64,000 nt of DNA from Amycolatopsis camponoti (GTDB taxonomy: Bacteria; Actinomycetota; Actinomycetes; Mycobacteriales; Pseudonocardiaceae). The stretch is from assembly GCF_902497555.1 (NCBI RefSeq), contig NZ_CABVGP010000001.1:248001-312000 (forward strand). Reading direction: 5' to 3'. The translations under genes were made by a program, and so were the position numbers. Under the pieces are notes generated by a model. That model was not told the origin of the DNA and did not search any database. It was given only the letters and a program-made list of their open reading frames with translations. Of this stretch, positions 1-64,000 are shown piece by piece; the stretch's first letter is position 1; each line of letters opens with the position of its first letter.

Positions 1-2
1 CC

Positions 3-32
3 GCGATGGGCCTGGCGGACCTGCCGGTCTAG
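3..32 (+). CDS. C-terminal end of an unidentified upstream gene
   Basis: The first bases read open on the plus strand and end in TAG at 30-32, giving the tail AMGLADLPV. The stop overlaps the stop of the convergent gene that follows by three bases, a layout seen elsewhere in this window between convergent neighbours. Too little remains to name a product. The reading could be chance, so confidence is low. Confidence 0.3.
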   Translation, partial: AMGLADLPV

Positions 33-715
33 GGGGCCCAGACTTCCTCGGTCACCGACAGCTCGTCGGTGGTCAGGACCGCGATGGCCGCCCGGTAGCC
101 GTCCGCGGCCTTGAGGTCCACCGAGCGGGTCGTCGCCGGGTCCAATGCCGGGTCGCCGGACTCCACCAGCCGCGCCGGTTCGTCGAAGCGGGAGAACGTG
201 ATGCTCTTCAGCGGGATGCGCAGGCCCTTGCCCGTGGCCTTCATCACGGCCTCCTTGCGCGTCCAGTAGACGAAGAACGCCGACGCCTTCTCCGCGTCCG
301 TCAGGCCGGTCAGGTGGGCCGCCTCGGCGGGGCTCAACGCGTACTCGATCAGGCCGTCGTCGGCCTTGCGGGTCGCCGTCTCGACGTCCAGGCCCACCGG
401 GACCGACGGGGTCGCCGCCACGCCGATCAGCTCGCCCGAGTGGGAGATGGACAGCGTCAGGTCCGCGCCCGGGACCCGCGGCCTGCCGTGTGGCTTCCCG
501 CAGTCTTCGCAGGTCGCGTCGAACTTCACCGAGTCGACCGGCAGCCCGAGCCGCTCCGCCGCCACCGTCTTCGCCAGCACGCGGCCGGTGAGGAAGCGGC
601 GCTTGTCCGCGTCCTGCCGGTACGCCTCGAAGCGGCCTTGCTCGACGTCGTCCAGCAGGCGCAGGAAACGCTCTTCGGCGGGCAGCGGGGACGACCAGCG
701 GACCACGATCTCCAT
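29..715 (-). CDS. 4'-phosphopantetheinyl transferase (Sfp/EntD type)
   Basis: The 228-residue protein transfers the phosphopantetheine arm of CoA to carrier proteins of polyketide, nonribosomal peptide or fatty acid synthases. The family signatures are visible: KPHGRP at 74-79, SISHSGE at about 89-95, the Mg-binding GLDVE at 108-112 and WTRKEAVMK at 151-159. The start ATG at 715 is preceded by a GGAGAGG ribosome site; the frame is open further upstream, but that part runs antisense through the next gene and has no family similarity. It stands alone, divergent from an acyl-CoA dehydrogenase, so its carrier-protein partner must lie elsewhere. Family assignment is firm; the substrate is not known. 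Confidence 0.9.
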   Translation of the reverse strand: MEIVVRWSSPLPAEERFLRLLDDVEQGRFEAYRQDADKRRFLTGRVLAKTVAAERLGLPVDSVKFDATCEDCGKPHGRPRVPGADLTLSISHSGELIGVAATPSVPVGLDVETATRKADDGLIEYALSPAEAAHLTGLTDAEKASAFFVYWTRKEAVMKATGKGLRIPLKSITFSRFDEPARLVESGDPALDPATTRSVDLKAADGYRAAIAVLTTDELSVTEEVWAP

Positions 716-804
716 CACCTCTCCGATCCTTCCGGGCGGCGAAGCGGTTGTCACGAATTCGGGGACAGGTCTGGGGTAATCACGCTCCCAAGAGGTACCC
801 TGAA

Positions 805-820
805 CTAAGCAAGCGCTTAG
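805..820. promoter_or_regulatory. Inverted repeat CTAAGC-AAGC-GCTTAG in acyl-CoA dehydrogenase promoter
   Basis: Perfect 6+4+6 inverted repeat 25 bases before the dehydrogenase ATG, directly after a possible -10 box TACCCT (796-801), so a bound protein would cover the transcription start. The shape fits a TetR-family operator of the kind used in lipid catabolism (8 of 10 defined bases of the KstR2 consensus as remembered). The binding protein is inferred, not shown. Confidence 0.45.
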
Positions 821-845
821 CCAGTGTCGGAGGAGCAGCTCACCC

Positions 846-2015
846 ATGGACTTTTCACTCAGCACCGAAGAACGTGAAGTGCGCGACTGGGTCCGCACGT
901 TCGTCCAGCGGGAGCTGATCCCGCTCGAGCAGGAAGTCCTCCGGCGCGAGCGCGCCCACCAGCCCGGGCTGACCGGCGAGGAGCTGAAGGACCTCCAGCT
1001 GAAGGCGAAGGAGTCCGGCTTCTGGGGCGTCTTCACGCCGGAGGAGTACGGCGGCATGGGCCTGTCCGCCGTGATGGCCGCGCTGCTGGAGGCGGAGCTC
1101 GGCCGCACCTTCGTGCCGTTCCGCTTCGGCGGCGCCGCGGACAACATCCTGTTCCACGCCAACGAGGAGCAGAAGCAGACCTACCTGCTGCCGACCATCT
1201 CGGGCGAGCGCAAGTCGTGCTTCGCGATCACCGAGCCGGGCGCCGGGTCGGACGCGAAGGCCATCCGGACCACCGCCCGCAAGGACGGCACCGACTGGAT
1301 CATCAACGGCGAGAAGACCTTCATCACCGGCGGCAACGAAGCCGACTTCACGATGGTCTTCGCCATCACCGACCCGGAGAAGGGCGCGAACGGCGGCGTC
1401 ACGTGCTTCCTCGTCGACCGCGAAGCCGGCTGGAAGTCCGAGTACATCGACACCATGGGCGAGTGGGGCCCGGCTTCGCTGATCTTCCAGGACGTCCGCG
1501 TCCCCGAGACGCAGATCCTCGGCGAGGAAGGCCGCGGTTTCGAGCTGGCCATGCAGTGGATCGGCCAGGGCCGCTACCTGCTGCCGGCGCGCGCGATCGG
1601 TTCGTGCGAGCGGCTGATCTCGATGGCCATCGAGCACGCCAACACCCGCGAGACGTTCGGGCAGAAGATCGCGGAGCGCCAGGCCATCCAGTGGATGATC
1701 GCCGACTCCGGTGTCGAGCTCGAGGCGCTGCGCTGGCTGGTGCTCAACGCCGCCTGGCAGGTCGACCAGGGCGTCGACTCGCGGCACGCGCAGTCGATGG
1801 CGAAGCTGTACGGCGGCCAGAAGGCCAACGAAATCGTCGACCGCGTCCTGCAGATCCACGGCGGCATGGGCTACACGCGCGAGCTGCCGATCGAGCGCTG
1901 GTACCGCGAGCTGCGGCTGCTGCGCATCTACGAAGGCACCGACGAGATCCAGCGCCGCACCATCGCGCGCAACCTGCTCAAGGGGCACGTGAAGGTCGGC
2001 GGCGTGCTCGGCTGA
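846..2015 (+). CDS. Acyl-CoA dehydrogenase
   Basis: A 389-residue flavoprotein that introduces the alpha-beta double bond in an acyl-CoA thioester during beta-oxidation or a related degradation. The FAD-binding signature CFAITEPGAGSDA lies near residue 125, and the C-terminal IYEGTDEIQRR motif carries the catalytic glutamate at about residue 363. A GGAGGAG ribosome site sits nine bases before the ATG. Length and motifs are those of a complete family member. It is transcribed alone, with a TetR-like operator in its promoter and a perfect palindromic terminator after it. Substrate chain length cannot be told from sequence. Confidence 0.92.
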   Translation: MDFSLSTEEREVRDWVRTFVQRELIPLEQEVLRRERAHQPGLTGEELKDLQLKAKESGFWGVFTPEEYGGMGLSAVMAALLEAELGRTFVPFRFGGAADNILFHANEEQKQTYLLPTISGERKSCFAITEPGAGSDAKAIRTTARKDGTDWIINGEKTFITGGNEADFTMVFAITDPEKGANGGVTCFLVDREAGWKSEYIDTMGEWGPASLIFQDVRVPETQILGEEGRGFELAMQWIGQGRYLLPARAIGSCERLISMAIEHANTRETFGQKIAERQAIQWMIADSGVELEALRWLVLNAAWQVDQGVDSRHAQSMAKLYGGQKANEIVDRVLQIHGGMGYTRELPIERWYRELRLLRIYEGTDEIQRRTIARNLLKGHVKVGGVLG

Positions 2016-2033
2016 GGTCCCCGGAAAGCGAAC

Positions 2034-2067
2034 GAGGCCGCCTCCCGGACGTCCGGGAGGCGGCCTC
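2034..2067. terminator. Perfect 34-nt palindrome between convergent genes
   Basis: Arms GAGGCCGCCTCCCGGAC and GTCCGGGAGGCGGCCTC are exact reverse complements with no unpaired spacer beyond the central bases. It lies 19 bases after the acyl-CoA dehydrogenase stop and 15 bases before the stop of the convergent gene, so it probably ends transcription from both sides. There is no T-tract, as is usual for high-GC actinomycetes. Confidence 0.8.
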
Positions 2068-2081
2068 GGCGCTGCTTCGGG

Positions 2082-2402
2082 TTACTTCTTGTTGCGAATG
2101 GCGATCGGGACGCCGGCCAGGTCCTCTTCGTTGCACAGCAGCTTCACGTCGTAGTACGGCGAACCCTGGCGGTCGTCGTAGTCGAGGTGGATGGCCAGGA
2201 CGTCGAGAGGCTCGCCCAGCCATTCCTGTGCCTGCCGTAGCCATTTGGAGCACCGCTCCAGGGCGGTGGGGAGATCGTCATCGCGGAACTCGACGGGGCG
2301 GTAGGGTACGTCCTGCACCTGATCGCGGGGGTGTGCCGGCGTCGGGAGGCCCGGCGCGAGACCCGAGTCGTCCAGTTCCAGTTGGATCGTTTCCTCAGTC
2401 AC
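2082..2402 (-). CDS. Conserved hypothetical protein, about 106 residues
   Basis: A small acidic soluble protein with no signal peptide or membrane segment. I do not recognise a domain. The middle part (ALERCSKWLRQAQEWLG) looks helical and the C-terminal half (AIHLDYDD, YYDVKLLCNE) looks like beta strands; the tail is basic (IAIRNKK). GTG at 2402 is preferred, with GAAGG just before it; a GTG at 2420 would add six residues. It follows the TetR gene on the same strand after a 58-base gap and ends at the shared palindromic terminator. Function unknown. Confidence 0.6.
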   Translation of the reverse strand: MTEETIQLELDDSGLAPGLPTPAHPRDQVQDVPYRPVEFRDDDLPTALERCSKWLRQAQEWLGEPLDVLAIHLDYDDRQGSPYYDVKLLCNEEDLAGVPIAIRNKK

Positions 2403-2460
2403 CCTTCGAGCGTCCCCCACGCACGCCGTCTGGGCAAGGCGTACACAGGTAAAAGCGCCG

Positions 2461-3096
2461 CTAAACGGACATGCCCCACTCTTTCGCGACGATTTCCCGG
2501 CAGCGTCGCAAGTCGGCCACGCCCGGCGGAGACGTGCAGCCCAGTGCCCTCGACACCAGCTCCGCGTAGTGCTCGGCGAGCTGGTCCAGCGCCAGCGGTC
2601 CGCGCGGCGAATACCACCGGGCGACGCCGCTGCACATCTCCAGCAGCGCGAGCCGGGTCACCGCCGGGTGTTCGGTGTGGAACACCCCCGCCGCGACGCC
2701 TTCTTCGATGGCCGCCGCCCACAGGTTTTCGTACGCGTCCCGCAACGCCACCACCGGCTCGCGCGCGGCCGGGGACAGCACGTCGACTTCGTTGTCCACC
2801 ACGCGGGTTTCCGCCGGGCCGACGGCGTGCGCGAGCACGTGCAACGCGACCAGCGTCCGCAGCCGGTGCACCGGGTCCGCGCTGCCGGCCGTCGCTTCGC
2901 GGGCCGCGTCCAGCAGGCGGTTCAGCGCCGTGTGCATGATCTCGGCGAGCAGATCTTCCTTGGTGCCCATGTAGTGGTACAGGCTCGCCGAGGAAAGTTC
3001 CGCCTCCTGCGCCAGATCCCGGATGCCGGTGCCGTGGAAACCCTTGGTGGCGAACAGCTTCACCGCTGCCGCGCGGACGCGCTCCCGGCTGGTCAC
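2461..3096 (-). CDS. TetR-family transcriptional regulator
   Basis: A 211-residue regulator with an N-terminal TetR helix-turn-helix (AAAVKLFATKGFHGTGIRDLA, with the SSASLYHY recognition helix and MGTKEDLL) and a C-terminal ligand domain of the acyl-CoA-responsive kind. GTG at 3096 overlaps the stop of the ligase gene as GTGA, showing it is the last gene of the enoyl-CoA hydratase / ligase / regulator operon; GTG at 3102 is an alternative. The likely role is control of this operon by its own acyl-CoA substrate, acting on the palindrome upstream of the hydratase gene. That link is inferred from position. Confidence 0.88.
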   Translation of the reverse strand: MTSRERVRAAAVKLFATKGFHGTGIRDLAQEAELSSASLYHYMGTKEDLLAEIMHTALNRLLDAAREATAGSADPVHRLRTLVALHVLAHAVGPAETRVVDNEVDVLSPAAREPVVALRDAYENLWAAAIEEGVAAGVFHTEHPAVTRLALLEMCSGVARWYSPRGPLALDQLAEHYAELVSRALGCTSPPGVADLRRCREIVAKEWGMSV

Positions 3097-4616
3097 AGCC
3101 ACGCTTCCGCCTTCGCGTCCCACGAACCGGCGCGCGGGTCGGCCACCTTCCGCAGCTCGCCCTTGGCGACGCGCTCGGACGGCGTCATCGGCAGCTCGTC
3201 GGCGAACGCCCAGAACCGCGGAACCTTGAAATACGCGAGCTTTTCCGAACAGAACGCGGCCAGCGCGGCCGGTTCCGGGCGCTCGCCGTCGCACACCACG
3301 TACGCCTTGATCTCCTCGCCGCGCAGCTCGTCGGGCACCGCGACGACGGCCGCCAGCCGCACCGCCGGGTGCAGCAGCAGCGCGCGCTCGACCTCGTCGG
3401 CCGAGACGTTCTCGCCGCTGCGGCGGATCATGTCCTTCGTCCGCCCGATGTAGTACACGCGGCCGGCGTCGTCCATCCGCGCGAGGTCGCCGGTGTGGAA
3501 CCAGCCGTCCTCGAACGCCTTGGCCGTCGCCTCGGGGTCGTCGTGGTAGCCGTGCATCAGCCCGATGCCGCGGATCAGCAGCTGGCCGGTTTCCCCGCGC
3601 GGCAGCGGCTTCCCGTCTTCGCCGGCGATCATCGCCTCGCGGTCGCGGCTCGGCCGGCCGATGCAGCCGGTGCCGACGGTCTCGTCGTGGTCCTCCGCCG
3701 TCATCCGGATGTCGCCGCCGGTCTCGGTCATCCCGAACGCCTCGTACCACGGCACGCCCCAGCGCGCCTCCAGCTCGGCGTGCAGCTCGTGCGGGATCGC
3801 GGACGCGCAGATCGCGCGGACGCGGTGGTCCCGATCGGCCTCGGACGGCTCCTGCCGCAGCAGCAGCGTCGGCATCAGGCCGAGGCAGTAGAACCAGGTG
3901 ACGCCGTGCTCGCGCACCTTCGCCCAGAACGTGCTGGGGTGGAACCGGTCCAGCACGACGAGGGTGGCGCCGGCGGCGAGCCCCAGCGCGACGTTCCACT
4001 GTGGATCGATGTAGTGGAACGGCTGCGCGGTCAGCATGACGTCGTCCTCGCCGACGGCGGGGAAGTCGGTCGCCAGGCTCACCGCGAGGGTCGTCCAGTA
4101 CCGGTTCGGCAGGACGCAGCCCTTGGGGGCGCCGGTCGTGCCCGAGGTGTACTGGATGTTGACCGGGAGTTCGGGCACCGGCGTGAACTCGGGCGGCTCG
4201 GCGCCGGAGCGGAGCCGGTCCGGGGTGATCACTTCGGTCAGCCCGATGCGGCCGAGCAGATCCGTGAACTCCGGCGCGGCGACGGCGAGCTTCGCGCCCG
4301 AGTGACGGAGGACGTGGGCGCCGTCGAACTCGCGGTAGTTCGTGTTGACCGGCACCAGCTGTGCGCCGATCTTCGCCAGCGCCAGCCAGATCAGCGGGAA
4401 CGCGGGCACGTTGCGCAGCATCACCGCGACCCGGTCGCCGGGCTCGATTCCAAGTTCGGCCAGCGCCGCCGCGATTCGTGAACTTTCGCGATCGACCTCG
4501 GCGAAGGTGAAGCGCCGGTCGCCCTCGTCGAAGATCCACGCGGTGCGCGACGGCCAGAGCCGCGCGGCCCGCGTGACCAGTTGCGCGAGCGTGCCGATCT
4601 CGGCGAGGGGGGTCAT
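3093..4616 (-). CDS. AMP-dependent acyl-CoA synthetase / ligase
   Basis: The 507-residue enzyme activates a carboxylic acid with ATP and joins it to CoA. The adenylation P-loop YTSGTTGAPKG lies at residues 156-166, GWFHTGDLARMD and GRTKDMIRRSGEN mark the hinge region, and the catalytic lysine is in SERVAKGELR near the C-terminus. ATG at 4616 overlaps the upstream stop (ATGA), and its own stop overlaps the TetR start, so the three genes are translationally coupled. With a hydratase next to it, a short aliphatic or aromatic acid is a reasonable substrate, but the sequence does not settle which. Confidence 0.9.
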   Translation of the reverse strand: MTPLAEIGTLAQLVTRAARLWPSRTAWIFDEGDRRFTFAEVDRESSRIAAALAELGIEPGDRVAVMLRNVPAFPLIWLALAKIGAQLVPVNTNYREFDGAHVLRHSGAKLAVAAPEFTDLLGRIGLTEVITPDRLRSGAEPPEFTPVPELPVNIQYTSGTTGAPKGCVLPNRYWTTLAVSLATDFPAVGEDDVMLTAQPFHYIDPQWNVALGLAAGATLVVLDRFHPSTFWAKVREHGVTWFYCLGLMPTLLLRQEPSEADRDHRVRAICASAIPHELHAELEARWGVPWYEAFGMTETGGDIRMTAEDHDETVGTGCIGRPSRDREAMIAGEDGKPLPRGETGQLLIRGIGLMHGYHDDPEATAKAFEDGWFHTGDLARMDDAGRVYYIGRTKDMIRRSGENVSADEVERALLLHPAVRLAAVVAVPDELRGEEIKAYVVCDGERPEPAALAAFCSEKLAYFKVPRFWAFADELPMTPSERVAKGELRKVADPRAGSWDAKAEAWL

Positions 4617-5350
4617 GTCCGGCTCCGGAAAGCCTCCGTGGACGCGGCGACCGCGGCCGAGGTTTCGGTGATGAGCGCGTGGCTGACCTCGAGTTCGAGT
4701 GCCGGTTCGACGTCGATCGGCGCATCGAGGACGCGCTTCGCCATCGCCGCGGCCGCGGGCGGGTGCTCGGCGATCCGCTTGGCCCAGCTCAGCGCCTCGG
4801 CCTGGAGCTGCTCCGCGGGGACGGCGGCGTTGACCATGCCCAGCTCCGCGGCCTTCCGGCCGTCGAAGCGCTCGCCGAGCAGCAGGAGCTCCTTCGCCTT
4901 GAGCGGGCCGACGAGCAGCGGGAGCAGCCGTGACGCCGCGCCGGTGACGCTTAGCCCCAGCGAGACCTCGGGGAACGCGAAGACGGCGTCCTCGGCGGCC
5001 AGGATCAGGTCGCAGCCGAGCGCGAACTCCGCGCCGGCGCCGATCGCGTAGCCGTGCACCGCCGCGATCACCGGCTGGCGCAGCGCCCGCAGCCGACGCG
5101 TGACGTCCTGGAGCCGGTCGAGCCGCGCCCGTGAATCACCCTCGGGGGTGGGTTCCTTGAGGTCGTGGCCGGCGCAGAAGGCGCGGCCGGTGCCGGACAG
5201 CACGACGACGCGGGCGTCGCTGCGCGCGGCGGCGTCGAGCGCGGCGAGGAAGTCGTCGACCAGGACGGCGGCGACCGCGTTCAGCCGCTCGGGCCGGTTC
5301 AGCCGGATGTGCGCGATGCCGTCCTCGACGGCGAACTCCACGGTGGGCAT
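4613..5350 (-). CDS. Enoyl-CoA hydratase/isomerase (crotonase family)
   Basis: A 245-residue crotonase-fold enzyme, the normal length for the family. The oxyanion-hole region AFCAGHDLKEP and the FPEVSLGL segment with the usual catalytic glutamate are present; the second common glutamate position falls in GAGAEFALGCDL. It is the first gene of an operon with an acyl-CoA ligase and a TetR regulator. The start lies exactly seven bases after a TAGCAT -10 box, so the message is probably leaderless. The natural substrate is unknown; hydratase, isomerase and thioesterase variants all share this fold. Confidence 0.88.
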   Translation of the reverse strand: MPTVEFAVEDGIAHIRLNRPERLNAVAAVLVDDFLAALDAAARSDARVVVLSGTGRAFCAGHDLKEPTPEGDSRARLDRLQDVTRRLRALRQPVIAAVHGYAIGAGAEFALGCDLILAAEDAVFAFPEVSLGLSVTGAASRLLPLLVGPLKAKELLLLGERFDGRKAAELGMVNAAVPAEQLQAEALSWAKRIAEHPPAAAAMAKRVLDAPIDVEPALELEVSHALITETSAAVAASTEAFRSRT

Positions 5351-5357
5351 GCGGCCG

Positions 5358-5390
5358 ATGCTAGACGTTCGATCGATCGATCGATAGCCT
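5358..5390. promoter_or_regulatory. Divergent leaderless promoters sharing a (CGAT)4 palindrome
   Basis: The minus-strand -10 box TAGCAT (5358-5363) is seven bases from the hydratase ATG; the plus-strand -10 box TAGCCT (5385-5390) is seven bases from the amidohydrolase GTG. A plus-strand -35 TAGACG (5362-5367) stands 17 bases before it. The spacer is almost wholly filled by TCGATCGATCGATCGA (5369-5384), a perfect 16-base palindrome. Its place suggests an operator able to block both promoters, with the operon's own TetR protein as first candidate. Confidence 0.55.
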
Positions 5391-5397
5391 CGGACTC

Positions 5398-6984
5398 GTG
5401 CGAGTCGATGCGGTGTACGAGAACGCCACAGTGTGGACGGGTGCGGGCGTGACCAGTGCCCTTGCTGTCCTGCACGGCCGGGTGGTCGCGCTCGGGGACG
5501 ACGCGGTTTCGCTGTCCGCTCGCTCGCGGGTCGACCTCGGCGGCGGGTTCGTCGTGCCCGGGTTCCACGACGCGCACAACCACATGGCGTGGTTCGGGAT
5601 GGGCCTCGACGACGTCGCGCTGGGCGGCTGCCGCAGCGTCGAAGAGGTGTACGACGCCGTCGCCGCGCGGGCCGCGACGCTCCCGGCCGGGAGCTGGGTG
5701 GTCGGGAGCGGGTACGACCAGAACAAGCTCGCCGGCGGGCACCCGGACCGGCACGGGCTCGACCGGGCCGCGCCGGGGATGCTCGTGCGGCTCAAGCACA
5801 CGTCCGGGCACATGACCGTGGTGAACTCGGCGGTCCTCGACCAGCTGGACCTGGCGCACGTGCCGGTCGGCGGCGACGTCGTGCTCGATCCGGACGGCTC
5901 CCCGACGGGGTTGCTGCGCGAGCAGGCCCAGCTGCTGCTGCGGCCGCTGACCTACCCGACGCCGGTTTCGCGCGTCGTCCGCGGGCTCGACCGGGCGTCC
6001 GAGCGGTACCTGTCGGAGGGCATCACCAGCGTCCAGGAGGCCGGGATCGGCGGCGGGCTGGTCGGCGAGACGCCCGTGGAGCTGGCCGCCTACCAGGAGG
6101 CGCGCGAGGCCGGGGTGCTGCGCGTCCGGAGCACGGTGATGGTCGCGGCGAGCGTGCTGCACGACCTGCCCGACGGCGCAGGGTTCGGCCTCGACCTGGG
6201 CCTGCGCACCGGCCTGGGCGACGAGTGGCTGCGCGTCGGCCCGATGAAGCTGTTCGCGGACGGCTCGCTGGTCGGGCGCACGTGCGCGATGCACGAGCCC
6301 TTCGACGGCGAACCGGACAACGTCGGCTACTTCCAGGTGCCCGAGGACGAGCTGGCCCGGACGATCCGGCGAGCGCACGACGCCGGCTGGCAGATCGCGA
6401 CGCACGCGATCGGCGACCGCGCGATCACGGTGGTCCTCGACGCGTACGAAGCCGCGTTGGCCGCTTCGCCGCGTACGGACCACCGGCACCGCATCGAGCA
6501 CTGCGCGGTGCTTCAGCCCGCGGAGCTGTCCCGGCTCGCTTCGCTGGGGTTGCTCGCTTCGCCGCAGGGACGCTTCGTCAACGAGCTTGGCGACGGCATG
6601 CGCGCCGCGCTCGGCGAGTCTCGCGTCCCCTGGTGCTACCGGCTGCGAAGCGTCCTCGACGCGGGTTGCGTGCTTCCCGCCTCTTCGGATCGCCCGGTCG
6701 TGGACGGCGCTCCGCTGCTCGCGCTGGCCGACATGGTTCGCCGGCGTACGGCGTCGGGGGCGCCCTTCGGGGTCGAGGAGGCGTTGACGCCGGAGGAGGC
6801 GTTGCGCGCTTACACGCACGGGTCGGCGTACGCGACCTTCGCCGAGCGTGATCTGGGCACGCTGGAGGAGGGGAAGCTCGCCGACTTCGCCGTGCTGTCG
6901 GGATCGCCGCTGGAGGAGTCCGCTTTGGACGAGCTGACCGTGCGGGGAACGGCCGTCGGCGGCGAACTGCGTTACCAAGCCTGA
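5398..6984 (+). CDS. Amidohydrolase (YtcJ/Amidohydro_3 type)
   Basis: A 528-residue metal-dependent hydrolase with the composite beta-sandwich plus TIM-barrel layout. The metal-binding HxH occurs in GFHDAHNHMAW near residue 62, later conserved parts include KLFADGSL, THAIGDRAI, HRHRIEHC and SSDRPV (the C-terminal aspartate position), and the ending LGTLEEGKLADFAVLS is typical of the family. It has no signal peptide. GTG at 5398 is chosen because it begins right after a -10 box. It is divergent from a fatty-acid-type operon and may share control with it. The bond it cleaves (amide, urea or ester) is not predictable. Confidence 0.85.
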   Translation: MRVDAVYENATVWTGAGVTSALAVLHGRVVALGDDAVSLSARSRVDLGGGFVVPGFHDAHNHMAWFGMGLDDVALGGCRSVEEVYDAVAARAATLPAGSWVVGSGYDQNKLAGGHPDRHGLDRAAPGMLVRLKHTSGHMTVVNSAVLDQLDLAHVPVGGDVVLDPDGSPTGLLREQAQLLLRPLTYPTPVSRVVRGLDRASERYLSEGITSVQEAGIGGGLVGETPVELAAYQEAREAGVLRVRSTVMVAASVLHDLPDGAGFGLDLGLRTGLGDEWLRVGPMKLFADGSLVGRTCAMHEPFDGEPDNVGYFQVPEDELARTIRRAHDAGWQIATHAIGDRAITVVLDAYEAALAASPRTDHRHRIEHCAVLQPAELSRLASLGLLASPQGRFVNELGDGMRAALGESRVPWCYRLRSVLDAGCVLPASSDRPVVDGAPLLALADMVRRRTASGAPFGVEEALTPEEALRAYTHGSAYATFAERDLGTLEEGKLADFAVLSGSPLEESALDELTVRGTAVGGELRYQA

Positions 6985-6988
6985 TGAC

Positions 6989-7306
6989 TCACCTCCCCAC
7001 GAACTCCAGCGCCTCCTCGGCCAGCTCCGCCCACGGCTGCGGCGACGCCACGTCCAGCGCCAGCCACTCCTTCATCGGCGTGCCCTTGTTCGCGTCGAAG
7101 CGCACCCCTTGCCCGCCCTCGACCAGCTTGTCGACCCGGCTCCGAGGCAGCTTCAGCACCAGCTGCCCGCGGACGAACATCGCGAAGATCCGCCCGTGCA
7201 CGCGCAGGGCCGTGCGCCCGAAGCCGCCGGTCGCGCCGGGTGGCGTGATGCCCGGGCGTCCGGTGAACTCGTCGACCAGCTCCTCGAACCTCTCCTCTGG
7301 TGACAT
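6989..7306 (-). CDS. TfoX N-terminal-domain-like small protein
   Basis: A 105-residue soluble protein resembling the TfoX N-terminal domain / YjbR-like fold: ERFEELVDEF, a GRTALRVHGRIFAMF strand region and LVLKLPRSRVDKLVEGG. Actinobacteria carry many such short proteins of unknown role; a competence function should not be assumed. ATG at 7306 has an excellent GGAGGTGG ribosome site and is preferred over a start five codons upstream. It ends four bases from the stop of the convergent amidohydrolase. Confidence 0.7.
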   Translation of the reverse strand: MSPEERFEELVDEFTGRPGITPPGATGGFGRTALRVHGRIFAMFVRGQLVLKLPRSRVDKLVEGGQGVRFDANKGTPMKEWLALDVASPQPWAELAEEALEFVGR

Positions 7307-7370
7307 CGACCACCTCCGCATCCTTCAAGCCCGACAGTAACGACCACCACCGACAGAAACGGGAGGCGAG

Positions 7371-7811
7371 ATGCCCGTCCGCGACGCCGTCTTCGACGAC
7401 ATCGAAGAGATCTGCGCGCTCATCGAGGAGCACGCCGTCTACGAGGACAACCACGACCTCAAGCTGGACCGCGCCGAGATGAGCGGTCACCTCTTCGGGC
7501 CGGACCCGAAGGCGTGGGTGCTGATCGCGACCCCGCCGGGCGAGCCCGGGACCGTCGCCGGCTTCGCTTTCTGCAGCTGGAACTTTTCGACCTGGGAAGC
7601 GCGGCCCGGAATCTGGCTGGACGATCTGTTCGTCCGGCCCGCCCACCGCCGCCACGGCCTCGGCGGCGAGCTGCTCGACGAGCTGCGCAACCGAACGACC
7701 GGGCGCGTCGAGTGGGACATGCAGGCGGGCAACGAGAAAGGCGAGGCGTTCTACGCCCAGCTCGGCGCCGAACCCGTCCCCGGCTGGGTCCGCTACCGCT
7801 GGCGACCCTGA
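7371..7811 (+). CDS. GNAT-family N-acetyltransferase
   Basis: A 146-residue acetyl-CoA-dependent acetyltransferase. The acetyl-CoA-binding motif A is seen as WLDDLFVRPAHRRHGLGGELLDEL, and motif B follows in the NEKGEAFYAQLGAEPV segment. The ribosome site GGAGGCGAG precedes the ATG. Proteins of this type acetylate small amines such as polyamines or antibiotics, but the substrate cannot be named. It lies 40 bases before a metal-dependent regulator gene that has its own promoter. Confidence 0.85.
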   Translation: MPVRDAVFDDIEEICALIEEHAVYEDNHDLKLDRAEMSGHLFGPDPKAWVLIATPPGEPGTVAGFAFCSWNFSTWEARPGIWLDDLFVRPAHRRHGLGGELLDELRNRTTGRVEWDMQAGNEKGEAFYAQLGAEPVPGWVRYRWRP

Positions 7812-7814
7812 ACT

Positions 7815-7844
7815 TTCACGAGAAAGATCCCGGCCCCGTATCGT
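7815..7844 (+). promoter_or_regulatory. Leaderless promoter of the DtxR-like gene
   Basis: A -35 box TTCACG (7815-7820), an 18-base spacer and a -10 box TATCGT (7839-7844) end exactly seven bases before the ATG at 7852. This geometry places the transcription start on the start codon. Confidence 0.5.
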
Positions 7845-7851
7845 GTGCGGC

Positions 7852-8535
7852 ATGGGAGATGGTTCGGTCCGGAGGTCCTCGTCGGTCGAGGACTACGTCC
7901 GGGTGATCTACGGCCTGGTCGAACGCGGTGAGGCGGTCACGAACACCTCGCTCGCCGGCCGGCTGGAGGTCAGCCCGTCCTCGGCGTCGGGGATGGTCAC
8001 GAAGCTGTCCCAGCTCGGGCTGGTCACCCACGTGCCCTACCGCGGGATCGAGCTCACCGCCGACGGGCGGCTCCTGGCGCGCTCGGTGCTGCGGCGGCAC
8101 CGGCTGATCGAGACGTACCTGGTGTCCGAGCTCGGCTACACGTGGGACGAGGTCCACGCGGAGGCCGACGCGCTGGAGCACGCGGTGTCGGACCGGCTGG
8201 TCGAGCGCATCGCGGCCAAGCTGGGCAACCCGGTCCGCGACCCCCACGGCGACCCGATCCCGGCCGCCGACGGCAGCGTCGAGGAGCTGTCGGTCCGCAT
8301 CCTGGACGACCTCGAGCCGGGCGCGGTGGGCGAGATCGTGCGGGTGTGGGACACGGACCCCGAACTGCTGCGCTACCTGACGGAACACGCGATCAACCTG
8401 GGCGAACGCATCGAGGTCGTCGAGCGCCAGCCGTTCGGGGGACCGATGGTGGTGAAGGTGGGCTCCCCGCCGGACGCCGCGACGCACGCCATCGGCAAGG
8501 AGATCGCGCAGGCCCTGTCGGTCACCCTGCGCTGA
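7852..8535 (+). CDS. DtxR/MntR-family metal-dependent repressor
   Basis: A 227-residue protein with an N-terminal winged helix, a metal-binding dimerisation domain and a C-terminal SH3/FeoA-like part (VVERQPFGGPMVVKVG), the full IdeR/DtxR length. Residues equivalent to the DtxR metal ligands are H83, E87, H102, E109 and H110, but the position of DtxR Cys102 is Asp106, in HAEADALEH. That change points away from the classic iron site and perhaps towards manganese. ATG at 7852 is chosen over an upstream GTG because of the promoter geometry. The target genes are not evident here. Confidence 0.85.
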   Translation: MGDGSVRRSSSVEDYVRVIYGLVERGEAVTNTSLAGRLEVSPSSASGMVTKLSQLGLVTHVPYRGIELTADGRLLARSVLRRHRLIETYLVSELGYTWDEVHAEADALEHAVSDRLVERIAAKLGNPVRDPHGDPIPAADGSVEELSVRILDDLEPGAVGEIVRVWDTDPELLRYLTEHAINLGERIEVVERQPFGGPMVVKVGSPPDAATHAIGKEIAQALSVTLR

Positions 8536-8563
8536 GCCCGCTCCGTGCCGTCGACCTGTGGAT

Positions 8564-9058
8564 TCACCCGCCGATCGAGAGCTGGAAACCGGCGCGTTCG
8601 GCCTCGTCGGCGTCCTTCCACAACGTGCCACGGTTGCTGTTGCCGACGTGAACCCCGTAGCGTTCGGCGCTCGGCACGTCGGCGAACGTGAAGGTGAACG
8701 TGCGCACCCACATCCCGTCGACGATCTTCGTCTCTTCGCCGGGAGTCCGGTGCAGTTCCGTCGTGGCCACGACTCTGCCGCTTTCGTTCACGAGGGTGAC
8801 CTGCGAGCCGTTGCTCAGGTCGGTGTAGCCGTCGTAACCGTCAGCTGTGGACTTGGTGCACTGCATGTCGCACAGCAGGGACAGGGTGCCGTTGACCGAT
8901 GTGCTGCCCGACGTCATGAGGACGACGGCAACGACAGCCGCGATTGCCACGGCGACAACGCCGCCGACGACGAAGACGAGCGGCTTGCGGCTTCGTGACA
9001 CAGGCGGTGGAACGGGTTCGGGCTGCGGCACCTGGTCGGTATTCGCTTCGGTGGTCAT
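8564..9058 (-). CDS. Membrane-anchored hypothetical protein
   Basis: A 164-residue protein with a proline-rich cytoplasmic start, one transmembrane segment at about residues 25-48 (LVFVVGGVVAVAIAAVV) and an extracytoplasmic domain of about 115 residues. The outer part has two close cysteines (CDMQC) and repeated beta-strand patterns (GSQVTLVNES, WVRTFTFTFADVP). No known domain is recognised. It may act as a small cell-surface ligand-binding or sensory protein. The gene is convergent with the DtxR-like gene and is not part of an operon. Confidence 0.7.
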   Translation of the reverse strand: MTTEANTDQVPQPEPVPPPVSRSRKPLVFVVGGVVAVAIAAVVAVVLMTSGSTSVNGTLSLLCDMQCTKSTADGYDGYTDLSNGSQVTLVNESGRVVATTELHRTPGEETKIVDGMWVRTFTFTFADVPSAERYGVHVGNSNRGTLWKDADEAERAGFQLSIGG

Positions 9059-9139
9059 TGCCGTTCTCGCTCTCCTCGCCGGATGTGCGTTCAGACGGCC
9101 GCGCCATGGCCGCTGTTACGGAAGGTGACCAAGCCGTGA

Positions 9140-9172
9140 TGACGTCGGGGTGCGTACGCGCGAGTGACGTCG
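9140..9172. repeat. Two direct TGACGTCG copies 25 bases apart
   Basis: TGACGTCG occurs at 9140-9147 and again at 9165-9172 in the 158-base gap between a membrane-protein gene and the F420-type oxidoreductase gene. They lie 45-77 bases before the latter's ATG and could be activator half-sites. The role is speculative. Confidence 0.25.
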
Positions 9173-9216
9173 TGGAGCGGATGTGGTGACCCTTCCGCGG
9201 CCGCGACCATGGCCGT

Positions 9217-10035
9217 ATGAAACCCTTCCGCTTCGGTATCGTCGCCGGTCACGCGCGCGACCTGACCTCGTGGACCGCCCAGGCCGAGCGGGTCGAGAAG
9301 CTCGGCTTCGACACCCTGCTCGCCACCGATCCCGTCGGCCGGGCCGATCCCTTCGTCCTGCTCGGGGCCGCCGCCGCGGTCACCCTGGACCTCACCGTCG
9401 GCACCTTCGTCCTCGCCGATCCCTTCCGGGACCCGAAGGCCCTCGACTGGCAGGTCCAGACCCTGCACCAGCAGACCGGCGGCCGGTTCGAGCTCGGGCT
9501 CGGCGTCGGACGGCCGGGTGCGAAGGCGCACACCGAAAGCCTCGGCCGGGAGTTCGGCGAACCGGGTGAGCGCATCACGCGGATGGCGGAGACGATCGCC
9601 CACCTCAAGCGATCGATCGACCGCCCGCGGCTGGTGCTCGCCGCCGGGGGACCGAAAATGCTCGCGCTCGCCGCGCAAGAAGCCGACACCGTGACCTTCA
9701 CGTGGGCGCCCAAGACCACCGAAGCCGAAGCCGAGTCCATTGTGGATCGATTCCGTAAGCTTGCTGAGGAAAGGCTGCCGGACATCGAGCTCGGGCTGAA
9801 CCTCATGGCCGTCGGGGACGAGCCGTCGCCCGGGATCGCGCGGTGGGCCGGGGTCGACGTCCCGGAGCTCGCCGCGGCCGGCGCCGTCACCGTGCTGCCC
9901 GCTGATCCAGGTCAAGCGGTGGAAAGGCTTCTCGGCTGGCGGGAGCGGTGGGGGATTTCCTACGTGACGATCAACTCGGGCTACGCGGAACCGTTCGCCG
10001 CCATCGCCGAACGGGCACGGCTCGCAGGTGGGTGA
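9217..10035 (+). CDS. LLM-class F420-dependent oxidoreductase
   Basis: A 272-residue luciferase-like TIM-barrel protein, the type that uses deazaflavin F420 in actinomycetes. Visible family parts are FGIVAGHARDLTSWTAQAERVEKLGFDTLLATDP, the strand VGTFVLADPF and GRFELGLGVGRPGAKAH. Several methionine- and tryptophan-poor stretches make FMN-dependent monooxygenase activity less likely than F420 use, though this is a judgement only. It is monocistronic and divergent from the membrane-anchored protein. The substrate is unknown. Confidence 0.82.
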   Translation: MKPFRFGIVAGHARDLTSWTAQAERVEKLGFDTLLATDPVGRADPFVLLGAAAAVTLDLTVGTFVLADPFRDPKALDWQVQTLHQQTGGRFELGLGVGRPGAKAHTESLGREFGEPGERITRMAETIAHLKRSIDRPRLVLAAGGPKMLALAAQEADTVTFTWAPKTTEAEAESIVDRFRKLAEERLPDIELGLNLMAVGDEPSPGIARWAGVDVPELAAAGAVTVLPADPGQAVERLLGWRERWGISYVTINSGYAEPFAAIAERARLAGG

Positions 10036-10107
10036 GGGCCCTTCCGATCTTGCGAAGCTGGGCCTACGCTCCAATTTTCGTACTCGGGAGTGCTTCGGAG
10101 CGTTGTG

Positions 10108-10452
10108 ATGACCGGTCAGCGAACACGCACCATCGACCGGGGGGAACAGGCGGAGCTGAGCCAGCTGCTCTCCGCCGGGCCGTTCGACGTGGCCCTGCGG
10201 GCGGCGATCCGGGCCCGCGGGCTCGGGCTCGACCGGATCCGCTATCGCTTGCGCGGCAGGGGAACCACGGTCAGCCTGGCCACCCTCAGCCACTGGCAGT
10301 CCGGGCGGTGCCGGCCCGAACGGGCGGAATCGTTGGAGGCGTTGCGGAATCTCGAGGACATCCTGAACGTGCCGGACGGCGCGCTCAGCAGGCTCCTCGG
10401 GCCGCCGCGGGGAAGAGCGCGCTTCCACGTGCAGGCGCCGCCGCTCAATTGA
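10108..10452 (+). CDS. Short XRE-like DNA-binding protein
   Basis: The 114-residue protein has a putative helix-turn-helix in the middle (YRLRGRGTTVSLATLSHWQSG), followed by an ESLEALRNLEDIL helix and LSRLLGPPR. This resembles the N-terminal part of longer actinomycete regulators of about 300 residues, so the gene may be a shortened relative. ATG at 10108 is chosen; a GTG lies six codons earlier. Its last codons and stop sit inside an 18-base palindrome. The target is unknown. Confidence 0.6.
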   Translation: MTGQRTRTIDRGEQAELSQLLSAGPFDVALRAAIRARGLGLDRIRYRLRGRGTTVSLATLSHWQSGRCRPERAESLEALRNLEDILNVPDGALSRLLGPPRGRARFHVQAPPLN

Positions 10453-10457
10453 GCGGC
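10440..10457. terminator. Perfect 18-bp palindrome over a stop codon
   Basis: GCCGCTCAATTGAGCGGC is fully self-complementary and contains the TGA of the XRE-like gene at 10450-10452. It may be a weak terminator, or, being 43-60 bases before the next gene's start, an operator for the alcohol dehydrogenase. Confidence 0.45.
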
Positions 10458-10499
10458 ACCAACGGAAAACCGCTCAGGTGAGCACGTAGGCTCGCGGGC

Positions 10500-11558
10500 A
10501 TGCGTGCTGTCGTCATGGAGGAGTTCGGCGTCCCACCGGTCGTGCGGGACGTGCCGGAGCCGGTCGCGCCGCCCGGAGGTGCGGTGATCGAGGTCGACGC
10601 CACGGGCGTCTGCCGCAGCGACTGGCACACGTGGCAGGGCCACGACACCGCGGTGAAGCTGCCGCACGTCGCCGGGCACGAGCTCGCCGGCCGCCTCGTC
10701 GCGCTCGGTGCGGGCGTGCGCGGGTGGGAAGTCGGCGCGCGCGTCACCGTGCCGTTCGTCTGCGCCTGCGGCACGTGCCCCCAGTGCGCGCGCGGTGACC
10801 AGCAGATCTGCGACCGCGAGTTCCAGCCCGGCGCCACCCATTGGGGTTCGTTCGCCGAGCGCGTGGCCATCGAGCACGCCGAGACGAACCTCGTCGCGCT
10901 GCCGGACACGATCGGCGCCGCCGAAGCCGCCGCGCTCGGCTGCCGGTTCGGCACGGCGTTCCGCGCGGTGCTGCGGCAGGGGCGCGTCACCGCGGGGCAG
11001 TGGGTTTCGGTCTACGGCTGCGGCGGAGTCGGGATCTCCGCGGTCCTGCTGGCCGCCGCGGCGGGCGCGAAGGTCGTCGCGGTCGACGTCTCGCCGGCCG
11101 CTCTCCGGCTCGCCGCGAAGTCCGGCGCCACCTCGACCGTCGACTCGTCGGAGTTCGACGGTCCCGAAGCCGTCGCCGCGCACGTGCGCGAGCTGACCAG
11201 CGGCGGCACGCACGTCTCGCTCGACTGCCTCGGCGCGCCGTCGACCTGCGCGGCGTCCGTGGGCAGCCTCCGCAAGCGCGGCCGGCACGTCCAGGCCGGG
11301 CTGATGCCGCCCGCGCAGGGTGTCGCCCCGATCCCGATGCACCGGGTCATCGGCGGCGAGCTGGAGCTGGTCGGGATCCACGGGCTCCAGGCCCACGAGT
11401 ACCCGGAGCTGCTGCGCGTCGTCGAGACGGCGGGGATCGACCTCGGCGCGCTGATCGGCCGCCGGATCGGTCTCGACGACGTTCCGGCCGCGCTGGCCGC
11501 GATGAACGACCCGGTGCCGGCTCAGCCGGGCGTCACCGTCGTGACTTTTCGTGACTGA
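10500..11558 (+). CDS. Zinc-dependent alcohol dehydrogenase (MDR family)
   Basis: A 352-residue medium-chain dehydrogenase using NAD(P). The catalytic zinc ligands are in GVCRSDWH and AGHELAG, and the structural zinc site is the four-cysteine pattern CGTCPQCARGDQQIC. The nucleotide fold appears as GCGGVGISAVLLAAA. All of these are intact, so it should be active on an alcohol/aldehyde pair; the exact one is unknown. A TAGGCT -10 box (10487-10492) ends seven bases before the ATG, indicating a leaderless message. It is not part of an operon. Confidence 0.9.
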   Translation: MRAVVMEEFGVPPVVRDVPEPVAPPGGAVIEVDATGVCRSDWHTWQGHDTAVKLPHVAGHELAGRLVALGAGVRGWEVGARVTVPFVCACGTCPQCARGDQQICDREFQPGATHWGSFAERVAIEHAETNLVALPDTIGAAEAAALGCRFGTAFRAVLRQGRVTAGQWVSVYGCGGVGISAVLLAAAAGAKVVAVDVSPAALRLAAKSGATSTVDSSEFDGPEAVAAHVRELTSGGTHVSLDCLGAPSTCAASVGSLRKRGRHVQAGLMPPAQGVAPIPMHRVIGGELELVGIHGLQAHEYPELLRVVETAGIDLGALIGRRIGLDDVPAALAAMNDPVPAQPGVTVVTFRD

Positions 11559-11638
11559 TCCACGGCGGCGAGGTCAAGTGACCGGTTCGTAGCTGATCCA
11601 CGCTGGCTTGTGACATTCAGGTGTGGGAATGTCTAGCC

Positions 11639-11806
11639 ATGGTGGCCCAAAGCGAGGGGATTCGGCCGCAGGAGCGTCCCGTTGGTCCATTGGGACGTCT
11701 CCTGCGGCTGTTCACCAGGTCCGGCGTGACGTTCCGCGGTCACCACGTCGTCCCGTCGATGATCACCGAACGTGTGCGGCTGGAGTCTCCGGCACAATCG
11801 AGGTGA
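11639..11806 (+). CDS. Doubtful small open frame before the AlkB-like gene
   Basis: An ATG-started frame of 55 codons (MVAQSEGIRPQERPVG...) ends in TGA at 11804-11806, overlapping the next ATG as TGATG, the arrangement of coupled genes. Against it, there is no ribosome site, no recognisable domain, and the next gene has its own well-placed -10 box inside this frame. It occupies the otherwise empty gap 11559-11805. Confidence 0.2.
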   Translation: MVAQSEGIRPQERPVGPLGRLLRLFTRSGVTFRGHHVVPSMITERVRLESPAQSR

Positions 11807-12432
11807 TGGACGCCCTCCTCCCGCGCCCGCGCGCCGAACTCGCGCCCGGTGCCGTGCACGTGCCCGACTGGCTCGGCTTCGACGAACAGCGCGAGCTCGT
11901 CGCCGCCTGCCGCGGCTGGCCCGGCTACCGCCACACGACCTACCCGAACGGCGGAGTCATGTCGGTGAAGACCGTCTGCCTCGGCTGGCACTGGTACCCC
12001 AACGGCTACTCACGCACGACCGACGACGGCAAGCCGGTGCTGCCGTTCCCGGACTGGCTCGGCGACCTGGGCCGCCGCGCGCTCGCGGACGCGTACGGCG
12101 AGCCGGCCGACGGCTACGAGCCCGACACCGCGCTGGTCAACTTCTACGCCGCGAAGACGAAGATGGGGCAGCACCAGGACAAGGACGAGCGCAGCTCGGC
12201 CCCGGTGGTGTCGTTCAGCCTCGGCGACACGTGCGTGTTCCGCTTCGGCAACACCGAGTCCCGCAACAAGCCCTACACGGACGTCGAGCTGCACTCGGGC
12301 GACGTCTTCGTGTTCGGCGGCCCGTCCCGGTACGCCTACCACGGCGTGCCGAAGACCCTCTCCGGCACGGCGGACCCGGCACTCGGCCTGACCGGCCGGC
12401 TGAACATCACGCTGCGGGTCTCGGGCCTCTAG
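11806..12432 (+). CDS. AlkB-like 2-oxoglutarate/Fe(II) dioxygenase
   Basis: A 208-residue non-heme iron oxygenase of the AlkB family, which repairs alkylated bases in DNA or RNA by oxidative demethylation. The iron-binding HxD is in MGQHQDKDE, the distal histidine is in YHGVPK, and the 2-oxoglutarate-binding arginine is in RLNITLR at the C-terminus; YGEPADGYEPDTALVNFY is the expected preceding strand. A CACAAT -10 box (11793-11798) is seven bases from the ATG. No ada or other adaptive-response gene is adjacent. The stop overlaps that of the convergent regulator by four bases. Confidence 0.88.
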   Translation: MDALLPRPRAELAPGAVHVPDWLGFDEQRELVAACRGWPGYRHTTYPNGGVMSVKTVCLGWHWYPNGYSRTTDDGKPVLPFPDWLGDLGRRALADAYGEPADGYEPDTALVNFYAAKTKMGQHQDKDERSSAPVVSFSLGDTCVFRFGNTESRNKPYTDVELHSGDVFVFGGPSRYAYHGVPKTLSGTADPALGLTGRLNITLRVSGL

Positions 12433-13007
12433 TCCTCAATGGACTCTTCTTCGGGCACCACGATCAGCCGGACGGCGACCGCGCGCGAGCCGGGCGGGTG
12501 GTGGCCCGGCTCGGTGACGTACTTCCAGAGCAGGGCCTGGTACTCCTCGACGAACGACGCGATCTGCTCCTTCGTCAGGGTCAGCCCGCCGCGGTAGATC
12601 TGGTTCCAGCCCTTGGCGTCGTCGTAGCCCGCGTACGCCCGCGCGACCAGGCCGAGGTCGTGGCTCATCTTGAGCGTGCCGAGCTTGCGCGCGGCTTCGC
12701 GCTCGTCGTCGGTCATCTCGAGGCCGGGCGGGGTGTAGATGTCCTTCATCAGCGACTTCCACCAGCGCTCGCGGCCGTCTCCGCGGTCTTCGATCTCCGC
12801 GATGAGGTCGAGATCGGCGAGCTTGCGGAGGTGGTAGCTGGTCGTCCCGGTGCTCTCGCCGAGGGCCTTCGCGACGCTCGTCGAGTTCGCTTCGCCGTGT
12901 TTGCCCAGGTAGGACAGGATGTCGCGGCGGACCGGGTTGGCCAGGGCCTTGTAGAAGGCCTTGAGATCCGCGCCGGTGAGGACGCGCCGTTCGGGACGTT
13001 CGACCAT
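12429..13007 (-). CDS. ArsR-type winged-helix regulator
   Basis: A 192-residue regulator with an N-terminal ArsR-like domain (FYKALANPVRRDILSYLGK, then the recognition region STSVAKALGESTGTTSYHLRKL) and a longer C-terminal portion with a tryptophan-rich helix (RERWWKSLMKDIY). No metal-binding cysteines are present, so it probably senses a protein or small molecule rather than arsenic. It is divergent from a small membrane-protein gene, and the interrupted palindrome between them is a likely shared operator. The start ATG is six bases from TACGCT, consistent with leaderless transcription. Confidence 0.82.
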   Translation of the reverse strand: MVERPERRVLTGADLKAFYKALANPVRRDILSYLGKHGEANSTSVAKALGESTGTTSYHLRKLADLDLIAEIEDRGDGRERWWKSLMKDIYTPPGLEMTDDEREAARKLGTLKMSHDLGLVARAYAGYDDAKGWNQIYRGGLTLTKEQIASFVEEYQALLWKYVTEPGHHPPGSRAVAVRLIVVPEEESIED

Positions 13008-13032
13008 GGCCGGAGCGTACTACAGAGGATAT

Positions 13033-13051
13033 TTGCAAAGAACCTCTGCAA
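13033..13051. promoter_or_regulatory. Operator-like inverted repeat between ArsR-like and membrane genes
   Basis: TTGCAAAG-aac-CTCTGCAA is an 8+3+8 inverted repeat with one mismatch. For the plus-strand gene, TTGCAA (13033-13038) can serve as the -35 box with TACCGT (13056-13061) 17 bases further on, so binding here would block that promoter. The ArsR-type regulator is the obvious candidate ligand. Confidence 0.55.
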
Positions 13052-13082
13052 TCGCTACCGTGGTCGGCGAACGGGGGTTTCG

Positions 13083-13436
13083 ATGAAAAGACTCTTCTGG
13101 GCGGCGGGCCTCTGCCTGCTGCCGTGGATCGCGGTACTGGGGCTGACGCTGCCGGAGGTCGTGCAGGCGCAGCACTGGCGGCTCGCGTGGACGGGCTTCG
13201 ACACGGCGGAAGCGGCCGGCCTGCTGGCGACGGCCTGGCTGCTCGGCCGCGACGACCCGCGGGTGCCGTTCGCCGCGATCGGCACGGCGACGCTCCTGCT
13301 GGCCGACGCCTGGTTCGACGTCGTGACGGCCGGCGACGACGTGGTGTTCTCGCTGCTCATGGCCGGTCTGGAGGTCCCGCTGGCGCTGGCGTGCCTGGCG
13401 GTGGCGGTCCCGCGGCCGGTGCCGGCGCATGTCTGA
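13083..13436 (+). CDS. Small integral membrane protein
   Basis: A 117-residue hydrophobic protein with about four predicted membrane segments (AAGLCLLPWIAVLGLTL; EAAGLLATAWLLG; FAAIGTATLLLADAWFDVV; SLLMAGLEVPLALACLAVAV). The GGGGG before the ATG can act as ribosome site. I recognise no family. It is the first gene of a two-gene unit with the 59-residue protein that overlaps its end, and both are divergent from the ArsR-type regulator, which probably represses them. Function unknown. Confidence 0.72.
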   Translation: MKRLFWAAGLCLLPWIAVLGLTLPEVVQAQHWRLAWTGFDTAEAAGLLATAWLLGRDDPRVPFAAIGTATLLLADAWFDVVTAGDDVVFSLLMAGLEVPLALACLAVAVPRPVPAHV

Positions 13437-13608
13437 GCTGGACCCGCGCCTGCGCGACGAGATCGACGACCAGGTCGCCGAGGCCCTCGACGCCTACCTG
13501 GCCGAGCCGGGCCGGCTGCCGACCGGGCGCCGGTGGCCGCTCTGGCTGGCGATCGTCCTCACGAACGTGGTCTGGCTGCTGGTGGTCGTGAGTGGGAAAC
13601 CGGGTTAG
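13429..13608 (+). CDS. 59-residue single-span membrane protein
   Basis: ATG at 13429 overlaps the end of the preceding gene by eight bases. The protein has an acidic amphipathic start (MSELDPRLRDEIDDQVAEAL) and one C-terminal membrane helix (WPLWLAIVLTNVVWLLVVV). Its final codons VVSGKPG and the TAG stop are supplied by the 46-base palindrome at 13585-13630, so the original gene end was probably reshaped by that element. The pair with the upstream membrane protein suggests a small membrane complex. No family is recognised. Confidence 0.65.
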   Translation: MSELDPRLRDEIDDQVAEALDAYLAEPGRLPTGRRWPLWLAIVLTNVVWLLVVVSGKPG

Positions 13609-13630
13609 AACCCTGTTTCCCACTCACGAC
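13585..13630. repeat. 46-nt palindromic element, copy A
   Basis: Outer arms GTCGTGAGTGGGAAAC (13585-13600) and GTTTCCCACTCACGAC (13615-13630) are perfect reverse complements; an inner GGGTT/AACCC stem flanks the centre. The centre TAG is the stop of the plus-strand 59-residue gene, and TCGTGA in the right arm, read on the minus strand, is the last codon and stop of pxpC. It should act as a two-way terminator. A near-identical copy lies at 40616-40661. Confidence 0.9.
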
Positions 13631-14457
13631 GCGGGACGGAAGCTCACGGTCTGGCCCAGCCGCAGCTGGGCCGCGACGTCGAGGTCGTCCTCCTCGACGA
13701 CGGCGATCACCGGGTACCCGCCCGTCGTCGGGGAGTCGGCGTGGAACAGGATCGGCCGGCCCGACGGCGGCACCTGCACCGACCCGGGCACGCACGCCTC
13801 GGACGGCAGTTCCCCTTCCCGTGCGCGGGAAAGCGGCGGCCCGGTCAGCCGGATCCCGACGCGGTCCGAGTCCGGCGAAACCGTGTACACAGTGGACAGC
13901 AAGTCGTCCGGCGAGGTGAACCAGTCGCGACGCGGTCCCGGCGTGACGCGCAGGACCGGCGCGGCCGGCAACGCCGCACGCGGCGCCAGGTCGGCCACCG
14001 GGAAGGCGCCGGGCGTGCCCACCGGCAGCAGCATCCCGGCGGCGAGCGGCGGCGGCCCCAGCTTGCCGAGCGTGTCGGTCGACCGCGAGCCGAGCACCGG
14101 CGTGACGTCGATCCCGCCGCGCACCGCGACGTAGCAACGCAAACCGTGCGAAGCCGTGCCCAGCACCAGTTCGTCGCCCGGCCACAACGTCATCGGCGCG
14201 TTCATGCCACCCGGCGACACCGGGCACAGCGCGCCGGTCACCGCCACCGTCGTGACGGCCGAGGCGCGCAGCACCAGACCGCCCAGCGTCACTTCCAACG
14301 CCGCGGCGTCCGCGGGGTTCCCGACCAGCCGGTTGGCCAGCCGGAACGACGCGCGGTCGGCCGCGCCGGACCGGCCGACGCCGAGCGCCGCGTGGCCGGG
14401 CCGGCCGAGGTCCTGCACCGTCGTCGTGAACCCCGGCCGCACGACTTCGAGCTTCAC
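13624..14457 (-). CDS. pxpC: 5-oxoprolinase subunit C (biotin-carboxyltransferase-like)
   Basis: The 277-residue protein belongs to the KipA/PxpC family, which with PxpA and PxpB forms the ATP-dependent enzyme that opens 5-oxoproline (pyroglutamate) to glutamate. Family hallmarks are the start LEVVRPGFTTTVQDLGRPGHAALGVGRSGAAD and the PVLGSRSTDTLGKLG and GYPVIAVVEEDDL segments. GTG at 14457 overlaps the pxpB stop (GTGA). The gene order hydro-lyase, A, B, C with 1- to 4-base junctions shows one transcript. Its end lies inside a palindromic repeat. Confidence 0.9.
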   Translation of the reverse strand: MKLEVVRPGFTTTVQDLGRPGHAALGVGRSGAADRASFRLANRLVGNPADAAALEVTLGGLVLRASAVTTVAVTGALCPVSPGGMNAPMTLWPGDELVLGTASHGLRCYVAVRGGIDVTPVLGSRSTDTLGKLGPPPLAAGMLLPVGTPGAFPVADLAPRAALPAAPVLRVTPGPRRDWFTSPDDLLSTVYTVSPDSDRVGIRLTGPPLSRAREGELPSEACVPGSVQVPPSGRPILFHADSPTTGGYPVIAVVEEDDLDVAAQLRLGQTVSFRPAS

Positions 14458-15065
14458 GCCGTCACCGCCTCGAACCGCACCCTCGTGCCCGGTGGCAGCA
14501 GGTTCGGCGGGTCGCGTTCGACGTCCCACACCGGCACGTCCGTCCGGCCGAGCAGCCGCCAGCCGCCGGGCGACGCGCTCGGGTAGACCGCGCTGTACTC
14601 CCCGGCGATCGCCACCGACCCCGCCGGGATGCGCGTCCGCGGTGTCGACCGGCGCGAGACGTGCAGTGCCGGGTCCGAACCGGACAGGTAGGCGAATCCC
14701 GGCGCGAACCCGCAGAACGCCGAGACGTACGAACCCGCACTGTGCCGGGCGATCACCTCGGAGATGCGCAAGCCCGCCTCGGCCGCGACGTCGGCCAGGT
14801 CCTCGCCGTCGTACCGCACCGGGATCACCACCTCGGCCGAAGCGGACACCGCACTGTCCACAGGGGACACCTCGCGTAGCAGGGCGCCCAGGCGGTCCGC
14901 GTCCGTCACCGCCGGGTCGAAGCGGACCAGCAGCGTCCGCGCCGCCGGGACCAGCTCCTCGACGCCCGCCGGGCCGAGGCGGGCAAGCGCGGCCTGGAAC
15001 CCCAGCACGTCGTCCAGTTCCACCAGCACCGCGCGCCGCCCGCACGGCAGCAGCCGGACGGTCAT
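14454..15065 (-). CDS. pxpB: 5-oxoprolinase subunit B (KipI-like)
   Basis: A 203-residue allophanate-hydrolase-subunit-1-like protein, partner of PxpC in the 5-oxoprolinase complex. Typical parts are the N-terminal LLPCGRRAVLVEL, the IPVRYDGEDLADVA segment with HSAGSYVSAFCGFAPGFAYLSG, and PAGSVAIAGEYSAVYP, which ends in the GGWRLLGRT element. ATG at 15065 overlaps the pxpA stop (ATGA). In sporulating Bacillus the homologues were first described as a kinase inhibitor pair, but in this gene context the 5-oxoproline role is much more likely. Confidence 0.9.
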   Translation of the reverse strand: MTVRLLPCGRRAVLVELDDVLGFQAALARLGPAGVEELVPAARTLLVRFDPAVTDADRLGALLREVSPVDSAVSASAEVVIPVRYDGEDLADVAAEAGLRISEVIARHSAGSYVSAFCGFAPGFAYLSGSDPALHVSRRSTPRTRIPAGSVAIAGEYSAVYPSASPGGWRLLGRTDVPVWDVERDPPNLLPPGTRVRFEAVTA

Positions 15066-15811
15066 CCGGTGAACGCCCCCAGCTCGATGCCGCCCTCGGT
15101 CAGCGCGGCCGCGATCCGCTTGGCCAGCTCCACCGCGCCCGGCGTGTCCCCGTGCACGCACAGGGAGTCCGGGCGCAGCTCGAGCTCGGTGCCGTCCTCC
15201 GTGACGACGCCGCCGGTGGCCATGCCGACCGCGCGCCGGGCCACCACGTCGGCGTCGTGCAGCACCGCGCCCGGCTTCTTGCGCGACACGAGCTTGCCGT
15301 CGGCCGTGTAGGCCCGGTCGGCGAACGCCTCCGCGTACGCCACCACGCCCGCTTTTTCCGCCTGCCGCTGCATTTCCGAGTCCGGCAGGCAGAGCAGCGC
15401 GAGCCCGGGGTCGTACCGGCGCAGGCCGTCGACGATCGCCGCGGCCTGCTCGACGTCCACCGCCGCGGTGTTGTACAACGCGCCGTGCGGCTTCACGTAC
15501 GTCACGCGGCTGCCCGCCGCGCGGGCGAACGCGTCCAGCGCCCCGATCTGGTAGAGCACCTCGTCCGCCAGGTCGGCCGGCGCGATGTCGAGCGCGCGCC
15601 GGCCGAAGCCGGCCAGGTCGTGGTACCCGACGTGCGCGCCGATCGCGACCCCGCGCTCGGCCGCCAGGTCGCACACCCGCCGCATCACCGACGGGTCGCC
15701 GGCGTGGAAGCCGCACGCGATGTTCGCGCTGGTCACGATGTCGAGCATGGCTTCGTCGTCGCCCATCTTCCAGGCGCCGAAGCCTTCGCCGAGATCGCTG
15801 TTCAGATCCAT
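15062..15811 (-). CDS. pxpA: 5-oxoprolinase subunit A (LamB/YcsF family)
   Basis: A 249-residue member of the LamB/YcsF family, the third component of the prokaryotic 5-oxoprolinase. The start MDLNSDLGEGFG and SANIACGFHAGDP are near-invariant family motifs; HVGYHDLAGFGRR and VKPHGALYN follow as expected. ATG at 15811 lies one base after the stop of the DUF1445 gene. Length and motif order are complete. The enzyme is cytosolic and works on the pyroglutamate that forms spontaneously from glutamine and from peptide turnover. Confidence 0.92.
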   Translation of the reverse strand: MDLNSDLGEGFGAWKMGDDEAMLDIVTSANIACGFHAGDPSVMRRVCDLAAERGVAIGAHVGYHDLAGFGRRALDIAPADLADEVLYQIGALDAFARAAGSRVTYVKPHGALYNTAAVDVEQAAAIVDGLRRYDPGLALLCLPDSEMQRQAEKAGVVAYAEAFADRAYTADGKLVSRKKPGAVLHDADVVARRAVGMATGGVVTEDGTELELRPDSLCVHGDTPGAVELAKRIAAALTEGGIELGAFTG

Positions 15812-15812
15812 T

Positions 15813-16607
15813 TCAGCCCACCCGGTATTCGCTGTCGTGGCGGTCGGTGATGAACATGTACCCCGGCGCGTGGGTGATCGCAAAGGGGGGCCGTGACGCC
15901 ATCAGCGCCGCCTGCGGGGTGACCCCGCAGGCCCAGAACACCGGGACGTCACCCGGCTCCGCCTCCACCGGGTCGCCGAAGTCCGGCCGGGAGAGGTCTT
16001 CGATCCCCAGCGCGCCCGGGTCGCCGACGTGCACGGGCGCGCCGTGCACGGCCGGCATCGCGCGGGTGATCCGGATGGCGTCGTCGACGCGGTCCTCCGG
16101 GATCTGCCGCATCGAGACGACCATCGGCCCGAACAGCCGCCCGGCGGGCTCGCACGGCCGGTTCGTCACGTACATCGCGACGTTGCGGCCCTGGTCGACG
16201 TGCCGCAGCGGGACGCCCTCGGCGGCCAGGGCCGTCTCGAACGTGAAGCTGCAGCCGATGGAGAAGGCGACCATGTCGCTGCGCCACAGGCCGGTCGCGT
16301 CGGACACCTCGCCGGCCAGCACGCCGTTCTGCCAGATCCGGTAGCGCGGCAGGTCGGTGCGCAGGTCCGCGCTCGCGGCGAGCCGGGTTTCCGGGTCGCC
16401 GGGGTCGGTGACGTCGAGCAGCGGGCACGGCTGCGGGTTGCGGGTGCAGAACAGCAGGACGTCGTACGCCCAGTCCTCGGGCACGGCGATCAGGTTGGTC
16501 TGCGTGAAGCCGTTGGCCCAGCCGGTGGTCGGCCGGGCGGTGCCGCGGCGGAACGCTTCTCGCGCTTGAGCGGGAGTGAACGTCGCGGGTTCGTCAAAGG
16601 TCGTCAT
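15813..16607 (-). CDS. DUF1445 family protein (putative hydro-lyase / D-glutamate cyclase-like)
   Basis: The 264-residue protein matches the DUF1445 family ([65 protein letters not shown]). The label hydro-lyase is historical. In animals the same domain is part of D-glutamate cyclase, which turns D-glutamate into 5-oxo-D-proline; its constant pairing with pxpABC in bacteria fits a job in delivering or removing 5-oxoproline. That connection is inference. A GAGGGGGAA ribosome site precedes the ATG at 16607. It is the second gene of the operon after the MFS transporter. Confidence 0.85.
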
Positions 16608-16635
16608 GAGTTCCCCCTCAGGGAAATTTCCGGGT

Positions 16636-16680
16636 CCGGGGGCGGGCCCCCGGGCGGGGTGTGGGGGTTGCACCCCCACA
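16636..16680. terminator. Two GC-rich hairpins inside the MFS-DUF1445 gap
   Basis: CCGGGGGC-GG-GCCCCCGG (16636-16653) and TGTGGGGGT-TGC-ACCCCCACA (16660-16680) are two perfect stems in the 77 bases between the transporter gene and the DUF1445 gene. They probably reduce read-through, so that the catabolic genes are made in a different amount from the transporter, or protect an mRNA end. They belong to the G-run/C-run palindrome type scattered over this window. Confidence 0.55.
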
Positions 16681-16684
16681 AGAT

Positions 16685-17929
16685 TCAGTCGACGAGTTCG
16701 ATACCCCGGGTCTCGGGAAGGCCCAGCAGTGCGAGCACGGCGATGCCGTAGCCGAGCGCGCCGAACACGATCGCGCCGCCCGCGCCGAGGAAGCCCACGA
16801 CGGTCGGGAAGATCGCGCCCACGGCACGGCCGAAGTTGTACGTGAAGCCCTGACCCGTGCCGCGCAGCGACGTCGGGTACAGCTCGGCGAGGTAGGCGCC
16901 GAAGCCGCTGAAGATCGCGGACATCGAGAAGCCGAGCGGGAAGCCGAGGACGAGCACGAGCCCGTTGGCGCCTTTGGGTATCTGCGTGTACGCGACGATC
17001 AGCGCGGCCGACAGCAGCGCGAACGTCAGGAACGTTTTCTTGCGTCCCATCAGGTCGGTCAGGTAGCCGCCGCAGACGTAGCCGACGAAGGCGCCGGTGA
17101 TGAGGAACGCGAGGTACCCGCCGGTGCCGATCACGGTCAGCTCGCGCGTCTTCTTCAGGTAGGACGGCAGCCACGTCGAGATCGTGTAGTACCCGCCCTG
17201 GACGCCGGTGGCGAGCAGCGCGGCGAAGAACGTCGTGCGCAGCAGGTCGGCCTTGAAGATCTTGACGAGCGTGCCCTTCGGGCGTTCGGCCTTCAGGCGT
17301 TCCTCGGCGCGCGGGGCGTCCTTGACGCTCTTGCGGACCCACAGCACGAACAGGGCCGGGATGACGCCGGTCCAGAACATGATGCGCCAGGCCAGGTCGG
17401 GGCTCGCCAGGCTGAACACGACGGTGTAGACGATCACCGACAGGCCCCAGCCGACCGCCCAGGCGCTCTGCACGAAGGCCACGGTCCGGCCGCGGTAGCG
17501 GGCCTGCGAGTACTCCGCGACCAGCGCGGCGCCGGCCGCCCACTCACCGCCGAAGCCCAGGCCCTGCAGTGCGCGGAAGATGAGCAGCGTCTCGAAGTTC
17601 GGCGCGAACCCGCAGAGCACGGTGAAGATCGTGTACATCGCGATGGTGATCTGGAGCGTGCGGACGCGGCCGATCCGGTCGGCCAGCATGCCGGCCCCGA
17701 CCCCGCCGATGGCCGACACGACCAGCGTCGTCGTGCCGAGCAGGCCGGCTTCACCGCTCGAAATGCCGAAGTACGCGGTGATCGCGGCGAGGCCGAGCGG
17801 CAGGGTCTGGTAGTCGAACGAGTCCAGGCCGTAGCCGCCGAAAGCGCCCGCGAACGCGCGTTGCCCGCGTTTGCCGAGCGTGCGGAACCAGTCGAACGGC
17901 CGGGCCTCGGTAGCAGTTGTCGCAGTCAT
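16685..17929 (-). CDS. MFS transporter
   Basis: A 414-residue major facilitator protein with 12 expected membrane spans. The family loop between helices 2 and 3 is [12 protein letters not shown] and its repeat in the second half is [25 protein letters not shown] matches the sialate/aromatic-acid-proton-symporter branch. ATG at 17929 follows AGGAGGT by five bases. It heads the 5-oxoproline operon, so uptake of 5-oxoproline or a related organic acid is the best guess. Its promoter holds a FadR-type operator. Confidence 0.88.
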
Positions 17930-17969
17930 GGGCACCTCCTGGCCAGTCTCTCATCGTGGCGTGCCTCAC

Positions 17970-17998
17970 ACACTAGGGATTGTTGAACAATTCCACAA
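17970..17998 (-). promoter_or_regulatory. pxp operon promoter with FadR-type operator
   Basis: On the minus strand, -35 TTGTGG (17998-17993) and -10 TAGTGT (17975-17970) are 17 bases apart. Inside that spacer lies ATTGTT-G-AACAAT (17979-17991), a perfect palindrome whose core TTGTTGAACAA fits the TNGTNNNACNA pattern of FadR-subfamily GntR regulators. The divergent gene encodes just such a regulator. Confidence 0.65.
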
Positions 17999-18030
17999 GA
18001 TGGCAATTACATCGTCCTCAGTGTGACGGG

Positions 18031-18036
18031 TACCAT
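18031..18036 (+). promoter_or_regulatory. -10 box of the GntR regulator gene
   Basis: TACCAT ends seven bases before the GTG at 18044, implying a leaderless message. No good -35 box is visible. The FadR-type operator lies about 50 bases upstream, so autoregulation is possible. Confidence 0.45.
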
Positions 18037-18043
18037 CTGTCTT

Positions 18044-18766
18044 GTGGTCATCGAAGACAGCGGGCTCCCGGGCCTCGAGGCCGACCGGGGCCTGGTCAGT
18101 CGCAAGAGCACGGCCGAGCGGGTGGCGGGCGTGCTGCGCAAGCGCATCGCGGAGGGCTTCTTCCTGCCCGGCGGCCGGCTGTCGGAGCAGGACATCGGCA
18201 ACGCGCTCGGCGTCTCGCGCAACACGCTCAGGGAGGCGTTCCGGCTGCTCACGCACGAGCGGCTGCTCGCCCACGAGCTCAACCGCGGGGTCTTCGTCCG
18301 CATCCCGAGCGTCGAGGACGTCGTCGACATCTACCGCGTCCGCAAGATCATCGAGTGCGCGGCCGTCCGGGGGGTGACGGCGAAGCCGGCTTCGTTCGCC
18401 CGGATTCGCGAGAAGGTCGAGATCGGCGACGAGGCCGCGCGCACCGGCAACTGGAAGGACCTCGGCACCGCGAACGTGTGGTTCCACCAGGAGCTGGCGG
18501 CCCTGTCGGGCAGCGAGCGCGTCAACGAGCTGGTCGGCAGGCTGACCGCCGAGCTGCGGCTGGTGTTCCACATCATGGCCGAGCCCCGGCGCTTCCACGA
18601 GCGCTACCTGCCCCGCAACCACGAGATCCTGGACCGCATCGAGGCCGGCGACGGCCCGGGCGCGGAGCAGCTGCTGATGAAGTACCTCGAGGACGCGGAG
18701 GAACAGCTGGTCGAGGCGTACGCCGACCGAGCCGAGGCAGCTCGGGCGGCGGTCGCGGTGGACTAG
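18044..18766 (+). CDS. GntR-family regulator, FadR/FCD subfamily
   Basis: A 240-residue regulator. The N-terminal winged helix (STAERVAGVLRKRIAEGFFLPGGRLSEQDIGNALGVSRNTLREAFRLL) is a clear GntR domain, and the C-terminal FCD domain has the metal-site histidine in NVWFHQELA and later HEIL. GTG at 18044 is chosen from the promoter geometry; another GTG lies seven codons upstream. It is divergent from the MFS/pxp operon and most likely represses it until a ligand such as 5-oxoproline or glutamate binds. The ligand is inferred. Confidence 0.87.
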   Translation: MVIEDSGLPGLEADRGLVSRKSTAERVAGVLRKRIAEGFFLPGGRLSEQDIGNALGVSRNTLREAFRLLTHERLLAHELNRGVFVRIPSVEDVVDIYRVRKIIECAAVRGVTAKPASFARIREKVEIGDEAARTGNWKDLGTANVWFHQELAALSGSERVNELVGRLTAELRLVFHIMAEPRRFHERYLPRNHEILDRIEAGDGPGAEQLLMKYLEDAEEQLVEAYADRAEAARAAVAVD

Positions 18767-18892
18767 CTGCTTTCGGCGGCGCGCGGTGGGCCGGGCCGCC
18801 TTTGGCAGGGCCCTGGCGCGGAAGGGTTGGCGAGGCGCTCGGCTGTCGCACCGGCCCGAGCCGCGGCGGCTCGGGCGGCCGTCGCGGTGGAG
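18740..18892 (+). repeat. Imperfect direct repeat at the end of the GntR gene
   Basis: The last codons of the GntR gene (18740-18763) recur at 18869-18892 with two changes: GCTCGGGCGGC, one altered base, GTCGCGGTGGA, one altered base, T. The 129-base offset suggests a small past duplication; the sequence between them is very GC-rich and shows no gene. Confidence 0.4.
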
Positions 18893-18895
18893 TGA

Positions 18896-19555
18896 CTATC
18901 CCTTGCGGCGCACCATCTCGGTGATCCAGATCGGCGCGAACGGCGACGTGCAGTTCGGGGGCGTCGGGTAGTCCTTCAGGACCTCGAGGCGTTCGCCTAT
19001 TTCGATGGCTCGGGCGCGGTGCTCGGCGTGCTCGATCCCGATCTGGGCCAGGCAGTGGTTCATCGCCCACTGCAGGCGTTCCGGCGCGTCCTTCATTTCC
19101 TTTTCGATGATTTCGAGCAGGTTGCCGAGATCATCGTGCCCCTGTGCCACGCGATCGGTGGTCAGCGCCCAGCCGGCGCTCGCGATCACCGGGTCCGGGT
19201 CGGCGAACCACGCCACGCGCAGCTCCTCGGCGTGCGGGCTCTTCTTCACCACGTAGTTGACGAGCCAGTCGTGCACCTTCGGCGTGCGCGCGGTCCGCAG
19301 CATCGCGTCCAGCTCGGCGCGCTCGAACGCCTTCGGGCGGCAGATCAGCGTCGCCAGGAGCTTTGCCGCCGTGTCGTCGGTGGCCCACAGCTCGCGGGCC
19401 AGCTCCTGCTGCGTCTTCAGCCGCTTCGCCACCGCGCGCAGCTTGGTGAGGTTCACGCCGTGGTCGTCGCCGTGCTTCGCGTTGATCTCGCGGGCACGCG
19501 GCTCGTCGAGCGCGGCCAGCTCGGCCAGGACGTCGTTCACCGTCGGTTCGGGCAC
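18896..19555 (-). CDS. DNA alkylation repair protein (AlkD-like HEAT repeats)
   Basis: A 219-residue all-helical protein of the AlkD superfamily, in which HEAT-like repeats clamp DNA and remove alkylated bases. Typical parts are ELARELWATDDTAAKLLATLIC, VHDWLVNYVVKKS, HAEELRVAWFADPDPVIASAGWAL and IEKEMKDAPERLQWAMNHCLAQIG. It may be one of the diverged members whose glycosylase activity is unproven. GTG at 19555 is seven bases from a TAGACT -10 box on the minus strand, so the message is probably leaderless. It is not linked to the AlkB-like gene, 7 kb away. Confidence 0.8.
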   Translation of the reverse strand: MPEPTVNDVLAELAALDEPRAREINAKHGDDHGVNLTKLRAVAKRLKTQQELARELWATDDTAAKLLATLICRPKAFERAELDAMLRTARTPKVHDWLVNYVVKKSPHAEELRVAWFADPDPVIASAGWALTTDRVAQGHDDLGNLLEIIEKEMKDAPERLQWAMNHCLAQIGIEHAEHRARAIEIGERLEVLKDYPTPPNCTSPFAPIWITEMVRRKG

Positions 19556-19730
19556 GGCGGCCAGTCTAGGGTGCCCCTTCGGGCATCTCTGGTTTCCGGA
19601 CTCCCCAAAAGCGATCCCGGCTGGATAACCTCTGAGCGGTTTCGCCGCCGGAGACCCCCAGCGGCAGGCGGAACCACCTCGCTGCCGGGCCGGGGCCTCC
19701 CCAGTGTCACGGTCCGGCAGCCCGGAACGC
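19556..19730. other. Intergenic stretch with several small hairpins
   Basis: The 175 bases between the AlkD-like start and the terminator of the glycoside hydrolase operon hold no open frame. Short stems are visible (GCGG-tttcg-CCGC; CGGCAG...CTGCCG around 19672-19687). The segment GGATAACCTCTGAGCGG is unusual for the region. No RNA family could be assigned. Confidence 0.3.
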
Positions 19731-19760
19731 ACGAAGGCCCGGCCGGAGCCGGGCCTTCGT
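19731..19760 (-). terminator. Terminator of the glycoside hydrolase operon
   Basis: ACGAAGGCCCGGC-CGGA-GCCGGGCCTTCGT forms a perfect 13-bp stem with a four-base loop, 13 bases after the GH18 stop on the minus strand. It lacks a T-tract. Confidence 0.8.
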
Positions 19761-19773
19761 CGTCGAACCGGGG

Positions 19774-21135
19774 TCAGCCGGCGTAGCGGGCGAAGATCCT
19801 CGTGAAGTCCCACGCCTGCTGGGAAACACCCGAACACGTGTCGTCGTTCGGGTAGGCGCCCGGGCACGGCCGGTCGCGGTTGGCCGACCAGAACGTCAGC
19901 CGGGCCAGGTGGTGCTGGTTCGCGTAGGCCAAGATCGCATTGAAATCGTTCAACGTGACCGTCTCGCTGTTGTCCGTGATGCCGTTCATCGACGAGATGC
20001 CCATGTGCCGGTAGGCCGTGTCGTCGTCGTAGCCGTAAGCCGACTTGACGACGTTCTTGAGCCCTTCGGCCGCGCGCTGCGTGAGCGTGCCCATGTTCTG
20101 GCCGGCGCCGCCGAAGTCGAACGGCATGATCACCCAGCCGTCGACCGTGAGCCCCGACTGGGCCGCCCGGTTGACCAGGCTGTTGTCCGGTCCGGACTGC
20201 CCGGTGCCGAACGTGACGTACAGCTTGATGCCCGCGTTGTTCGCCCGGACCGTCTTCAGCGCGTCGACCGTGCGCTGCTGCACCGTCGGGTTGCTGTAGG
20301 CGTCGGCCTCGATGTCGATGTCGATCGCCTTGAGGCCGTAGGCGCTGATCACCTTCTGGTACGCCGCGGCCAGCTCACCCGCGCTGCCGCACGACGACTC
20401 CAGCTTGTTGCCGGAGTAGCCGCCGAACGACGGGATGACGTCCCCGCCGCCCGCGCGCACCGCGTTGATCGTGTTCTGGTCGACGCCGCCGGTCAGCGCC
20501 CGGCCGCCGTCCCACATCGGGTTGCAGTAGCCGTTGGACAGGACGAACGCCAGCGTGAACCACTTGACGCCGGTGGCGTTCTGGATCGTCTGCGGGCTCG
20601 GCGGGTTGCCCCAGCCGTTGTAGAGGTACGGCGCGACGGCCATCACGCCCGGCCCGGACGGCGGCGGGGTGGTGCCGCCGGACGGGAGTGTCCACTGCTG
20701 GTTGGCCGTGCTCGCGCAGGTCCAGATCTGCAGCCGGGTGCCGTTCGCGCTGGAGTTGCCGGTCGCGTCCAGGCACTTGCCCGAGCCGGTGTTGACCAGG
20801 TTCTTCGCCGCGTTGGCCGTCCACTTCTGGGCGTTGGAGCCGTTGCAGTCCCAGAGCTGGACGGTGGTGCCGTTGGCCGTTCCGGCGCTCGTGACGTCGA
20901 GGCACTTGCCCAGGGCCTGCAGCGATCCGTCGCTGCCGGTCGTCCACTGCTGGGCGCCGCTGCCGTTGCAGTCGTAGAGCTGGATCGCCGTGCCGTTCGC
21001 GGTGCTCGCCGCGTTGACGTCGACGCACTTGCCGGCCAGGCCGGTGATGGGCCCGGTCGCCGCCTGCGCGACACCCGGAGCGAACACCAGTGCTGACGCC
21101 GCGATCAGGGCGCCGAATGCTGCTGTCTTCTTCAT
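19774..21135 (-). CDS. Secreted GH18 chitinase-like enzyme with N-terminal CBM13
   Basis: A 453-residue secreted protein: signal peptide 1-26 (ending PGVAQA), a ricin-type CBM13 lectin module (about 27-155; three KC(L/V)D...QxW repeats), a Pro/Gly linker, then a GH18 barrel. The active-site strand reads KAIDIDIE, giving the last D-x-E of the DxxDxDxE motif but a lysine where the first aspartate is usual; the catalytic glutamate is present. Unlike the other three enzymes of the operon its lectin module is at the N-terminus. ATG at 21135 overlaps the GH30 stop. Chitin is the expected substrate. Confidence 0.85.
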   Translation of the reverse strand: MKKTAAFGALIAASALVFAPGVAQAATGPITGLAGKCVDVNAASTANGTAIQLYDCNGSGAQQWTTGSDGSLQALGKCLDVTSAGTANGTTVQLWDCNGSNAQKWTANAAKNLVNTGSGKCLDATGNSSANGTRLQIWTCASTANQQWTLPSGGTTPPPSGPGVMAVAPYLYNGWGNPPSPQTIQNATGVKWFTLAFVLSNGYCNPMWDGGRALTGGVDQNTINAVRAGGGDVIPSFGGYSGNKLESSCGSAGELAAAYQKVISAYGLKAIDIDIEADAYSNPTVQQRTVDALKTVRANNAGIKLYVTFGTGQSGPDNSLVNRAAQSGLTVDGWVIMPFDFGGAGQNMGTLTQRAAEGLKNVVKSAYGYDDDTAYRHMGISSMNGITDNSETVTLNDFNAILAYANQHHLARLTFWSANRDRPCPGAYPNDDTCSGVSQQAWDFTRIFARYAG

Positions 21136-22994
21136 GCGGGCACGTTCCACTTCTGGTTGGCGGCACCGGTGCACGTCCAGATCTGCAGCCGGGTGCCGTT
21201 GGCGCTGGAGTTGCCGGTCGCGTCGAGGCACTTGCTCGACGCTGCCCCGACGATGTCGCGCGCCGCGGTCGCCGCCCATCTCTGGTTCGCCGTCCCGCCG
21301 CAGTCCCACAGCTGCAGCTGCGCGCCGTCCGCTGTGGACTGTCCGGTGACGTCGAGGCACTTGCCCAGTGCGCGGATCGTGCCGTCGGTGCCGACCGTCC
21401 ACGCTTGCGCGCCCGAGCCGTTGCAGTCGTAGAGCTGGACGGCGGTGCCGTTCGCGCTGCTGCCGTTCGCGACGTCCAGGCACTTGCCGCCGAGCCCGGT
21501 GATCGGGCCGGTCTTGCCGGTGCCACCGCCCCCGCTGCCCTGGGTGCCGGCCCAGGTGAACGTCGCCGACGTGTGCCCCGGCAGGGTGTAGGTGAACGAC
21601 GAGTTGCCCCAGTTCACGCGGACGCTCTGGTTGCCGGTGCTGGTGTTGTACGCGATCAGCGCCTTCGAGCCGTCCGGGTTCTTCCACGCGACGTTGCGGA
21701 CCGTCGAGTTGTCGTTCGAGTCGATCCGGGACGCGCCCGGCTTCACGAACTTCGTCAGGTGACCCATCGTGTAGTACTCGACGGTGTAGTCGACCTGGCC
21801 GTTGCGCCCGTCTCCGTTGTGGACGGTCACCAGCCCGGTGCACGTGTCGCAGCCGCCGTTGTGCGGGTTGTGCGCCTGGTCCATCGCCAGGCTCCACTTG
21901 GTGACCGTGCGGCTCCAGTTGCGCGTGTAGTCGACGATGTTCGTCATGTCCTCGGCCTGCTGGTTCGACACCCAGGTGCCGCCGGAGTGCTCGGTCGAGT
22001 ACGCGTTCACGCTCGGGTACTGGTTGTGCACGGTCGTCTGCTGCGAGACGTCGCCGCCGTAGCCGTGCCACGCCATGCCGCCGAAGTTCGGGTGGCTGCG
22101 GATGGCCGCGTCGTCCATCGTGGGCGCGGCGAAGGACTGGTACTGGTCCCAGTTCCAGTCGAGCGCGAGCACCTTTGTGGACAGTCCGGCGTTCTGCAGT
22201 GCGGGCAGCAGGTTGTTCTTGGTGAAGTACGCCAGGCCGGCGCCGTTCCAGTTGGTCGACGGGTAGCTCGCGCAGCACGTCGGTTCGTTTTGGACGGACA
22301 GGTAGTTGATCGGCACGCCGGCGGCCTGGTACGCCTGGGCGTACTTGACGAAGTACTGCGCGTAGGCCGGGTAGAACTGCGACTCGACCCAGCCGAGCAG
22401 GTAGCTGTCGTTGTCCTTCATCCACGGTGGCGCGCTCCACGGCGACGCCATGACCTTGATCTGCGGGTTGAGCTGCAGCGCCTGCTTGGTCAGCGGCAGG
22501 ACGTCGGTCTGGTCGTGCGCGATGGAGAACTTCGTCAGGTTCGGGTCGGTCTGCCCGGCCGGCACGTCGTCGAACGTGTAGCTGTAGCGCGCGATGTCCG
22601 ACGCGCCGATCGGGTTGCGCAGGAAACTGATGCCGATGCCCGCGTTCGGGTCGAACAGCTTCTGCATGACCTGGTTGCGGGTGGTGGCGCTGAGCAGGTT
22701 GCTCGAGTTGAGCAGCCACGCGGCGGAGTCGGTGAACGACGCGCCGGCGCCCTCGAACTGCTGGTAGGTCGTGTTCTCGTTGACGTTGATGGTCTGGCCG
22801 CCGGTGCCGGTGCCCGCGGTGAAGCTGATCGGCGTCTGCTGTTGCAGGCCGCGGGTGACGTTGACGCCCTTGGCGTCGTCGGTCGTGGTGAGCCAGACGT
22901 TCACGGTCTCGCCCGCGGCCTGCGCGGGCACGGCGAAGGTGGCCGCGGCGAGCGCGGTCACGCCGAGAATGCTGAAGAGAGAGCGCTTCCTCAT
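21132..22994 (-). CDS. Secreted GH30 glycosidase with C-terminal CBM13
   Basis: A 620-residue secreted enzyme: signal peptide of about 26 residues, a GH30 barrel with its side beta domain, a glycine-rich linker (GSGGGGTG) and a C-terminal CBM13 lectin module. The acid/base glutamate is in LSVQNEPT and the nucleophile in AYSTEHSGG, the normal GH30 pair. The family covers beta-1,6-glucanases, glucosylceramidases and xylanases. Beside a GH16 glucanase, a chitosanase and a chitinase, activity on beta-1,6-glucan of fungal walls is the most sensible guess. Start and stop both overlap neighbours by four bases. Confidence 0.87.
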   Translation of the reverse strand: MRKRSLFSILGVTALAAATFAVPAQAAGETVNVWLTTTDDAKGVNVTRGLQQQTPISFTAGTGTGGQTINVNENTTYQQFEGAGASFTDSAAWLLNSSNLLSATTRNQVMQKLFDPNAGIGISFLRNPIGASDIARYSYTFDDVPAGQTDPNLTKFSIAHDQTDVLPLTKQALQLNPQIKVMASPWSAPPWMKDNDSYLLGWVESQFYPAYAQYFVKYAQAYQAAGVPINYLSVQNEPTCCASYPSTNWNGAGLAYFTKNNLLPALQNAGLSTKVLALDWNWDQYQSFAAPTMDDAAIRSHPNFGGMAWHGYGGDVSQQTTVHNQYPSVNAYSTEHSGGTWVSNQQAEDMTNIVDYTRNWSRTVTKWSLAMDQAHNPHNGGCDTCTGLVTVHNGDGRNGQVDYTVEYYTMGHLTKFVKPGASRIDSNDNSTVRNVAWKNPDGSKALIAYNTSTGNQSVRVNWGNSSFTYTLPGHTSATFTWAGTQGSGGGGTGKTGPITGLGGKCLDVANGSSANGTAVQLYDCNGSGAQAWTVGTDGTIRALGKCLDVTGQSTADGAQLQLWDCGGTANQRWAATAARDIVGAASSKCLDATGNSSANGTRLQIWTCTGAANQKWNVPA

Positions 22995-24058
22995 GGCAGT
23001 GTCCACTTCTGGTTCGCGCCGGTGCCGCAGGTCCAGATCTGGAGCCGGGTCCCGTTGGCGCTCGAGTTGCCGGTGGCGTCGAGGCACTTGCCCGAGCCGG
23101 CGTTCACGAGGTTCTGCGATCCGTTGGCCGACCACTTCTGCGCGTTCGACCCGTTGCAGTCGTACAGCTGGACCGTCGTGCCGTTGGCCGTGCCCGCGCT
23201 GGTGACGTCGAGGCACTTGCCGAGCGCGCGGACCGTGCCGTCGGTGCCGACCGTCCACTGTTGAGCGGTCGAGCCGTTGCAGTCGTAGAGCTGCACGGCG
23301 GTGCCGTTGGCGTTGTTCGCGCCCGCGACGTCGACGCACTTGCCGCCGACGCCGGTGATCCGGCCCGCGTTCTGGGTGGGCGGCGTGGTGGTGCCGCCGG
23401 CGAACTGCGTGGCGACCTGCTCGCCGAGGCTGGTGGCGTTGGCGTGGTTCTCGATCGGGTTGACGTGCGTGTTCGGGAACACGATGTACGTCACCGGGCC
23501 CTCGGTGCCGCCGTTCGACGGGTCGGGGTTGATGCCGAGGTTGACCGCGGTGGCGTAGGACGCCTCACCGATGATGCTCGTCGGGCCGGTGTCGCCGACC
23601 ACTGCGTAGGTGACCTGGTTGTTGTAGATCACCGCCACGACCGAGCCGCCGTCGATGCCGTAGTTGCGATAGTCCCAGGTGGACGTCGGCTGCGGCAGCA
23701 CGATGTACGGCAGCTGCGCGGCGTTGAGCGGCTGGTCGGTCGACGTGTGGAACGCGGTGTCCGGGTAGAAGCAGCAGTCGGTCTGCTCGTTGCACTGCGA
23801 CGTGCGGACGCCGTCGCAGTCGATGTCCATGTCGGCCTTGAAGAAGACCGCGCCGTTGGCCTGGCAGACGGGCACGGTCGCCGCGCCGCCTTCGTCGAAG
23901 GAGTACTTGCCGTTCGAGATCTGCTGGCAGGACGTCGTCTTCGCGAGCAGCTGGCTCGCGGACGGGCCGGCCTCGACGGCGGCTTGGGCGGAGCCGGTGG
24001 TCAGGAAGGAAAGCGCTAACAGGGCACACCCCATTAGCGCGACGAGGAATCGTCGCAC
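22991..24058 (-). CDS. Secreted GH75 chitosanase with C-terminal CBM13
   Basis: A 355-residue secreted protein: signal peptide (about 1-26, ending GSAQA), a GH75 chitosanase domain (FFKADMDIDCDG, FYPDTAFHTSTDQPLNA, YAVVGDTGP, GEASYATAVNLGI) and a CBM13 module after a TTPPTQ linker. Chitosanases cut beta-1,4-glucosamine chains in fungal cell walls. The aspartate/glutamate pair expected to be catalytic appears in MDIDCDG and GEAS. GTG at 24058 has AAGGAGAAT as ribosome site. It is the second gene of the operon. Confidence 0.87.
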   Translation of the reverse strand: MRRFLVALMGCALLALSFLTTGSAQAAVEAGPSASQLLAKTTSCQQISNGKYSFDEGGAATVPVCQANGAVFFKADMDIDCDGVRTSQCNEQTDCCFYPDTAFHTSTDQPLNAAQLPYIVLPQPTSTWDYRNYGIDGGSVVAVIYNNQVTYAVVGDTGPTSIIGEASYATAVNLGINPDPSNGGTEGPVTYIVFPNTHVNPIENHANATSLGEQVATQFAGGTTTPPTQNAGRITGVGGKCVDVAGANNANGTAVQLYDCNGSTAQQWTVGTDGTVRALGKCLDVTSAGTANGTTVQLYDCNGSNAQKWSANGSQNLVNAGSGKCLDATGNSSANGTRLQIWTCGTGANQKWTLP

Positions 24059-24091
24059 TTGGATTCTCCTTGTGGGGGAAGGAAACAGTGC

Positions 24092-24125
24092 CGGGTAGGC
24101 GAACCGGGCGGGGTTCGCCTACCCG
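24092..24125 (-). terminator. Hairpin between the GH16 and GH75 genes
   Basis: CGGGTAGGCGAACC-gggcgg-GGTTCGCCTACCCG is a perfect 14-bp stem with a six-base loop in the 77-base gap. It could partly stop transcription after GH16, so that this first enzyme is made in excess, or stabilise the mRNA end. Confidence 0.65.
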
Positions 24126-24135
24126 TGGTGGTGGA

Positions 24136-25368
24136 TCAGGGAGTGGTCCACTTCTGGTTGGCGCCGCCGCCGCAGGTCCAGATCTGCAGGCGGGTGCCGT
24201 TCGCACTGGAGTTGCCGGTGGCGTCGAGACACTTGTTCGCGTTGGGGTTCACGATGTCCCTCGCCCCGGAGATCGCCCACTGCTGGGCGGCGGTTCCGTT
24301 GCAGTCGTAGAGCTGCACCGGCGTCCCGTCCGCGGTGCCGGCTGCGCTGACGTCCATGCACTTGCCGAGAGCGCGGATCGTGCCGTCGGTGCCGATGGTC
24401 CAGTTCTGCGCCGCGTTGTTGTTGCAGTCGGTGATCTGGATCGGCGTGCCGTTGGCGGAGTTCGCGCCGGCGACGTCGACGCACTTGCCGCCGATGCCGG
24501 TGATCCGCCCGGTGCGCCCGCTCGGGGTGCCGCCGCCGGTGTCGTTGGTGACGTGGACGTAGTCGACGACCAGCTGCTGCGGGAACTGCGTGCTGCTGTT
24601 GGGGTCGCCGGGCCAGTACCCGCCGACGGCGAGGTTGAGGATGATGAAGAAGTTGTGGTCGTAGACCCAGCGGTTGCCGTTCAGGTCGGACGGCGTGCGT
24701 GTCTGGTAGAGGTTGCCGTCGACGTACCACTTGATCTGGTTCGGCGCCCAGTCGACGGCGTAGGTGTGGAAGTCGTCGGAGAAGTTCGGGCCGTTGTAGG
24801 CCGCGCCGATGCCGCCGGAACCGGAGTAGCCGGGGCCGTGGATGGTGCCGTGCACGGTGTTCGGCTCGAACCCGACGTTCTCCATGACGTCGATCTCGCC
24901 GTCGGTCGGCCAGTTGCCGCCGCCGAGCATCCAGAACGCCGGCCACATGCCTTGCCCGCGTGGGAGCTTCATGCGCGTCTCGAAGTGGCCGTAGGCCTGG
25001 CTGAACTTGCCGGCGGTGTTCATCCGCGCGGAGGTGTACTCGCAGCGTCCGTACCAGCAGTTGTAGTTGCCGGGGTTTTCGCGCTTCGCGGTGATGACGA
25101 GGTGGCCCTGGCCGTCGAGCTGGGCGTTGTTGGTGCCGGACGTGTAGTACTGGCGTTCGTGGTTGTTGACGTTGTCGCCGGTTTCGAGCTGCCACTTGGA
25201 CCCGTCGACGGCGGCACCGGCGGGGCCGTTGAAGTCGTCGGTGAAGGTGGCGGCGGCTTCGGCGGCGGGGGCGGTCAGCGCTTGCTGGCCGAGGAAGAGC
25301 AGGGAGCCGGCGGCGAAGAGGGCTGCTGCTCTTCGGAGGCCGCGGAACTTGCGGAACGAGGTGGACAT
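24136..25368 (-). CDS. Secreted GH16 endo-beta-1,3-glucanase with C-terminal CBM13
   Basis: A 410-residue secreted enzyme: basic start and signal peptide ending near PAAEAAA, a GH16 beta-jelly-roll and a C-terminal CBM13 module. The active-site strand DGEIDVMENVG carries the ExDxxE triad, in the form usual for laminarinases. RGQGMWPAFWMLG and FHTYAVDWAPNQIKWYVDG are further family parts. It should release laminari-oligosaccharides from beta-1,3-glucan. ATG at 25368 is preferred over a GTG six codons upstream. It is the first gene of the operon and lies behind a DasR-like site. Confidence 0.9.
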   Translation of the reverse strand: MSTSFRKFRGLRRAAALFAAGSLLFLGQQALTAPAAEAAATFTDDFNGPAGAAVDGSKWQLETGDNVNNHERQYYTSGTNNAQLDGQGHLVITAKRENPGNYNCWYGRCEYTSARMNTAGKFSQAYGHFETRMKLPRGQGMWPAFWMLGGGNWPTDGEIDVMENVGFEPNTVHGTIHGPGYSGSGGIGAAYNGPNFSDDFHTYAVDWAPNQIKWYVDGNLYQTRTPSDLNGNRWVYDHNFFIILNLAVGGYWPGDPNSSTQFPQQLVVDYVHVTNDTGGGTPSGRTGRITGIGGKCVDVAGANSANGTPIQITDCNNNAAQNWTIGTDGTIRALGKCMDVSAAGTADGTPVQLYDCNGTAAQQWAISGARDIVNPNANKCLDATGNSSANGTRLQIWTCGGGANQKWTTP

Positions 25369-25516
25369 CTTTGTCGCCTCTCTCACCAGGGGGACCGGCG
25401 TTCCGCGCGCAGCACGAAACGCGGGAGGGGGAGGTGGCCTCGCATGCCGGGGCGGCGGCAGGCGGGACCGGACACCGCGGCCCGGGGCGGGGGTGGGTCA
25501 CGGAGTTGGTTCAGAC

Positions 25517-25539
25517 CTTTGTTGTGCCTGGCAACAAAG
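25517..25539. promoter_or_regulatory. Inverted repeat CTTTGTTG-N7-CAACAAAG
   Basis: A perfect 8-bp inverted repeat in the 504-base gap before the GH16 gene. It may be an operator for a second regulator such as one of the ROK proteins. The rest of the gap (25369-25872) is G-rich with one odd T-run (25572-25579) and shows no gene. Confidence 0.5.
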
Positions 25540-25543
25540 TATG

Positions 25544-25559
25544 CATGGTCCAGACAAGG
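25544..25559. promoter_or_regulatory. DasR-like operator (dre) upstream of the GH operon
   Basis: TGGTCCAGACAA (25546-25557) matches 11 of 12 positions of the actinomycete TGGTCYAGACCA element recognised by the N-acetylglucosamine-responsive repressor DasR and found before chitinase genes. A possible minus-strand -10 box TACTTT (25541-25536) follows directly, so binding would block this promoter. Confidence 0.55.
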
Positions 25560-25872
25560 CGGGCAACTGTCGGGCGGTCATTTTTTTTCAACCCGAATTA
25601 AGGGTGGGTGGGTGACGGGGGGTGGGCCTTGGCGCGGGGGCCTTGGGGTGGTTCCCGGTCAGTGGTGCACGGTGGTCGACCGCCTTTGGCGCGGCTTGGC
25701 CCCTCCGGCACCCCGAAGCCCTCATTGTGACTACGGCCGGCGACACCGCGTCAAGGCGGGAAAGATGCCTTGACCCGGCGCCGCCGGCCGTGTTCTGGCT
25801 TCGGATCGGGGTGCGGGGGAGTCTGGGTTCTCCTCGGTGCCTGTTCTCGTGCCCGCTTGCCCGTTTGCCTGC

Positions 25873-27108
25873 TCAGGCTGCGTCGGAGTCCGGTGCTCCT
25901 GGCTTTGCCGTTCTTGATGTTGCTCCCTGGTCCAGGAGGTCTGCCACTGGCAACGTTGCCGCTCCTGTTGCCACCGCGTCCAGGCCTAGGGAGCCCAGCT
26001 GGATCGATGTCTGGCTGAACGGGTGCTGTAGCGCGTGCTCGCCCGCCGCCTCGCGGATTCTCGGCAACAGCAACTCTCCCAGGGCCAGGCCGGCCCAGCC
26101 GCCGATCACTATGCGCTCCGGGTTGAACAAGTTGATCAAGTTCGCTATCCCCGCCCCCAGGTAGCCCGCCGTCTCGTCGAGGACGCGGGATGCCGTCTTG
26201 GAGCGGGGGGCCGCCTCCAGCAGGGCCGCGAACTGGGCCTGCTCGTCCTCGCCCGGGACCTCCTTGCCGCGCACCTTGCGGTAGCGGGACAGCACCCCGG
26301 CCGCGCCGATGTACGCCTCCAGGCAGCCTCGCGCGCCGCAGCGGCAGTCGTTCCCGCCGTACGCGATCGTTGTGTGGCCCCACTCGCCCGCGCTGCTCGT
26401 CGACCCGCGGTACGTCGTCCCGTCCGTCACCACCGCCGCGCCCACGCCCGAGCCGATCAGCGCTATCACCGCGTGACGCGCTCCGCGGCCGGCGCCGAAC
26501 CACATCTCCGCCTGGCCCTGCGTCTTCGCTCCGTTGTCGACGAACAAGGGCAGCCCGACGCCGGCCTCGCGCAGCAGCGACACCAGCGGCACCGCTTCCC
26601 AGCCGACCGTCGGCGCGTGCACCAGCACCCGCGATCCCTGCTCGACCATGCCCGGTACGCCGATGCCGACGCCCAGCACCGCCGAGTCGTCGATGCCCGC
26701 GCTCGCGAACACCTCGCGCAGCCCGGACGTCACCTGGTCGACCGCCGTCGCCGGGTCCGGTGCCTTCGGCAGTGGGTGCTCCACCGTCGCGAGGCGGTTC
26801 ATCGCCAGGTCGAACAGCTCGACCTTGACGCCGGTCTCGCCGATGTCGACCCCCGCGACGTGCCCGTACGCCGGGTCGACGCGCAGCAGCACGCGGGGCC
26901 GGCCGCCGTCCGACTCGACCTGTCCCGCCTCCGTGATGAGCCGTTCTTCGCCCAGTTCGGCGGTCACGTTGCTGACCGTGGCCGCGCTCAATCCGGTGAG
27001 CTGGCTGAGTTCGTGTCGCGACAGCGGGCCGTCGAAGTAGAGTTTCGACAGCAGCAGGGAACGGTTGTGCCTCCGCAGGTCACGGACGGTGGTGCGCTTG
27101 CTCGCCAT
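25873..27108 (-). CDS. ROK-family transcriptional regulator
   Basis: A 411-residue protein with an N-terminal winged helix (RDLRRHNRSLLLSKLYFDGPLSRHELSQLTGLSAATVSNV) and a sugar-kinase-like ROK domain. The ROK zinc motif is in DCRCGARGCLEAYIG, and the sugar-binding signature GEWGHT is present. Such proteins are repressors released by mono- or disaccharides. It is divergent from a paralogue 132 bases away that shares the first 20 residues almost exactly. A role in controlling the flanking hydrolase operon, the importer operon or both is inferred from position. Confidence 0.88.
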   Translation of the reverse strand: MASKRTTVRDLRRHNRSLLLSKLYFDGPLSRHELSQLTGLSAATVSNVTAELGEERLITEAGQVESDGGRPRVLLRVDPAYGHVAGVDIGETGVKVELFDLAMNRLATVEHPLPKAPDPATAVDQVTSGLREVFASAGIDDSAVLGVGIGVPGMVEQGSRVLVHAPTVGWEAVPLVSLLREAGVGLPLFVDNGAKTQGQAEMWFGAGRGARHAVIALIGSGVGAAVVTDGTTYRGSTSSAGEWGHTTIAYGGNDCRCGARGCLEAYIGAAGVLSRYRKVRGKEVPGEDEQAQFAALLEAAPRSKTASRVLDETAGYLGAGIANLINLFNPERIVIGGWAGLALGELLLPRIREAAGEHALQHPFSQTSIQLGSLGLDAVATGAATLPVADLLDQGATSRTAKPGAPDSDAA

Positions 27109-27160
27109 GGGCAACCCATCTGAACTCTTACCGGCTCCCTGCAAGAATGCCTGATCGCCG

Positions 27161-27195
27161 TAAGTTGTGGCTATGTATTAAGTGATGAACTAAGT
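27161..27195. promoter_or_regulatory. Three TAAGT repeats between the divergent ROK genes
   Basis: TAAGT occurs at 27161-27165, 27179-27183 and 27191-27195, in an AT-richer island rare for this genome. The inverse word ACTTA occurs twice in the importer promoter region (28557-28567). They are candidate ROK half-sites. The second ROK gene has a CACAAT -10 box (27228-27233) seven bases from its GTG. Confidence 0.5.
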
Positions 27196-27240
27196 CCCGA
27201 ACCGATAGTCCCACGGACACTCTCTGGCACAATCCCCCAG

Positions 27241-28497
27241 GTGACCCAGGTGGTACGCCAGACAACGAGAGACCTCCGACGGCACAACCGCGCGGCGCTC
27301 CTGTCCTCCCTCTACCTCCGCGGCCCCGTCAGCAGACTGGAGCTAGTAGCTGAATCGGGACTTTCGGCCGCCACCGTTACCAACGTCGTCTCCGAGTTGA
27401 TCGCCGACGGCGTCGTCGCGGAGGCCGGCTCGGTCGAATCCGACGGTGGGCGGCCGCGGACGCTGCTGGCCGTGCGGCCGGACTTCGGGCACGTCGTGGG
27501 CGTCGACGTCGGCGAAACGCACGTCGAGGTCGGCCTGTTCGACTGGGCGCTCGGGACGCTCGGCACCGTGCGTCACCCGCTCGTCGGCACCCGGCTGGAT
27601 CCGGACGAAGTGGCCGGATTGGTGCGAACCGGCATCGCGGAAGTGCTCGAAGGCGGCGAACCGGACGCGGTGTTCGGCGTCGGCATCGGCGTGCCCGGCG
27701 CGGTACGGGACGGCGGGATCGTGCACGCGCCCACCCTCGGCTGGCGTGGGGTGGCCTTCGCCGACCTGATCCACCCCCACATCGAAGCGCTGTTCCCTTC
27801 GGGGCCGAGCCCCGAACCCCGGCCGGGGGGCGAGCCCCCCTGGGCCCCCCAAAAGATGCCGGTCCACCTCGACAACCGCGCCCGCACGCTCGGGCAGGCC
27901 GAGGCCTGGCGGGGCGCCGGCCGGGGTGCCGAACGCGCCATCGTCGCCCTCCTCGGCGTCGGGGTCGGGGCCGCCGTCGCGACGGCCGGGCGCTCGCACC
28001 CGGACATCACGACCAGCGAGTGGGGCCACACCGTCGTCAAGGCGGCCGGGGCGGCCTGCCGGTGCGGCTCGCACGGCTGCCTGGAGGCCTACGTCGGCAC
28101 CGAGGCGGTCGTCCGCCACTACGCCGACCGGGTGGGCAAGGAACCGGTCATCGGGGACGAAAGCGATGACGAACTGGCGCGCATCGTGGCCGAGTCGCGG
28201 TCCGCGGGCGCCGCCGCCGACGTGCTCGCCGAGACCGCCGAGTACCTGGGGATCGGCATCGCGAACCTGATCAACCTGCTCAGCCCGGATCGGGTGGTGC
28301 TTTCCGGCTCCGCGGGGGCGATCATGGGACCGGCGATCCTGCCCGCCGTGCGCGACGCGGTGAGCCGGCACGCGCTCGACTACCTCGCCGGGCGCACCGA
28401 GGTCGTCCTCGGCCGGCTCGGGCCGGAGGCGGTCGCGCTCGGCGCGGCCACCCTGCCCATCGCGCAGCTGCTCGCGAACGGGGGACGGACCGGCTGA
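27241..28497 (+). CDS. ROK-family transcriptional regulator with inserted segment
   Basis: A 418-residue paralogue of the divergent ROK protein: winged helix (RDLRRHNRAALLSSLYLRGPVSRLELV), ROK domain with ACRCGSHGCLEAYVG zinc motif and SEWGHT. It starts with GTG on a probable leaderless message. Where the sister protein runs smoothly from REAGVGLPLF to VDNGAKTQGQAE, this one has about 20 extra residues rich in Pro, Gly and Glu (SGPSPEPRPGGEPPWAPQ) coded by GC-rich palindromes. The insert falls between the two lobes and may not harm function. It is followed by the ABC importer operon it probably controls. Confidence 0.87.
   Translation: MTQVVRQTTRDLRRHNRAALLSSLYLRGPVSRLELVAESGLSAATVTNVVSELIADGVVAEAGSVESDGGRPRTLLAVRPDFGHVVGVDVGETHVEVGLFDWALGTLGTVRHPLVGTRLDPDEVAGLVRTGIAEVLEGGEPDAVFGVGIGVPGAVRDGGIVHAPTLGWRGVAFADLIHPHIEALFPSGPSPEPRPGGEPPWAPQKMPVHLDNRARTLGQAEAWRGAGRGAERAIVALLGVGVGAAVATAGRSHPDITTSEWGHTVVKAAGAACRCGSHGCLEAYVGTEAVVRHYADRVGKEPVIGDESDDELARIVAESRSAGAAADVLAETAEYLGIGIANLINLLSPDRVVLSGSAGAIMGPAILPAVRDAVSRHALDYLAGRTEVVLGRLGPEAVALGAATLPIAQLLANGGRTG
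27797..27855. repeat. GC-rich palindromic element inserted in a ROK gene
   Basis: Contains GGGGCCGAGCCCC (27801-27813), GGGGGG-CGAG-CCCCCC (27825-27840) and GGGCCCCCC. Similar G-run/C-run hairpins stand between genes at 16636-16680 and 42276-42292. Here the element is inside a reading frame, which stays open. It looks like an extragenic palindrome that entered a coding region. Confidence 0.6.
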
Positions 28498-28530
28498 TTC
28501 CCTTGCGGCGCAAGGAGTAATGCGGCCGAC

Positions 28531-28542
28531 AGGTCCAGACCG
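28531..28542. promoter_or_regulatory. DasR-like site upstream of the ABC importer operon
   Basis: AGGTCCAGACCG holds a complete GGTCCAGACC core, matching 10 of 12 positions of the TGGTCYAGACCA element. It lies about 165 bases before the binding-protein gene and mirrors the site before the glycoside hydrolase operon. Confidence 0.45.
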
Positions 28543-28556
28543 CCAGTTCTTTTATT

Positions 28557-28567
28557 ACTTAAACTTA
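28557..28567. promoter_or_regulatory. ACTTA pair, candidate ROK operator
   Basis: ACTTA-A-ACTTA (28557-28567) repeats the complement of the TAAGT words found between the ROK genes. Further on, GTGAC-CCGA-GTCAC (28598-28611) is another inverted repeat next to a TTGACG -35-like box (28594-28599). Confidence 0.4.
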
Positions 28568-28703
28568 GGTACAAAACGTTACCGCCATGTTATTGACGTG
28601 ACCCGAGTCACCCGGGTTGACTTCTGGACGTCGTTCGGTCGCCGGCGGTCGGGGCTCGCTACCAGTCGACACCTACGCACGTCGTCGATGACTAGGAGGA
28701 ACG

Positions 28704-30374
28704 ATGCGAGTCAAGCGCTCCATCGTCGCAGCGCTGGTGGCCGTGATGGCCCTCGGAAGCCTGACCGCGTGTTCGGGCGGCAGCTCGAACGCCGCGCAGA
28801 GCAACCCGGACCAGGTGCTCAACGTGGGCAAGCCCGACGGCCCGCAGTCGGAGAACAACAACCCGTTCCTCGAGACGTCCGCCCTGTCCAACATGGGCTA
28901 CCGGTGGATGATCTACGAGCCCCTGGTCATGCTCAACCGCGTCAAGCCGCAGGAGCCCGGCAAGCCGTGGCTGGCGACGAAGTGGGACTGGTCGGACAAC
29001 TACAAGAAGCTGGTCCTGACCGTCCGTGACGGCGTCAAGTTCTCCGACGGCCAGCCGATGACCGCCGAGGACGTCGCCTACACGTTCCAGCTGCTGCGCG
29101 ACAACAAGGCGCTGAACGTCGACGCGGTCCCGTACAAGGACATCACCCCGGCCGGCAACCAGGTGACGCTGGGCTTCGACAGCTCCCAGTTCGTCAACCA
29201 GGTCAAGATCCTGCAGACGCTCGTCGTGCCGAAGCACGCCTGGCAGTCCGTCAAGGACCCGGCGCTCGACACCGTGAAGAACCCGATCGGCACCGGGCCG
29301 TACACGCTCAAGTCGGCCACGCCGCAGACGATGATCGTCACCCGGCGCGACAGCGGCTACTGGCAGGAAGCGCCGAAGGTCAAGGAGATCCGCTACACCT
29401 CCTACACCGACAACAACGCGCAGGTCGCGGCGCTGGTCAGCGGGGCGTCGGAGTGGAGCTTCGTCTTCATCCCGAACTACAAGGCCGTCTACACGAACAA
29501 GGACCCGCAGCACTACAAGCTGTGGTTCCCCGCGCAGCTGGCCGTCCACGGCCTGTGGTTCAACACCGAGAAGGCGCCGTGGAACGACGCGAAGCTGCGT
29601 CAGGCGGTCAGCAAGGTGATCAACCGCGACGACATCTTCAACCAGGGCGAGGCCGGCTACTTCTACCCGAAGAACGACCAGGTCACCGGCATTCCGACGC
29701 CGGCGGGCGACCCGTTCATCGCGCCGCAGTACAAGGGCCAGACGGTCCAGGTCGACGTCCCGGGCGCCAAGTCGCTGCTGACCGGCGCGGGCTACAAGTT
29801 CAACGGCGACAAGCTGGCCGACCCGAGCGGCAAGCCGGTCACCCTCAAGCTCACCGTCCCGTCGGGCTGGTCGGACTACATCACCGACCTGGAGATCATC
29901 AAGGACAACCTGTCGCAGATCGGCATCACCGCGACGGTCGAGAAGATGAACCAGGACGCGTGGATCAAGTCGGTCGACACCGGTGACTTCGAGGGCCTGA
30001 TGCACTGGACCAACGACGGTGCGACGCCGTACGACATGTACCGCGACGTGATGGACGGCAACCGCTACAAGCCGACCGGCCAGGGCGGCATCAACGGCAA
30101 CTACGGCCGCTTCAAGAACGACGAGGCGACCAAGGCGCTCGAGACCTACGCCAACGCCGAGGACGACGCCGCCCGCACCGCCGCCATGGCGACGCTGCAG
30201 AAGATCATGATCGACCAGCAGCCGATGGTCCCGACCTCGGCGGCCAACTCCGGTGGCGAGTACAGCACGAAGAACTGGGTCGGCTGGCCGGACGAGGCCA
30301 ACCCGTACGGCCCGGCGCAGCCCACCCTGCGCAACGCGCTCGACATCGTCCTGCACCTGAAGCCCGCGGCCTGA
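28704..30374 (+). CDS. ABC importer substrate-binding lipoprotein (family 5)
   Basis: A 556-residue lipoprotein of the peptide/nickel/oligosaccharide family 5 binding proteins. The signal peptide ends in the lipobox LTAC, with the lipidated cysteine at about residue 23. Family parts are [45 protein letters not shown] and [13 protein letters not shown] strong AGGAGGAACG ribosome site precedes the ATG. Most relatives bind peptides, but the linked beta-glucosidase and sugar regulators favour a beta-linked oligosaccharide, as known for some thermophile importers of this class. It heads a five-gene transport operon. Confidence 0.88.
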
Positions 30375-30377
30375 TCG

Positions 30378-31465
<1,088 letters not shown>

Positions 31466-31469
<4 letters not shown>

Positions 31470-32446
31470 GGTTCCTGCTGCAACGGCTGGCCTTCTACGT
31501 CTTCACCGCGTGGGCCGCCGTCACCATCAACTTCTTCATCCCGCGGATGATCCCGGGTGACCCGGTGCAGTCGCTGATCGCGAAGAACCAGGGCATGATC
31601 AGCGCGGAAGCGATGCAGTCGCTGTACACCCTCTTCGGTCTGGACAAGAACGAAAGCCTGATCTCCCAGTACTTCGATTACTGGGGCCAGCTCTTCCGCG
31701 GTGACCTCGGGATCTCGTTCACGTTCTTCCCGTCGCCGGTGTCGGAGCTGATCGGCGACAGCCTGCCGTGGACGATCATCCTGGTCGGCATCACCACGAT
31801 CGTCGGCTTCGCGCTCGGCACCGGGCTCGGTGTGGTCGCCGGCTGGAAGCGCGGCTCGTGGGTCGACGGCCTGCTGCCGGTGACGACGTTCCTCTCGTCG
31901 ATCCCGTACTTCTGGCTCGGCCTGATCGCGCTCGCGCTGCTGGCCGGGCCGGGCAGCTTCTTCCCGTCGTCCGGCGGCTACGACCCGGGCGTGGTACCCG
32001 GCTGGGACGGCGGGTTCATCGGCAGCGCGATCCAGCACAGCCTGCTGCCCGCGCTGACCATCCTGATCAGCTCGATGGGCAGCTGGATCCTGGGCATGCG
32101 CAACATGATGGTCACCGTCGCATCGGAGGACTACGTCACCGTCGCGCACGCCAAGGGCCTGCCCGAGCGACGGGTGATGGTCGGGTACGCCGCCCGCAAC
32201 GCGCTGCTGCCGAGCGTGTCCGGCTTCGCGCTGGCGCTCGGGTTCATCGTCGGCGGCACGCTGCTGGTGGAGATCGTCTTCTCCTACCCCGGCGTCGGCT
32301 ACCAGCTGTTCCAGGCCGTCGGCTCGCAGGACTACCCGCTGATGCAGGGCATCTTCCTGATCATCACGCTGTCCGTGCTGGTCGCGAACCTGTTCGCCGA
32401 CGTCGCGTACCTCGCGCTCGACCCCCGCACCCGGAAGGAGGGCTGA
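31466..32446 (+). CDS. ABC importer permease (DppB/OppB-like)
   Basis: A 326-residue inner-membrane protein with six expected spans, opening with [24 protein letters not shown] and the conserved PGDP. The cytoplasmic EAA loop is seen in [28 protein letters not shown]. It pairs with the next gene product to form the translocation channel. The start overlaps the upstream ATPase stop. Confidence 0.9.
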
Positions 32447-32447
32447 C

Positions 32448-33436
32448 ATGGCCGTACCCGCGGCGGACGTCAAAGCCGCCCAAGCCCTTCCCGTCGACGC
32501 GATCGCCGGGCGTGCCAAGCGGCGCCGGTTCCGGTTCCTCACCGGCGGCAAGACCGTCACCGGGCTGAGCGTGCTCGTGTTCTTCGTCCTGATCGCGGTC
32601 ATCGGCGAGTGGATCGCGCCGTACGACCCGTCGGCACGCAGCAACGACCTGCTGGAGGGGCCGTCGGGCCGGCACTGGTTCGGTACCACCCACCTCGGGC
32701 AGGACATCTTCAGCCAGGTGGTGGTCGGCACGCGCAGCGTCATGCTCGTCGGGCTGACCGCCGGGATCGTCGCGACGATCCTCGCCGTGATCGTCGGCGT
32801 GACGTCCGGCTACCTCGGCGGGACGCCCGGTGAAGGACTGTCCGCACTGTCCAATGTGTTCCTGGTGATCCCGGCGCTGCCGCTGATCATCATCATCGGC
32901 AGCGCGGTGCCCACCGGCGGTGACTACCTGGTGGCGGTCATCATCGGCTTCACGTCGTGGGCGTGGGGCGCGCGAGTCCTCAGAGCGCAGACACTTTCGT
33001 TGCGGGGCCGGGAATACGTCGAAGCGGCCCGGGCGACCGGCGAGTCGACGTGGCGGATCATCTTCTTCGAGATCCTGCCGAACCTGACCGCGGTGATCGC
33101 GTCCAGCTTCGTCGGCACGGTGATCTTCGCGGTGATGTCGGAGATCACGCTCGCGTTCGTCGGCGTCTCGGGACTGTCCAACTGGAACTGGGGCACGATC
33201 CTGTTCTGGGCGCAGAGCCAGCAGGCCCTCGCGCAGGGCGCGTGGTGGTGGTTCGTGCCGGCCGGCCTGGCGATCGCGATCCTCGGCACCGCGTTGTCCC
33301 TGCTCAACTTCGGCATCGACGAGTTCGTCAGCCCGCGGCTGCGCGGCAGCGGCAAGGCCCGCGTCAAGGGCGCCGACGGACGCACGCATCGCATGCGCGT
33401 GGGCTTCACGCCCGTGCTCGGGCGGGAGGAACAGCC

Positions 33437-33440
<4 letters not shown>
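32448..33440 (+). CDS. ABC importer permease (DppC/OppC-like)
   Basis: A 330-residue permease with an N-terminal cytoplasmic tail, six expected spans, the conserved WFGTTHLGQDIFSQVVVGTR segment and the EAA loop EYVEAARATGESTWRIIFFEILPN. The gene starts one base after the stop of the other permease and its own stop overlaps the next ATG as ATGA, so all five transport genes are coupled. Confidence 0.9.
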
Positions 33441-34432
<992 letters not shown>

Positions 34433-34473
34433 ACGCCGTCCGTCCTGTCCGGTACACCTGGAGGAGACCCGCC

Positions 34474-35877
34474 TTGACCGAGACCACAGCCGCGACCGCC
34501 GAACAGCAGGCGCTGATCGACACGCTGCCGCCGGACTTCCGCTGGGGCGTGGCCACCGCCGCGTACCAGATCGAAGGCGCGGTCGCGGAAGACGGGCGCA
34601 CACCGTCCATCTGGGACACTTTCTGCCAGGTCCCGTGGGCGATCGACAACAATGACAACGGTGACATCGCGTGCGACCACTACCACCGGATGCCGGCGGA
34701 CATCGGGCTGGTCGGCGAGCTGGGCGCGGACACGTACCGGTTTTCCGTGGCGTGGCCCCGGGTCCAGCCGCGCGGCCGCGGCGGCGTCAACGAGGCGGGC
34801 ATCGGGTTCTACGAGCGGCTGGTCGACGAGACCCTCGAGCGCGGCGTCACGCCGTGGCTGACGCTGTACCACTGGGACCTGCCGCAGGAGCTCGAGGACG
34901 CGGGCGGCTGGCCGGCCCGCGACACGGCGTACCGGTTCGCGGACTACGCGATGCTGGTGTTCGACCGGCTGTCCGATCGAGTTCGGCACTGGACGACGCT
35001 GAACGAGCCGTGGTGCTCGGCGATGCACGGGTACGTCCACGGCGTGATGGCGCCCGGGCGGCGTGACTACACCGCCGGGCTGCACGCCGTGCACCACCTG
35101 CTGCTGGGCCACGGCCTCGCGACGCAGCGGATGCGCGAGGCCGCGCCGCCGGACACGGAGTTCGGCATCACGCTCAACATGTGCACGGCCGACCCCGCGA
35201 CGGACTCGCCGGAGGACGTCCGCGCGGCGCGGCAGGCCGACGGCCTCGGCGTCCGGATCTACCTCGACCCGCTGGTCAAGGGTGAGTACCCGGCGGATGT
35301 CGTCGAGGACCTGGCCGACCGCGGGGTGAAGCTGCCAATCCAGGACGGCGACCTGTCCGTCATTTCGACCCCGCTGGACTTCCTCGGCGTGAACTACTAC
35401 TTCGGCCAGCAGTTCTCGGGCGTGGACGAGTCCGGCAAGGCGGTGGACGACGACGGCGTCCCGGCGTCCCGCACGATCCCGTTCGGCGAGCCGACGACGG
35501 CGATGGGCTGGGAGATCCTGCCGGACAAGTTCACCGAGCTGCTGACCCGGCTGGGCCGCGACTACCCGGGCCTCCCGATGTACATCACGGAGAACGGCTC
35601 GGCGTTCGACGACGACCCGGACTCGTCCGGCTTCGTCCGCGACGAGCAACGCACGGCGTACCTGGCGTCGCACATCGCGGCCGTGGCGGCGGCTCGCAAT
35701 GCCGGCGCGGACGTGCGCGGGTACTTCGCGTGGTCCCTTTTGGACAACTTCGAGTGGGCGTACGGCTACGCGAAGCGCTTCGGCCTGATCCGCGTGGACT
35801 ACGAGACCCAGGAGCGCACGATCAAGCAGAGTGGCTACTTCTACCGCGACACGGTTCGCCGGGTTCGCGGCAGCTGA
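34474..35877 (+). CDS. GH1 beta-glucosidase
   Basis: A 467-residue cytosolic GH1 enzyme. The N-terminal GVATAAYQIEGA, acid/base glutamate in TLNEPW and nucleophile in YITENGS are all present, with NYYFG and the C-terminal WSLLDNFEWAYGY. It lacks a signal peptide, so it acts on imported sugars. The start is TTG at 34474, supported by GGAGGAGACC; no ATG or GTG fits the family alignment. As the last gene of the transport operon it is expected to split imported beta-gluco-oligosaccharides to glucose. Confidence 0.92.
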   Translation: MTETTAATAEQQALIDTLPPDFRWGVATAAYQIEGAVAEDGRTPSIWDTFCQVPWAIDNNDNGDIACDHYHRMPADIGLVGELGADTYRFSVAWPRVQPRGRGGVNEAGIGFYERLVDETLERGVTPWLTLYHWDLPQELEDAGGWPARDTAYRFADYAMLVFDRLSDRVRHWTTLNEPWCSAMHGYVHGVMAPGRRDYTAGLHAVHHLLLGHGLATQRMREAAPPDTEFGITLNMCTADPATDSPEDVRAARQADGLGVRIYLDPLVKGEYPADVVEDLADRGVKLPIQDGDLSVISTPLDFLGVNYYFGQQFSGVDESGKAVDDDGVPASRTIPFGEPTTAMGWEILPDKFTELLTRLGRDYPGLPMYITENGSAFDDDPDSSGFVRDEQRTAYLASHIAAVAAARNAGADVRGYFAWSLLDNFEWAYGYAKRFGLIRVDYETQERTIKQSGYFYRDTVRRVRGS

Positions 35878-35890
35878 GGCGTCACCCGGT

Positions 35891-35916
35891 CGGGGGTGGG
35901 GTATGCCCCACCCCCG
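35891..35916 (+). terminator. Terminator after the importer/beta-glucosidase operon
   Basis: CGGGGGTGGGG-TATG-CCCCACCCCCG is a perfect 11-bp stem with a four-base loop, 13 bases after the GH1 stop. Confidence 0.8.
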
Positions 35917-36003
35917 CGTCGGTGGTGCGCACCATGGTCGTCAACCCCTGGGCACCCCTAACGTCGGACGGGCAAGATCCCGCATCGACTGACAGGGGGA
36001 ACC

Positions 36004-36720
36004 ATGGCGGTCCGGACCGAGGCCAGGCCCATCCCACGCCCGGTGACGACGGCGAAGGCCTGGTGGCGACGGCCGTGGATCGGCCCGCTGGCCCTCGTCG
36101 TGCTCGCCTTCCTCTCCTTCTCGTTGCCGCCGTACCTGGCGCTCGACCCCGCGCAGTCGCGGGTGCCGGCGCCCGAGGGGTTCCCGGCGCACTACTGGTT
36201 CCTCGTCGGGCACGTCGTCTTCGGCTCGATCGCGATGATCGGCGCGGTGCTGCAGATCTGGCCGTGGCTGCGCCGCACACACCCGGTGGTCCACCGCTAC
36301 GCCGGCCGCGCGTACGTCTTCGCGGGGGTGCTGCCGTCCGGGCTGATGGCCCTGACGATCGGGTCGCAGAGCCCGTTCGGCCCGGTGACGCGCGTCAGCG
36401 ACGTGCTCGCCTCGGTACTGTGGATCGGCTGCACGATCGCCGGCTGGCGCGCGGTCCGCGAGCGCCGCTTCGGCGACCATCGCAAGTGGATGATCCGCAG
36501 CGTGACGCTGACCTTCTCGATCATCGTCAACCGCGTGATCTCACCGATCGCGATGATCGTGCTGGAGCCGCAGATCCCCACGACTTTCGGCGGCAGCGAG
36601 CTGGCCTACAGCCAGAGCGTCGGCGCCCTGTCGTCCTGGGGCGGGCTGGCGTTCGCGCTGATCGTCAGCCAGCTGATCCTGGAGCGGCGGCCCGCGAAGA
36701 AGCCAGCCAGCGCGCGATGA
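36004..36720 (+). CDS. DUF2306 membrane protein
   Basis: A 238-residue protein with about seven expected membrane spans. The DUF2306 traits are seen in HYWFLVGHVVFGSIAMIGAVLQIWPWLRR, HPVVHRYAGRAYVFAG and FGDHRKWMIRS, including histidines that could bind heme or a metal. Function is unknown; the family resembles cytochrome b561-like membrane proteins in layout. CAGGGGGAACC is the ribosome site. Its last 56 bases overlap the end of the convergent acyl-CoA dehydrogenase gene. Confidence 0.8.
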   Translation: MAVRTEARPIPRPVTTAKAWWRRPWIGPLALVVLAFLSFSLPPYLALDPAQSRVPAPEGFPAHYWFLVGHVVFGSIAMIGAVLQIWPWLRRTHPVVHRYAGRAYVFAGVLPSGLMALTIGSQSPFGPVTRVSDVLASVLWIGCTIAGWRAVRERRFGDHRKWMIRSVTLTFSIIVNRVISPIAMIVLEPQIPTTFGGSELAYSQSVGALSSWGGLAFALIVSQLILERRPAKKPASAR

Positions 36721-37831
36721 TCGTCCGCTGGATCTCCGACGCCCCTTCGTAGATGCGCGGGGCCCGGACTTCGCGGTAGAGGTGTTCGAGCAGGTGCCCG
36801 CGTCGCAAGGCGCGGGCGCCGTGCAGCTGGACCGCCGAGTCGACGACGAACTGGGCCGCCTCCGTCGCGAACAGCTTCGCCATCGCCGCGCGGCCGCCGA
36901 GGTTCTGCTCGCCCGCGTCGTACGCGCCCGCGGCCGCGTACACCAGGAGCCGGGCCGCTTCCGTGCGCGTCGCCATCTCCGCGAGCGCGTGCGCCACCGC
37001 CTGCTGCTTGATCAGTGGGCCACCGAAGGCTTCCCGCGCACCGGTGTGGTCCACAGTGGCCTCCAGCGCCGCCTGGGCCATCCCGACCGCGAACGCGCCG
37101 ACGCTGGGGCGGAACAGGTCCAGCGTCCGCATCGCCACGGCGAAGCCGCGGTTCTCCTCGCCGAGCAGCTCCTCGCGCCGGACCTCGACGCCGTCGAACG
37201 TGAGCGTGCCGATCGGGTGCGGGCTGACCAGGTCCAGGTGCTCGCCGCCCAGTCCCGGCCGGTCGGCGGGGACGACGAACGCGCTGACCCCTCGGGCGCC
37301 GGCGCCTCCCGTCGTACGGGCGAACACCGTGTAGAAGTCGGCTTCCGGAGCGTTCGAGATCCACATCTTCTCGCCCGTCAGGCGCCAGCCGTCGCCGTCG
37401 GGTTCGGCCGCCAGTGACAGCGCGGCCGCGTCCGAACCGGCGTCCGGCTCGGTCAGCGCGAACGCCGCCACCGCGTCCCCGGCCGCCACGGCGGGCAGCC
37501 ACTTCGCGACCTGATCGTCCTGTCCGGACTGGAGGATCGGGTAACTTCCCAGTCCCTGCAACGCCAACGCCGTTTCGGCCTCGGTGTTCACCGTGGCCAG
37601 GTTCTCCCGCAGGATGCACAGGTCGGTGGCGGCCGCCTGGCGGGACGGCTTACCGGAAGCGACACCCGGAAAGAGCCGCGCGAGCAGGCCGAGCGCACCC
37701 ATCTCCTTGAGCATCGGGCGGTTCACCGCACCCTCCACACCGGACTCGGCGAGCGGACGCAGCTGCTCCGAACCCAGCCGCCGCACCTCCGCGGCGAACG
37801 CCTGCTGGGACGGGTCGAGGGCGAAGGTCAT
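36665..37831 (-). CDS. Acyl-CoA dehydrogenase of the aromatic-CoA operon
   Basis: A 388-residue acyl-CoA dehydrogenase. FALTEPDAGSDAAAL is the FAD signature and RIYEGASEIQRTIIARWL the catalytic-base region; WISNAPEADFYTVFART is typical of glutaryl/alicyclic-acyl types. ATG at 37831 overlaps the monooxygenase stop (ATGA). In this setting it may oxidise the alicyclic CoA thioester made by the preceding enzyme. The gene runs 56 bases into the convergent DUF2306 gene, an unusually long 3' overlap. Confidence 0.88.
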   Translation of the reverse strand: MTFALDPSQQAFAAEVRRLGSEQLRPLAESGVEGAVNRPMLKEMGALGLLARLFPGVASGKPSRQAAATDLCILRENLATVNTEAETALALQGLGSYPILQSGQDDQVAKWLPAVAAGDAVAAFALTEPDAGSDAAALSLAAEPDGDGWRLTGEKMWISNAPEADFYTVFARTTGGAGARGVSAFVVPADRPGLGGEHLDLVSPHPIGTLTFDGVEVRREELLGEENRGFAVAMRTLDLFRPSVGAFAVGMAQAALEATVDHTGAREAFGGPLIKQQAVAHALAEMATRTEAARLLVYAAAGAYDAGEQNLGGRAAMAKLFATEAAQFVVDSAVQLHGARALRRGHLLEHLYREVRAPRIYEGASEIQRTIIARWLASSRAAAPGSAG

Positions 37832-40170
37832 GACGGGGCTCCCGGTCGCCAGCGGGCATGGGACGTGCCGGTCGGACCCGACCGGACGAGGTCGAGCCGC
37901 GGCTCCGGGCCGTCGGTGCGGCCCGACTGCGGCTTCCGGCTACCGGCGGCGAACGGCTTCGGCCACGGCATCGGGTAGCCCTGCTCGGCCGCCGCGTGCA
38001 ATGTCCACTGTGGATCATAGAGGTGCGTGCGGCCCAGTGCGCAGAGATCCGCGCGCCCGGCCAGGACGAGCGAGTTGACGTCGTCGTACGACGAAATCGC
38101 GCCGACCGCGATCACCGCGATGCCGTACTCCTCGCCGATCTCGTTGCGGATCCGGTCCGCGTACGGCGTCTGGTAGCTGCGGCCGTACTGCGGCTTCTCG
38201 TCGCAGACGACCTGGCCGGTCGAGACGTCGATGCCGTTCGCTCCGTGGGAAGCGAAGGCGCGGGCGATCTCGACCGCGTCGTCGGCGTCGATGCCGCCGT
38301 CCGCCCAGTCGGTCGCCGAGATCCGGACGGTCATCGGCCGTTCGGCGGGCCAAACCGCGCGCACCGCGTCGAAGACTTCGAGCGGGAACCGCAACCGGTT
38401 CTCGAGCGAGCCGCCGTACTCGTCGTCACGCCGGTTGGTCAGCGGCGAGAGGAACGACGACAGCAGGTAGCCGTGCGCGCAGTGCAGTTCGAGGACGTCG
38501 AACCCGGCGCGGGCGGCCGCCCCGGCGCAGGCGACGAACTCGTCGCGGATCGCCGCCATCTCCGAAGTGGACAGTGCGCGCGGGACCTGGTTCTGCGAGG
38601 AGTACGGCAAAGCCGAAGGGGCGCAGACCTCCCAGTTGTCCGCGGGCAGTGGCTCGTCGATGCCGTCCCACATGAGCTTCGTCGACCCCTTGCGCCCCGA
38701 GTGTCCCAATTGGACACCGATGCGGGCGGGGGACTGCGAATGCACGAAGTCGACGACGCGCTTCCAGCCCGCTTCCTGTTCCGCCGTGTACAGCCCGCCG
38801 CAGCCGGGCGTGATCCGGCCTTCGGGGGAGACGCAGACCATCTCGGTCATCACCAGTCCGGCGCCGCCGAGGGCCTTGCTTCCCAGGTGCACCAAGTGGA
38901 AGTCGCCCGGCACACCGTCCACAGCGGAATACATGTCCATCGGCGACACGACGATCCGGTTCGGCAACTCCAGCGAACCGAGCTTGAACGGCTGGAACAT
39001 CGGCGGCCGCGACGTCGTGCCGAGCGACGTCGCGAACCAGTGGTCCAGCTCGGTCGCGAACTCGGGGTCGCGCAGCCGGAGGTTGTCGTAGGTGACCCGG
39101 CGGCTGCGCGTGAGGATGTTGAACGCGAACTGCGGCGGCTCCTGGTGCGCGTACTGCGCGATGTTCTCGAACCACTCCAGGCTCGCCTGCGCGGCGCGCT
39201 GCGTCGACTGGACGACCGGACGCCGTTCCAGCTCGTACGCCTTGAGCGCCTCGGCGACACCGTTGTTTTCGTGCAGGCAGGCGGCCAGCGCGAGCGCGTC
39301 CTCCATGGCCAGCTTCGTGCCGGAGCCGATCGAGAAGTGCGCGGTGTGCGCGGCGTCGCCGAGGAGGACGACGTTGTCGTGCACCCAGGTCTCGCAGCGC
39401 ACGGTGCCGAACGTGACCCACTTCGAGTTGTTCGCCATGATCCGGTGGCCGCCCAGGACGTCGGCGCACAGCTCGCGGATCAGCGCGATGGACTTCTCGT
39501 CGCTCTCGCCCGGTTTGAGGGACGTCGCCGCGATCGGCCCGAACGTCCGCTGCCAGACGTCTTCCTGCACCTCGAGGATGAACGTGCTGCCGTCGCGCCC
39601 GTACGGGTAGCCGTGGATCTGCATGATCCCGGCCGGCGTCTCGAGGACGTAGAACTTGAACGCGTCGAAGACGAGGTCGGTGCCCAGCCAGATGTAGCGG
39701 CACCGGCGGGTCTCGACGCTCGGCCGGAAGGTTTCGGCGTGGGCGGCGCGGACCGCGGAGTTGACGCCGTCCGCGGCGATGACCAGGTCGTAGCCCGACA
39801 GGTCGGCCGGAGCCTCTTCGCGGAAGCGCAGCGCGACGCCGAGTTCGGCGCAGCGGTGCTGGAGGATGCCGAGCAAGCGCTTGCGGCTCATCGCGGCGAA
39901 GCCGTGGCCGCCCGAGGTGGTGACCGTGCCGCGGTAGTGGACGTCGATGTCGTCCCAGCGCGCGAACTCGGCGCGCATGGCTTCGTGCACCGTGGCGTCG
40001 GCGTGCTCGATGCCGCCGAGCGTCTCGTCGGAGAACACGACGCCGAAGCCGAAGGTGTCGTCCGGGGCGTTGCGCTCCCAGACGGTGATTTCGTGTCCCG
40101 GACCGAGCTGTTTCGTGAGCGCGGCGAAGTACAGACCCGCCGGGCCGCCACCGATGACCGCGATACGCAC
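37828..40170 (-). CDS. Fused FAD monooxygenase / old-yellow-enzyme (2-aminobenzoyl-CoA or salicylyl-CoA type)
   Basis: A 780-residue fusion. The N-terminal half is a flavin monooxygenase (GGGPAGLY at 8-15, LLGDAAHTAHF near 290); the C-terminal half from about 395 is an NADH:flavin oxidoreductase of the OYE family (FQPFKLGSLELPNRIVVSPMDMYSA, HCAHGYLLSSFLSPLTNRR). This architecture is that of 2-aminobenzoyl-CoA monooxygenase/reductase and of bifunctional salicylyl-CoA 5-hydroxylases. A -35 TTGACG, 18-base spacer and -10 TACCCT lie seven bases before the GTG, so the message is leaderless. It heads a two-gene operon with an acyl-CoA dehydrogenase. The choice between anthranilate and salicylate is open. 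Confidence 0.88.
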   Translation of the reverse strand: MRIAVIGGGPAGLYFAALTKQLGPGHEITVWERNAPDDTFGFGVVFSDETLGGIEHADATVHEAMRAEFARWDDIDVHYRGTVTTSGGHGFAAMSRKRLLGILQHRCAELGVALRFREEAPADLSGYDLVIAADGVNSAVRAAHAETFRPSVETRRCRYIWLGTDLVFDAFKFYVLETPAGIMQIHGYPYGRDGSTFILEVQEDVWQRTFGPIAATSLKPGESDEKSIALIRELCADVLGGHRIMANNSKWVTFGTVRCETWVHDNVVLLGDAAHTAHFSIGSGTKLAMEDALALAACLHENNGVAEALKAYELERRPVVQSTQRAAQASLEWFENIAQYAHQEPPQFAFNILTRSRRVTYDNLRLRDPEFATELDHWFATSLGTTSRPPMFQPFKLGSLELPNRIVVSPMDMYSAVDGVPGDFHLVHLGSKALGGAGLVMTEMVCVSPEGRITPGCGGLYTAEQEAGWKRVVDFVHSQSPARIGVQLGHSGRKGSTKLMWDGIDEPLPADNWEVCAPSALPYSSQNQVPRALSTSEMAAIRDEFVACAGAAARAGFDVLELHCAHGYLLSSFLSPLTNRRDDEYGGSLENRLRFPLEVFDAVRAVWPAERPMTVRISATDWADGGIDADDAVEIARAFASHGANGIDVSTGQVVCDEKPQYGRSYQTPYADRIRNEIGEEYGIAVIAVGAISSYDDVNSLVLAGRADLCALGRTHLYDPQWTLHAAAEQGYPMPWPKPFAAGSRKPQSGRTDGPEPRLDLVRSGPTGTSHARWRPGAPS

Positions 40171-40230
40171 GTCGTCCAGGGTATGTCGTCATGACTACGA
40201 TCGTCAACAATGCGATAGATGGCGTACGGT
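40171..40230. promoter_or_regulatory. Divergent leaderless promoters of monooxygenase and RidA-like genes
   Basis: Minus strand: -35 TTGACG (40207-40202), -10 TACCCT (40183-40178), seven bases, GTG at 40170. Plus strand: -10 TACGGT (40225-40230), seven bases, ATG at 40238. Both starts coincide with start codons. The shared 67-base space would let one regulator, perhaps the nearby PaaX protein, act on both. Confidence 0.6.
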
Positions 40231-40237
40231 GTCCCGC

Positions 40238-40639
40238 ATGGAACGCATCAACCCGCCGGAGCTGGGCAAGCCGTCCGGGTTCTCGCACGCGGTGGTGGCC
40301 GAAGGCCGCGTCGTCTTCCTGGCCGGGCAGACGGCGCTGGACGCGTCGAACAAGATCGTCGGCGACGGCGTGGTCGAGCAGTTCGAGCGCGCGCTCGGCA
40401 ACCTGCTGACGTCCCTGCGCGCGGCGGGCGGTTCCCCGTCGGACCTGTGCAGCGTGACGATCTACATCGTCGACATGGCGGACTACCGAGCCCACGCGCG
40501 CGAGATCGGCGCGGTCTGGAAGCGCCTCGCGGGCACGGAGTACCCGGCGATGGCCGGCATCGGCGTCTCCCGGCTCTGGGACGAGGAGGCCTTGGTCGAG
40601 GTCCAGGGCTTCGCGGTCGTGAGTGAGAAACAGGGTTAG
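40238..40639 (+). CDS. RidA-family protein lacking the catalytic arginine
   Basis: A 133-residue YjgF/RidA trimer-forming protein (FLAGQTALD, FERALGNLLTSLRAAGG, VTIYIVDMADY). True imine deaminases need arginine at position 105; here EYPAMAGIGV puts methionine exactly there, as in the non-deaminase or specialised Rid subfamilies. Divergence from the 2-aminobenzoyl-CoA-type gene suggests handling of an enamine product, but the missing arginine leaves this open. The last residues VVSEKQG and the TAG come from a 46-base palindrome; the ancestral end was probably EVQGFAVV. Confidence 0.82.
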   Translation: MERINPPELGKPSGFSHAVVAEGRVVFLAGQTALDASNKIVGDGVVEQFERALGNLLTSLRAAGGSPSDLCSVTIYIVDMADYRAHAREIGAVWKRLAGTEYPAMAGIGVSRLWDEEALVEVQGFAVVSEKQG

Positions 40640-40661
40640 AACACTGTTTCTCACTCACGAC
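40616..40661. repeat. 46-nt palindromic element, copy B
   Basis: Arms GTCGTGAGTGAGAAAC (40616-40631) and GTTTCTCACTCACGAC (40646-40661) pair perfectly. Compared with copy A, arm base 11 is A instead of G and its partner T instead of C, a compensating change. The central TAG is again a plus-strand stop codon, here of the RidA-like gene, giving the same end pattern VVSxKxG. It stands between convergent genes and should terminate both. Confidence 0.9.
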
Positions 40662-40670
40662 CGGCCGGGC

Positions 40671-41513
40671 TCAGGTGAGGTTGATGGACTTCGCGACGTA
40701 CGCCCGGGCCGGGTCCTCCAGCTTCGCGTGCAGCTCGAAGAACAGCTCGGCCGCGCGGATGCCCGACCAGCCGGGAGGCAGGAACTCCGCCGGCAGGCCG
40801 GGGTCGAGGTACGGCATCCGCCGCCAGCCGGTCAGCACCCGGACGTAGTCGGCGAACGCCTGCTCGTCGGTCACGGACTCGCGGCGCAGCGCGGGGCCGT
40901 GCTCGTCGAGGAACGTCGTGTACAGCTCGTCGAGCCGGTCGAGGTCCCACCAGTCGCGGACCTTCGCCCGGACGTCGCCGAAGTCCAGGTGGTCGGCGCG
41001 GAACAGGTCGGCGTACCCGGCCAGGCCGAGCCGGGTCAGCGCCTCGGCGGTCGCGGCGTGCAGGTGCGCCGGGGCGATCCAGACGCCGGACGCGGCCGTG
41101 CCGAAGCCCATCCGGGCGAGCTGGGTGCGCAGGAGGTGGCGCTTGTGCCGCTCGGTCTCCGGCACCGAAAACACCGCGAGCAGCCAGCCGTCGGCCGCGG
41201 TCGCGCGCCCGCGGCGGAAGATCCGCTCGTCGCCCTCGCGCAGGATCTCGCGCGCGTCGGCGGACAGCTCGTAACCGGCCGTCGCGCCGCGGCGCACCGC
41301 TTCCAGGATCCCGCGCCGCTTCAGGCGCGAGATCGACGAGCGCACCGCGGGCTCGTCGACGCCGACGGCGGCCAGCAGGTCGATCAGCGAGGCGACCGAA
41401 AGCCACCCGCCTTCGGTGCGCGAATAGAGGCCGTACACCGTCACGATGAGCTGGCGAGGCTGGGCCGCACGGCCGGAGCCGTCCAGTTCGGTTGCCTCGG
41501 GTACGGCCGTCAT
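40671..41513 (-). CDS. PaaX-family transcriptional regulator
   Basis: A 280-residue regulator of the PaaX family (phenylacetyl-CoA-responsive repressor type): N-terminal winged helix (WLSVASLIDLLAAVGVDEPAVRSSISRLKRRGIL), central domain GWLLAVFSVPETERHKRHLLRTQLARMGFG and a C-terminal domain. Members usually sense an aryl-CoA. Next to the aromatic-CoA operon it is the natural candidate for its control. A strong -10 TATTGT lies six bases before the ATG. Confidence 0.88.
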   Translation of the reverse strand: MTAVPEATELDGSGRAAQPRQLIVTVYGLYSRTEGGWLSVASLIDLLAAVGVDEPAVRSSISRLKRRGILEAVRRGATAGYELSADAREILREGDERIFRRGRATAADGWLLAVFSVPETERHKRHLLRTQLARMGFGTAASGVWIAPAHLHAATAEALTRLGLAGYADLFRADHLDFGDVRAKVRDWWDLDRLDELYTTFLDEHGPALRRESVTDEQAFADYVRVLTGWRRMPYLDPGLPAEFLPPGWSGIRAAELFFELHAKLEDPARAYVAKSINLT

Positions 41514-41565
41514 CGGGCCACAATATCGCGTCCCCTGTCGATCGCTCCGCTACGATTTCGCCGCG

Positions 41566-42240
41566 ATGCTGCCAGCCACCAAGGGGATCTTCGACCGGCT
41601 CACCCGCCGCGGCCGTCTGATGACCAAACGGACCTGCGACCGGCAGGGCCACGTGCTGCGCGACGGGCGGTTCCTGTTCCGGACGCCGACCGCGTGGGAG
41701 TACGCCGCCGCGGTCGCCTGCGGCAGCGATCCGGCCGCCCAGCGCTGGCTCGGCTGGCAGCGCGACTCGATCGTCGCCCGGGGCGCGCGGGCGGACGCGC
41801 TGCGCGTCGTGCCCGGCACCGGCCCGGACTGGGAGTCGCCCGACCCGCAGTCGATCGACCTGGTGATGATCGACGTCGAGGCCAACCGGTGCGTCGGCCT
41901 GGTGAGCGTGCACACCGGCGAAGACGGCGGCCCGGAGACCGGCGGCTATCTCGCGCCGGACTACCGCGGCCGTGGCAACGGCCGGGTGCTGTTCGCCGCC
42001 GGGCTGACCCTGGCGCACGAGCACCTCGGCCTCCCGCGGGTGCGGGCCGGCGCCGAGGTCGGCAACGTCGCGAGCGCGCGTTCGCTGCTGGCCGCGGGAC
42101 TCGCCCGTGTCGCCGGCCCGCCGACGTACCGGCTGCCGGACGGGCGCGAGACCGAGGCGTGGTGGTTCCAGCACTCCGTCCCGCGGACCACGCGCTGCGG
42201 TGGTCCGCAGGCGACGTGGTTCCCGGCGTCGCTCCTCTAA
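41566..42240 (+). CDS. GNAT-family acetyltransferase
   Basis: A 224-residue protein of the RimJ/RimL-like GNAT group. The acetyl-CoA loop is in GGYLAPDYRGRGNGRVLFAAG, and GAEVGNVASARSLLAAGL is the typical later helix. The N-terminal half (RFLFRTPTAWEYAAAVACG) is variable. ATG at 41566 is chosen; a TACGAT -10 box ends nine bases before it. Downstream is a GC-rich hairpin. The substrate is unknown; N-terminal protein acetylation is one option for this group. Confidence 0.75.
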   Translation: MLPATKGIFDRLTRRGRLMTKRTCDRQGHVLRDGRFLFRTPTAWEYAAAVACGSDPAAQRWLGWQRDSIVARGARADALRVVPGTGPDWESPDPQSIDLVMIDVEANRCVGLVSVHTGEDGGPETGGYLAPDYRGRGNGRVLFAAGLTLAHEHLGLPRVRAGAEVGNVASARSLLAAGLARVAGPPTYRLPDGRETEAWWFQHSVPRTTRCGGPQATWFPASLL

Positions 42241-42275
42241 GGGCTTTCGGGGGTTCCGGGTGGCGGAGCCCCGGC

Positions 42276-42292
42276 CCGGGGCGGAGCCCCGG
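42276..42292 (+). terminator. GC-rich hairpin after the acetyltransferase gene
   Basis: CCGGGGC-GGA-GCCCCGG forms a 7-bp stem; the neighbouring GCCCCGG (42268-42274) can pair alternatively with CCGGGGC. It is one of the dispersed G-run/C-run palindromes of this window. Confidence 0.5.
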
Positions 42293-42343
42293 CACAACAC
42301 AGCTTCGGCCGCTGCCGACGTTTCCCGTGGCTACCGTCGCCGC

Positions 42344-43003
42344 ATGACTTCGCTTTCCGCTCCGGTTCCGCCGGTGCCCACTGATGTCGTTCCCGGGAGC
42401 GTCGCCTGGTTGCGGGCTTCGGTCGGCCGGTTCAGCAATGGTCCCGACCACGCCCGCCGACGCTCGCTGGCCGTGTCCGCGTTGGCTTCGGTCGAGCCGG
42501 AAGTGCTGCGGCGCAAAGCTTTCGAGGCAGCAGGCGGCGACGCTCGCCTGATCGTGGTCGAGGTGCTGGCGGGGGAGCTGGGCCTGCCGGTGGTGGCGTC
42601 GGACGTCGTGGCGGTCGCGGCCGCCTACCACCCGCACGTGACGCCGTCCGCGGAAGCCGAAGCCGCCTTGGGGCGGCTGGTCACGGCGTGCGGGGGCACC
42701 ACGGACGAACCCGTCGCCGCACGGATCGGCCTGCTGGTCCAGGCCTGCGAAGCCACGGCCAAGCTGATCGGCACCGCGGTTCCGTTGGTGCGGGCGGGAA
42801 AGCCACCGGAGGAGGCGGTGGCGGAAGTGCTGCGCGCGGACCCGCCGGTGGCCCACACCCGGCGCCGGGTGGGCGGCGAGGACGTCCTGGTGCCGCTGGC
42901 CGGGACGCCGTTCGGAACGGGCCCGCGCGAGTGCCCGGGGCCGGCGCACGCGATCGCGCTGGCGATCGGCGTGCTCACGGCGATGCGGGCGACCCGCGGC
43001 TGA
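42344..43003 (+). CDS. Very short cytochrome P450-like protein
   Basis: Only 219 residues, yet the P450 signatures occur in order: a C-helix-like RFSNGPDHARRR (about 29-40), an I-helix-like LLVQACEATAKLIG, the K-helix ExxR as EVLR (E161, R164) followed by ADPPV, and the heme loop FGTGPRECPG fitting FxxGxRxCxG with Cys197. The usual distance from ExxR to the cysteine is about 65 residues; here it is 36, so the meander region is missing and the F/G region is also cut. It may be a compact heme-thiolate protein or a degenerate relative. A TACCGT -10 box is six bases from the ATG. Confidence 0.65.
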   Translation: MTSLSAPVPPVPTDVVPGSVAWLRASVGRFSNGPDHARRRSLAVSALASVEPEVLRRKAFEAAGGDARLIVVEVLAGELGLPVVASDVVAVAAAYHPHVTPSAEAEAALGRLVTACGGTTDEPVAARIGLLVQACEATAKLIGTAVPLVRAGKPPEEAVAEVLRADPPVAHTRRRVGGEDVLVPLAGTPFGTGPRECPGPAHAIALAIGVLTAMRATRG

Positions 43004-43062
43004 CCCGGCGGCGGGTTCTGCTACTACTTACCGCGTTCATCTTCTTGGGGGAAGGCGCGCGC

Positions 43063-43422
43063 ATGCTGTATTTCGACGGTCTGCTGGGCATCGTCACGCT
43101 CGGCTTGTGGATCTTCTGCCTGGTCGACGTGATCACGACGGACGAGTCGTCCTGCCGCAACCTGCCGAAGGGGCTGTGGCTGCTCGTCGTGCTGGTGCTG
43201 CCGCTGGTGGGGTCGATCATCTGGCTGGTCGCGGGCCGGCCGCAGCAGGTGGTGCGGGCGCGCGGCCCGTACGAGCGCAACGCCCCGGCGTACCCGGAGT
43301 ACGACCGCCCCGGCCGGTTCGCGGCCGGCCGTCCGGACGACGACGAGGAGTTCCTCCGCAAGTGCCGCGAGCGCGCCGAGGCTCAGCGGAAACTGGCCAG
43401 GGACAAGCGGACCGAGGACTGA
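43063..43422 (+). CDS. PLDc_N-type small membrane protein
   Basis: A 119-residue protein with two membrane helices (LLGIVTLGLWIFCLVDVI; LWLLVVLVLPLVGSIIWLVAG) matching the phospholipase D N-terminal transmembrane domain, then a charged cytoplasmic tail with EEFLRKCRERAEAQRKLARDK. These stand-alone domains lack any phospholipase active site; in actinomycetes they are common and unexplained. GGGGGAAGG precedes the ATG. It is convergent with the MarR gene. Confidence 0.75.
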   Translation: MLYFDGLLGIVTLGLWIFCLVDVITTDESSCRNLPKGLWLLVVLVLPLVGSIIWLVAGRPQQVVRARGPYERNAPAYPEYDRPGRFAAGRPDDDEEFLRKCRERAEAQRKLARDKRTED

Positions 43423-43423
43423 G

Positions 43424-43888
43424 CTAGCAGGTGGGACCCTCGCAGGTCCCGTGTTCGTAGGCTTCCAGCGTCGAGATCACCAGCCGGCGCTCGGCGGGCG
43501 TCAACGGCGCCAGCGCGTTGCTCCACGCCTGGGCGCCGCGCGCCAGCCACGCGTCGACCGCCGGGCGCCGCTCCGGCGTGATGCTCACGATCGTCCGGCG
43601 GCGGTCCGCCGGGTCCTCGTCGCGGTTCAGCACGCCCTGGCGGCTGAGGTCGCCGACCATCAGGCTCGCCGTCGTCGGGGCGACCTCCAGGCGGCCGGCC
43701 AGCTCGGTGACCGTCATCGGGCCGTCGAACAGCAGGATCGACAGCAACGACAGGTGCCGTGGCGCGAGCGCGCAGCCGTTCAGCTCCTCGGGGACCGGCG
43801 TCCGCTTCGCGCGGCCGACCAGTCGCGGCATCAGCAGCAGGAGCCGGCGCACGCCGTCGTCGAGGCTCAACCCGGGCTCCGTTGACAC
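43424..43888 (-). CDS. MarR-family transcriptional regulator
   Basis: A 154-residue MarR protein with the winged helix LAPRHLSLLSILLFDGPMTVTELAGRLEVAPTTASLMVGDLSRQG and the wing DEDPADRRRTIVSIT. GTG at 43888 has GGGGAGG upstream. It is divergent from an F420-type reductase gene, and a perfect inverted repeat lies in the 105-base gap, so repression of both genes is likely. The ligand could be a substrate of the reductase. Confidence 0.87.
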   Translation of the reverse strand: MSTEPGLSLDDGVRRLLLLMPRLVGRAKRTPVPEELNGCALAPRHLSLLSILLFDGPMTVTELAGRLEVAPTTASLMVGDLSRQGVLNRDEDPADRRRTIVSITPERRPAVDAWLARGAQAWSNALAPLTPAERRLVISTLEAYEHGTCEGPTC

Positions 43889-43912
43889 CGCCTGCCTCCC
43901 CTCGGTAACTTT

Positions 43913-43927
43913 GTTTGCAAAGCAAAC
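43913..43927. promoter_or_regulatory. MarR-type operator GTTTGC-AAA-GCAAAC
   Basis: A perfect 6+3+6 inverted repeat, 25 bases before the MarR start and 67 bases before the reductase start. Size and place fit autoregulation by the MarR protein. Confidence 0.6.
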
Positions 43928-43993
43928 GCTTCTCGACGTCTCGAGCCTACCTCGGGACACGAACGAGCGTACCGGCCAGAAACAGGGGATCCC

Positions 43994-44416
43994 ATGACAG
44001 CGCCAGCCGACATGAACGCATTCAACAACCAGGTCGTCGAGGAGTTCCGGGCCAACGACGGCGTGGTGACGGGCATGTTCGAGGGCAAGAACGTGCTCCT
44101 GCTCACCACGGTCGGCGCGAAGAGCGGGCAGGAGCGCCTGTCGCCGCTGGTCTACACCCGTGACGGCGACCGCCTCGTCATCGCCGCGTCCATGGGCGGC
44201 GCGCCGAAGAACCCGGCCTGGTTCCACAACCTCGTCGCCAACCCGAAGGTCACCGTCGAGGTCGGCAGCGAGAAGTTCGAGGCCACGGCCACCGTGATCG
44301 AAGACCGCGCCGAGCGTGACCGCCTCTACGCCGGCATGGTCGCGCACGCCGAGGGCTTCGCCGATTACGAGACGAAGACGACGCGGGTCATCCCGATCGT
44401 CGTCCTCGAGCGCTGA
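43994..44416 (+). CDS. Deazaflavin (F420)-dependent nitroreductase-family protein
   Basis: A 140-residue split-barrel protein of the Ddn family. NVLLLTTVGAKSGQERLSPLVYTRDGDRLVIAAS and GAPKNPAWFHNLVANPKVTVEVG are near-textbook for this group, which uses F420H2 to reduce quinones, nitroimidazoles and other compounds. AGGGGATCCC is the ribosome site. It is probably induced through the divergent MarR regulator under chemical stress. Confidence 0.9.
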   Translation: MTAPADMNAFNNQVVEEFRANDGVVTGMFEGKNVLLLTTVGAKSGQERLSPLVYTRDGDRLVIAASMGGAPKNPAWFHNLVANPKVTVEVGSEKFEATATVIEDRAERDRLYAGMVAHAEGFADYETKTTRVIPIVVLER

Positions 44417-44419
44417 CGT

Positions 44420-45685
44420 TCAGCCGAACCGCCCCGCCGGGTCGTACTTCGCCTTGAGCTGCTTCAGCCGGGCGCGGTCCCCGGCGGGGAAGGCCGTCGC
44501 CAGTTCCCCGGCCGAGTGTTCGCCGTAGAGGAACGGCAGCAGCCGGCCCGTGGACCACGGCGCCAGCGCGTCGAACAGCTTCGCGTGCGCCCGGCGGATC
44601 GTCTCGACGTCGTCCTCGACGACCGACAGCGCCCGCACCACGAACTCCGCCTTCGAGTCCCAGCCGACGCCCTCGGCCGGACGGCGGGCCAGTTCGCCGC
44701 CGAGACGGTCGATGATCAGCACCGTCTCCGTGTCCGCGTGCTCGACAATCGACGCCAGCATCGCGTCGTTCAAAACCTCCACCGTCGCGTTCGTCCCGTG
44801 GTAGGGGTGCGGGTGCGGCGGGTCGCTGGCGATGGACCCCGAATCCGTGTACGGCAACCGCTTCAGCGTGTCCAGCAGCACCGGCGCGGCGGTCCGCAGC
44901 GGCTTGACGAGCTGGTCGCCGTCGTCGCCGAGGTAGGCGATCCGCACGTTGGCGACGTGCTTCCCGCGGATCGGCTCCGGCAGGAACGGCAGGTCGGGCA
45001 GCCCGACCACGGCAATCGACGTCGTCAGCTCGTCGGGCGCGGCCACCGCCCACGTCCGCCACGCGCGCAGCACCGCGGGCAGGTCCGCCGCGTCGAAGTA
45101 CAGGCCGCCGCCGTACAGCTCGGTCACCTCGACGAGGCCGAACTCCAGCGCCGTCACGACGCCGAAGCCGGCGCGGCCGCCGAGCAGGGCCCAGAACAGG
45201 TCGTCCCCGGGCGTCACGGTGCGGAGGTCGCCGTCGGCGGTGACGACGTCGATCGCGCGCACGTGGTCGGCCGCGCGGCCGAACCGCCGCGCCATCAGGC
45301 CGAAGCCGCCGCTGAGCGTGTAACCGACGACGCCGACGTCCGGCGACGAGCCGCTCAGCGGAGCCAGCCCGTGCTGCGCGGCGGCCTCGATCACCGCGCC
45401 CCAGCGGACCCCGGCTTCGACTCGCGCGGTTTTGGCGCCCGCGTCGATCTCGATCCCGGTCAGCCGGCGGGTGCTGATCAGCAGGCCGTCAGTACCGGCG
45501 GTCAAGCCGTGTCCGGTGGCCTGGACGGCGACCGGCAACTCGTGCTCGGCGGCGTACTTCGTGGCGGCGACGACGTCGTCCGCGTTCTCGGGGGCGAAGA
45601 CCACCGCGGGTTGCGTGGCCACGGACGTCTGGAACCCGGCGATCTCTTCGGCGTAACCGTCTTCGCCGGGTCGGAATGTCTGCAT
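44420..45685 (-). CDS. FAD-linked oxidase (berberine-bridge-enzyme-like)
   Basis: A 421-residue PCMH-type flavoprotein. The N-terminal FAD domain shows VAVQATGHGLTAGTDGLLISTRRL, where the histidine is the usual covalent FAD attachment site, and SSPDVGVVGYTLSGGFG; the C-terminal part ends in KQLKAKYDPAGRFG, the BBE signature. The cysteine used for a second covalent link in plant enzymes is not evident. No signal peptide is present. It is divergent from a LysR regulator that probably controls it. The substrate may be a sugar or a secondary metabolite. Confidence 0.86.
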   Translation of the reverse strand: MQTFRPGEDGYAEEIAGFQTSVATQPAVVFAPENADDVVAATKYAAEHELPVAVQATGHGLTAGTDGLLISTRRLTGIEIDAGAKTARVEAGVRWGAVIEAAAQHGLAPLSGSSPDVGVVGYTLSGGFGLMARRFGRAADHVRAIDVVTADGDLRTVTPGDDLFWALLGGRAGFGVVTALEFGLVEVTELYGGGLYFDAADLPAVLRAWRTWAVAAPDELTTSIAVVGLPDLPFLPEPIRGKHVANVRIAYLGDDGDQLVKPLRTAAPVLLDTLKRLPYTDSGSIASDPPHPHPYHGTNATVEVLNDAMLASIVEHADTETVLIIDRLGGELARRPAEGVGWDSKAEFVVRALSVVEDDVETIRRAHAKLFDALAPWSTGRLLPFLYGEHSAGELATAFPAGDRARLKQLKAKYDPAGRFG

Positions 45686-45717
45686 GTCTCCAGCCTCGGG
45701 CCGCGACGATCAGAAGT

Positions 45718-45728
45718 CCAGGATCTGG
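45718..45728. promoter_or_regulatory. Inverted repeat CCAG-GAT-CTGG between oxidase and LysR genes
   Basis: A short perfect dyad 38 bases before the LysR ATG and 33 bases before the oxidase start; a TAGAAT -10 box (45742-45747) lies eight bases from the LysR ATG. It could be the LysR recognition site. Confidence 0.4.
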
Positions 45729-45755
45729 TTTGTCTGGTCGCTAGAATCAGTGCTT

Positions 45756-46634
45756 ATGGAACTGCACCAGCTCGCGTACTTCGTCGCGGTCGCCGAGGAA
45801 GGCAACTTCACGCGCGCGGCGGAACGGCTGCACGTCGCCCAGCCCGGGGTGAGCGCGCAGGTCCGGCGGCTGGAGCGCGAGCTGGGGCAGGAGCTGCTGG
45901 ACCGTTCGGGCCGCACGGTCCGGCTCACCGACGTCGGCGCCGCGGCTCTGCCCCACGCGCGGGCGGCGCTCGCGGCGGTGAAGGGGGTGCGCGAAGCCGT
46001 CGACGAGCTGGCCGGGCTGGTCCGCGGCCAGGTCGCGATCGGCGCGGTGACGTCGGCGGGGCCGGTCCGGCTGCCGGACTTGCTGGCGCGCTTCCACGAG
46101 CGCTACCCGGCGGTCGAGATCACGCTGTCCGAGGCCAACTCGGACACGATGCTGACGGCCCTGCGCGAAGGCCGGCTCGACCTGGCGGTGGTCGGGTTGT
46201 CGACGGATCCGCCACCCGGTATCGCGACGCAGGTGCTGGTCGACGAGCCGTTCGTGGCGGTGACCTCGGGCTTGCTGGCCGACCGTGCCGAGGTCGCGAT
46301 CGCGGACCTGGCGGGGGTGCCGCTGATGGCGCTGCCGAAGGGGACGGGCCTGCGCACGGCACTGGACACGGCGTTCGTGAGAGAGGGGCTGACACCGCGG
46401 ATCGCGTTCGAGGCGGCGGACCCGAACGTCCTGGTCCAGCTCGCGACGCGCGGGCTCGGGGTGGCGGTGGTGCCGGAGTCGCTGGCGCGGTACCACGAGG
46501 CGGAGCTGCGGGTGGTGACGATCGCGGGGCCGGGGTTGCGGGGGGTGCTGGCATTGGCGTGGCGCACGGACGGCCCGTTGAGCCCGGCGGCGCGGGCGCT
46601 GATCGCCTTCGCCCGAAGCAACTACCGCTCTTGA
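45756..46634 (+). CDS. LysR-family transcriptional regulator
   Basis: A 292-residue LysR protein: helix-turn-helix MELHQLAYFVAVAEEGNFTRAAERLHVAQPGVSAQVRRLERELGQELLDR and a periplasmic-binding-like effector domain (VAIGAVTSAGPVRLPDLLARFHERYPAVEITL). The recognition segment is in the CatR/BenM-like form. It is divergent from the FAD oxidase gene, the classic LysR layout, so activation of that gene is likely. Its stop overlaps the -35 box of the next gene. Confidence 0.9.
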   Translation: MELHQLAYFVAVAEEGNFTRAAERLHVAQPGVSAQVRRLERELGQELLDRSGRTVRLTDVGAAALPHARAALAAVKGVREAVDELAGLVRGQVAIGAVTSAGPVRLPDLLARFHERYPAVEITLSEANSDTMLTALREGRLDLAVVGLSTDPPPGIATQVLVDEPFVAVTSGLLADRAEVAIADLAGVPLMALPKGTGLRTALDTAFVREGLTPRIAFEAADPNVLVQLATRGLGVAVVPESLARYHEAELRVVTIAGPGLRGVLALAWRTDGPLSPAARALIAFARSNYRS

Positions 46635-46666
46635 CATCTCGTCAACAGCGTCGTTCCCTGGAGGAC
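46631..46666 (+). promoter_or_regulatory. Promoter of the MpaB-family gene with TTGAC dyad
   Basis: A consensus -35 TTGACA (46631-46636), 17-base spacer and -10-like TTCCCT (46654-46659) lie seven bases before the GTG at 46667. TTGAC-ATCTC-GTCAA (46631-46645) is a perfect inverted repeat covering the -35 box. Confidence 0.5.
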
Positions 46667-47464
46667 GTGACCGAAACCGCGCTCCAGGACGCTGTCGTCG
46701 GGGCTGGGCTGCTGGCCGGTACGGCGAACGTGATCATGCAGCTCTCCCGCGCGCCCGTCGGGTATGGCGTGGTCGAAAGCAGCGTCGACAGCGGCAACCT
46801 CTTCCGGCACCCGGTGAAGCGGACGCGGACCACCCTCACCTATCTCGCCGTCGCCACCATGGGGACCGACGCCGAGCGGGCCGCGTACCGGCGCGGCGTC
46901 AACGAGGCCCACGCGCAGGTGCACTCGAAGGCCGGCAGCCCCGTCGCCTACAACGCCTTCGACACCGATCTCCAGCTGTGGGTCGCGGCCTGCCTCTACA
47001 AGGGCTTCGAAGACGTCCACCTCGCGTTCGTCGGCGGCGAACCGGGCAGCTTCTACCGCGACGCCGCCAAGCTCGGCACCACGCTGCAGGTCCAGCCCGG
47101 GATGTGGCCGCCCGACCGCGCGGCCTTCGAGGACTACTGGGCCGCCGGGCTCGCCGAGGTCAGCGTCGACGACACCGTCCGCCGCTACCTCACCGACCTC
47201 GTCGACCTGCGGTTCCTGCACCCGGTCGTCGCCGTGCCGGGGCGCCGGTTCCACCGGTTCGTCACCACCGGCTTCCTCCCGCCGCGCTTCCGCGACGAGA
47301 TGCGCCTGCCCTGGACCGACAGCGACCAGCGCCGGTTCGACGCGCTCCTCGCCGCGCTCGGCCGGGTCACCCGCGTGCTGCCCGCCGCGGTCCGGCGGTT
47401 CCCCTTCAACCTCTGCCTCTGGGACCTCCGCCGCCGGCTGCGCACCGGGCGTCCGCTGGTCTGA
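46667..47464 (+). CDS. MpaB-family (DUF2236) oxygenase-like protein
   Basis: A 265-residue member of the DUF2236/MpaB group, which includes the heme oxygenase latex-clearing protein and the fungal MpaB. VHLAFVGGEPGSFYRDAAKL, VHSKAGSPVAYNAFDTDLQLWVAA (with the family histidine and aspartate) and the RFLHPVVAVPGRRFHRFVT region fit. The start is GTG at 46667 from promoter geometry; GGAGG is too close to serve as an ordinary ribosome site. An in-frame TTG at 46631 is an alternative. The substrate is unknown. Confidence 0.8.
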   Translation: MTETALQDAVVGAGLLAGTANVIMQLSRAPVGYGVVESSVDSGNLFRHPVKRTRTTLTYLAVATMGTDAERAAYRRGVNEAHAQVHSKAGSPVAYNAFDTDLQLWVAACLYKGFEDVHLAFVGGEPGSFYRDAAKLGTTLQVQPGMWPPDRAAFEDYWAAGLAEVSVDDTVRRYLTDLVDLRFLHPVVAVPGRRFHRFVTTGFLPPRFRDEMRLPWTDSDQRRFDALLAALGRVTRVLPAAVRRFPFNLCLWDLRRRLRTGRPLV

Positions 47465-47513
47465 GGTTCCCCCGTTAGAGTGGCGGCTCGGCACAGCCAC
47501 CCGAGGGGACTCC

Positions 47514-49073
47514 ATGACGGCGATCGAGACCGACGTCGCGTCCGAAGAGGGCACCCGGCGCGCACCGCTGATCGTGGTGTCCGCGGTCCTCGTGGCCGTC
47601 TTCCTCGTCGGCGCCTGGGCCGCCTGGTTCCTCACCATCGACGACGCGTTCATCAGCTTCCGCTACTCGGCGAACCTCGCGGCCGGGCACGGCCCGGTGT
47701 GGAACGTCGACGGGCCGCGCGTCGAGGGCTTCACGAACTTCGCCTGGGTCGTCTGGTCGGGGCTCGGCGCCTGGCTGGGGCTGGCGCTGCCGCTGTTCGC
47801 CAAGGTGACGTCGCTGCTGCTCGGCCTGGCCACGCTGTACCTGCTGATCCGCGAAGGCCACCGCCGCGCCGGGCTCACCGGTGTCCTGGTCGGCGCCGGC
47901 GCGTACGTCGTGTTCCTGCCGACGTACTTCCACATCACCGCCGGGCTCGAAACGGCCGCGTTCGCCGCGGTGCTGCTGCGCGTCGTCGTGCTCGGGCTGC
48001 GCGTGCTCGCGAACGAGCCGGTGCGGACGTGGGAGCCGCCGGCGCTGCTGCTCCTGCTCGGCATGCTGCGCCCGGAAGGCGTGCTGGCCGCGCTTCCGGT
48101 ATTCGTCGTGTGGTTCGTGCGCGAACGCGGTTCGAAGCGCTGGGTGTGGACCCTCGGCGCGGTCGTCGTCGGCGCCGCGTACTTCGTGTGGCGCTGGCGC
48201 TTCTACGGCCAGCTGCTCCCGAACACCTTCTACGTCAAGTTCGGCAACCTCGACTCCGGCTGGATCTGGACGAAGCACACGACCGTGCTGCTCCTCCCGC
48301 TCCTGCTGCTGACGCTTTCGCTGGTGTTCCGCAAGGCGACGCGGGCGGTGGGCGGGCTCCTGGTGGCCACCGTCGCGGTCACGTACCTGACGTACGCGGT
48401 GTCCGGCCCGACCATGGACTACCTCGACCGCTTCGCCGACCACGCGTTCCCCGTCCTCTGCCTGGGCACCGGGATCGCGGTGGGGACGCTGGCCCAGCGG
48501 GTCGTCGGTGCCGTGCTCGGGCTGGTGGCCGTCGGCTGGTCGGCCGTCGCCGGCGTCAGCTCGCCCGAGCTGGGACTGATCGCCAACTACGGACCGGACC
48601 TGCAGCGCGCGCACGTCGCGATCGGCAAGGGCCTGGCCGAGGCCGACGTCCCGGGGCCGGCGCGCAGCGTCGCCGTCACCGATGCCGGGGCGATCCCGTA
48701 CTACAGCGGCTGGACCTCGATCGACTACATCGGCCTCAACGACCCGGAGATCGCGCACGGCGCCGACCCGACGGAAGTGGTGATGCGACGGCGGCCGACG
48801 GTGCTCGTCGTGACGTCCGTGGGACCGCAGCCGGTGGGCAAGCGCTACGGCTTCGACGCGGCCCGGGCGACCGCCGGCTACGAGCAGGTCGCCTCCGTCG
48901 AGATGCGGGCCGGGTACTGGCAGGACATCTTCGTCCTGCCGCAGTACGCGGGGACGGTCGGCGAGCACGTCCGGCAGCGCGCCGACGCCGCCCGGCAGGT
49001 CAACGACCCGAACCGGCCCGAGGCGACCGTCGGCCGCTGGCTCGACCGGCTCCGCGGCCAGCTGCCCTTCTGA
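47514..49073 (+). CDS. GT-C membrane glycosyltransferase (AftB/ZomB-like)
   Basis: A 519-residue protein with about nine to ten membrane spans in the first 340 residues and a soluble C-terminal domain of about 180. The motif FLTIDDAFISFRYSANLAAGHGPVWN near residue 40, with paired aspartates, is the GT-C signature of AftB-type arabinofuranosyltransferases, which use decaprenyl-phospho-arabinose to finish cell-wall arabinan. It should act on the outer face of the membrane. GAGGGGACTCC is the ribosome site. No other arabinan gene is adjacent, so the exact acceptor is unknown. Confidence 0.75.
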   Translation: MTAIETDVASEEGTRRAPLIVVSAVLVAVFLVGAWAAWFLTIDDAFISFRYSANLAAGHGPVWNVDGPRVEGFTNFAWVVWSGLGAWLGLALPLFAKVTSLLLGLATLYLLIREGHRRAGLTGVLVGAGAYVVFLPTYFHITAGLETAAFAAVLLRVVVLGLRVLANEPVRTWEPPALLLLLGMLRPEGVLAALPVFVVWFVRERGSKRWVWTLGAVVVGAAYFVWRWRFYGQLLPNTFYVKFGNLDSGWIWTKHTTVLLLPLLLLTLSLVFRKATRAVGGLLVATVAVTYLTYAVSGPTMDYLDRFADHAFPVLCLGTGIAVGTLAQRVVGAVLGLVAVGWSAVAGVSSPELGLIANYGPDLQRAHVAIGKGLAEADVPGPARSVAVTDAGAIPYYSGWTSIDYIGLNDPEIAHGADPTEVVMRRRPTVLVVTSVGPQPVGKRYGFDAARATAGYEQVASVEMRAGYWQDIFVLPQYAGTVGEHVRQRADAARQVNDPNRPEATVGRWLDRLRGQLPF

Positions 49074-49111
49074 GAGTTGACCGCGTCCCGCGGGGGCGCA
49101 AGGGTGGGCCG

Positions 49112-50071
49112 ATGAGCAGCGACGAGGTTCGCCACGGCGTCAAGCTGAGCAGTCTCGACCAGGAGGTCTTCCCCGGCGCCGGGGTGACCAAGCGGGAGTG
49201 GCTCGACTACCTCGAAGCCGTCGCCGATCCGATGCTCCCCGAACTGCGGGACCGGCTGCTGACCGTGCTGCGGGTCTTGCGCGGCCAGGGGCCGTTCATG
49301 CAGAAGAACCTGCCGAAGTACACGCCGGACTGGGTCGAGCGGGTCAGCGTGTGGGCCGAGACGTCCAAACGGGACGTCTCCTACGCGCTGTGCAACGACC
49401 TCCGCACGCTGATCTGGTTCGGCAACCAGCGGGCGATCGAGTTCCACACGTCCCTCTACCGCGGCGACCCGAGCCACGGCCCGACGCACCTGATCCTCGA
49501 CCTGGACCCGCCGGAGGACGGGGCGTTCTCCCTGGCCATCGGGGCCGCCGGGCTGGTACGCGAGGCGCTGCGCAACGACGGGCTCGACGGCGCCGTGAAG
49601 ACGAGCGGCTCCAAGGGCGTCCACGTCTTCGTGCCGCTCGCGCCGGGGCAGTCGACCGAGGACATCGCGGCCGCCACCCGGGCCGTCGCGGCTCGTGCCG
49701 AGCGCATCGACCCGTCGCTGGGGACGACCGAGTTCGTCAAGGACCGCCGTGCGGGCAAGGTGTTCCTGGATTCCACCCGGGCGGGCGGCGCGACGGTGGT
49801 GTCGGTGTACAGCCCCCGCCACCGCCCGGGCGCACCGGTGTCGTTCCCCGTGCGCTGGGCCGATCTCGACGGGGTCGAGCCGGGGGACTTCACCGTGCAC
49901 ACCGCGCCGGGGTTGCTGGGTGCCGGGCCCGACGCCTGGACCGAGGAGATGCCCGAGCCGTTCGTGCTGCCGGAGGACCTGGTGGCGGAGGGGCACACGA
50001 TCCCGATCGCCCGGGTGGTGGCGATGCACGAGGGCAAGCGCCGGGCCCGGGCCGCTCGCGAGTCCGGCTAA
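49112..50071 (+). CDS. Stand-alone LigD-type polymerase/primase domain protein
   Basis: A 319-residue archaeo-eukaryotic-primase-like polymerase as found in bacterial non-homologous end-joining LigD. HLILDLDPPE holds the catalytic aspartates, KTSGSKGVHVFVPL the conserved SGxKGxH motif, and FVKDRRAGKVFLD the later aspartate. There is no ligase or nuclease domain and no ku gene nearby, so it is one of the separate Prim-PolC/PolD homologues. A role in gap-filling or repair synthesis is expected. Its stop overlaps the convergent gene by four bases. Confidence 0.87.
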   Translation: MSSDEVRHGVKLSSLDQEVFPGAGVTKREWLDYLEAVADPMLPELRDRLLTVLRVLRGQGPFMQKNLPKYTPDWVERVSVWAETSKRDVSYALCNDLRTLIWFGNQRAIEFHTSLYRGDPSHGPTHLILDLDPPEDGAFSLAIGAAGLVREALRNDGLDGAVKTSGSKGVHVFVPLAPGQSTEDIAAATRAVAARAERIDPSLGTTEFVKDRRAGKVFLDSTRAGGATVVSVYSPRHRPGAPVSFPVRWADLDGVEPGDFTVHTAPGLLGAGPDAWTEEMPEPFVLPEDLVAEGHTIPIARVVAMHEGKRRARAARESG

Positions 50072-50829
50072 GCCGCCTGGTTGTGCCCGCGCCAGACCGC
50101 GCCGTGCGGGCGGCGCAGCGTCGTGCGGGTGATCTCCACGATCCGGCCCGGCTCCGACGGCGCCACGCGGTGACGGGCCAGCCATACGGTGTCGCGGCCG
50201 AACGACCACACCAGCGCCCCCAGAGCCGCCACCACCAGTGCGAACGTCACCCCGGACGCGAAGACTCCGGAAACCGCGACCACCAGCACCACGCCCTGCA
50301 CCGCGGCCACCGTCTTCCGGGCCATGCTCGGGTACAGCGGCGCCGTCAACCACGGCAACGCCCACGACGCGGCCACGAACGCGTACCGCATCAGGCCGAT
50401 CGCCAGCACCCACAGCCCCAAGGTCCGGGACACCTGGATGCACAGCAGGAGGATCAGGAACGCGTCGACCTCCATGTCGAACCGCGCGCCGAACTCCGAC
50501 GCCGTGCCCGTGCGGCGGGCGACCTGGCCGTCGAAGCCGTCCATCGCCAGCGCGACCGCGACGATCCCGACGAGCCACCACAGCTGGTGGCCGCCGGCCG
50601 CGATCAGCTCGGCCGCGCAGCCCACCAGGACCGCGCGGGCGAACGTGATCCAGTCCGCCGGGCCGAACGCGCCACGGCCGCTGCGCCGCAGGCCCCAGCC
50701 CGTCAGCAACACCAGCGCCAAGCCGTACGCGAGCCCGGTCGCCACGGCGAGGACACCGCTCGCGAAGGCCCCGGCGGCGAGCACCGACATCGGGGCCACC
50801 GAGCGTAGGAGAACCTCGTTCTTGATCAT
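50068..50829 (-). CDS. CDP-alcohol phosphatidyltransferase family membrane protein
   Basis: A 253-residue membrane enzyme with about six spans. The family motif D-G-x2-A-R-x8-G-x3-D-x3-D appears as DGFDGQVARRTGTASEFGARFDMEVDAF, with all four aspartates. It joins an alcohol such as inositol phosphate or glycerol phosphate to a CDP-activated lipid or small molecule. GGAGTAAAAG precedes the ATG. It is divergent from the pterin-like operon and might even supply part of that pathway, but no direct link is seen. Confidence 0.85.
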   Translation of the reverse strand: MIKNEVLLRSVAPMSVLAAGAFASGVLAVATGLAYGLALVLLTGWGLRRSGRGAFGPADWITFARAVLVGCAAELIAAGGHQLWWLVGIVAVALAMDGFDGQVARRTGTASEFGARFDMEVDAFLILLLCIQVSRTLGLWVLAIGLMRYAFVAASWALPWLTAPLYPSMARKTVAAVQGVVLVVAVSGVFASGVTFALVVAALGALVWSFGRDTVWLARHRVAPSEPGRIVEITRTTLRRPHGAVWRGHNQAA

Positions 50830-50907
50830 CTTTTACTCCGCGAATCGGCACGGCTGCTCATAAGGTGGCGGCGACACCAGCCTCCGGTCGCCTGCAAGGG
50901 AGAACAC

Positions 50908-51870
50908 GTGGAACAGGCTTTCTGGGTTCAAAGCCCCGGCGAAGGCGCCCTCCGCCCGGTGACCCTGCGTGAGCCGGAACCCGGCGAAGTCCTCGTCCGC
51001 ACGCTCTTCTCCGGCGTCTCCCGCGGCACCGAAACCCTGGTCTTCCGCGGCGGCGTCCCGGCGAACCAGCACGACGTCATGCGCGCGCCGTTCCAGGAGG
51101 GCGAGTTCCCCGGCCCGGTCAAGTACGGCTACCTCAACGTCGGTGTCGTCGAGCGGGGTCCGGACGACCTCGAGGGCAAGACGGTCTTCTGCCTCTACCC
51201 GCACCAGACCGCGTACGTCGTCCCCGCGAGCGCCGTGACGCCGGTGCCGGACGCCGTTCCGCCCGGCCGCGCGATCCTCGCCGGGACCGTCGAGACCGCG
51301 GTCAACGCCGTCTGGGACGCGCAGCCGAAGCTCGGCGACCGGATCGCGGTGATCGGCGCCGGCATGGTCGGCTGCAGCGTCGCCAAGCTGCTGCAGGGCT
51401 TCCCGGCCACGCGCGTGCAGCTGATCGACGTCGACCCTTCGCGGGCCGGGATCGCCGACGCCCTCGGGGTCGACTTCTCGACGCCGGAAGCCGCGAAAGA
51501 CGGCTGTGACCTGGTCGTGCACGCGAGCGCGTCCGAAGCGGGGCTCGCGAAGGCGCTGGAGCTTCTCGCGCCGGAAGGGACGGTCGTCGAGCTGTCCTGG
51601 TACGGCGACCGCCGGGTGAGCGTGCCGCTCGGGGAGAACTTCCATTCGCGACGTCTGACGATCCGCAGCAGCCAGGTCGGGACGGTCGCGCGGCCCGACC
51701 GGGACTACGCCCAGCGGCTCGGCCTCGCCCTCGAGCTGCTCGCCGATCCGGCCTTCGAAGCACTGGTCAGCGGCGAGTGCGTGTTTGAAGATCTTCCGTC
51801 CGTGTTACCCAGGTTGGCCACGAATGAACTTTCCGCCCTCTGCCTCCGTGTCATGTATCAGCCGCAGTGA
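50908..51870 (+). CDS. MDR dehydrogenase without zinc sites, first gene of the pterin-like operon
   Basis: A 320-residue medium-chain dehydrogenase-like protein. The nucleotide-binding loop [15 protein letters not shown] is clear, but the catalytic zinc residues are absent: the usual GxCxxD is [15 protein letters not shown], as in the BchC-like branch, and there is no four-cysteine structural site. It probably reduces or oxidises an intermediate, using NAD(P) without zinc. GTG at 50908 has GGGAGAACAC before it. Thirty-one bases separate it from the PTPS homologue, and all following junctions overlap. Confidence 0.83.
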
Positions 51871-51901
51871 CCACGTCCACCCGAACGCATCGGAGGTCTT
51901 G

Positions 51902-52300
51902 GTGTTCAGCATCACCGTCCGTGACCACGTGATGGTCGCCCACAGCTTCCGCGGAGAAGTCTTCGGACCCGCGCAACGCCTGCACGGCGCGACCTTCGTG
52001 GTGGATGCGACCTTCCGCCGCGCCGAGCTCGACGAGGACAACATCGTCGTCGACATCGGCAAGGCCACGGAAGAGCTCGGGGCGGTGCTGAGCGACCTGA
52101 ACTACCGCAACCTCGACGACGAGCCGGAGTTCAAGGGCATCAACACCTCCACCGAGTTCCTCGCGAAGGTCGTCGCCGACCGCCTCGCCGACGCCGTCCA
52201 CGCCGGACGCCTCGGCGAAGGCGCGCGCGGCCTCGAAGGCATCGCCGTCTCGCTGAAGGAATCGCACGTCGCCTGGGCGAGTTACGAGCGTGCGCTGTGA
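51902..52300 (+). CDS. PTPS/QueD homologue with altered active site
   Basis: A 132-residue T-fold protein of the 6-pyruvoyl-tetrahydropterin synthase family. Of the three zinc histidines only H14 (VAHSF) and H28 (RLHGA) remain; the third is Ala30, the catalytic cysteine position is Ala24, and the Asp-His pair is missing from [11 protein letters not shown]. The pterin-anchoring glutamate E120 (LKESHVAW) is kept. This is the pattern described for the Streptomyces coelicolor homologue SCO6650, which binds a pterin-like ligand but has no PTPS activity. GTG at 51902 has CGGAGG upstream. It likely does a new reaction on a pterin- or pyrimidine-like compound. Confidence 0.87.
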
Positions 52301-53364
52301 ACAGCCTCTACGTGATCCTCCCCGGGGACGTCGACGACGCGTCCGTCCCGAGTGGAGGCAACACCTACGACCGCCGGATGTGCGACCGGCTCGCCGACGC
52401 CGGCCTCGACGTCCACGAGATCGCCGTCTCCGGCTCCTGGCCGCGCCCGGACACCGAGGCCCGCGCGGTCCTCGGTCACCTGCTCTCCGCGCTGCCCACC
52501 GGGTCCGCGGTGCTGCTCGACGGGCTGGTCGCCTGTGGCGTGCCCGAGGTCGTCGTCCCGCAGGCGCGCCGGCTGTCGCTCTCGGTGCTGGTGCACCTGC
52601 CGCTGGCCGACGAGACCGGCCTGCCGCCCGCGCTGGCCGCCGAGCTCGACGCCCTCGAGCGCGAAACGCTGCGGGCCGCGAGCTCGGTCGTCGCGACCAG
52701 CGAGTGGGCCGCGCGCCGGCTGGTGAGCCACCACGGTCTCGCCCCGCACCGCGTGCACGCCGTGCCGCCCGGCGTCGACCCGGCACCGCCGGCCATCGGC
52801 ACCGACGGCATGTCCCGCCTGGTCTGCGTGGCCAACGTGACCCCGCGCAAGGGCCAGGGCGTGCTCGCCCAGGCCCTGGAAACCGTCGCCGACCTGCGCT
52901 GGACCTGCGAATGCGTCGGCGGGATCCGGCGCGAGACGAAGTACGTCGAGCGGCTGCGCGAGCACCGGCTCGGCGCCCGCTTCACCCTCACCGGCCCCCG
53001 CACCGGCGCGGCGCTGGCCGCGACCTACCACTCCGCCGACCTGCTCGTGCTGCCCTCGCGCGGCGAGACGTTCGGCATGGTCGTCACCGAGGCCCTCGCC
53101 CGGGGCGTGCCGGTGCTGACCACCGACGTCGACGCGCTGCCCGACACCGTCGGCGTCGCGCCGGACGGCTCGGTGCCCGGGATGCTCGTGCCCGGCGACG
53201 ACGTCGAAGCGCTCGGCGCCGCCCTGCGCCGCTGGCTCACCGAGCCGGAGCTGCGGACGCGGCTGCGCGCCTCGGCGAAGCTGCGCCGCGAGACCCTGAC
53301 CGGCTGGGACGCCACCGCCCGCCGGATCGCCGAAGTCCTGCAGCGGCAGGAGGCGGCGGCATGA
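52297..53364 (+). CDS. GT4-family glycosyltransferase of the pterin-like operon
   Basis: A 355-residue GT-B fold enzyme. The donor-binding C-terminal half shows [18 protein letters not shown] and the EX7E motif in [13 protein letters not shown] (E257, E265), so it should be an active retaining glycosyltransferase. The N-terminal half begins [14 protein letters not shown], with [13 protein letters not shown] in the acceptor side. GTG overlaps the PTPS-homologue stop (GTGA). A paralogue lies at 59153-60229. It probably attaches a sugar to the operon's product. Confidence 0.88.
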
Positions 53365-54239
53365 GTGAGCTTGCGAGCGAATCAGTCAGCACTGCGCGTA
53401 GCGGCAGCGTAGCGGCCGCGTTCGCCCCGGACTGGCTGTACCTGCGGGAACCCGCCGACGCCGCGGCCCGCGCCACCGAACTCGTCGACGAGCTGCGTGA
53501 CCACCTGCCGGACGGCGGCTTGGTCATCCGCGACCTCGGCTGCGGCACCGGCTCGCTCGGCCGCTGGCTGGCCGCGCGCCTGCCCGGCCCCCAGCGCTGG
53601 ATCCTGCACGACGAGGACGCCGACCTGCTCACCCGCGCCCGCACCTCCCTGCCGTCCACCGCGCTGGCCGGCAGCCCCGTCGACGTCGTCACCGAGCAGC
53701 AGGACGTCACCGCGCTGCGCGCCGCCGACCTCGCCGGGACGTCGCTGGTCACCGCGTCCGCCCTGCTCGATCTGCTGACCGAAGCCGAGGTCACGGCGCT
53801 GGCCAGGGCGATCGTCGAGGCGGGCTGTGCGGCGCTGCTGATGCTTTCGGTCACCGGCCGGGTGGAACTGTCGCCCGCCGACCCGCTCGACGCCGCCCTC
53901 TCGTCCTCCTTCAACGCCCACCAGCGCCGGCTCACCGGCGGCCGGCGGCTGCTCGGCCCCACCGCGGTGGACGTCGCGGCGACCGCGTTCGGCCGGCTCG
54001 GCGCCACGGTCGTGCGCGCCGAGAGCGCCTGGCGGCTCGGGCCCGACCAAGCCGAACTACAGCGGCAGTGGCTCGAGGGGTGGGTCGGCGCCGCCGTCGA
54101 GCAGCTGCCGGAGCTGCGCCCCGCCGCCGACGTCTACCTGCAGCGCCGGCTCGAGATGGCCGAGGCCGGCGAGCTGCACGCGGTGATCCACCACGGCGAC
54201 CTGCTGGTCCTGCCGCCGAGCCTGGAGGTGGCGGCGTGA
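53361..54239 (+). CDS. SAM-dependent methyltransferase of the pterin-like operon
   Basis: A 292-residue class I methyltransferase. The SAM motif I is [17 protein letters not shown], with the acidic residue HDEDADLL at the end of strand 2 and [13 protein letters not shown] as motif III region. ATG at 53361 overlaps the glycosyltransferase stop (ATGA). The C-terminal half has [17 protein letters not shown] and ends near the next start. It presumably methylates the glycosylated intermediate or its ring, but the order is not known. Confidence 0.86.
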
Positions 54240-55255
54240 AACGCGCACTGGCCTGGCTGCGGATCTTCGGCGCTTTCGCCATCCTCGGCGTCCTCGTCTG
54301 GCAGCTCGGCAGCGACGCCTTCCTCGACGGCCTCGGCCGGATCAACCCGCCCGGCGTGCTCGCCGCCCTGGTCATCGGCTTCGCGACGACGTTGTTCAGC
54401 GCCGGTCGCTGGCAGATCGTCGCCACCCGGCTCGGCCTGCGGCTTTCCCTGCGGACCGCGGTCGCCGACTACTACCGCGCGCTGTTCCTCAACGGCGTGC
54501 TGCCCGCGGGCGTCCTCGGCGACGTCCACCGCGCGGTGCAGCACGGCCGCGACTCCGGCGACGTGCCGCGCGGCGTGCGCGCCGTCGTCCTGGAGCGCAC
54601 CGCCGGCCAGCTCGTGCTGATCGCGTCCGCGGTCGCCGTCGTGCTGGTGTCGCCGGACGTCGTGCCCGGCGCGTTCCGCGAGGTCGTGACGATCACCGGG
54701 GTGGTCGTCGTGCTGGCCGCGGTCGCCGCGATCGTCGCCGGGCGCGTGTTCGGCGGACGCTGGATCCACAGCCCGTCGAAGGTCCGGCGTGGCTTCGCCG
54801 TCACGCTCGCCGACCTGCGGCTCGGCCTGTTCACCCGGGAGACCTGGCCCGGCGTGGGCTTCCTGTCGGTCGCGACGCTGGCCGGGCACCTGGCGCTGTT
54901 CGTCGTCGCCGCCCGCGTCGCCGGCGTGGGCGCGCCGGTCGGGCAGCTCGTGCCGCTGATGATCCTCGCGCTGCTCGCGATGGGTCTCCCGCTCAACGTC
55001 GGCGGCTTCGGCCCGCGCGAGGGCGTCTGCGCCCTGCTCTTCGGCGCGGCCGGTCTGGGCGCCGCCCAAGGTGTCACCGTCGCTGTGGTCTACGGCGTGC
55101 TCACGCTCGTCGCGAGCCTGCCCGGCGCCGGTGTCCTGCTCGTCCGGAGCGTCGCCGGGTTCCGCGTGACCCGCGCTCCGCACACCGGTGTCGCGCTCGC
55201 CCCGCGCATGGCGGCCGGCACCGGGATCGAATCGGAAGTGGGGTTCAAGTCATGA
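54236..55255 (+). CDS. UPF0104-type (lysylphosphatidylglycerol synthase TM-like) membrane protein
   Basis: A 339-residue protein with about eight membrane spans. [38 protein letters not shown] and the late [21 protein letters not shown] are conserved elements of the UPF0104/AglD-like group. Such proteins are thought to move or modify lipid-linked compounds. In this operon it may flip or export the final product. GTG overlaps the methyltransferase stop (GTGA), and its own stop overlaps the cyclohydrolase ATG. Confidence 0.83.
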
Positions 55256-55911
55256 CCGCGAGCGACGTCAGTGATCTTGCGGGGGGTCTGCCGCACCGGC
55301 CCGTGGTCGAGCGGGTCGTCGACACCCGGCTGCCGACCCGGCACGGGACCTTCCGCGCGGTCGGCTACCTCGACCGCGCCGGGACCGAGCAGGTCGCGCT
55401 GGTCCACGGCGAGATCAGCGAGCTGGGCACGCTGACCCGCGTGCACAGCGAATGCCTGACCGGCGACGTCCTCGCCTCGACGCACTGCGAATGCGGCGAG
55501 CAGCTGGCGGCGGCGCTGGACCGGATCGTCGAAGAGGGCTCGGGCGTGCTGGTCTACGTCCGGGGCCACGAGGGCCGCGGCATCGGCCTGCTCGCGAAGC
55601 TCAAGGCGATGCGGCTGCAGGACGAGGGTCTCGACACGGTCGACGCGAACGTGGCGCTCGGCCTGCCGGTCGACGCCCGCGACTACCACGCGGCGGCGGG
55701 CATCCTGCAGGACCTGGGGGTCCGGTCGGTGCGGCTGCTGTCGAACAACCCGAGCAAGGTCGAACAGCTCACGCGCTACGGAATCCGGATCAGCGAGCAG
55801 GTTCCGCTGCTGGTTCCGCCGAATCCCGAGAGCCTGCGGTACTTGCGGACCAAGGCGGAACGGATGGACCACCTGCTCCCGCACCTGGGCCAGGCGTTCT
55901 CAGGCGCCTAG
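55252..55911 (+). CDS. GTP cyclohydrolase II homologue with Tyr-to-Met change (formyl-pyrimidine type)
   Basis: A 219-residue RibA-type enzyme. Zinc cysteines C68, C79 and C81 (HSECLTGDV...HCECG), the phosphate loop [10 protein letters not shown] and the LSNNPSKVE part are intact. The residue matching E. coli Tyr105 is Met120 in KLKAMRLQD. In the S. coelicolor paralogue SCO6655 this same Met120 makes the enzyme stop at the formylated pyrimidine (FAPy) rather than releasing formate, as remembered from published work. So the product should be 2-amino-5-formylamino-6-ribosylamino-pyrimidinone phosphate. It ends the operon and is not the housekeeping riboflavin gene. Confidence 0.88.
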
Positions 55912-56598
55912 CACCTCGAGCACGCCGGCGAAGCGCTGGACCAGCGTGTCCAGCACGACGTGGCCCTTCGCGGCGGTCGCCAGCGAAGGACGGCCGACCA
56001 CCCCCGACTCCGTGTAGGGCCGCAGGCCCAGCGTCAGCAGGTGCTCCCGGTCGGTGACGTGGTCGGCCGTCTCGTGGCCGGGCCGCACGAGGTGCGGGTG
56101 CGCGTGCAGCAGGATCGAGGTCTCCAGCTCGCCGGCGTGCATGTCGTCGTCCAGCGACGTCCGGAGGCCGGCCGCGGTGTGCGCGGCCTGCCAGTCCGCG
56201 ACGCCGGGGAACAACGCCATCGCACCGGCGGCCTCTTGGACCACATTGGACAGTACGTAGTTGCCGCCGTGCCCGTTGACCAGGACGAGCCGCCCGACCC
56301 CGGACGCCTTCAGTGACGCGGCGACATCGGTGATCACCGCGTGCAACGTTCGCGCGGAGATGCTCACCGTGCCGGTCCACGCCGCGTGCTCGTGCGAGCA
56401 CGAGATCGTGATCGGCGGCAGGTGGAGCACGGGGTAGGCGCCGGCGACGGCCTTCGCGAGGGTCGCCGCGATGACCGTGTCGGTCGCCAGGGGCAGGTGC
56501 GCGCCGTGCTGCTCGAAGCTGCCGACCGGCAGCACCGCGACCGCCGCGCCCCGCTGCTGCTCGTCGGCCGTGGTCGAGAGCGGGAAGAGATCGGTCAC
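55900..56598 (-). CDS. Creatininase-family amidohydrolase (possible FAPy deformylase)
   Basis: A 232-residue creatininase-superfamily protein. The metal-binding pattern [15 protein letters not shown] (E, H and D), the loop VNGHGGN and [15 protein letters not shown] are conserved. The family includes creatininase, the mycofactocin peptidase MftE and the archaeal ArfB, which removes formate from FAPy. Beside a cyclohydrolase predicted to leave the formyl group, an ArfB-like step is a sensible hypothesis. The gene is convergent, overlapping the cyclohydrolase end by 12 bases, so it is controlled separately. Start GTG at 56598. Confidence 0.86.
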
Positions 56599-56627
56599 GG
56601 GTACGTCCCTTCACTAGGTTGGAAGTC

Positions 56628-57428
56628 ATGAGCGAGCATGCCGCACTACTCGACGTCGCGCGCGAAGCCGTGGCGAAGGCGACGGAGATCGTCCGGTCGC
56701 GCCCGACTTTTTCCGTTTCCGCGAAAGGTGATCGCGACCTGGTGACCGACGTCGACACGGCGGTCGAGGACGCGCTGCGGGAGTTCCTCACGGCCGAGAC
56801 GCCGGAGATCGGCGTCCTGGGCGAGGAGCGCGGCCGCAGCGGCGACGGCAGCGGCCGCTGGTGGGCGCTCGACCCGATCGACGGCACCGCGAACTTCGCC
56901 CGCGGAATTCCGCTCTGCGGGATTTCCCTGGCCCTGGTGGACGGCGAGCACAGCACGGTCGCCGCGATCGCCCTGCCGTACCTCGGTGTCACGTACACCG
57001 CTTCGCGCGGCGAAGGTGCTTTCGCGAACGGAGAGCGCGTCGGCGCGTCCGTCGCGACGGAAATGTCGGACGCCATGATCGCCGTCGGTGACTTCGCGAT
57101 CGGCCGTCTGGCGGAACAGAAGAACGCGACGCGCCTGCGGCTGCTGTCCGACCTCGGCGCGCGGGCGCAGAAGATCCGGATGCTCGGCACTGCGGCGATC
57201 GACCTCGCCTGGGTGGCGGACGGAAAGCTCGACGCCGCACTGATCCTGTCCAACAACCCGTGGGACACCATGGCCGGTGTGCTGCTCGTGCGCGAGGCCG
57301 GCGGGGCCGTCGTGGACCGCGACGGCAGCGAGCACACGGTCGGTTCGTCGTCGACGATCGCCGTCGGTGCCGGTCTGCGCAAAGAGATTCTGGACGCACT
57401 TGATCGGGCGTACGGGGTTGTTCGTTAG
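56628..57428 (+). CDS. Inositol monophosphatase-family phosphatase
   Basis: A 266-residue Mg-dependent sugar-phosphate or histidinol-phosphate phosphatase. Metal residues lie in LGEERG, ALDPIDGTANF and NNPWDTMAG. A TAGGTT -10 box (56615-56620) ends seven bases before the ATG at 56628, so the message is leaderless. In this neighbourhood it could remove the ribosyl phosphate of a FAPy-derived intermediate; it may equally be histidinol phosphatase (HisN). The choice cannot be made from sequence alone. Confidence 0.85.
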   Translation: MSEHAALLDVAREAVAKATEIVRSRPTFSVSAKGDRDLVTDVDTAVEDALREFLTAETPEIGVLGEERGRSGDGSGRWWALDPIDGTANFARGIPLCGISLALVDGEHSTVAAIALPYLGVTYTASRGEGAFANGERVGASVATEMSDAMIAVGDFAIGRLAEQKNATRLRLLSDLGARAQKIRMLGTAAIDLAWVADGKLDAALILSNNPWDTMAGVLLVREAGGAVVDRDGSEHTVGSSSTIAVGAGLRKEILDALDRAYGVVR

Positions 57429-57565
57429 GATTCCGGGTACCCCGTGGGCAGCGCCACAGCGCGCGATTGCGCTGTCCGTCCGAGGTTTTCGGTTACGTTG
57501 GTACCGGCCGGCGGATGATCCTGGCATGCTGGCCGGATCTCGCAGGCACGTACGGAGAATGGTGG

Positions 57566-59050
57566 ATGCTCGTGGAAAGTCGCCGGATCCGCGATCGGTA
57601 CCGGCTGCTCGAGCCGATCGGCGGCGGGGCGATGGGCACGGTGTGGCGGGCCCAGGACGAAATGCTCGGCCGCACCGTGGCGATCAAGGAACTCCTGCTG
57701 CCGCACGACCACGACGAGCACCGCACCGAAGAGGCGAAGAACCGCGCGATGCGCGAGGCGCGGATCGCCGCCCGGCTGCAGCATTCCCACGCGATCACGG
57801 TGTTCGCCGTCCTCGAGGAAGAGGACCGGCCGTGGTTGATCATGGAGTACCTGCCGTCGAAGAGCTTCGCCGTGCTGATCGGCGAGGAACCGGCCTCGGT
57901 CGACGACGCCATCCGCGTCGGCGCGCAGATCAGCTCGGCGCTGGCCGGCGCGCACCGCGCCGGGATCGTGCACCGCGACGTGAAGCCGGCCAACATCCTG
58001 GTCTCCGACGACGGCACGGCGAAGATCACCGACTTCGGCATCTCCCGCGCGATCGGTGACGTCAAGCTGACGGCGACCGGCGAGATCGCCGGCACGCCCG
58101 CGTACCTCGCGCCCGAGGTGGCCCGCGGCGAGGACGCGGACTTCGCCGCCGACGTCTTCTCGCTCGGCGCCACGCTCTACGCCGCCGTAGAGGGCCAGCC
58201 GCCGTACGGCACGGCGGACAACCCGATCGCCTTGCTCTACAAGGCCTCCAGCGGGGAGATCGAGCCGCCCACCAAGGCGGAGCGGCTGACCCCGCTGCTG
58301 CTGCGGATGCTCGCGACCGATCCGGCCGAGCGGCCGTCGATGGACGAGGTGGAGCAGGAGCTGCGAGCGCTGCTGACGGACGCGGAGCCGGGCGAGTCGG
58401 TCCTCGCGGCGACGGTCCCCGAGGCCGAGGTCGCCGACGTGCCGGCCGCGGTGCCGACCGTCCCGGCCACCGTCGCCGTACCGCCGGCCGGCGAAGTCGC
58501 CACCGTGTCGCCGGGCGCGCGCAAGGGCATGATCGCGGTCGGGGCGGGCGCGGCGCTGCTGTGCGTCGCGGTCGTCGTCGCGATCCTGCTGGTCGTGCGG
58601 CAGAAAGCGCCGACGGACACCGCGGCCCCGCCGCCCGCGACGCAGCCGTCGACCTCGGCGTCCGTGACACCTCCGCCATCGGCGTCACCTTCGCCGTCGC
58701 CTTCCCCGACCCCGTCGACCACGGCGCCCTCCACTTCGACGCCGGTCTCGCCGGTGTCCTCGACGACGAGCGCCGCGGACGCGCTCTCGGCCTACTACCG
58801 GCTGTTGCCCGGCAACCTGCCGGCGGCGTGGAACCTCCTGACGGACAACTTCAAGGCTTCCCGGCACCAGACGTACGACACGTACAAGAGCTTCTGGAGC
58901 CGGTACAAGTCGGTGAACGCGACCAACGTGAAGGAAGCCGGCCCCGGCAGGGTGACCGCGACCGTCCTTTACGACGGTGGCAAGGCCGAGACCGACACCT
59001 TCACGATGGTCCAGGTGAAGGGCGTTTGGATGATTGACTCCCAAGGCTGA
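57566..59050 (+). CDS. Transmembrane Ser/Thr protein kinase
   Basis: A 494-residue Hanks-type kinase: glycine loop PIGGGAMGTVWRAQD, VAIKELLLP lysine, catalytic HRDVKPAN (D138), DFGIS and APE are intact. A Pro-rich juxtamembrane part leads to one membrane span at about 320-343, a Ser/Thr/Pro-rich linker and an outer domain of about 90 residues (YYRLLPGNLPAAWNLL...) of the NTF2/SnoaL-like sort seen in other actinomycete kinases. ATG at 57566 with GGAG eight bases upstream is chosen; earlier in-frame starts exist (57467, 57515). Its signal is unknown. Confidence 0.9.
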   Translation: MLVESRRIRDRYRLLEPIGGGAMGTVWRAQDEMLGRTVAIKELLLPHDHDEHRTEEAKNRAMREARIAARLQHSHAITVFAVLEEEDRPWLIMEYLPSKSFAVLIGEEPASVDDAIRVGAQISSALAGAHRAGIVHRDVKPANILVSDDGTAKITDFGISRAIGDVKLTATGEIAGTPAYLAPEVARGEDADFAADVFSLGATLYAAVEGQPPYGTADNPIALLYKASSGEIEPPTKAERLTPLLLRMLATDPAERPSMDEVEQELRALLTDAEPGESVLAATVPEAEVADVPAAVPTVPATVAVPPAGEVATVSPGARKGMIAVGAGAALLCVAVVVAILLVVRQKAPTDTAAPPPATQPSTSASVTPPPSASPSPSPSPTPSTTAPSTSTPVSPVSSTTSAADALSAYYRLLPGNLPAAWNLLTDNFKASRHQTYDTYKSFWSRYKSVNATNVKEAGPGRVTATVLYDGGKAETDTFTMVQVKGVWMIDSQG

Positions 59051-59117
59051 ACCGTCTCGCCTCCGGCCGCGTGTGACAGATGAGCCGTCATCGTCGTCGA
59101 CCGCGCCGGAGGTAGCC

Positions 59118-59156
59118 GTGTCCCGTCCCACCGTCCTGCCCCGGCCCGCGCGATGA
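59118..59156 (+). CDS. 12-codon leader peptide overlapping the GT4 paralogue start
   Basis: GTG at 59118 follows a strong GGAGGT and encodes VSRPTVLPRPAR before TGA at 59154-59156. The TGA overlaps the next ATG (59153) as ATGA, and the glycosyltransferase itself lacks a ribosome site. This layout means translation of the glycosyltransferase probably depends on the leader. Four prolines and three arginines in twelve codons could make it sensitive to charging or ribosome stalling. Confidence 0.45.
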   Translation: MSRPTVLPRPAR

Positions 59157-60229
59157 GGCCCGCCGACCCGATGGTGTTCATCCTCCCGGCCGCACCGCCG
59201 GGGAGCGACACGTACGACAAGCGCATGTGCCAGAACCTGCCCGCCGTCGGGCAGCCGGTGCTGGAGCTGCCGATGGCCGGCGACTGGCCCGAGCCCGACG
59301 CGACGTCCCGGCGTCGCCTGGCCAGATCCCTGGCCGCCCTGCCGGACCGGACGGTGGTGCTGCTCGACGGCGTGATCGCGTCGGGCGTGCCCGAGATCGT
59401 CGTGCCGCACGCGCGCCGGCTGCGGCTGGCCGTGCTGGTGCACCAGGCCCTGGCCGACGAGCCCGGCCTCGACCCGTCACACGCGGCGGAGCTGGACGCG
59501 TGCGAGCGCGAGACGCTGCGGATGGCCGGGATGGTCGTCGCGACGAGCCCGTGGCTCGCCCGCCTGCTGATCGACCGCCACGACCTGGACCCGGGCCGCG
59601 TCTACGTGGCCAAGCCGGGCACGGACGCGGCGCCGCTCGCCGCGGGCGCGGACGGCGTCTCCCGGCTGTTGTGCGTCGGCGACGTCAGCCGCCGCAACGG
59701 CCAGGACCTGCTGGTCCAGGCCCTCGGCGAGGTGGATCACCTCGCGCTGTCCTGCGTCATGGCCGGCTCGCTGGAGGCCGACCGGGGTTACGTCGACGAG
59801 CTCGGCTGGTCCATCGAACGGCTCGGCCTCGGCGGCCGCATAACGTTGGCGGGCGACGCGGTCGACCTCAACGCGGCGTACAACGCGGCGGATTTGCTGG
59901 TGATCCCGGCCCGCGCGGCGACGTCCGGCATGTTCGTAGCGCAGGCACTGGCCCGCGGCATCCCGGTACTGGCCACCGAGGTCGGCGGGGTGTACGACGC
60001 ACTGGGCGTGGATGCCGACGGCGAGATGCCGGGGTTGCTGGTGCCACCGAACGACCCGTTCGCGCTGGCGGACGCGCTGCACCGCTGGTACGCGGACCCG
60101 GAGCTGCGCCGGTCTTTGAGAACGGCGGCACTGGGCCGGGGAAGCGCACTGGAGGAGTGGGAGTCCGCGGCCCGGCGTCTGACGCAGGCGCTGTCGAAGT
60201 TGGCTTCCGAGCCCCGCATCGTCGCCTGA
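59153..60229 (+). CDS. GT4-family glycosyltransferase paralogue with degenerate EX7E motif
   Basis: A 358-residue GT-B protein clearly related to the operon glycosyltransferase (shared LDGVIASGVPEIVVPHARRL, LVHQALADEPGLDP, ERETLRMAG, LLCVGDVSRRNGQDLLVQAL). The active-site segment [13 protein letters not shown] of the sister protein is RAATSGMFVAQAL here, so both glutamates are replaced, by Ala256 and Gln264. It is therefore probably inactive or a regulatory partner. ATG at 59153 is coupled to a 12-codon leader. A long hairpin terminator follows. Confidence 0.85.
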   Translation: MRPADPMVFILPAAPPGSDTYDKRMCQNLPAVGQPVLELPMAGDWPEPDATSRRRLARSLAALPDRTVVLLDGVIASGVPEIVVPHARRLRLAVLVHQALADEPGLDPSHAAELDACERETLRMAGMVVATSPWLARLLIDRHDLDPGRVYVAKPGTDAAPLAAGADGVSRLLCVGDVSRRNGQDLLVQALGEVDHLALSCVMAGSLEADRGYVDELGWSIERLGLGGRITLAGDAVDLNAAYNAADLLVIPARAATSGMFVAQALARGIPVLATEVGGVYDALGVDADGEMPGLLVPPNDPFALADALHRWYADPELRRSLRTAALGRGSALEEWESAARRLTQALSKLASEPRIVA

Positions 60230-60250
60230 CCGCGCTCCGCCGAAAGACGT

Positions 60251-60295
60251 CGAAGGCCCCCTCGCCGGCAACTTGAGCCGGCAAGGGGGCCTTCG
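60251..60295. terminator. Long bidirectional terminator
   Basis: Outer arms CGAAGGCCCCCT and AGGGGGCCTTCG (12 bp), one mismatch, then inner GCCGGC/GCCGGC with a seven-base loop. It stands between the GT4 paralogue and the convergent GH92 gene and should stop transcription from both. Confidence 0.85.
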
Positions 60296-60301
60296 CACCG
60301 C

Positions 60302-63300
60302 TCAGACCAGGGTGAGCGCGTAGATCTCGACCCGCGGATCGTTCGGCAGGCTCACCGACTGCAGCGTCTTCCCGCTGTCCAAGGTCGCCGATACCCCGAA
60401 CAGCCGGACCGGCGGCCCGTCGACTCCGCTGCCCGCCTTGATGCGGTGCGGCATGTCGAGCACGACCGATGACCCCGAGCCCGCCCAGTCGGCGAACGTC
60501 ACGGCGAGGTCGGCGCTCGTGCCGTCGGTGTAGTGCGCCGTCAGGGTTGTCGACACCGGGCCGTTGTGCGACGACCCGACGAGCCGCAGCGCGCCGTGCT
60601 GACCCGCCGGGAGCAGCAGTGACTGCCCACGGGCTTCCACGAAGTTGGGCGAAGTCCCCGAAGCGTTCGGAGCCGCGTACGTCACGCCGTCCCAGGTCAC
60701 CGGGCCGGCCGCGGGCAGCAGCGAAGCGTCGTAGCTCCAGCCGCCGCCGTCGAAGTTGCCCTCCGTGGACGCCTCGACCGTCGCCGTGCCGTCGTGGTTG
60801 TAGTCGCGGCCCAGGTCGACCGCGCACTGCGAACCCGGCGAAGCACACGCCGACGGCGTCCGGACCTCGACCGTCGCCGACCGGGACACGCTGTTCGCGC
60901 CCAGCCCGGACACCTTGACCTGCACCGCGTACGTCCCGGGCGCGGTCCCCGCCGGGACGGTCACCGTGATCGGCACCGTCTTCTGCACCGGCAGCCGTCC
61001 CGACCAGATCAGGTCGACCGGCTGGACCTTCGTCTTCCACCCGGCCGGCCCGGTGACGGAGACGGTCACCGGCTGCAGGGCCGGGTTCTGCGCGAGGACG
61101 TCCAGGTCGAGGTGCACCTGCTGCGCCGTCCCCGCCGGGATCACCACGGACGACTGCCGCAGCGACGCGTCGACGTGCCGCCGCAGGTCACCGACGGCGT
61201 TGTTCACCGACGGCGGCTCGGCACTGGCGGATGTCCCCCACGAGGAAGGCTTCGACCCGAGCTTGTGGTTCAAGACGCCACCGTGCGCCAGGGAAGACCA
61301 ATCGAGGGACGTCTGCCGGACGTCCCGGCCGTTGAGCGACACGCTCTGGACGTACCGGTTCGCGTCGGAAGCCCCCGGCGCGTTCACGGTCAGCGTGCCA
61401 CCCTGCGACCGGCCGTACTGTCCGATCCGGACGGTCGCCGACTCGAACTGCGGGCTCGACACCGCGAGGAAGTTCGCGCCGCTCATCGTCGGGTACAGCC
61501 CGAGCGAGGAGAAGACGTACCACGCGGACATCGTGCCGAGGTCGTCGTTGCCGGTCATGCCGTCCGGGCCGGTGGTGAACAGCGTCATCGCCGCGCGGAC
61601 GACGGTCGCGGTCTTCGCCGGCGCGCCGACCCAGTTGTACATGTACGGCGCGAGCAGGTCGGGCTCGTTGTTCGGGTTGTACGTCGGCTTGCCGTAGTAG
61701 TCGTACGGACTGGCGATCCAGTCGTTGCGCGCGGTGCCCGCCGGATCCCGCAAAAGCTTGTCGTAGGCGAAGAACGAGTCGAGCCGCTTCTGCGTCGCGG
61801 GCTTGCCGCCCATCAGCGAGACGAGCCCGGCCGGGTCCTGCGGCACGAGCCACTGGTACTGGTACGCGCCGCCTTCGTGGAACTGGTGGTCGGCGTCGAC
61901 CGGGTTGTACGGCGTGAGGAACGTGCCCTCGGTGGTGCGCGGGCGGAACTGCTGCGTGGTCGAGTCCCACAAATTGCGGTACCACTGGCCGCGGTCGGCG
62001 AACATCCGTGCGTCGGCCTGGTGGTTCAGGCCTTTCGCCATCAGCGCGAGCGCCGCGTCGGCCGCCGAGTACTCCATGGTCGCGGACGCCGGGTGCTCGC
62101 AGTCGTTGTCGCCGCCCTTGGCCGCGCAGTCCTTGCCCAGCTCCAAGCCGCTCGGGATGTACCCGCGGTCGTTGTAGTAGTCGACGCCGGAACGCCCGTT
62201 GTACGGCGAGTCGGCGGGCGGCGTGCTCGTCGCGTTCTTCTTGAGCAGCGCGTACGCCTCTTCTTCGTGCCCGGCGAGCAGGCCTTTCGACCACGCTTCG
62301 ACGAGGAACGGCGTCACCGGGTCGCCGGTCATGATGTTGGTTTCGCTCTCGGCCAGCGCCCAGCGCGGCAGCCACCCGCCGTCCCGGCCGATGGCCACGA
62401 CCGACAGCGCGACGTCCCGCGCGACCTGCGGTTCGAGCATTTCGAGCAGCTGGTTCTGCGGCCGGTAGGTGTCCCAGAGCGAGAAGTTCTGGTACGGCGT
62501 GTACCCGCTCGCGGTGTGCACCTTGCCGTCGAAGCCGGTGTACGCGCCGTCGGTGTCGCCGGCCAGGTTCGGGTGCAGCTGCGCGTGGTAGAGCGCGGTG
62601 TAGAACGCCGTCTGCCGTTCGGTCGTGCCGCCGCCGATCTTGATGGCGCCGAGCCGGTCGGCCCACTGCTGGTGCAGCGCGGTCTTCGTGGCGTCGAAGT
62701 CGAAGTTCGAAGTCTCCGCCGCCAGGTTCTTCCGCGCGCCGTCGAGCCCGGTGTAGGACAGGCCGACCTTGAGCACGACGTCGTGGTCGGTGCTCGCGTC
62801 GAAGCTGGCCCAGGCGCCGTTGCCGCCGGTGCCCGCGGCGTCGCGGCTGCCCGGCGTGCGCGTCGAGTCGCGCCAGGTGCCGTACGAGCTGAAGGGCCGG
62901 TCGAAGGTGGCGGTGAAGTAGACGGTGTGCTCGTCGTGGCCGGCGCAGAACCCGCCGGCGCGGACGCGGCCTTCGAGGGTGCGGTCGCCGACGACGTGGA
63001 TCTCGGAGTCCTTCACCGACTGGTTGGCCTGGCCGGTGTTGAACAGGACGTTCGCCTGCCCGGTCGAGGGGAAGGTGTAGCGCTGCCAGCCGGTGCGCGC
63101 GGTCGCGGTCAGCTCGGCGTTCACGCCGTACTTCTTGAGGCCGACGCGGTAGTAGCCGGGCTCGGCGTGCTCGTCGTCGTGGCTGTACTCGGACCTGTAC
63201 GCGTTCTTGTCAACGTTGTCGACGGCGCCGGTGGTGGGCATGATCGGCAGCTCGCCCATCACGCCGCAGCCGACGCCGGACAGGTGCGTCTGGCTGAAGC

Positions 63301-63547
63301 CGTAGATCGCGTTCTGCAGGTAGTCGTAGCCGCCCTGACCGCCGGTGTCCGGGCTGACCTGCACCATTCCGAACGGCGCGCTCGCGCCGGGGAACGTGTT
63401 GCCGAAGTTCTGCGTGCCGACGAAGGGGTTGACCAGGCTCACCGGATCCGCGCTCGGCGGGGCGGCTTCCGCCACGGCCGGCGCCAGCCCGGTGACGACC
63501 ACCCCCACGGCCACCGCGGCGGCCAGCCGTCTGCTCTGCGACCACAT
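60302..63547 (-). CDS. Secreted GH92 alpha-mannosidase
   Basis: A 1081-residue secreted protein: signal peptide of about 28 residues (ending AVAEA), then the GH92 N-terminal beta domain (NPFVGTQNFGNTFPGASAPFGMVQVSPDT) and catalytic barrel (GNDDLGTMSAWYVFSSLGLYP, with the conserved Asp/Glu residues), followed by NPCBM-like and beta-sandwich modules in the last 300 residues (FADWAGSG, MPHRIKAGSGVDGPPVRLF). GH92 enzymes are calcium-dependent exo-alpha-mannosidases acting on N-glycans and fungal mannans. Upstream is a LacI-type operator. It could supplement the fungal wall set 40 kb away. Confidence 0.9.
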   Translation of the reverse strand: MWSQSRRLAAAVAVGVVVTGLAPAVAEAAPPSADPVSLVNPFVGTQNFGNTFPGASAPFGMVQVSPDTGGQGGYDYLQNAIYGFSQTHLSGVGCGVMGELPIMPTTGAVDNVDKNAYRSEYSHDDEHAEPGYYRVGLKKYGVNAELTATARTGWQRYTFPSTGQANVLFNTGQANQSVKDSEIHVVGDRTLEGRVRAGGFCAGHDEHTVYFTATFDRPFSSYGTWRDSTRTPGSRDAAGTGGNGAWASFDASTDHDVVLKVGLSYTGLDGARKNLAAETSNFDFDATKTALHQQWADRLGAIKIGGGTTERQTAFYTALYHAQLHPNLAGDTDGAYTGFDGKVHTASGYTPYQNFSLWDTYRPQNQLLEMLEPQVARDVALSVVAIGRDGGWLPRWALAESETNIMTGDPVTPFLVEAWSKGLLAGHEEEAYALLKKNATSTPPADSPYNGRSGVDYYNDRGYIPSGLELGKDCAAKGGDNDCEHPASATMEYSAADAALALMAKGLNHQADARMFADRGQWYRNLWDSTTQQFRPRTTEGTFLTPYNPVDADHQFHEGGAYQYQWLVPQDPAGLVSLMGGKPATQKRLDSFFAYDKLLRDPAGTARNDWIASPYDYYGKPTYNPNNEPDLLAPYMYNWVGAPAKTATVVRAAMTLFTTGPDGMTGNDDLGTMSAWYVFSSLGLYPTMSGANFLAVSSPQFESATVRIGQYGRSQGGTLTVNAPGASDANRYVQSVSLNGRDVRQTSLDWSSLAHGGVLNHKLGSKPSSWGTSASAEPPSVNNAVGDLRRHVDASLRQSSVVIPAGTAQQVHLDLDVLAQNPALQPVTVSVTGPAGWKTKVQPVDLIWSGRLPVQKTVPITVTVPAGTAPGTYAVQVKVSGLGANSVSRSATVEVRTPSACASPGSQCAVDLGRDYNHDGTATVEASTEGNFDGGGWSYDASLLPAAGPVTWDGVTYAAPNASGTSPNFVEARGQSLLLPAGQHGALRLVGSSHNGPVSTTLTAHYTDGTSADLAVTFADWAGSGSSVVLDMPHRIKAGSGVDGPPVRLFGVSATLDSGKTLQSVSLPNDPRVEIYALTLV

Positions 63548-63566
63548 GGGCGCACCTCTCAGGAGA

Positions 63567-63580
63567 TGACAACGTTGTCA
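63567..63580. promoter_or_regulatory. LacI-family operator upstream of GH92
   Basis: TGACAACGTTGTCA is a perfect 14-base palindrome fitting the LacI/GalR consensus TGNNANCGNTNNCA, 20 bases before the GH92 start. It would repress the mannosidase gene in the absence of inducer. No LacI gene is within this window. Confidence 0.7.
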
Positions 63581-63650
63581 GAACCGGACCTTTGGTCAGG
63601 CCCGTCGTTCGGTCAGCAGCTTTCCACCTCGATGGGCGTTTGAGAAGACC

Positions 63651-64000
63651 TCAACCGGCCGCTTCGCGCAGTAACCGGACGGCGTCACCGACAGCGTTGT
63701 CGGCCAGGTTGCCGTAGCCGAGGACGAGCGCGGGCTCGCCGGGAGCCTCACGGTAGTCGTCGAGATCGGCCACCTTCACGCCCTTGGCGCGCGCCCTCTT
63801 CGTCACTTCGGCCGCGTCCCGGTCCAGGTGCAGGAGGAGGTGCAGCCCGGCCGCCACCCCGGAAAGCCGCCCGGGCCCGAGCGCCTCGACGAGCCGGTCG
63901 CGCCGGGCGCGGTACCGCAGCCGCGCGGCCCGGAGGTGCCGGTCGTAGCCGCCGCTGTCGACGAACCCGGCGAGCGCGAGCTGGTCGACCACCGGCGGCG
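63651..64000 (-). CDS. C-terminal part of a MocR-like (GntR/aminotransferase) regulator
   Basis: About 116 residues open to the window edge, so the start is lost. The sequence (ALAGFVDSGGYDRHLRAARLRYRARRDRLVEALG, SGVAAGLHLLLHLD, LVLGYGNLADNAVGDAVRLLREA) matches the aminotransferase domain end of MocR/PdxR-type regulators. These combine a GntR helix-turn-helix with a PLP-binding fold and often control vitamin B6 or amino acid genes. The gene is on the same strand as GH92, 104 bases before it. Confidence 0.82.
   Translation of the reverse strand, partial: PPVVDQLALAGFVDSGGYDRHLRAARLRYRARRDRLVEALGPGRLSGVAAGLHLLLHLDRDAAEVTKRARAKGVKVADLDDYREAPGEPALVLGYGNLADNAVGDAVRLLREAAG

Follow-up and report, generated by a model that had tools for sequence, protein, structure and literature searches.

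The genes around a PTPS homologue in Amycolatopsis camponoti belong to a set whose membership is retained across several phyla while gene order and strand vary, and in which all 63 cluster copies of GTP cyclohydrolase II (GCH II) with a creatininase-family gene in their locus, of 88 compared, carry a change either at residue 120 or within the motif HSEC. The explanation that we prefer, to which the pattern of these genes gives about an even chance, is that GCH II would stop at the formylated ribotide, that the creatininase-family protein would deformylate it, and that the product would be diverted to a pterin-like branch. Because it is conserved across phyla, the gene arrangement is not due to chance.

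Results

Gene layout and conservation

The window is the whole 64,000-nucleotide stretch of DNA that was analysed; the host of the gene block is a soil actinomycete. Gene calling and Pfam found within positions 50908–56598 all seven genes of the preliminary description, which had reported six of them as overlapping or abutting and the creatininase-family gene as converging on these. On the forward strand lie genes for a BchC-like MDR dehydrogenase (50908–51870; GxGxxG present, no GHE zinc motif), the PTPS homologue (51902–52300; GTG start, 76.7 bits to Pfam PTPS), a GT4 glycosyltransferase (52297–53364; assigned by Pfam, with MshA and PimA among the solved relatives in a PDB sequence search), a SAM methyltransferase (53361–54239; Methyltransf_25, 30.6 bits, DLGCG motif), a flippase-like UPF0104/LPG_synthase_TM membrane protein (54236–55255; Pfam, 106 bits) and GCH II (55252–55911). 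The creatininase-family amidohydrolase, our candidate formylaminopyrimidine ribotide deformylase, is on the reverse strand (55900–56598; Pfam, 207 bits). Four operon junctions are 4-base start/stop overlaps, 31 bases separate the MDR and PTPS genes, and the convergent creatininase gene overlaps the 3' end of the GCH II gene by 12 bases.

A CDP-alcohol phosphatidyltransferase gene (PF01066, 55 bits; 50068–50829, reverse strand), divergent from the operon, is also part of the conserved set. Two forward-strand genes downstream may be associated with it. The first, a possible member, encodes an inositol-monophosphatase-family phosphatase (56619–57428, with the real start perhaps at 56625 or 56628; Pfam, 186 bits), of which a one-sequence model found relatives in loci L031, L110 and L117 only. 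The second, a possible accessory gene, encodes another GT4 (59153–60229; Pfam) that shares about half of its residues with the GT4 of the cluster (50% identity against that of locus L001) and is kept in genome G001 at 97%. No RibD_C reductase gene is present in the window. A sigma-B-like promoter upstream of the MDR gene was considered and rejected: one region of 119 matched, where plain shuffles gave 0.62.

In the Actinomycetota loci compared, the strongest 60 of 72 matches, the MDR gene lies directly upstream of the PTPS gene in 33/33 loci with the FGPA motif and in 0/27 others. Of 570 confirmed stretches, the best 80 by rank against a Rubrobacteraceae sequence include relatives from Rubrobacter, Halomonas, Acidobacteriota and Chloroflexota. 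This co-occurrence of the gene families in several phyla, and their conservation together in many genomes, support the earlier proposal of a GTP-derived pathway with a glycosyl- and a methyltransferase. The seven genes then listed are real; the CDP-alcohol phosphatidyltransferase, the frequent RibD_C gene and the spread over several phyla had been missed.

The MDR protein scores 28.5 bits with ADH_zinc_N in Pfam (cut-off 31.8), and its best NCBIfam match, BchC, reaches 48.7 bits, far under the cut-off of 291; GT4 gives 77 bits with the MshA model (cut-off 462) and the UPF0104 protein 36.6 bits with the flippase-like domain (cut-off 43.2). Motifs were scored in copies above 80 bits, so that some MDR and GT4 copies are non-cluster genes: GxGxxG was found in 154/154 and GHE in 1/154 MDR copies, and DLGCG in 91/92 methyltransferases, while the GT4 pattern was too loose to serve as a test. 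The phosphatidyltransferase signature DxxDG..AR..G...D...D is intact in the window and in 102/102 copies scored, and the gene is found in 8/33, 41/48 and 54/80 FGPA loci of the three sets.

The PTPS homologue

The PTPS gene is an orthologue of SCO6650 (PDB 3d7j, E 1.3e-69). Alignment shows that its product retains the conserved Glu near the C terminus; the Cys, the third zinc His and both members of the Asp-His pair are missing, and HGH has become HGA. This agrees with the earlier claim that an anchoring Glu is kept without the catalytic residues, the pterin-anchoring and catalytic roles being those that we take these residues to have. The PTPS-I, -II and -III motifs (CxxxHGH, CxxxxxHGH and ExxHGH) are not matched, a different ten-residue sequence being found in the window; CxxxHGH is present in 0/161 FGPA loci of the three sets, against 26/27 non-FGPA loci of the Actinomycetota set. 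The protein is instead of the PTPS-IV type: the window has FGPAQ and an adjacent PF00925 gene, and PF01872 is found in relatives, not in the window.

Residue changes in GCH II and the presence of creatininase

The window GCH II (219 bits to PF00925) has the Cys zinc motif, with HSECLTGD and CEC both present. The earlier report of Met120 is confirmed by alignment with PDB 2bz0, in which it replaces Tyr105 of the E. coli enzyme, presumably a catalytic residue, so that the protein lacks the Tyr of canonical deformylating GCH II. For SCO6655, an S. coelicolor GCH II, the reported product is formylated.

The 88 cluster copies leave out L056, L063 and L067, which are not PTPS-IV, and L168, with broken frames; the creatininase state of the window was assigned by hand. 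A creatininase accompanies 45 of the enzymes altered at residue 120 and is absent from 2; it accompanies all 18 with Tyr and HSAC, none of the 21 with Tyr and HSEC, intact at both positions, and neither of the 2 with Tyr and HSSC (L174 and L188). In one of the two exceptions altered at residue 120, L121, an orthologue 68% identical lies ∼13–14 kb away, and in the other, L187, the contig stops 2.6 kb past the PTPS start. The 21 include L136 and L139, whose GCH II genes, on the opposite strand to PTPS and the only ones found in their genomes, may be riboflavin genes. A strict exclusion between Tyr and creatininase held in the Actinomycetota loci and failed in Halomonas; the two-position rule (residue 120 or HSEC) replaced it post hoc, after the data had been seen. 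On the GCH II tree there are three creatininase changes, four substitution changes and three independent pairs, too few for a test of the rule, and a sign test is not significant; the association comes from few independent events. Three loci (L132, L167 and L216) have a creatininase and no GCH II in the stretch, which, like the HSSC enzymes of L174 and L188, counts against the explanation that we prefer.

A twelve-residue segment of the window creatininase fits the pattern E.H..H.P..TD, as do 35/64 cluster copies. Its NCBIfam scores are all under cut-off (MftE 129.6 bits, cut-off 172; creatininase 103; ArfB 35, cut-off 180), and no deformylase model passed. Separate recruitment of the two creatininase clades was considered; the support values (88/73) neither establish nor reject a single origin. 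According to the part of the source available to us, a deformylase of formylaminopyrimidine ribotide from this family, BrbF, has been proven in Sinorhizobium, where it had been annotated as a creatininase (PMC9478397).

Is the formyl group lost?

The formyl group is probably lost, because creatininase accompanies the altered GCH II and because the 21 relatives intact at both positions all carry RibD_C in the stretch and lack creatininase. GCH II and creatininase would then each take one of the two steps that probably lead to the ordinary precursor of riboflavin. The preliminary description had the formyl group retained and set its pathway against a GCH II that makes the normal riboflavin precursor. 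Retention fits less well with the pattern of creatininase and GCH II states, and the pair, taken together, probably does make that precursor, which leaves the pathway standing; clusters of the window's kind mostly have no reductase, and for them the formyl-kept view keeps some probability.

The known substrate of RibD_C is deformylated. The gene is in the stretch of 41/41 loci with Tyr-type GCH II, lies just upstream of MDR in 24/24 Rubrobacteraceae-type loci, and is found in only 4/47 non-Tyr loci, which counts against a uniform pathway. A reductase elsewhere in the genome was considered for window-type clusters and rejected: with the RibD_C of L104 as query the best match in G001 is 36% identical, and none was found at E 1e-8 in G024, G129, G194 and G162. 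In eight related genomes without RibD_C in the cluster, a search elsewhere found no close orthologue, which counts against the explanation that we prefer. Halomonas G753 has, besides its cluster copies, RibD_C and GCH II ∼1 kb apart on a separate contig, C4, which counts in favour of that explanation.

It is possible, if unlikely, that window-type clusters use the formylated ribotide itself as their precursor and that the creatininase is unrelated or acts later. The product reported for SCO6655, the position of the creatininase gene on the opposite strand, and the rarity of RibD_C in non-Tyr loci all favour such retention. Against it, the same cluster in relatives has Tyr-type GCH II with RibD_C, creatininase presence tracks the GCH II state, three loci (L101, L114 and L130) have neither GCH II nor creatininase in the stretch, no creatininase match in genomes G721, G609 and G548 exceeds 37% identity, and BrbF provides a precedent for deformylation (PMC9478397, as far as available).

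Discussion

An additional locus supplying riboflavin or F420 would also account for GCH II, a BrbF-like creatininase and RibD_C, all of which belong to riboflavin synthesis, and in G423, G632 and G580 no GCH II was found besides that of the PTPS locus, which counts against a diverted branch. We nevertheless consider it improbable: we know of no riboflavin role for the GT4, methyltransferase or UPF0104 proteins, more than one GCH II match (some being fragments) is found in 20/31 and 13/16 cluster-bearing genomes, and a CofD-family match, in a family that includes non-F420 proteins too, is absent from 6/21 cluster-bearing genomes and present in 15/21. In favour of an F420 role, a 2016 review, in the part available to us, places PTPS-IV in archaeal F420 synthesis on unpublished data (PMC5041015). 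Modelled flux correlates negatively with the expression of SCO6655 (r −0.61), a point against a supply locus that says little because another GCH II gene, SCO2687, behaves likewise (r −0.52; PMC2853524, available in part). That the genes have separate functions and are held together by lineage synteny only, as several loci missing at least one gene and an order varying between families might suggest, is highly improbable, membership being kept despite changed order and strand in several phyla.

In the two-step scheme that we prefer, GCH II with Met120 would open GTP to the formylaminopyrimidine ribotide without deformylating it, and the creatininase would convert this to 2,5-diamino-6-ribosylamino-4(3H)-pyrimidinone 5'-phosphate. 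RibD_C would then reduce the ribose to ribityl in relatives that carry it; because the window has no RibD_C gene, the reduction would there either be left out or fall to the RibD of riboflavin synthesis. Whatever follows deformylation is proposed from protein families. PTPS-IV, with its pterin fold and without PTPS catalytic residues, might act with MDR to form or alter a pterin-like ring; GT4 would attach a sugar and the methyltransferase would methylate, and the CDP-alcohol phosphatidyltransferase and UPF0104 protein could point to a membrane- or phosphodiester-linked end product. Our best guess for the product is a glycosylated, methylated pterin-like compound.

A more specific version, which we regard as quite doubtful, is a new class of (ribosyl- or ribityl-)pterin that is glycosylated, methylated and anchored in the membrane. 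The GCH II/creatininase/reductase module would supply a pyrimidine with a sugar or polyol phosphate, PTPS-IV and MDR would convert it to a pterin, the CDP-alcohol phosphatidyltransferase would join this to a lipid as in phosphatidylinositol synthesis, GT4 would add a sugar like PimA, and UPF0104 would move the product across the membrane. If true, such a pterin would be common to Streptomyces, Halomonas, Acidobacteriota and others, possibly with a part in stress or spore physiology.

Comparison with known systems

The named Streptomyces loci have the order PTPS, GT4, methyltransferase, UPF0104, creatininase, GCH II, which we infer to match the six S. coelicolor tags SCO6650–SCO6655, 3d7j being the only S. 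coelicolor sequence compared. To our knowledge these are known as single enzymes only, and a literature search by locus tag or author gave no pathway or product paper on them among the matches listed. If our proposal is true, SCO6650 and SCO6655 fall in one pathway. We know of no product for a gene set kept from Rubrobacter to Streptomyces and Halomonas; such wide conservation points to an overlooked, widely made metabolite or cofactor, and the cluster offers a direct test of how a GCH II may come to lose its second step to a creatininase-family partner. SCO6652, by its position presumably the methyltransferase, is up in the second mycelium by log2 4.3 at 48 h and 4.1 at 72 h (PMC3610822, in its available part).

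The set had been put forward as undescribed. In part it is not: the PTPS-IV subfamily (COG0720), with the signature FGPAQ and PF00925 and PF01872 as neighbours, was in print in 2017 (PMC5445326, available in part), and the window shares both FGPAQ and the PF00925 neighbour. That paper differs in calling PF00925 FolE2/GTP cyclohydrolase I, and its main text contains neither 'creatinin' nor 'Glycos_transf'. A search by family names and PTPS-IV terms returned no paper on the full gene set, and no printed account of the wider set was found.

The BrbF/ArfB route resembles this cluster in placing ring opening and deformylation on two proteins, here proposed from the genes. It differs in that its product goes to riboflavin and its ring opening is due to GCH III or to an enzyme yet to be named (PMC9478397, as far as available), whereas here GCH II and creatininase stand in a branch cluster.

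In the synthesis of cyanobacterial tetrahydrobiopterin glycosides a PTPS-fold protein and a glycosyltransferase likewise act on a pterin; that pathway starts with GTP cyclohydrolase I and has a true PTPS, whereas the present cluster has GCH II and a PTPS homologue with altered catalytic residues.

Results

The cluster in the window

The genes named in the preliminary description were all confirmed by reading frames and Pfam matches at window 50908–56598: an MDR dehydrogenase, a PTPS homologue, a GT4 glycosyltransferase, a methyltransferase, a UPF0104 membrane protein, GCH II and a converging creatininase. Their tight packing was also evident, with four-base overlaps at PTPS/GT4, GT4/methyltransferase, methyltransferase/UPF0104 and UPF0104/GCH II; 31 bases separate the MDR end from PTPS, and the creatininase and GCH II genes overlap by 12 bases. 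As had been described, GCH II carries Met at residue 120; in the alignment this is the counterpart of Tyr105 in the E. coli enzyme. The PTPS is orthologous to SCO6650 (PDB 3d7j); its closest match, at 98% identity, is labelled Amycolatopsis pretoriensis.

A frame adjoining the cluster (window 49100–50068), presumably a LigD-type polymerase domain, has a 93% identical stretch in the corresponding place in the related genome G001. The downstream layout of IMPase-family, Ser/Thr kinase and second GT4 genes (window 56619–60229) is identical there; this GT4 shares roughly half of its residues with the one in the cluster.

Distribution of the cluster

PTPS matches (E 1e-5) occurred in 72 of 396 genomes drawn evenly from Actinomycetota, and 60 of these loci were analysed. 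FGPAxxxHG, the mark of the PTPS-IV subfamily, was present in 33, with MDR immediately upstream in all and GT4 immediately downstream in 30; the remaining three loci are cut off by a contig end no more than 1.4 kb from where PTPS starts. MDR was absent from all 27 motif-less loci, and GT4 occurred in one, L040, a cluster member whose PTPS is truncated by a contig end. In a class-level sample of 394 genomes, 57 had a match at E 1e-12; 48 of them contributed 49 loci, the other nine being already covered, and 48 loci were of FGPA type. A wide scan with the PTPS alignment, over contigs of 84,980 species, confirmed 570 stretches, the best 80 of which were used, all with FGPA. The suggested synteny search showed the families recurring together, MDR lying beside PTPS in 33/33, 46/48 and 75/80 FGPA loci respectively.

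GT4 adjoined PTPS in all 48 class-set FGPA loci. Models of window-type proteins, which miss distant ones, placed phosphatidyltransferase (divergent beside the cluster) in 41, methyltransferase in 39, UPF0104 in 41, GCH II in 36, creatininase in 25 and the RibD_C reductase in 19, anywhere in the stretch. Among the best 80 of 570, the counts were GT4 76 (adjacent), phosphatidyltransferase 54, RibD_C 50, methyltransferase 46, GCH II 42, UPF0104 42 and creatininase 34. The names on these 80 include Rubrobacteraceae, Sphaerobacter and other Chloroflexi, Acidobacteria, Gemmatimonadetes, actinomycetes, Halomonas, Vreelandella, Chromohalobacter, Variovorax and Rhodospirillales. LysR regulator and FkbM-type methyltransferase genes bracket one Halomonas-type cluster (L150:4206–5180 and L150:14336–15118); in another Halomonas locus, L168, most cluster genes are broken into several frames, by sequencing error or decay.

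PTPS-IV has two forms, both without the Cys and Asp-His. HGH is retained in 24/33 phylum-set loci and 10 of the best 80 of 570; HGA is found instead in 9/33, 47/48 (class set) and 70/80. The HGH form accompanies the order RibD_C-MDR-PTPS-GT4 in Rubrobacteraceae, with RibD_C directly upstream of MDR in 24/24 such loci. A methyltransferase comes next in L041, one of these, and its frame is matched in 18/24; phosphatidyltransferase and UPF0104 models found nothing in loci of this type. A PlsC-like acyltransferase gene (L041:4968–6035) and a small opposite-strand gene (L041:6039–6536) each have matches in 23/24.

GCH II state, creatininase and RibD_C

We compared 88 cluster-borne GCH II, one per locus and including the window, by the residue aligned with position 120 of the window's GCH II and by the zinc-Cys motif. 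In HSEC, the Glu stands before a zinc Cys. Creatininase accompanied 45 non-Tyr GCH II and all 18 with Tyr and HSAC; it was absent beside all 21 with Tyr and HSEC, both with Tyr and HSSC, and two non-Tyr. Of these last exceptions, L121 has a creatininase orthologue 13–14 kb off, and the L187 contig stops short of the position that creatininase occupies in its relatives. The tree requires only three creatininase changes and four of the substitution.

Six of 12 genomes with Tyr/HSEC clusters (G555, G493, G426, G732, G468, G029) have a weaker creatininase-family match outside the cluster, 36–39% identical to the window protein; with that query none was found elsewhere in G205, G521, G423, G522, G458 and G403, nor in G207. 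The cluster copy is the sole family match in 6/9 creatininase-bearing cluster genomes (G024, G591, G542 and those of L150, L178 and L216); G001 has five matches, and the genomes of L162 and L190 two each.

RibD_C was found somewhere in the stretch in 41/41 loci with Tyr-type GCH II and in 4/47 non-Tyr loci (L103–L106 only); the window, which is non-Tyr, showed no such gene. The L041 protein scores 171 bits against the RibD C-terminal model, above its cut-off, and 145 against the archaeal reductase model, below its cut-off of 186. Because RibD_C accompanies all Tyr loci and few non-Tyr loci, the window's branch has either lost the reductase step, borrows it or follows different chemistry. In L136 and L139, PTPS-IV has GCH II and RibD_C genes close by on the other strand, this GCH II being the only one found in each genome; they are possibly a riboflavin operon beside the cluster.

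Discussion

The cluster represents a genuine pathway that is widespread and, for the most part, unexplained. That it merely supplies riboflavin or F420 could be proposed from G423, G632 and G580, where the PTPS-locus GCH II is the sole one found; however, more than one GCH II match occurs in 20/31 and 13/16 cluster-bearing genomes (G753 has three, with two RibD_C matches), and a CofD-family match is missing in 6/21 genomes, which argues against a supply locus.

The simplest reading of the pathway is that GCH II and creatininase would jointly yield the deformylated ribotide in its ordinary form, and that MDR, PTPS-IV, GT4 and methyltransferase would then divert it. According to PMC9478397, Sinorhizobium BrbF, annotated as a creatininase, removes the formyl group from the ribotide. 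This front end is fairly well inferred family-wide, and less so for the window's branch. Signatures are intact in 102/102 phosphatidyltransferase, 154/154 MDR and 91/92 methyltransferase copies scored; GHE is missing from 153/154 MDR copies. Among solved structures GT4 is nearest an unnamed Tll1590 protein, then MshA and PimA. The phosphatidyltransferase is weakly nearest the archaetidylinositol phosphate and phosphatidylinositol phosphate synthase models and, in the PDB, serine phosphatidyltransferases. Because of these similarities of GT4 and phosphatidyltransferase, a lipid-linked end product might, speculatively, be proposed.

Among the papers listed by literature searches, none dealt with the full gene set; SCO6655 and SCO6650 have reportedly been studied. 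PTPS-IV itself, its FGPAQ signature and a neighbourhood with PF00925 and PF01872 are already in print (PMC5445326), and PMC5041015 links PTPS-IV, from unpublished data, to archaeal F420.
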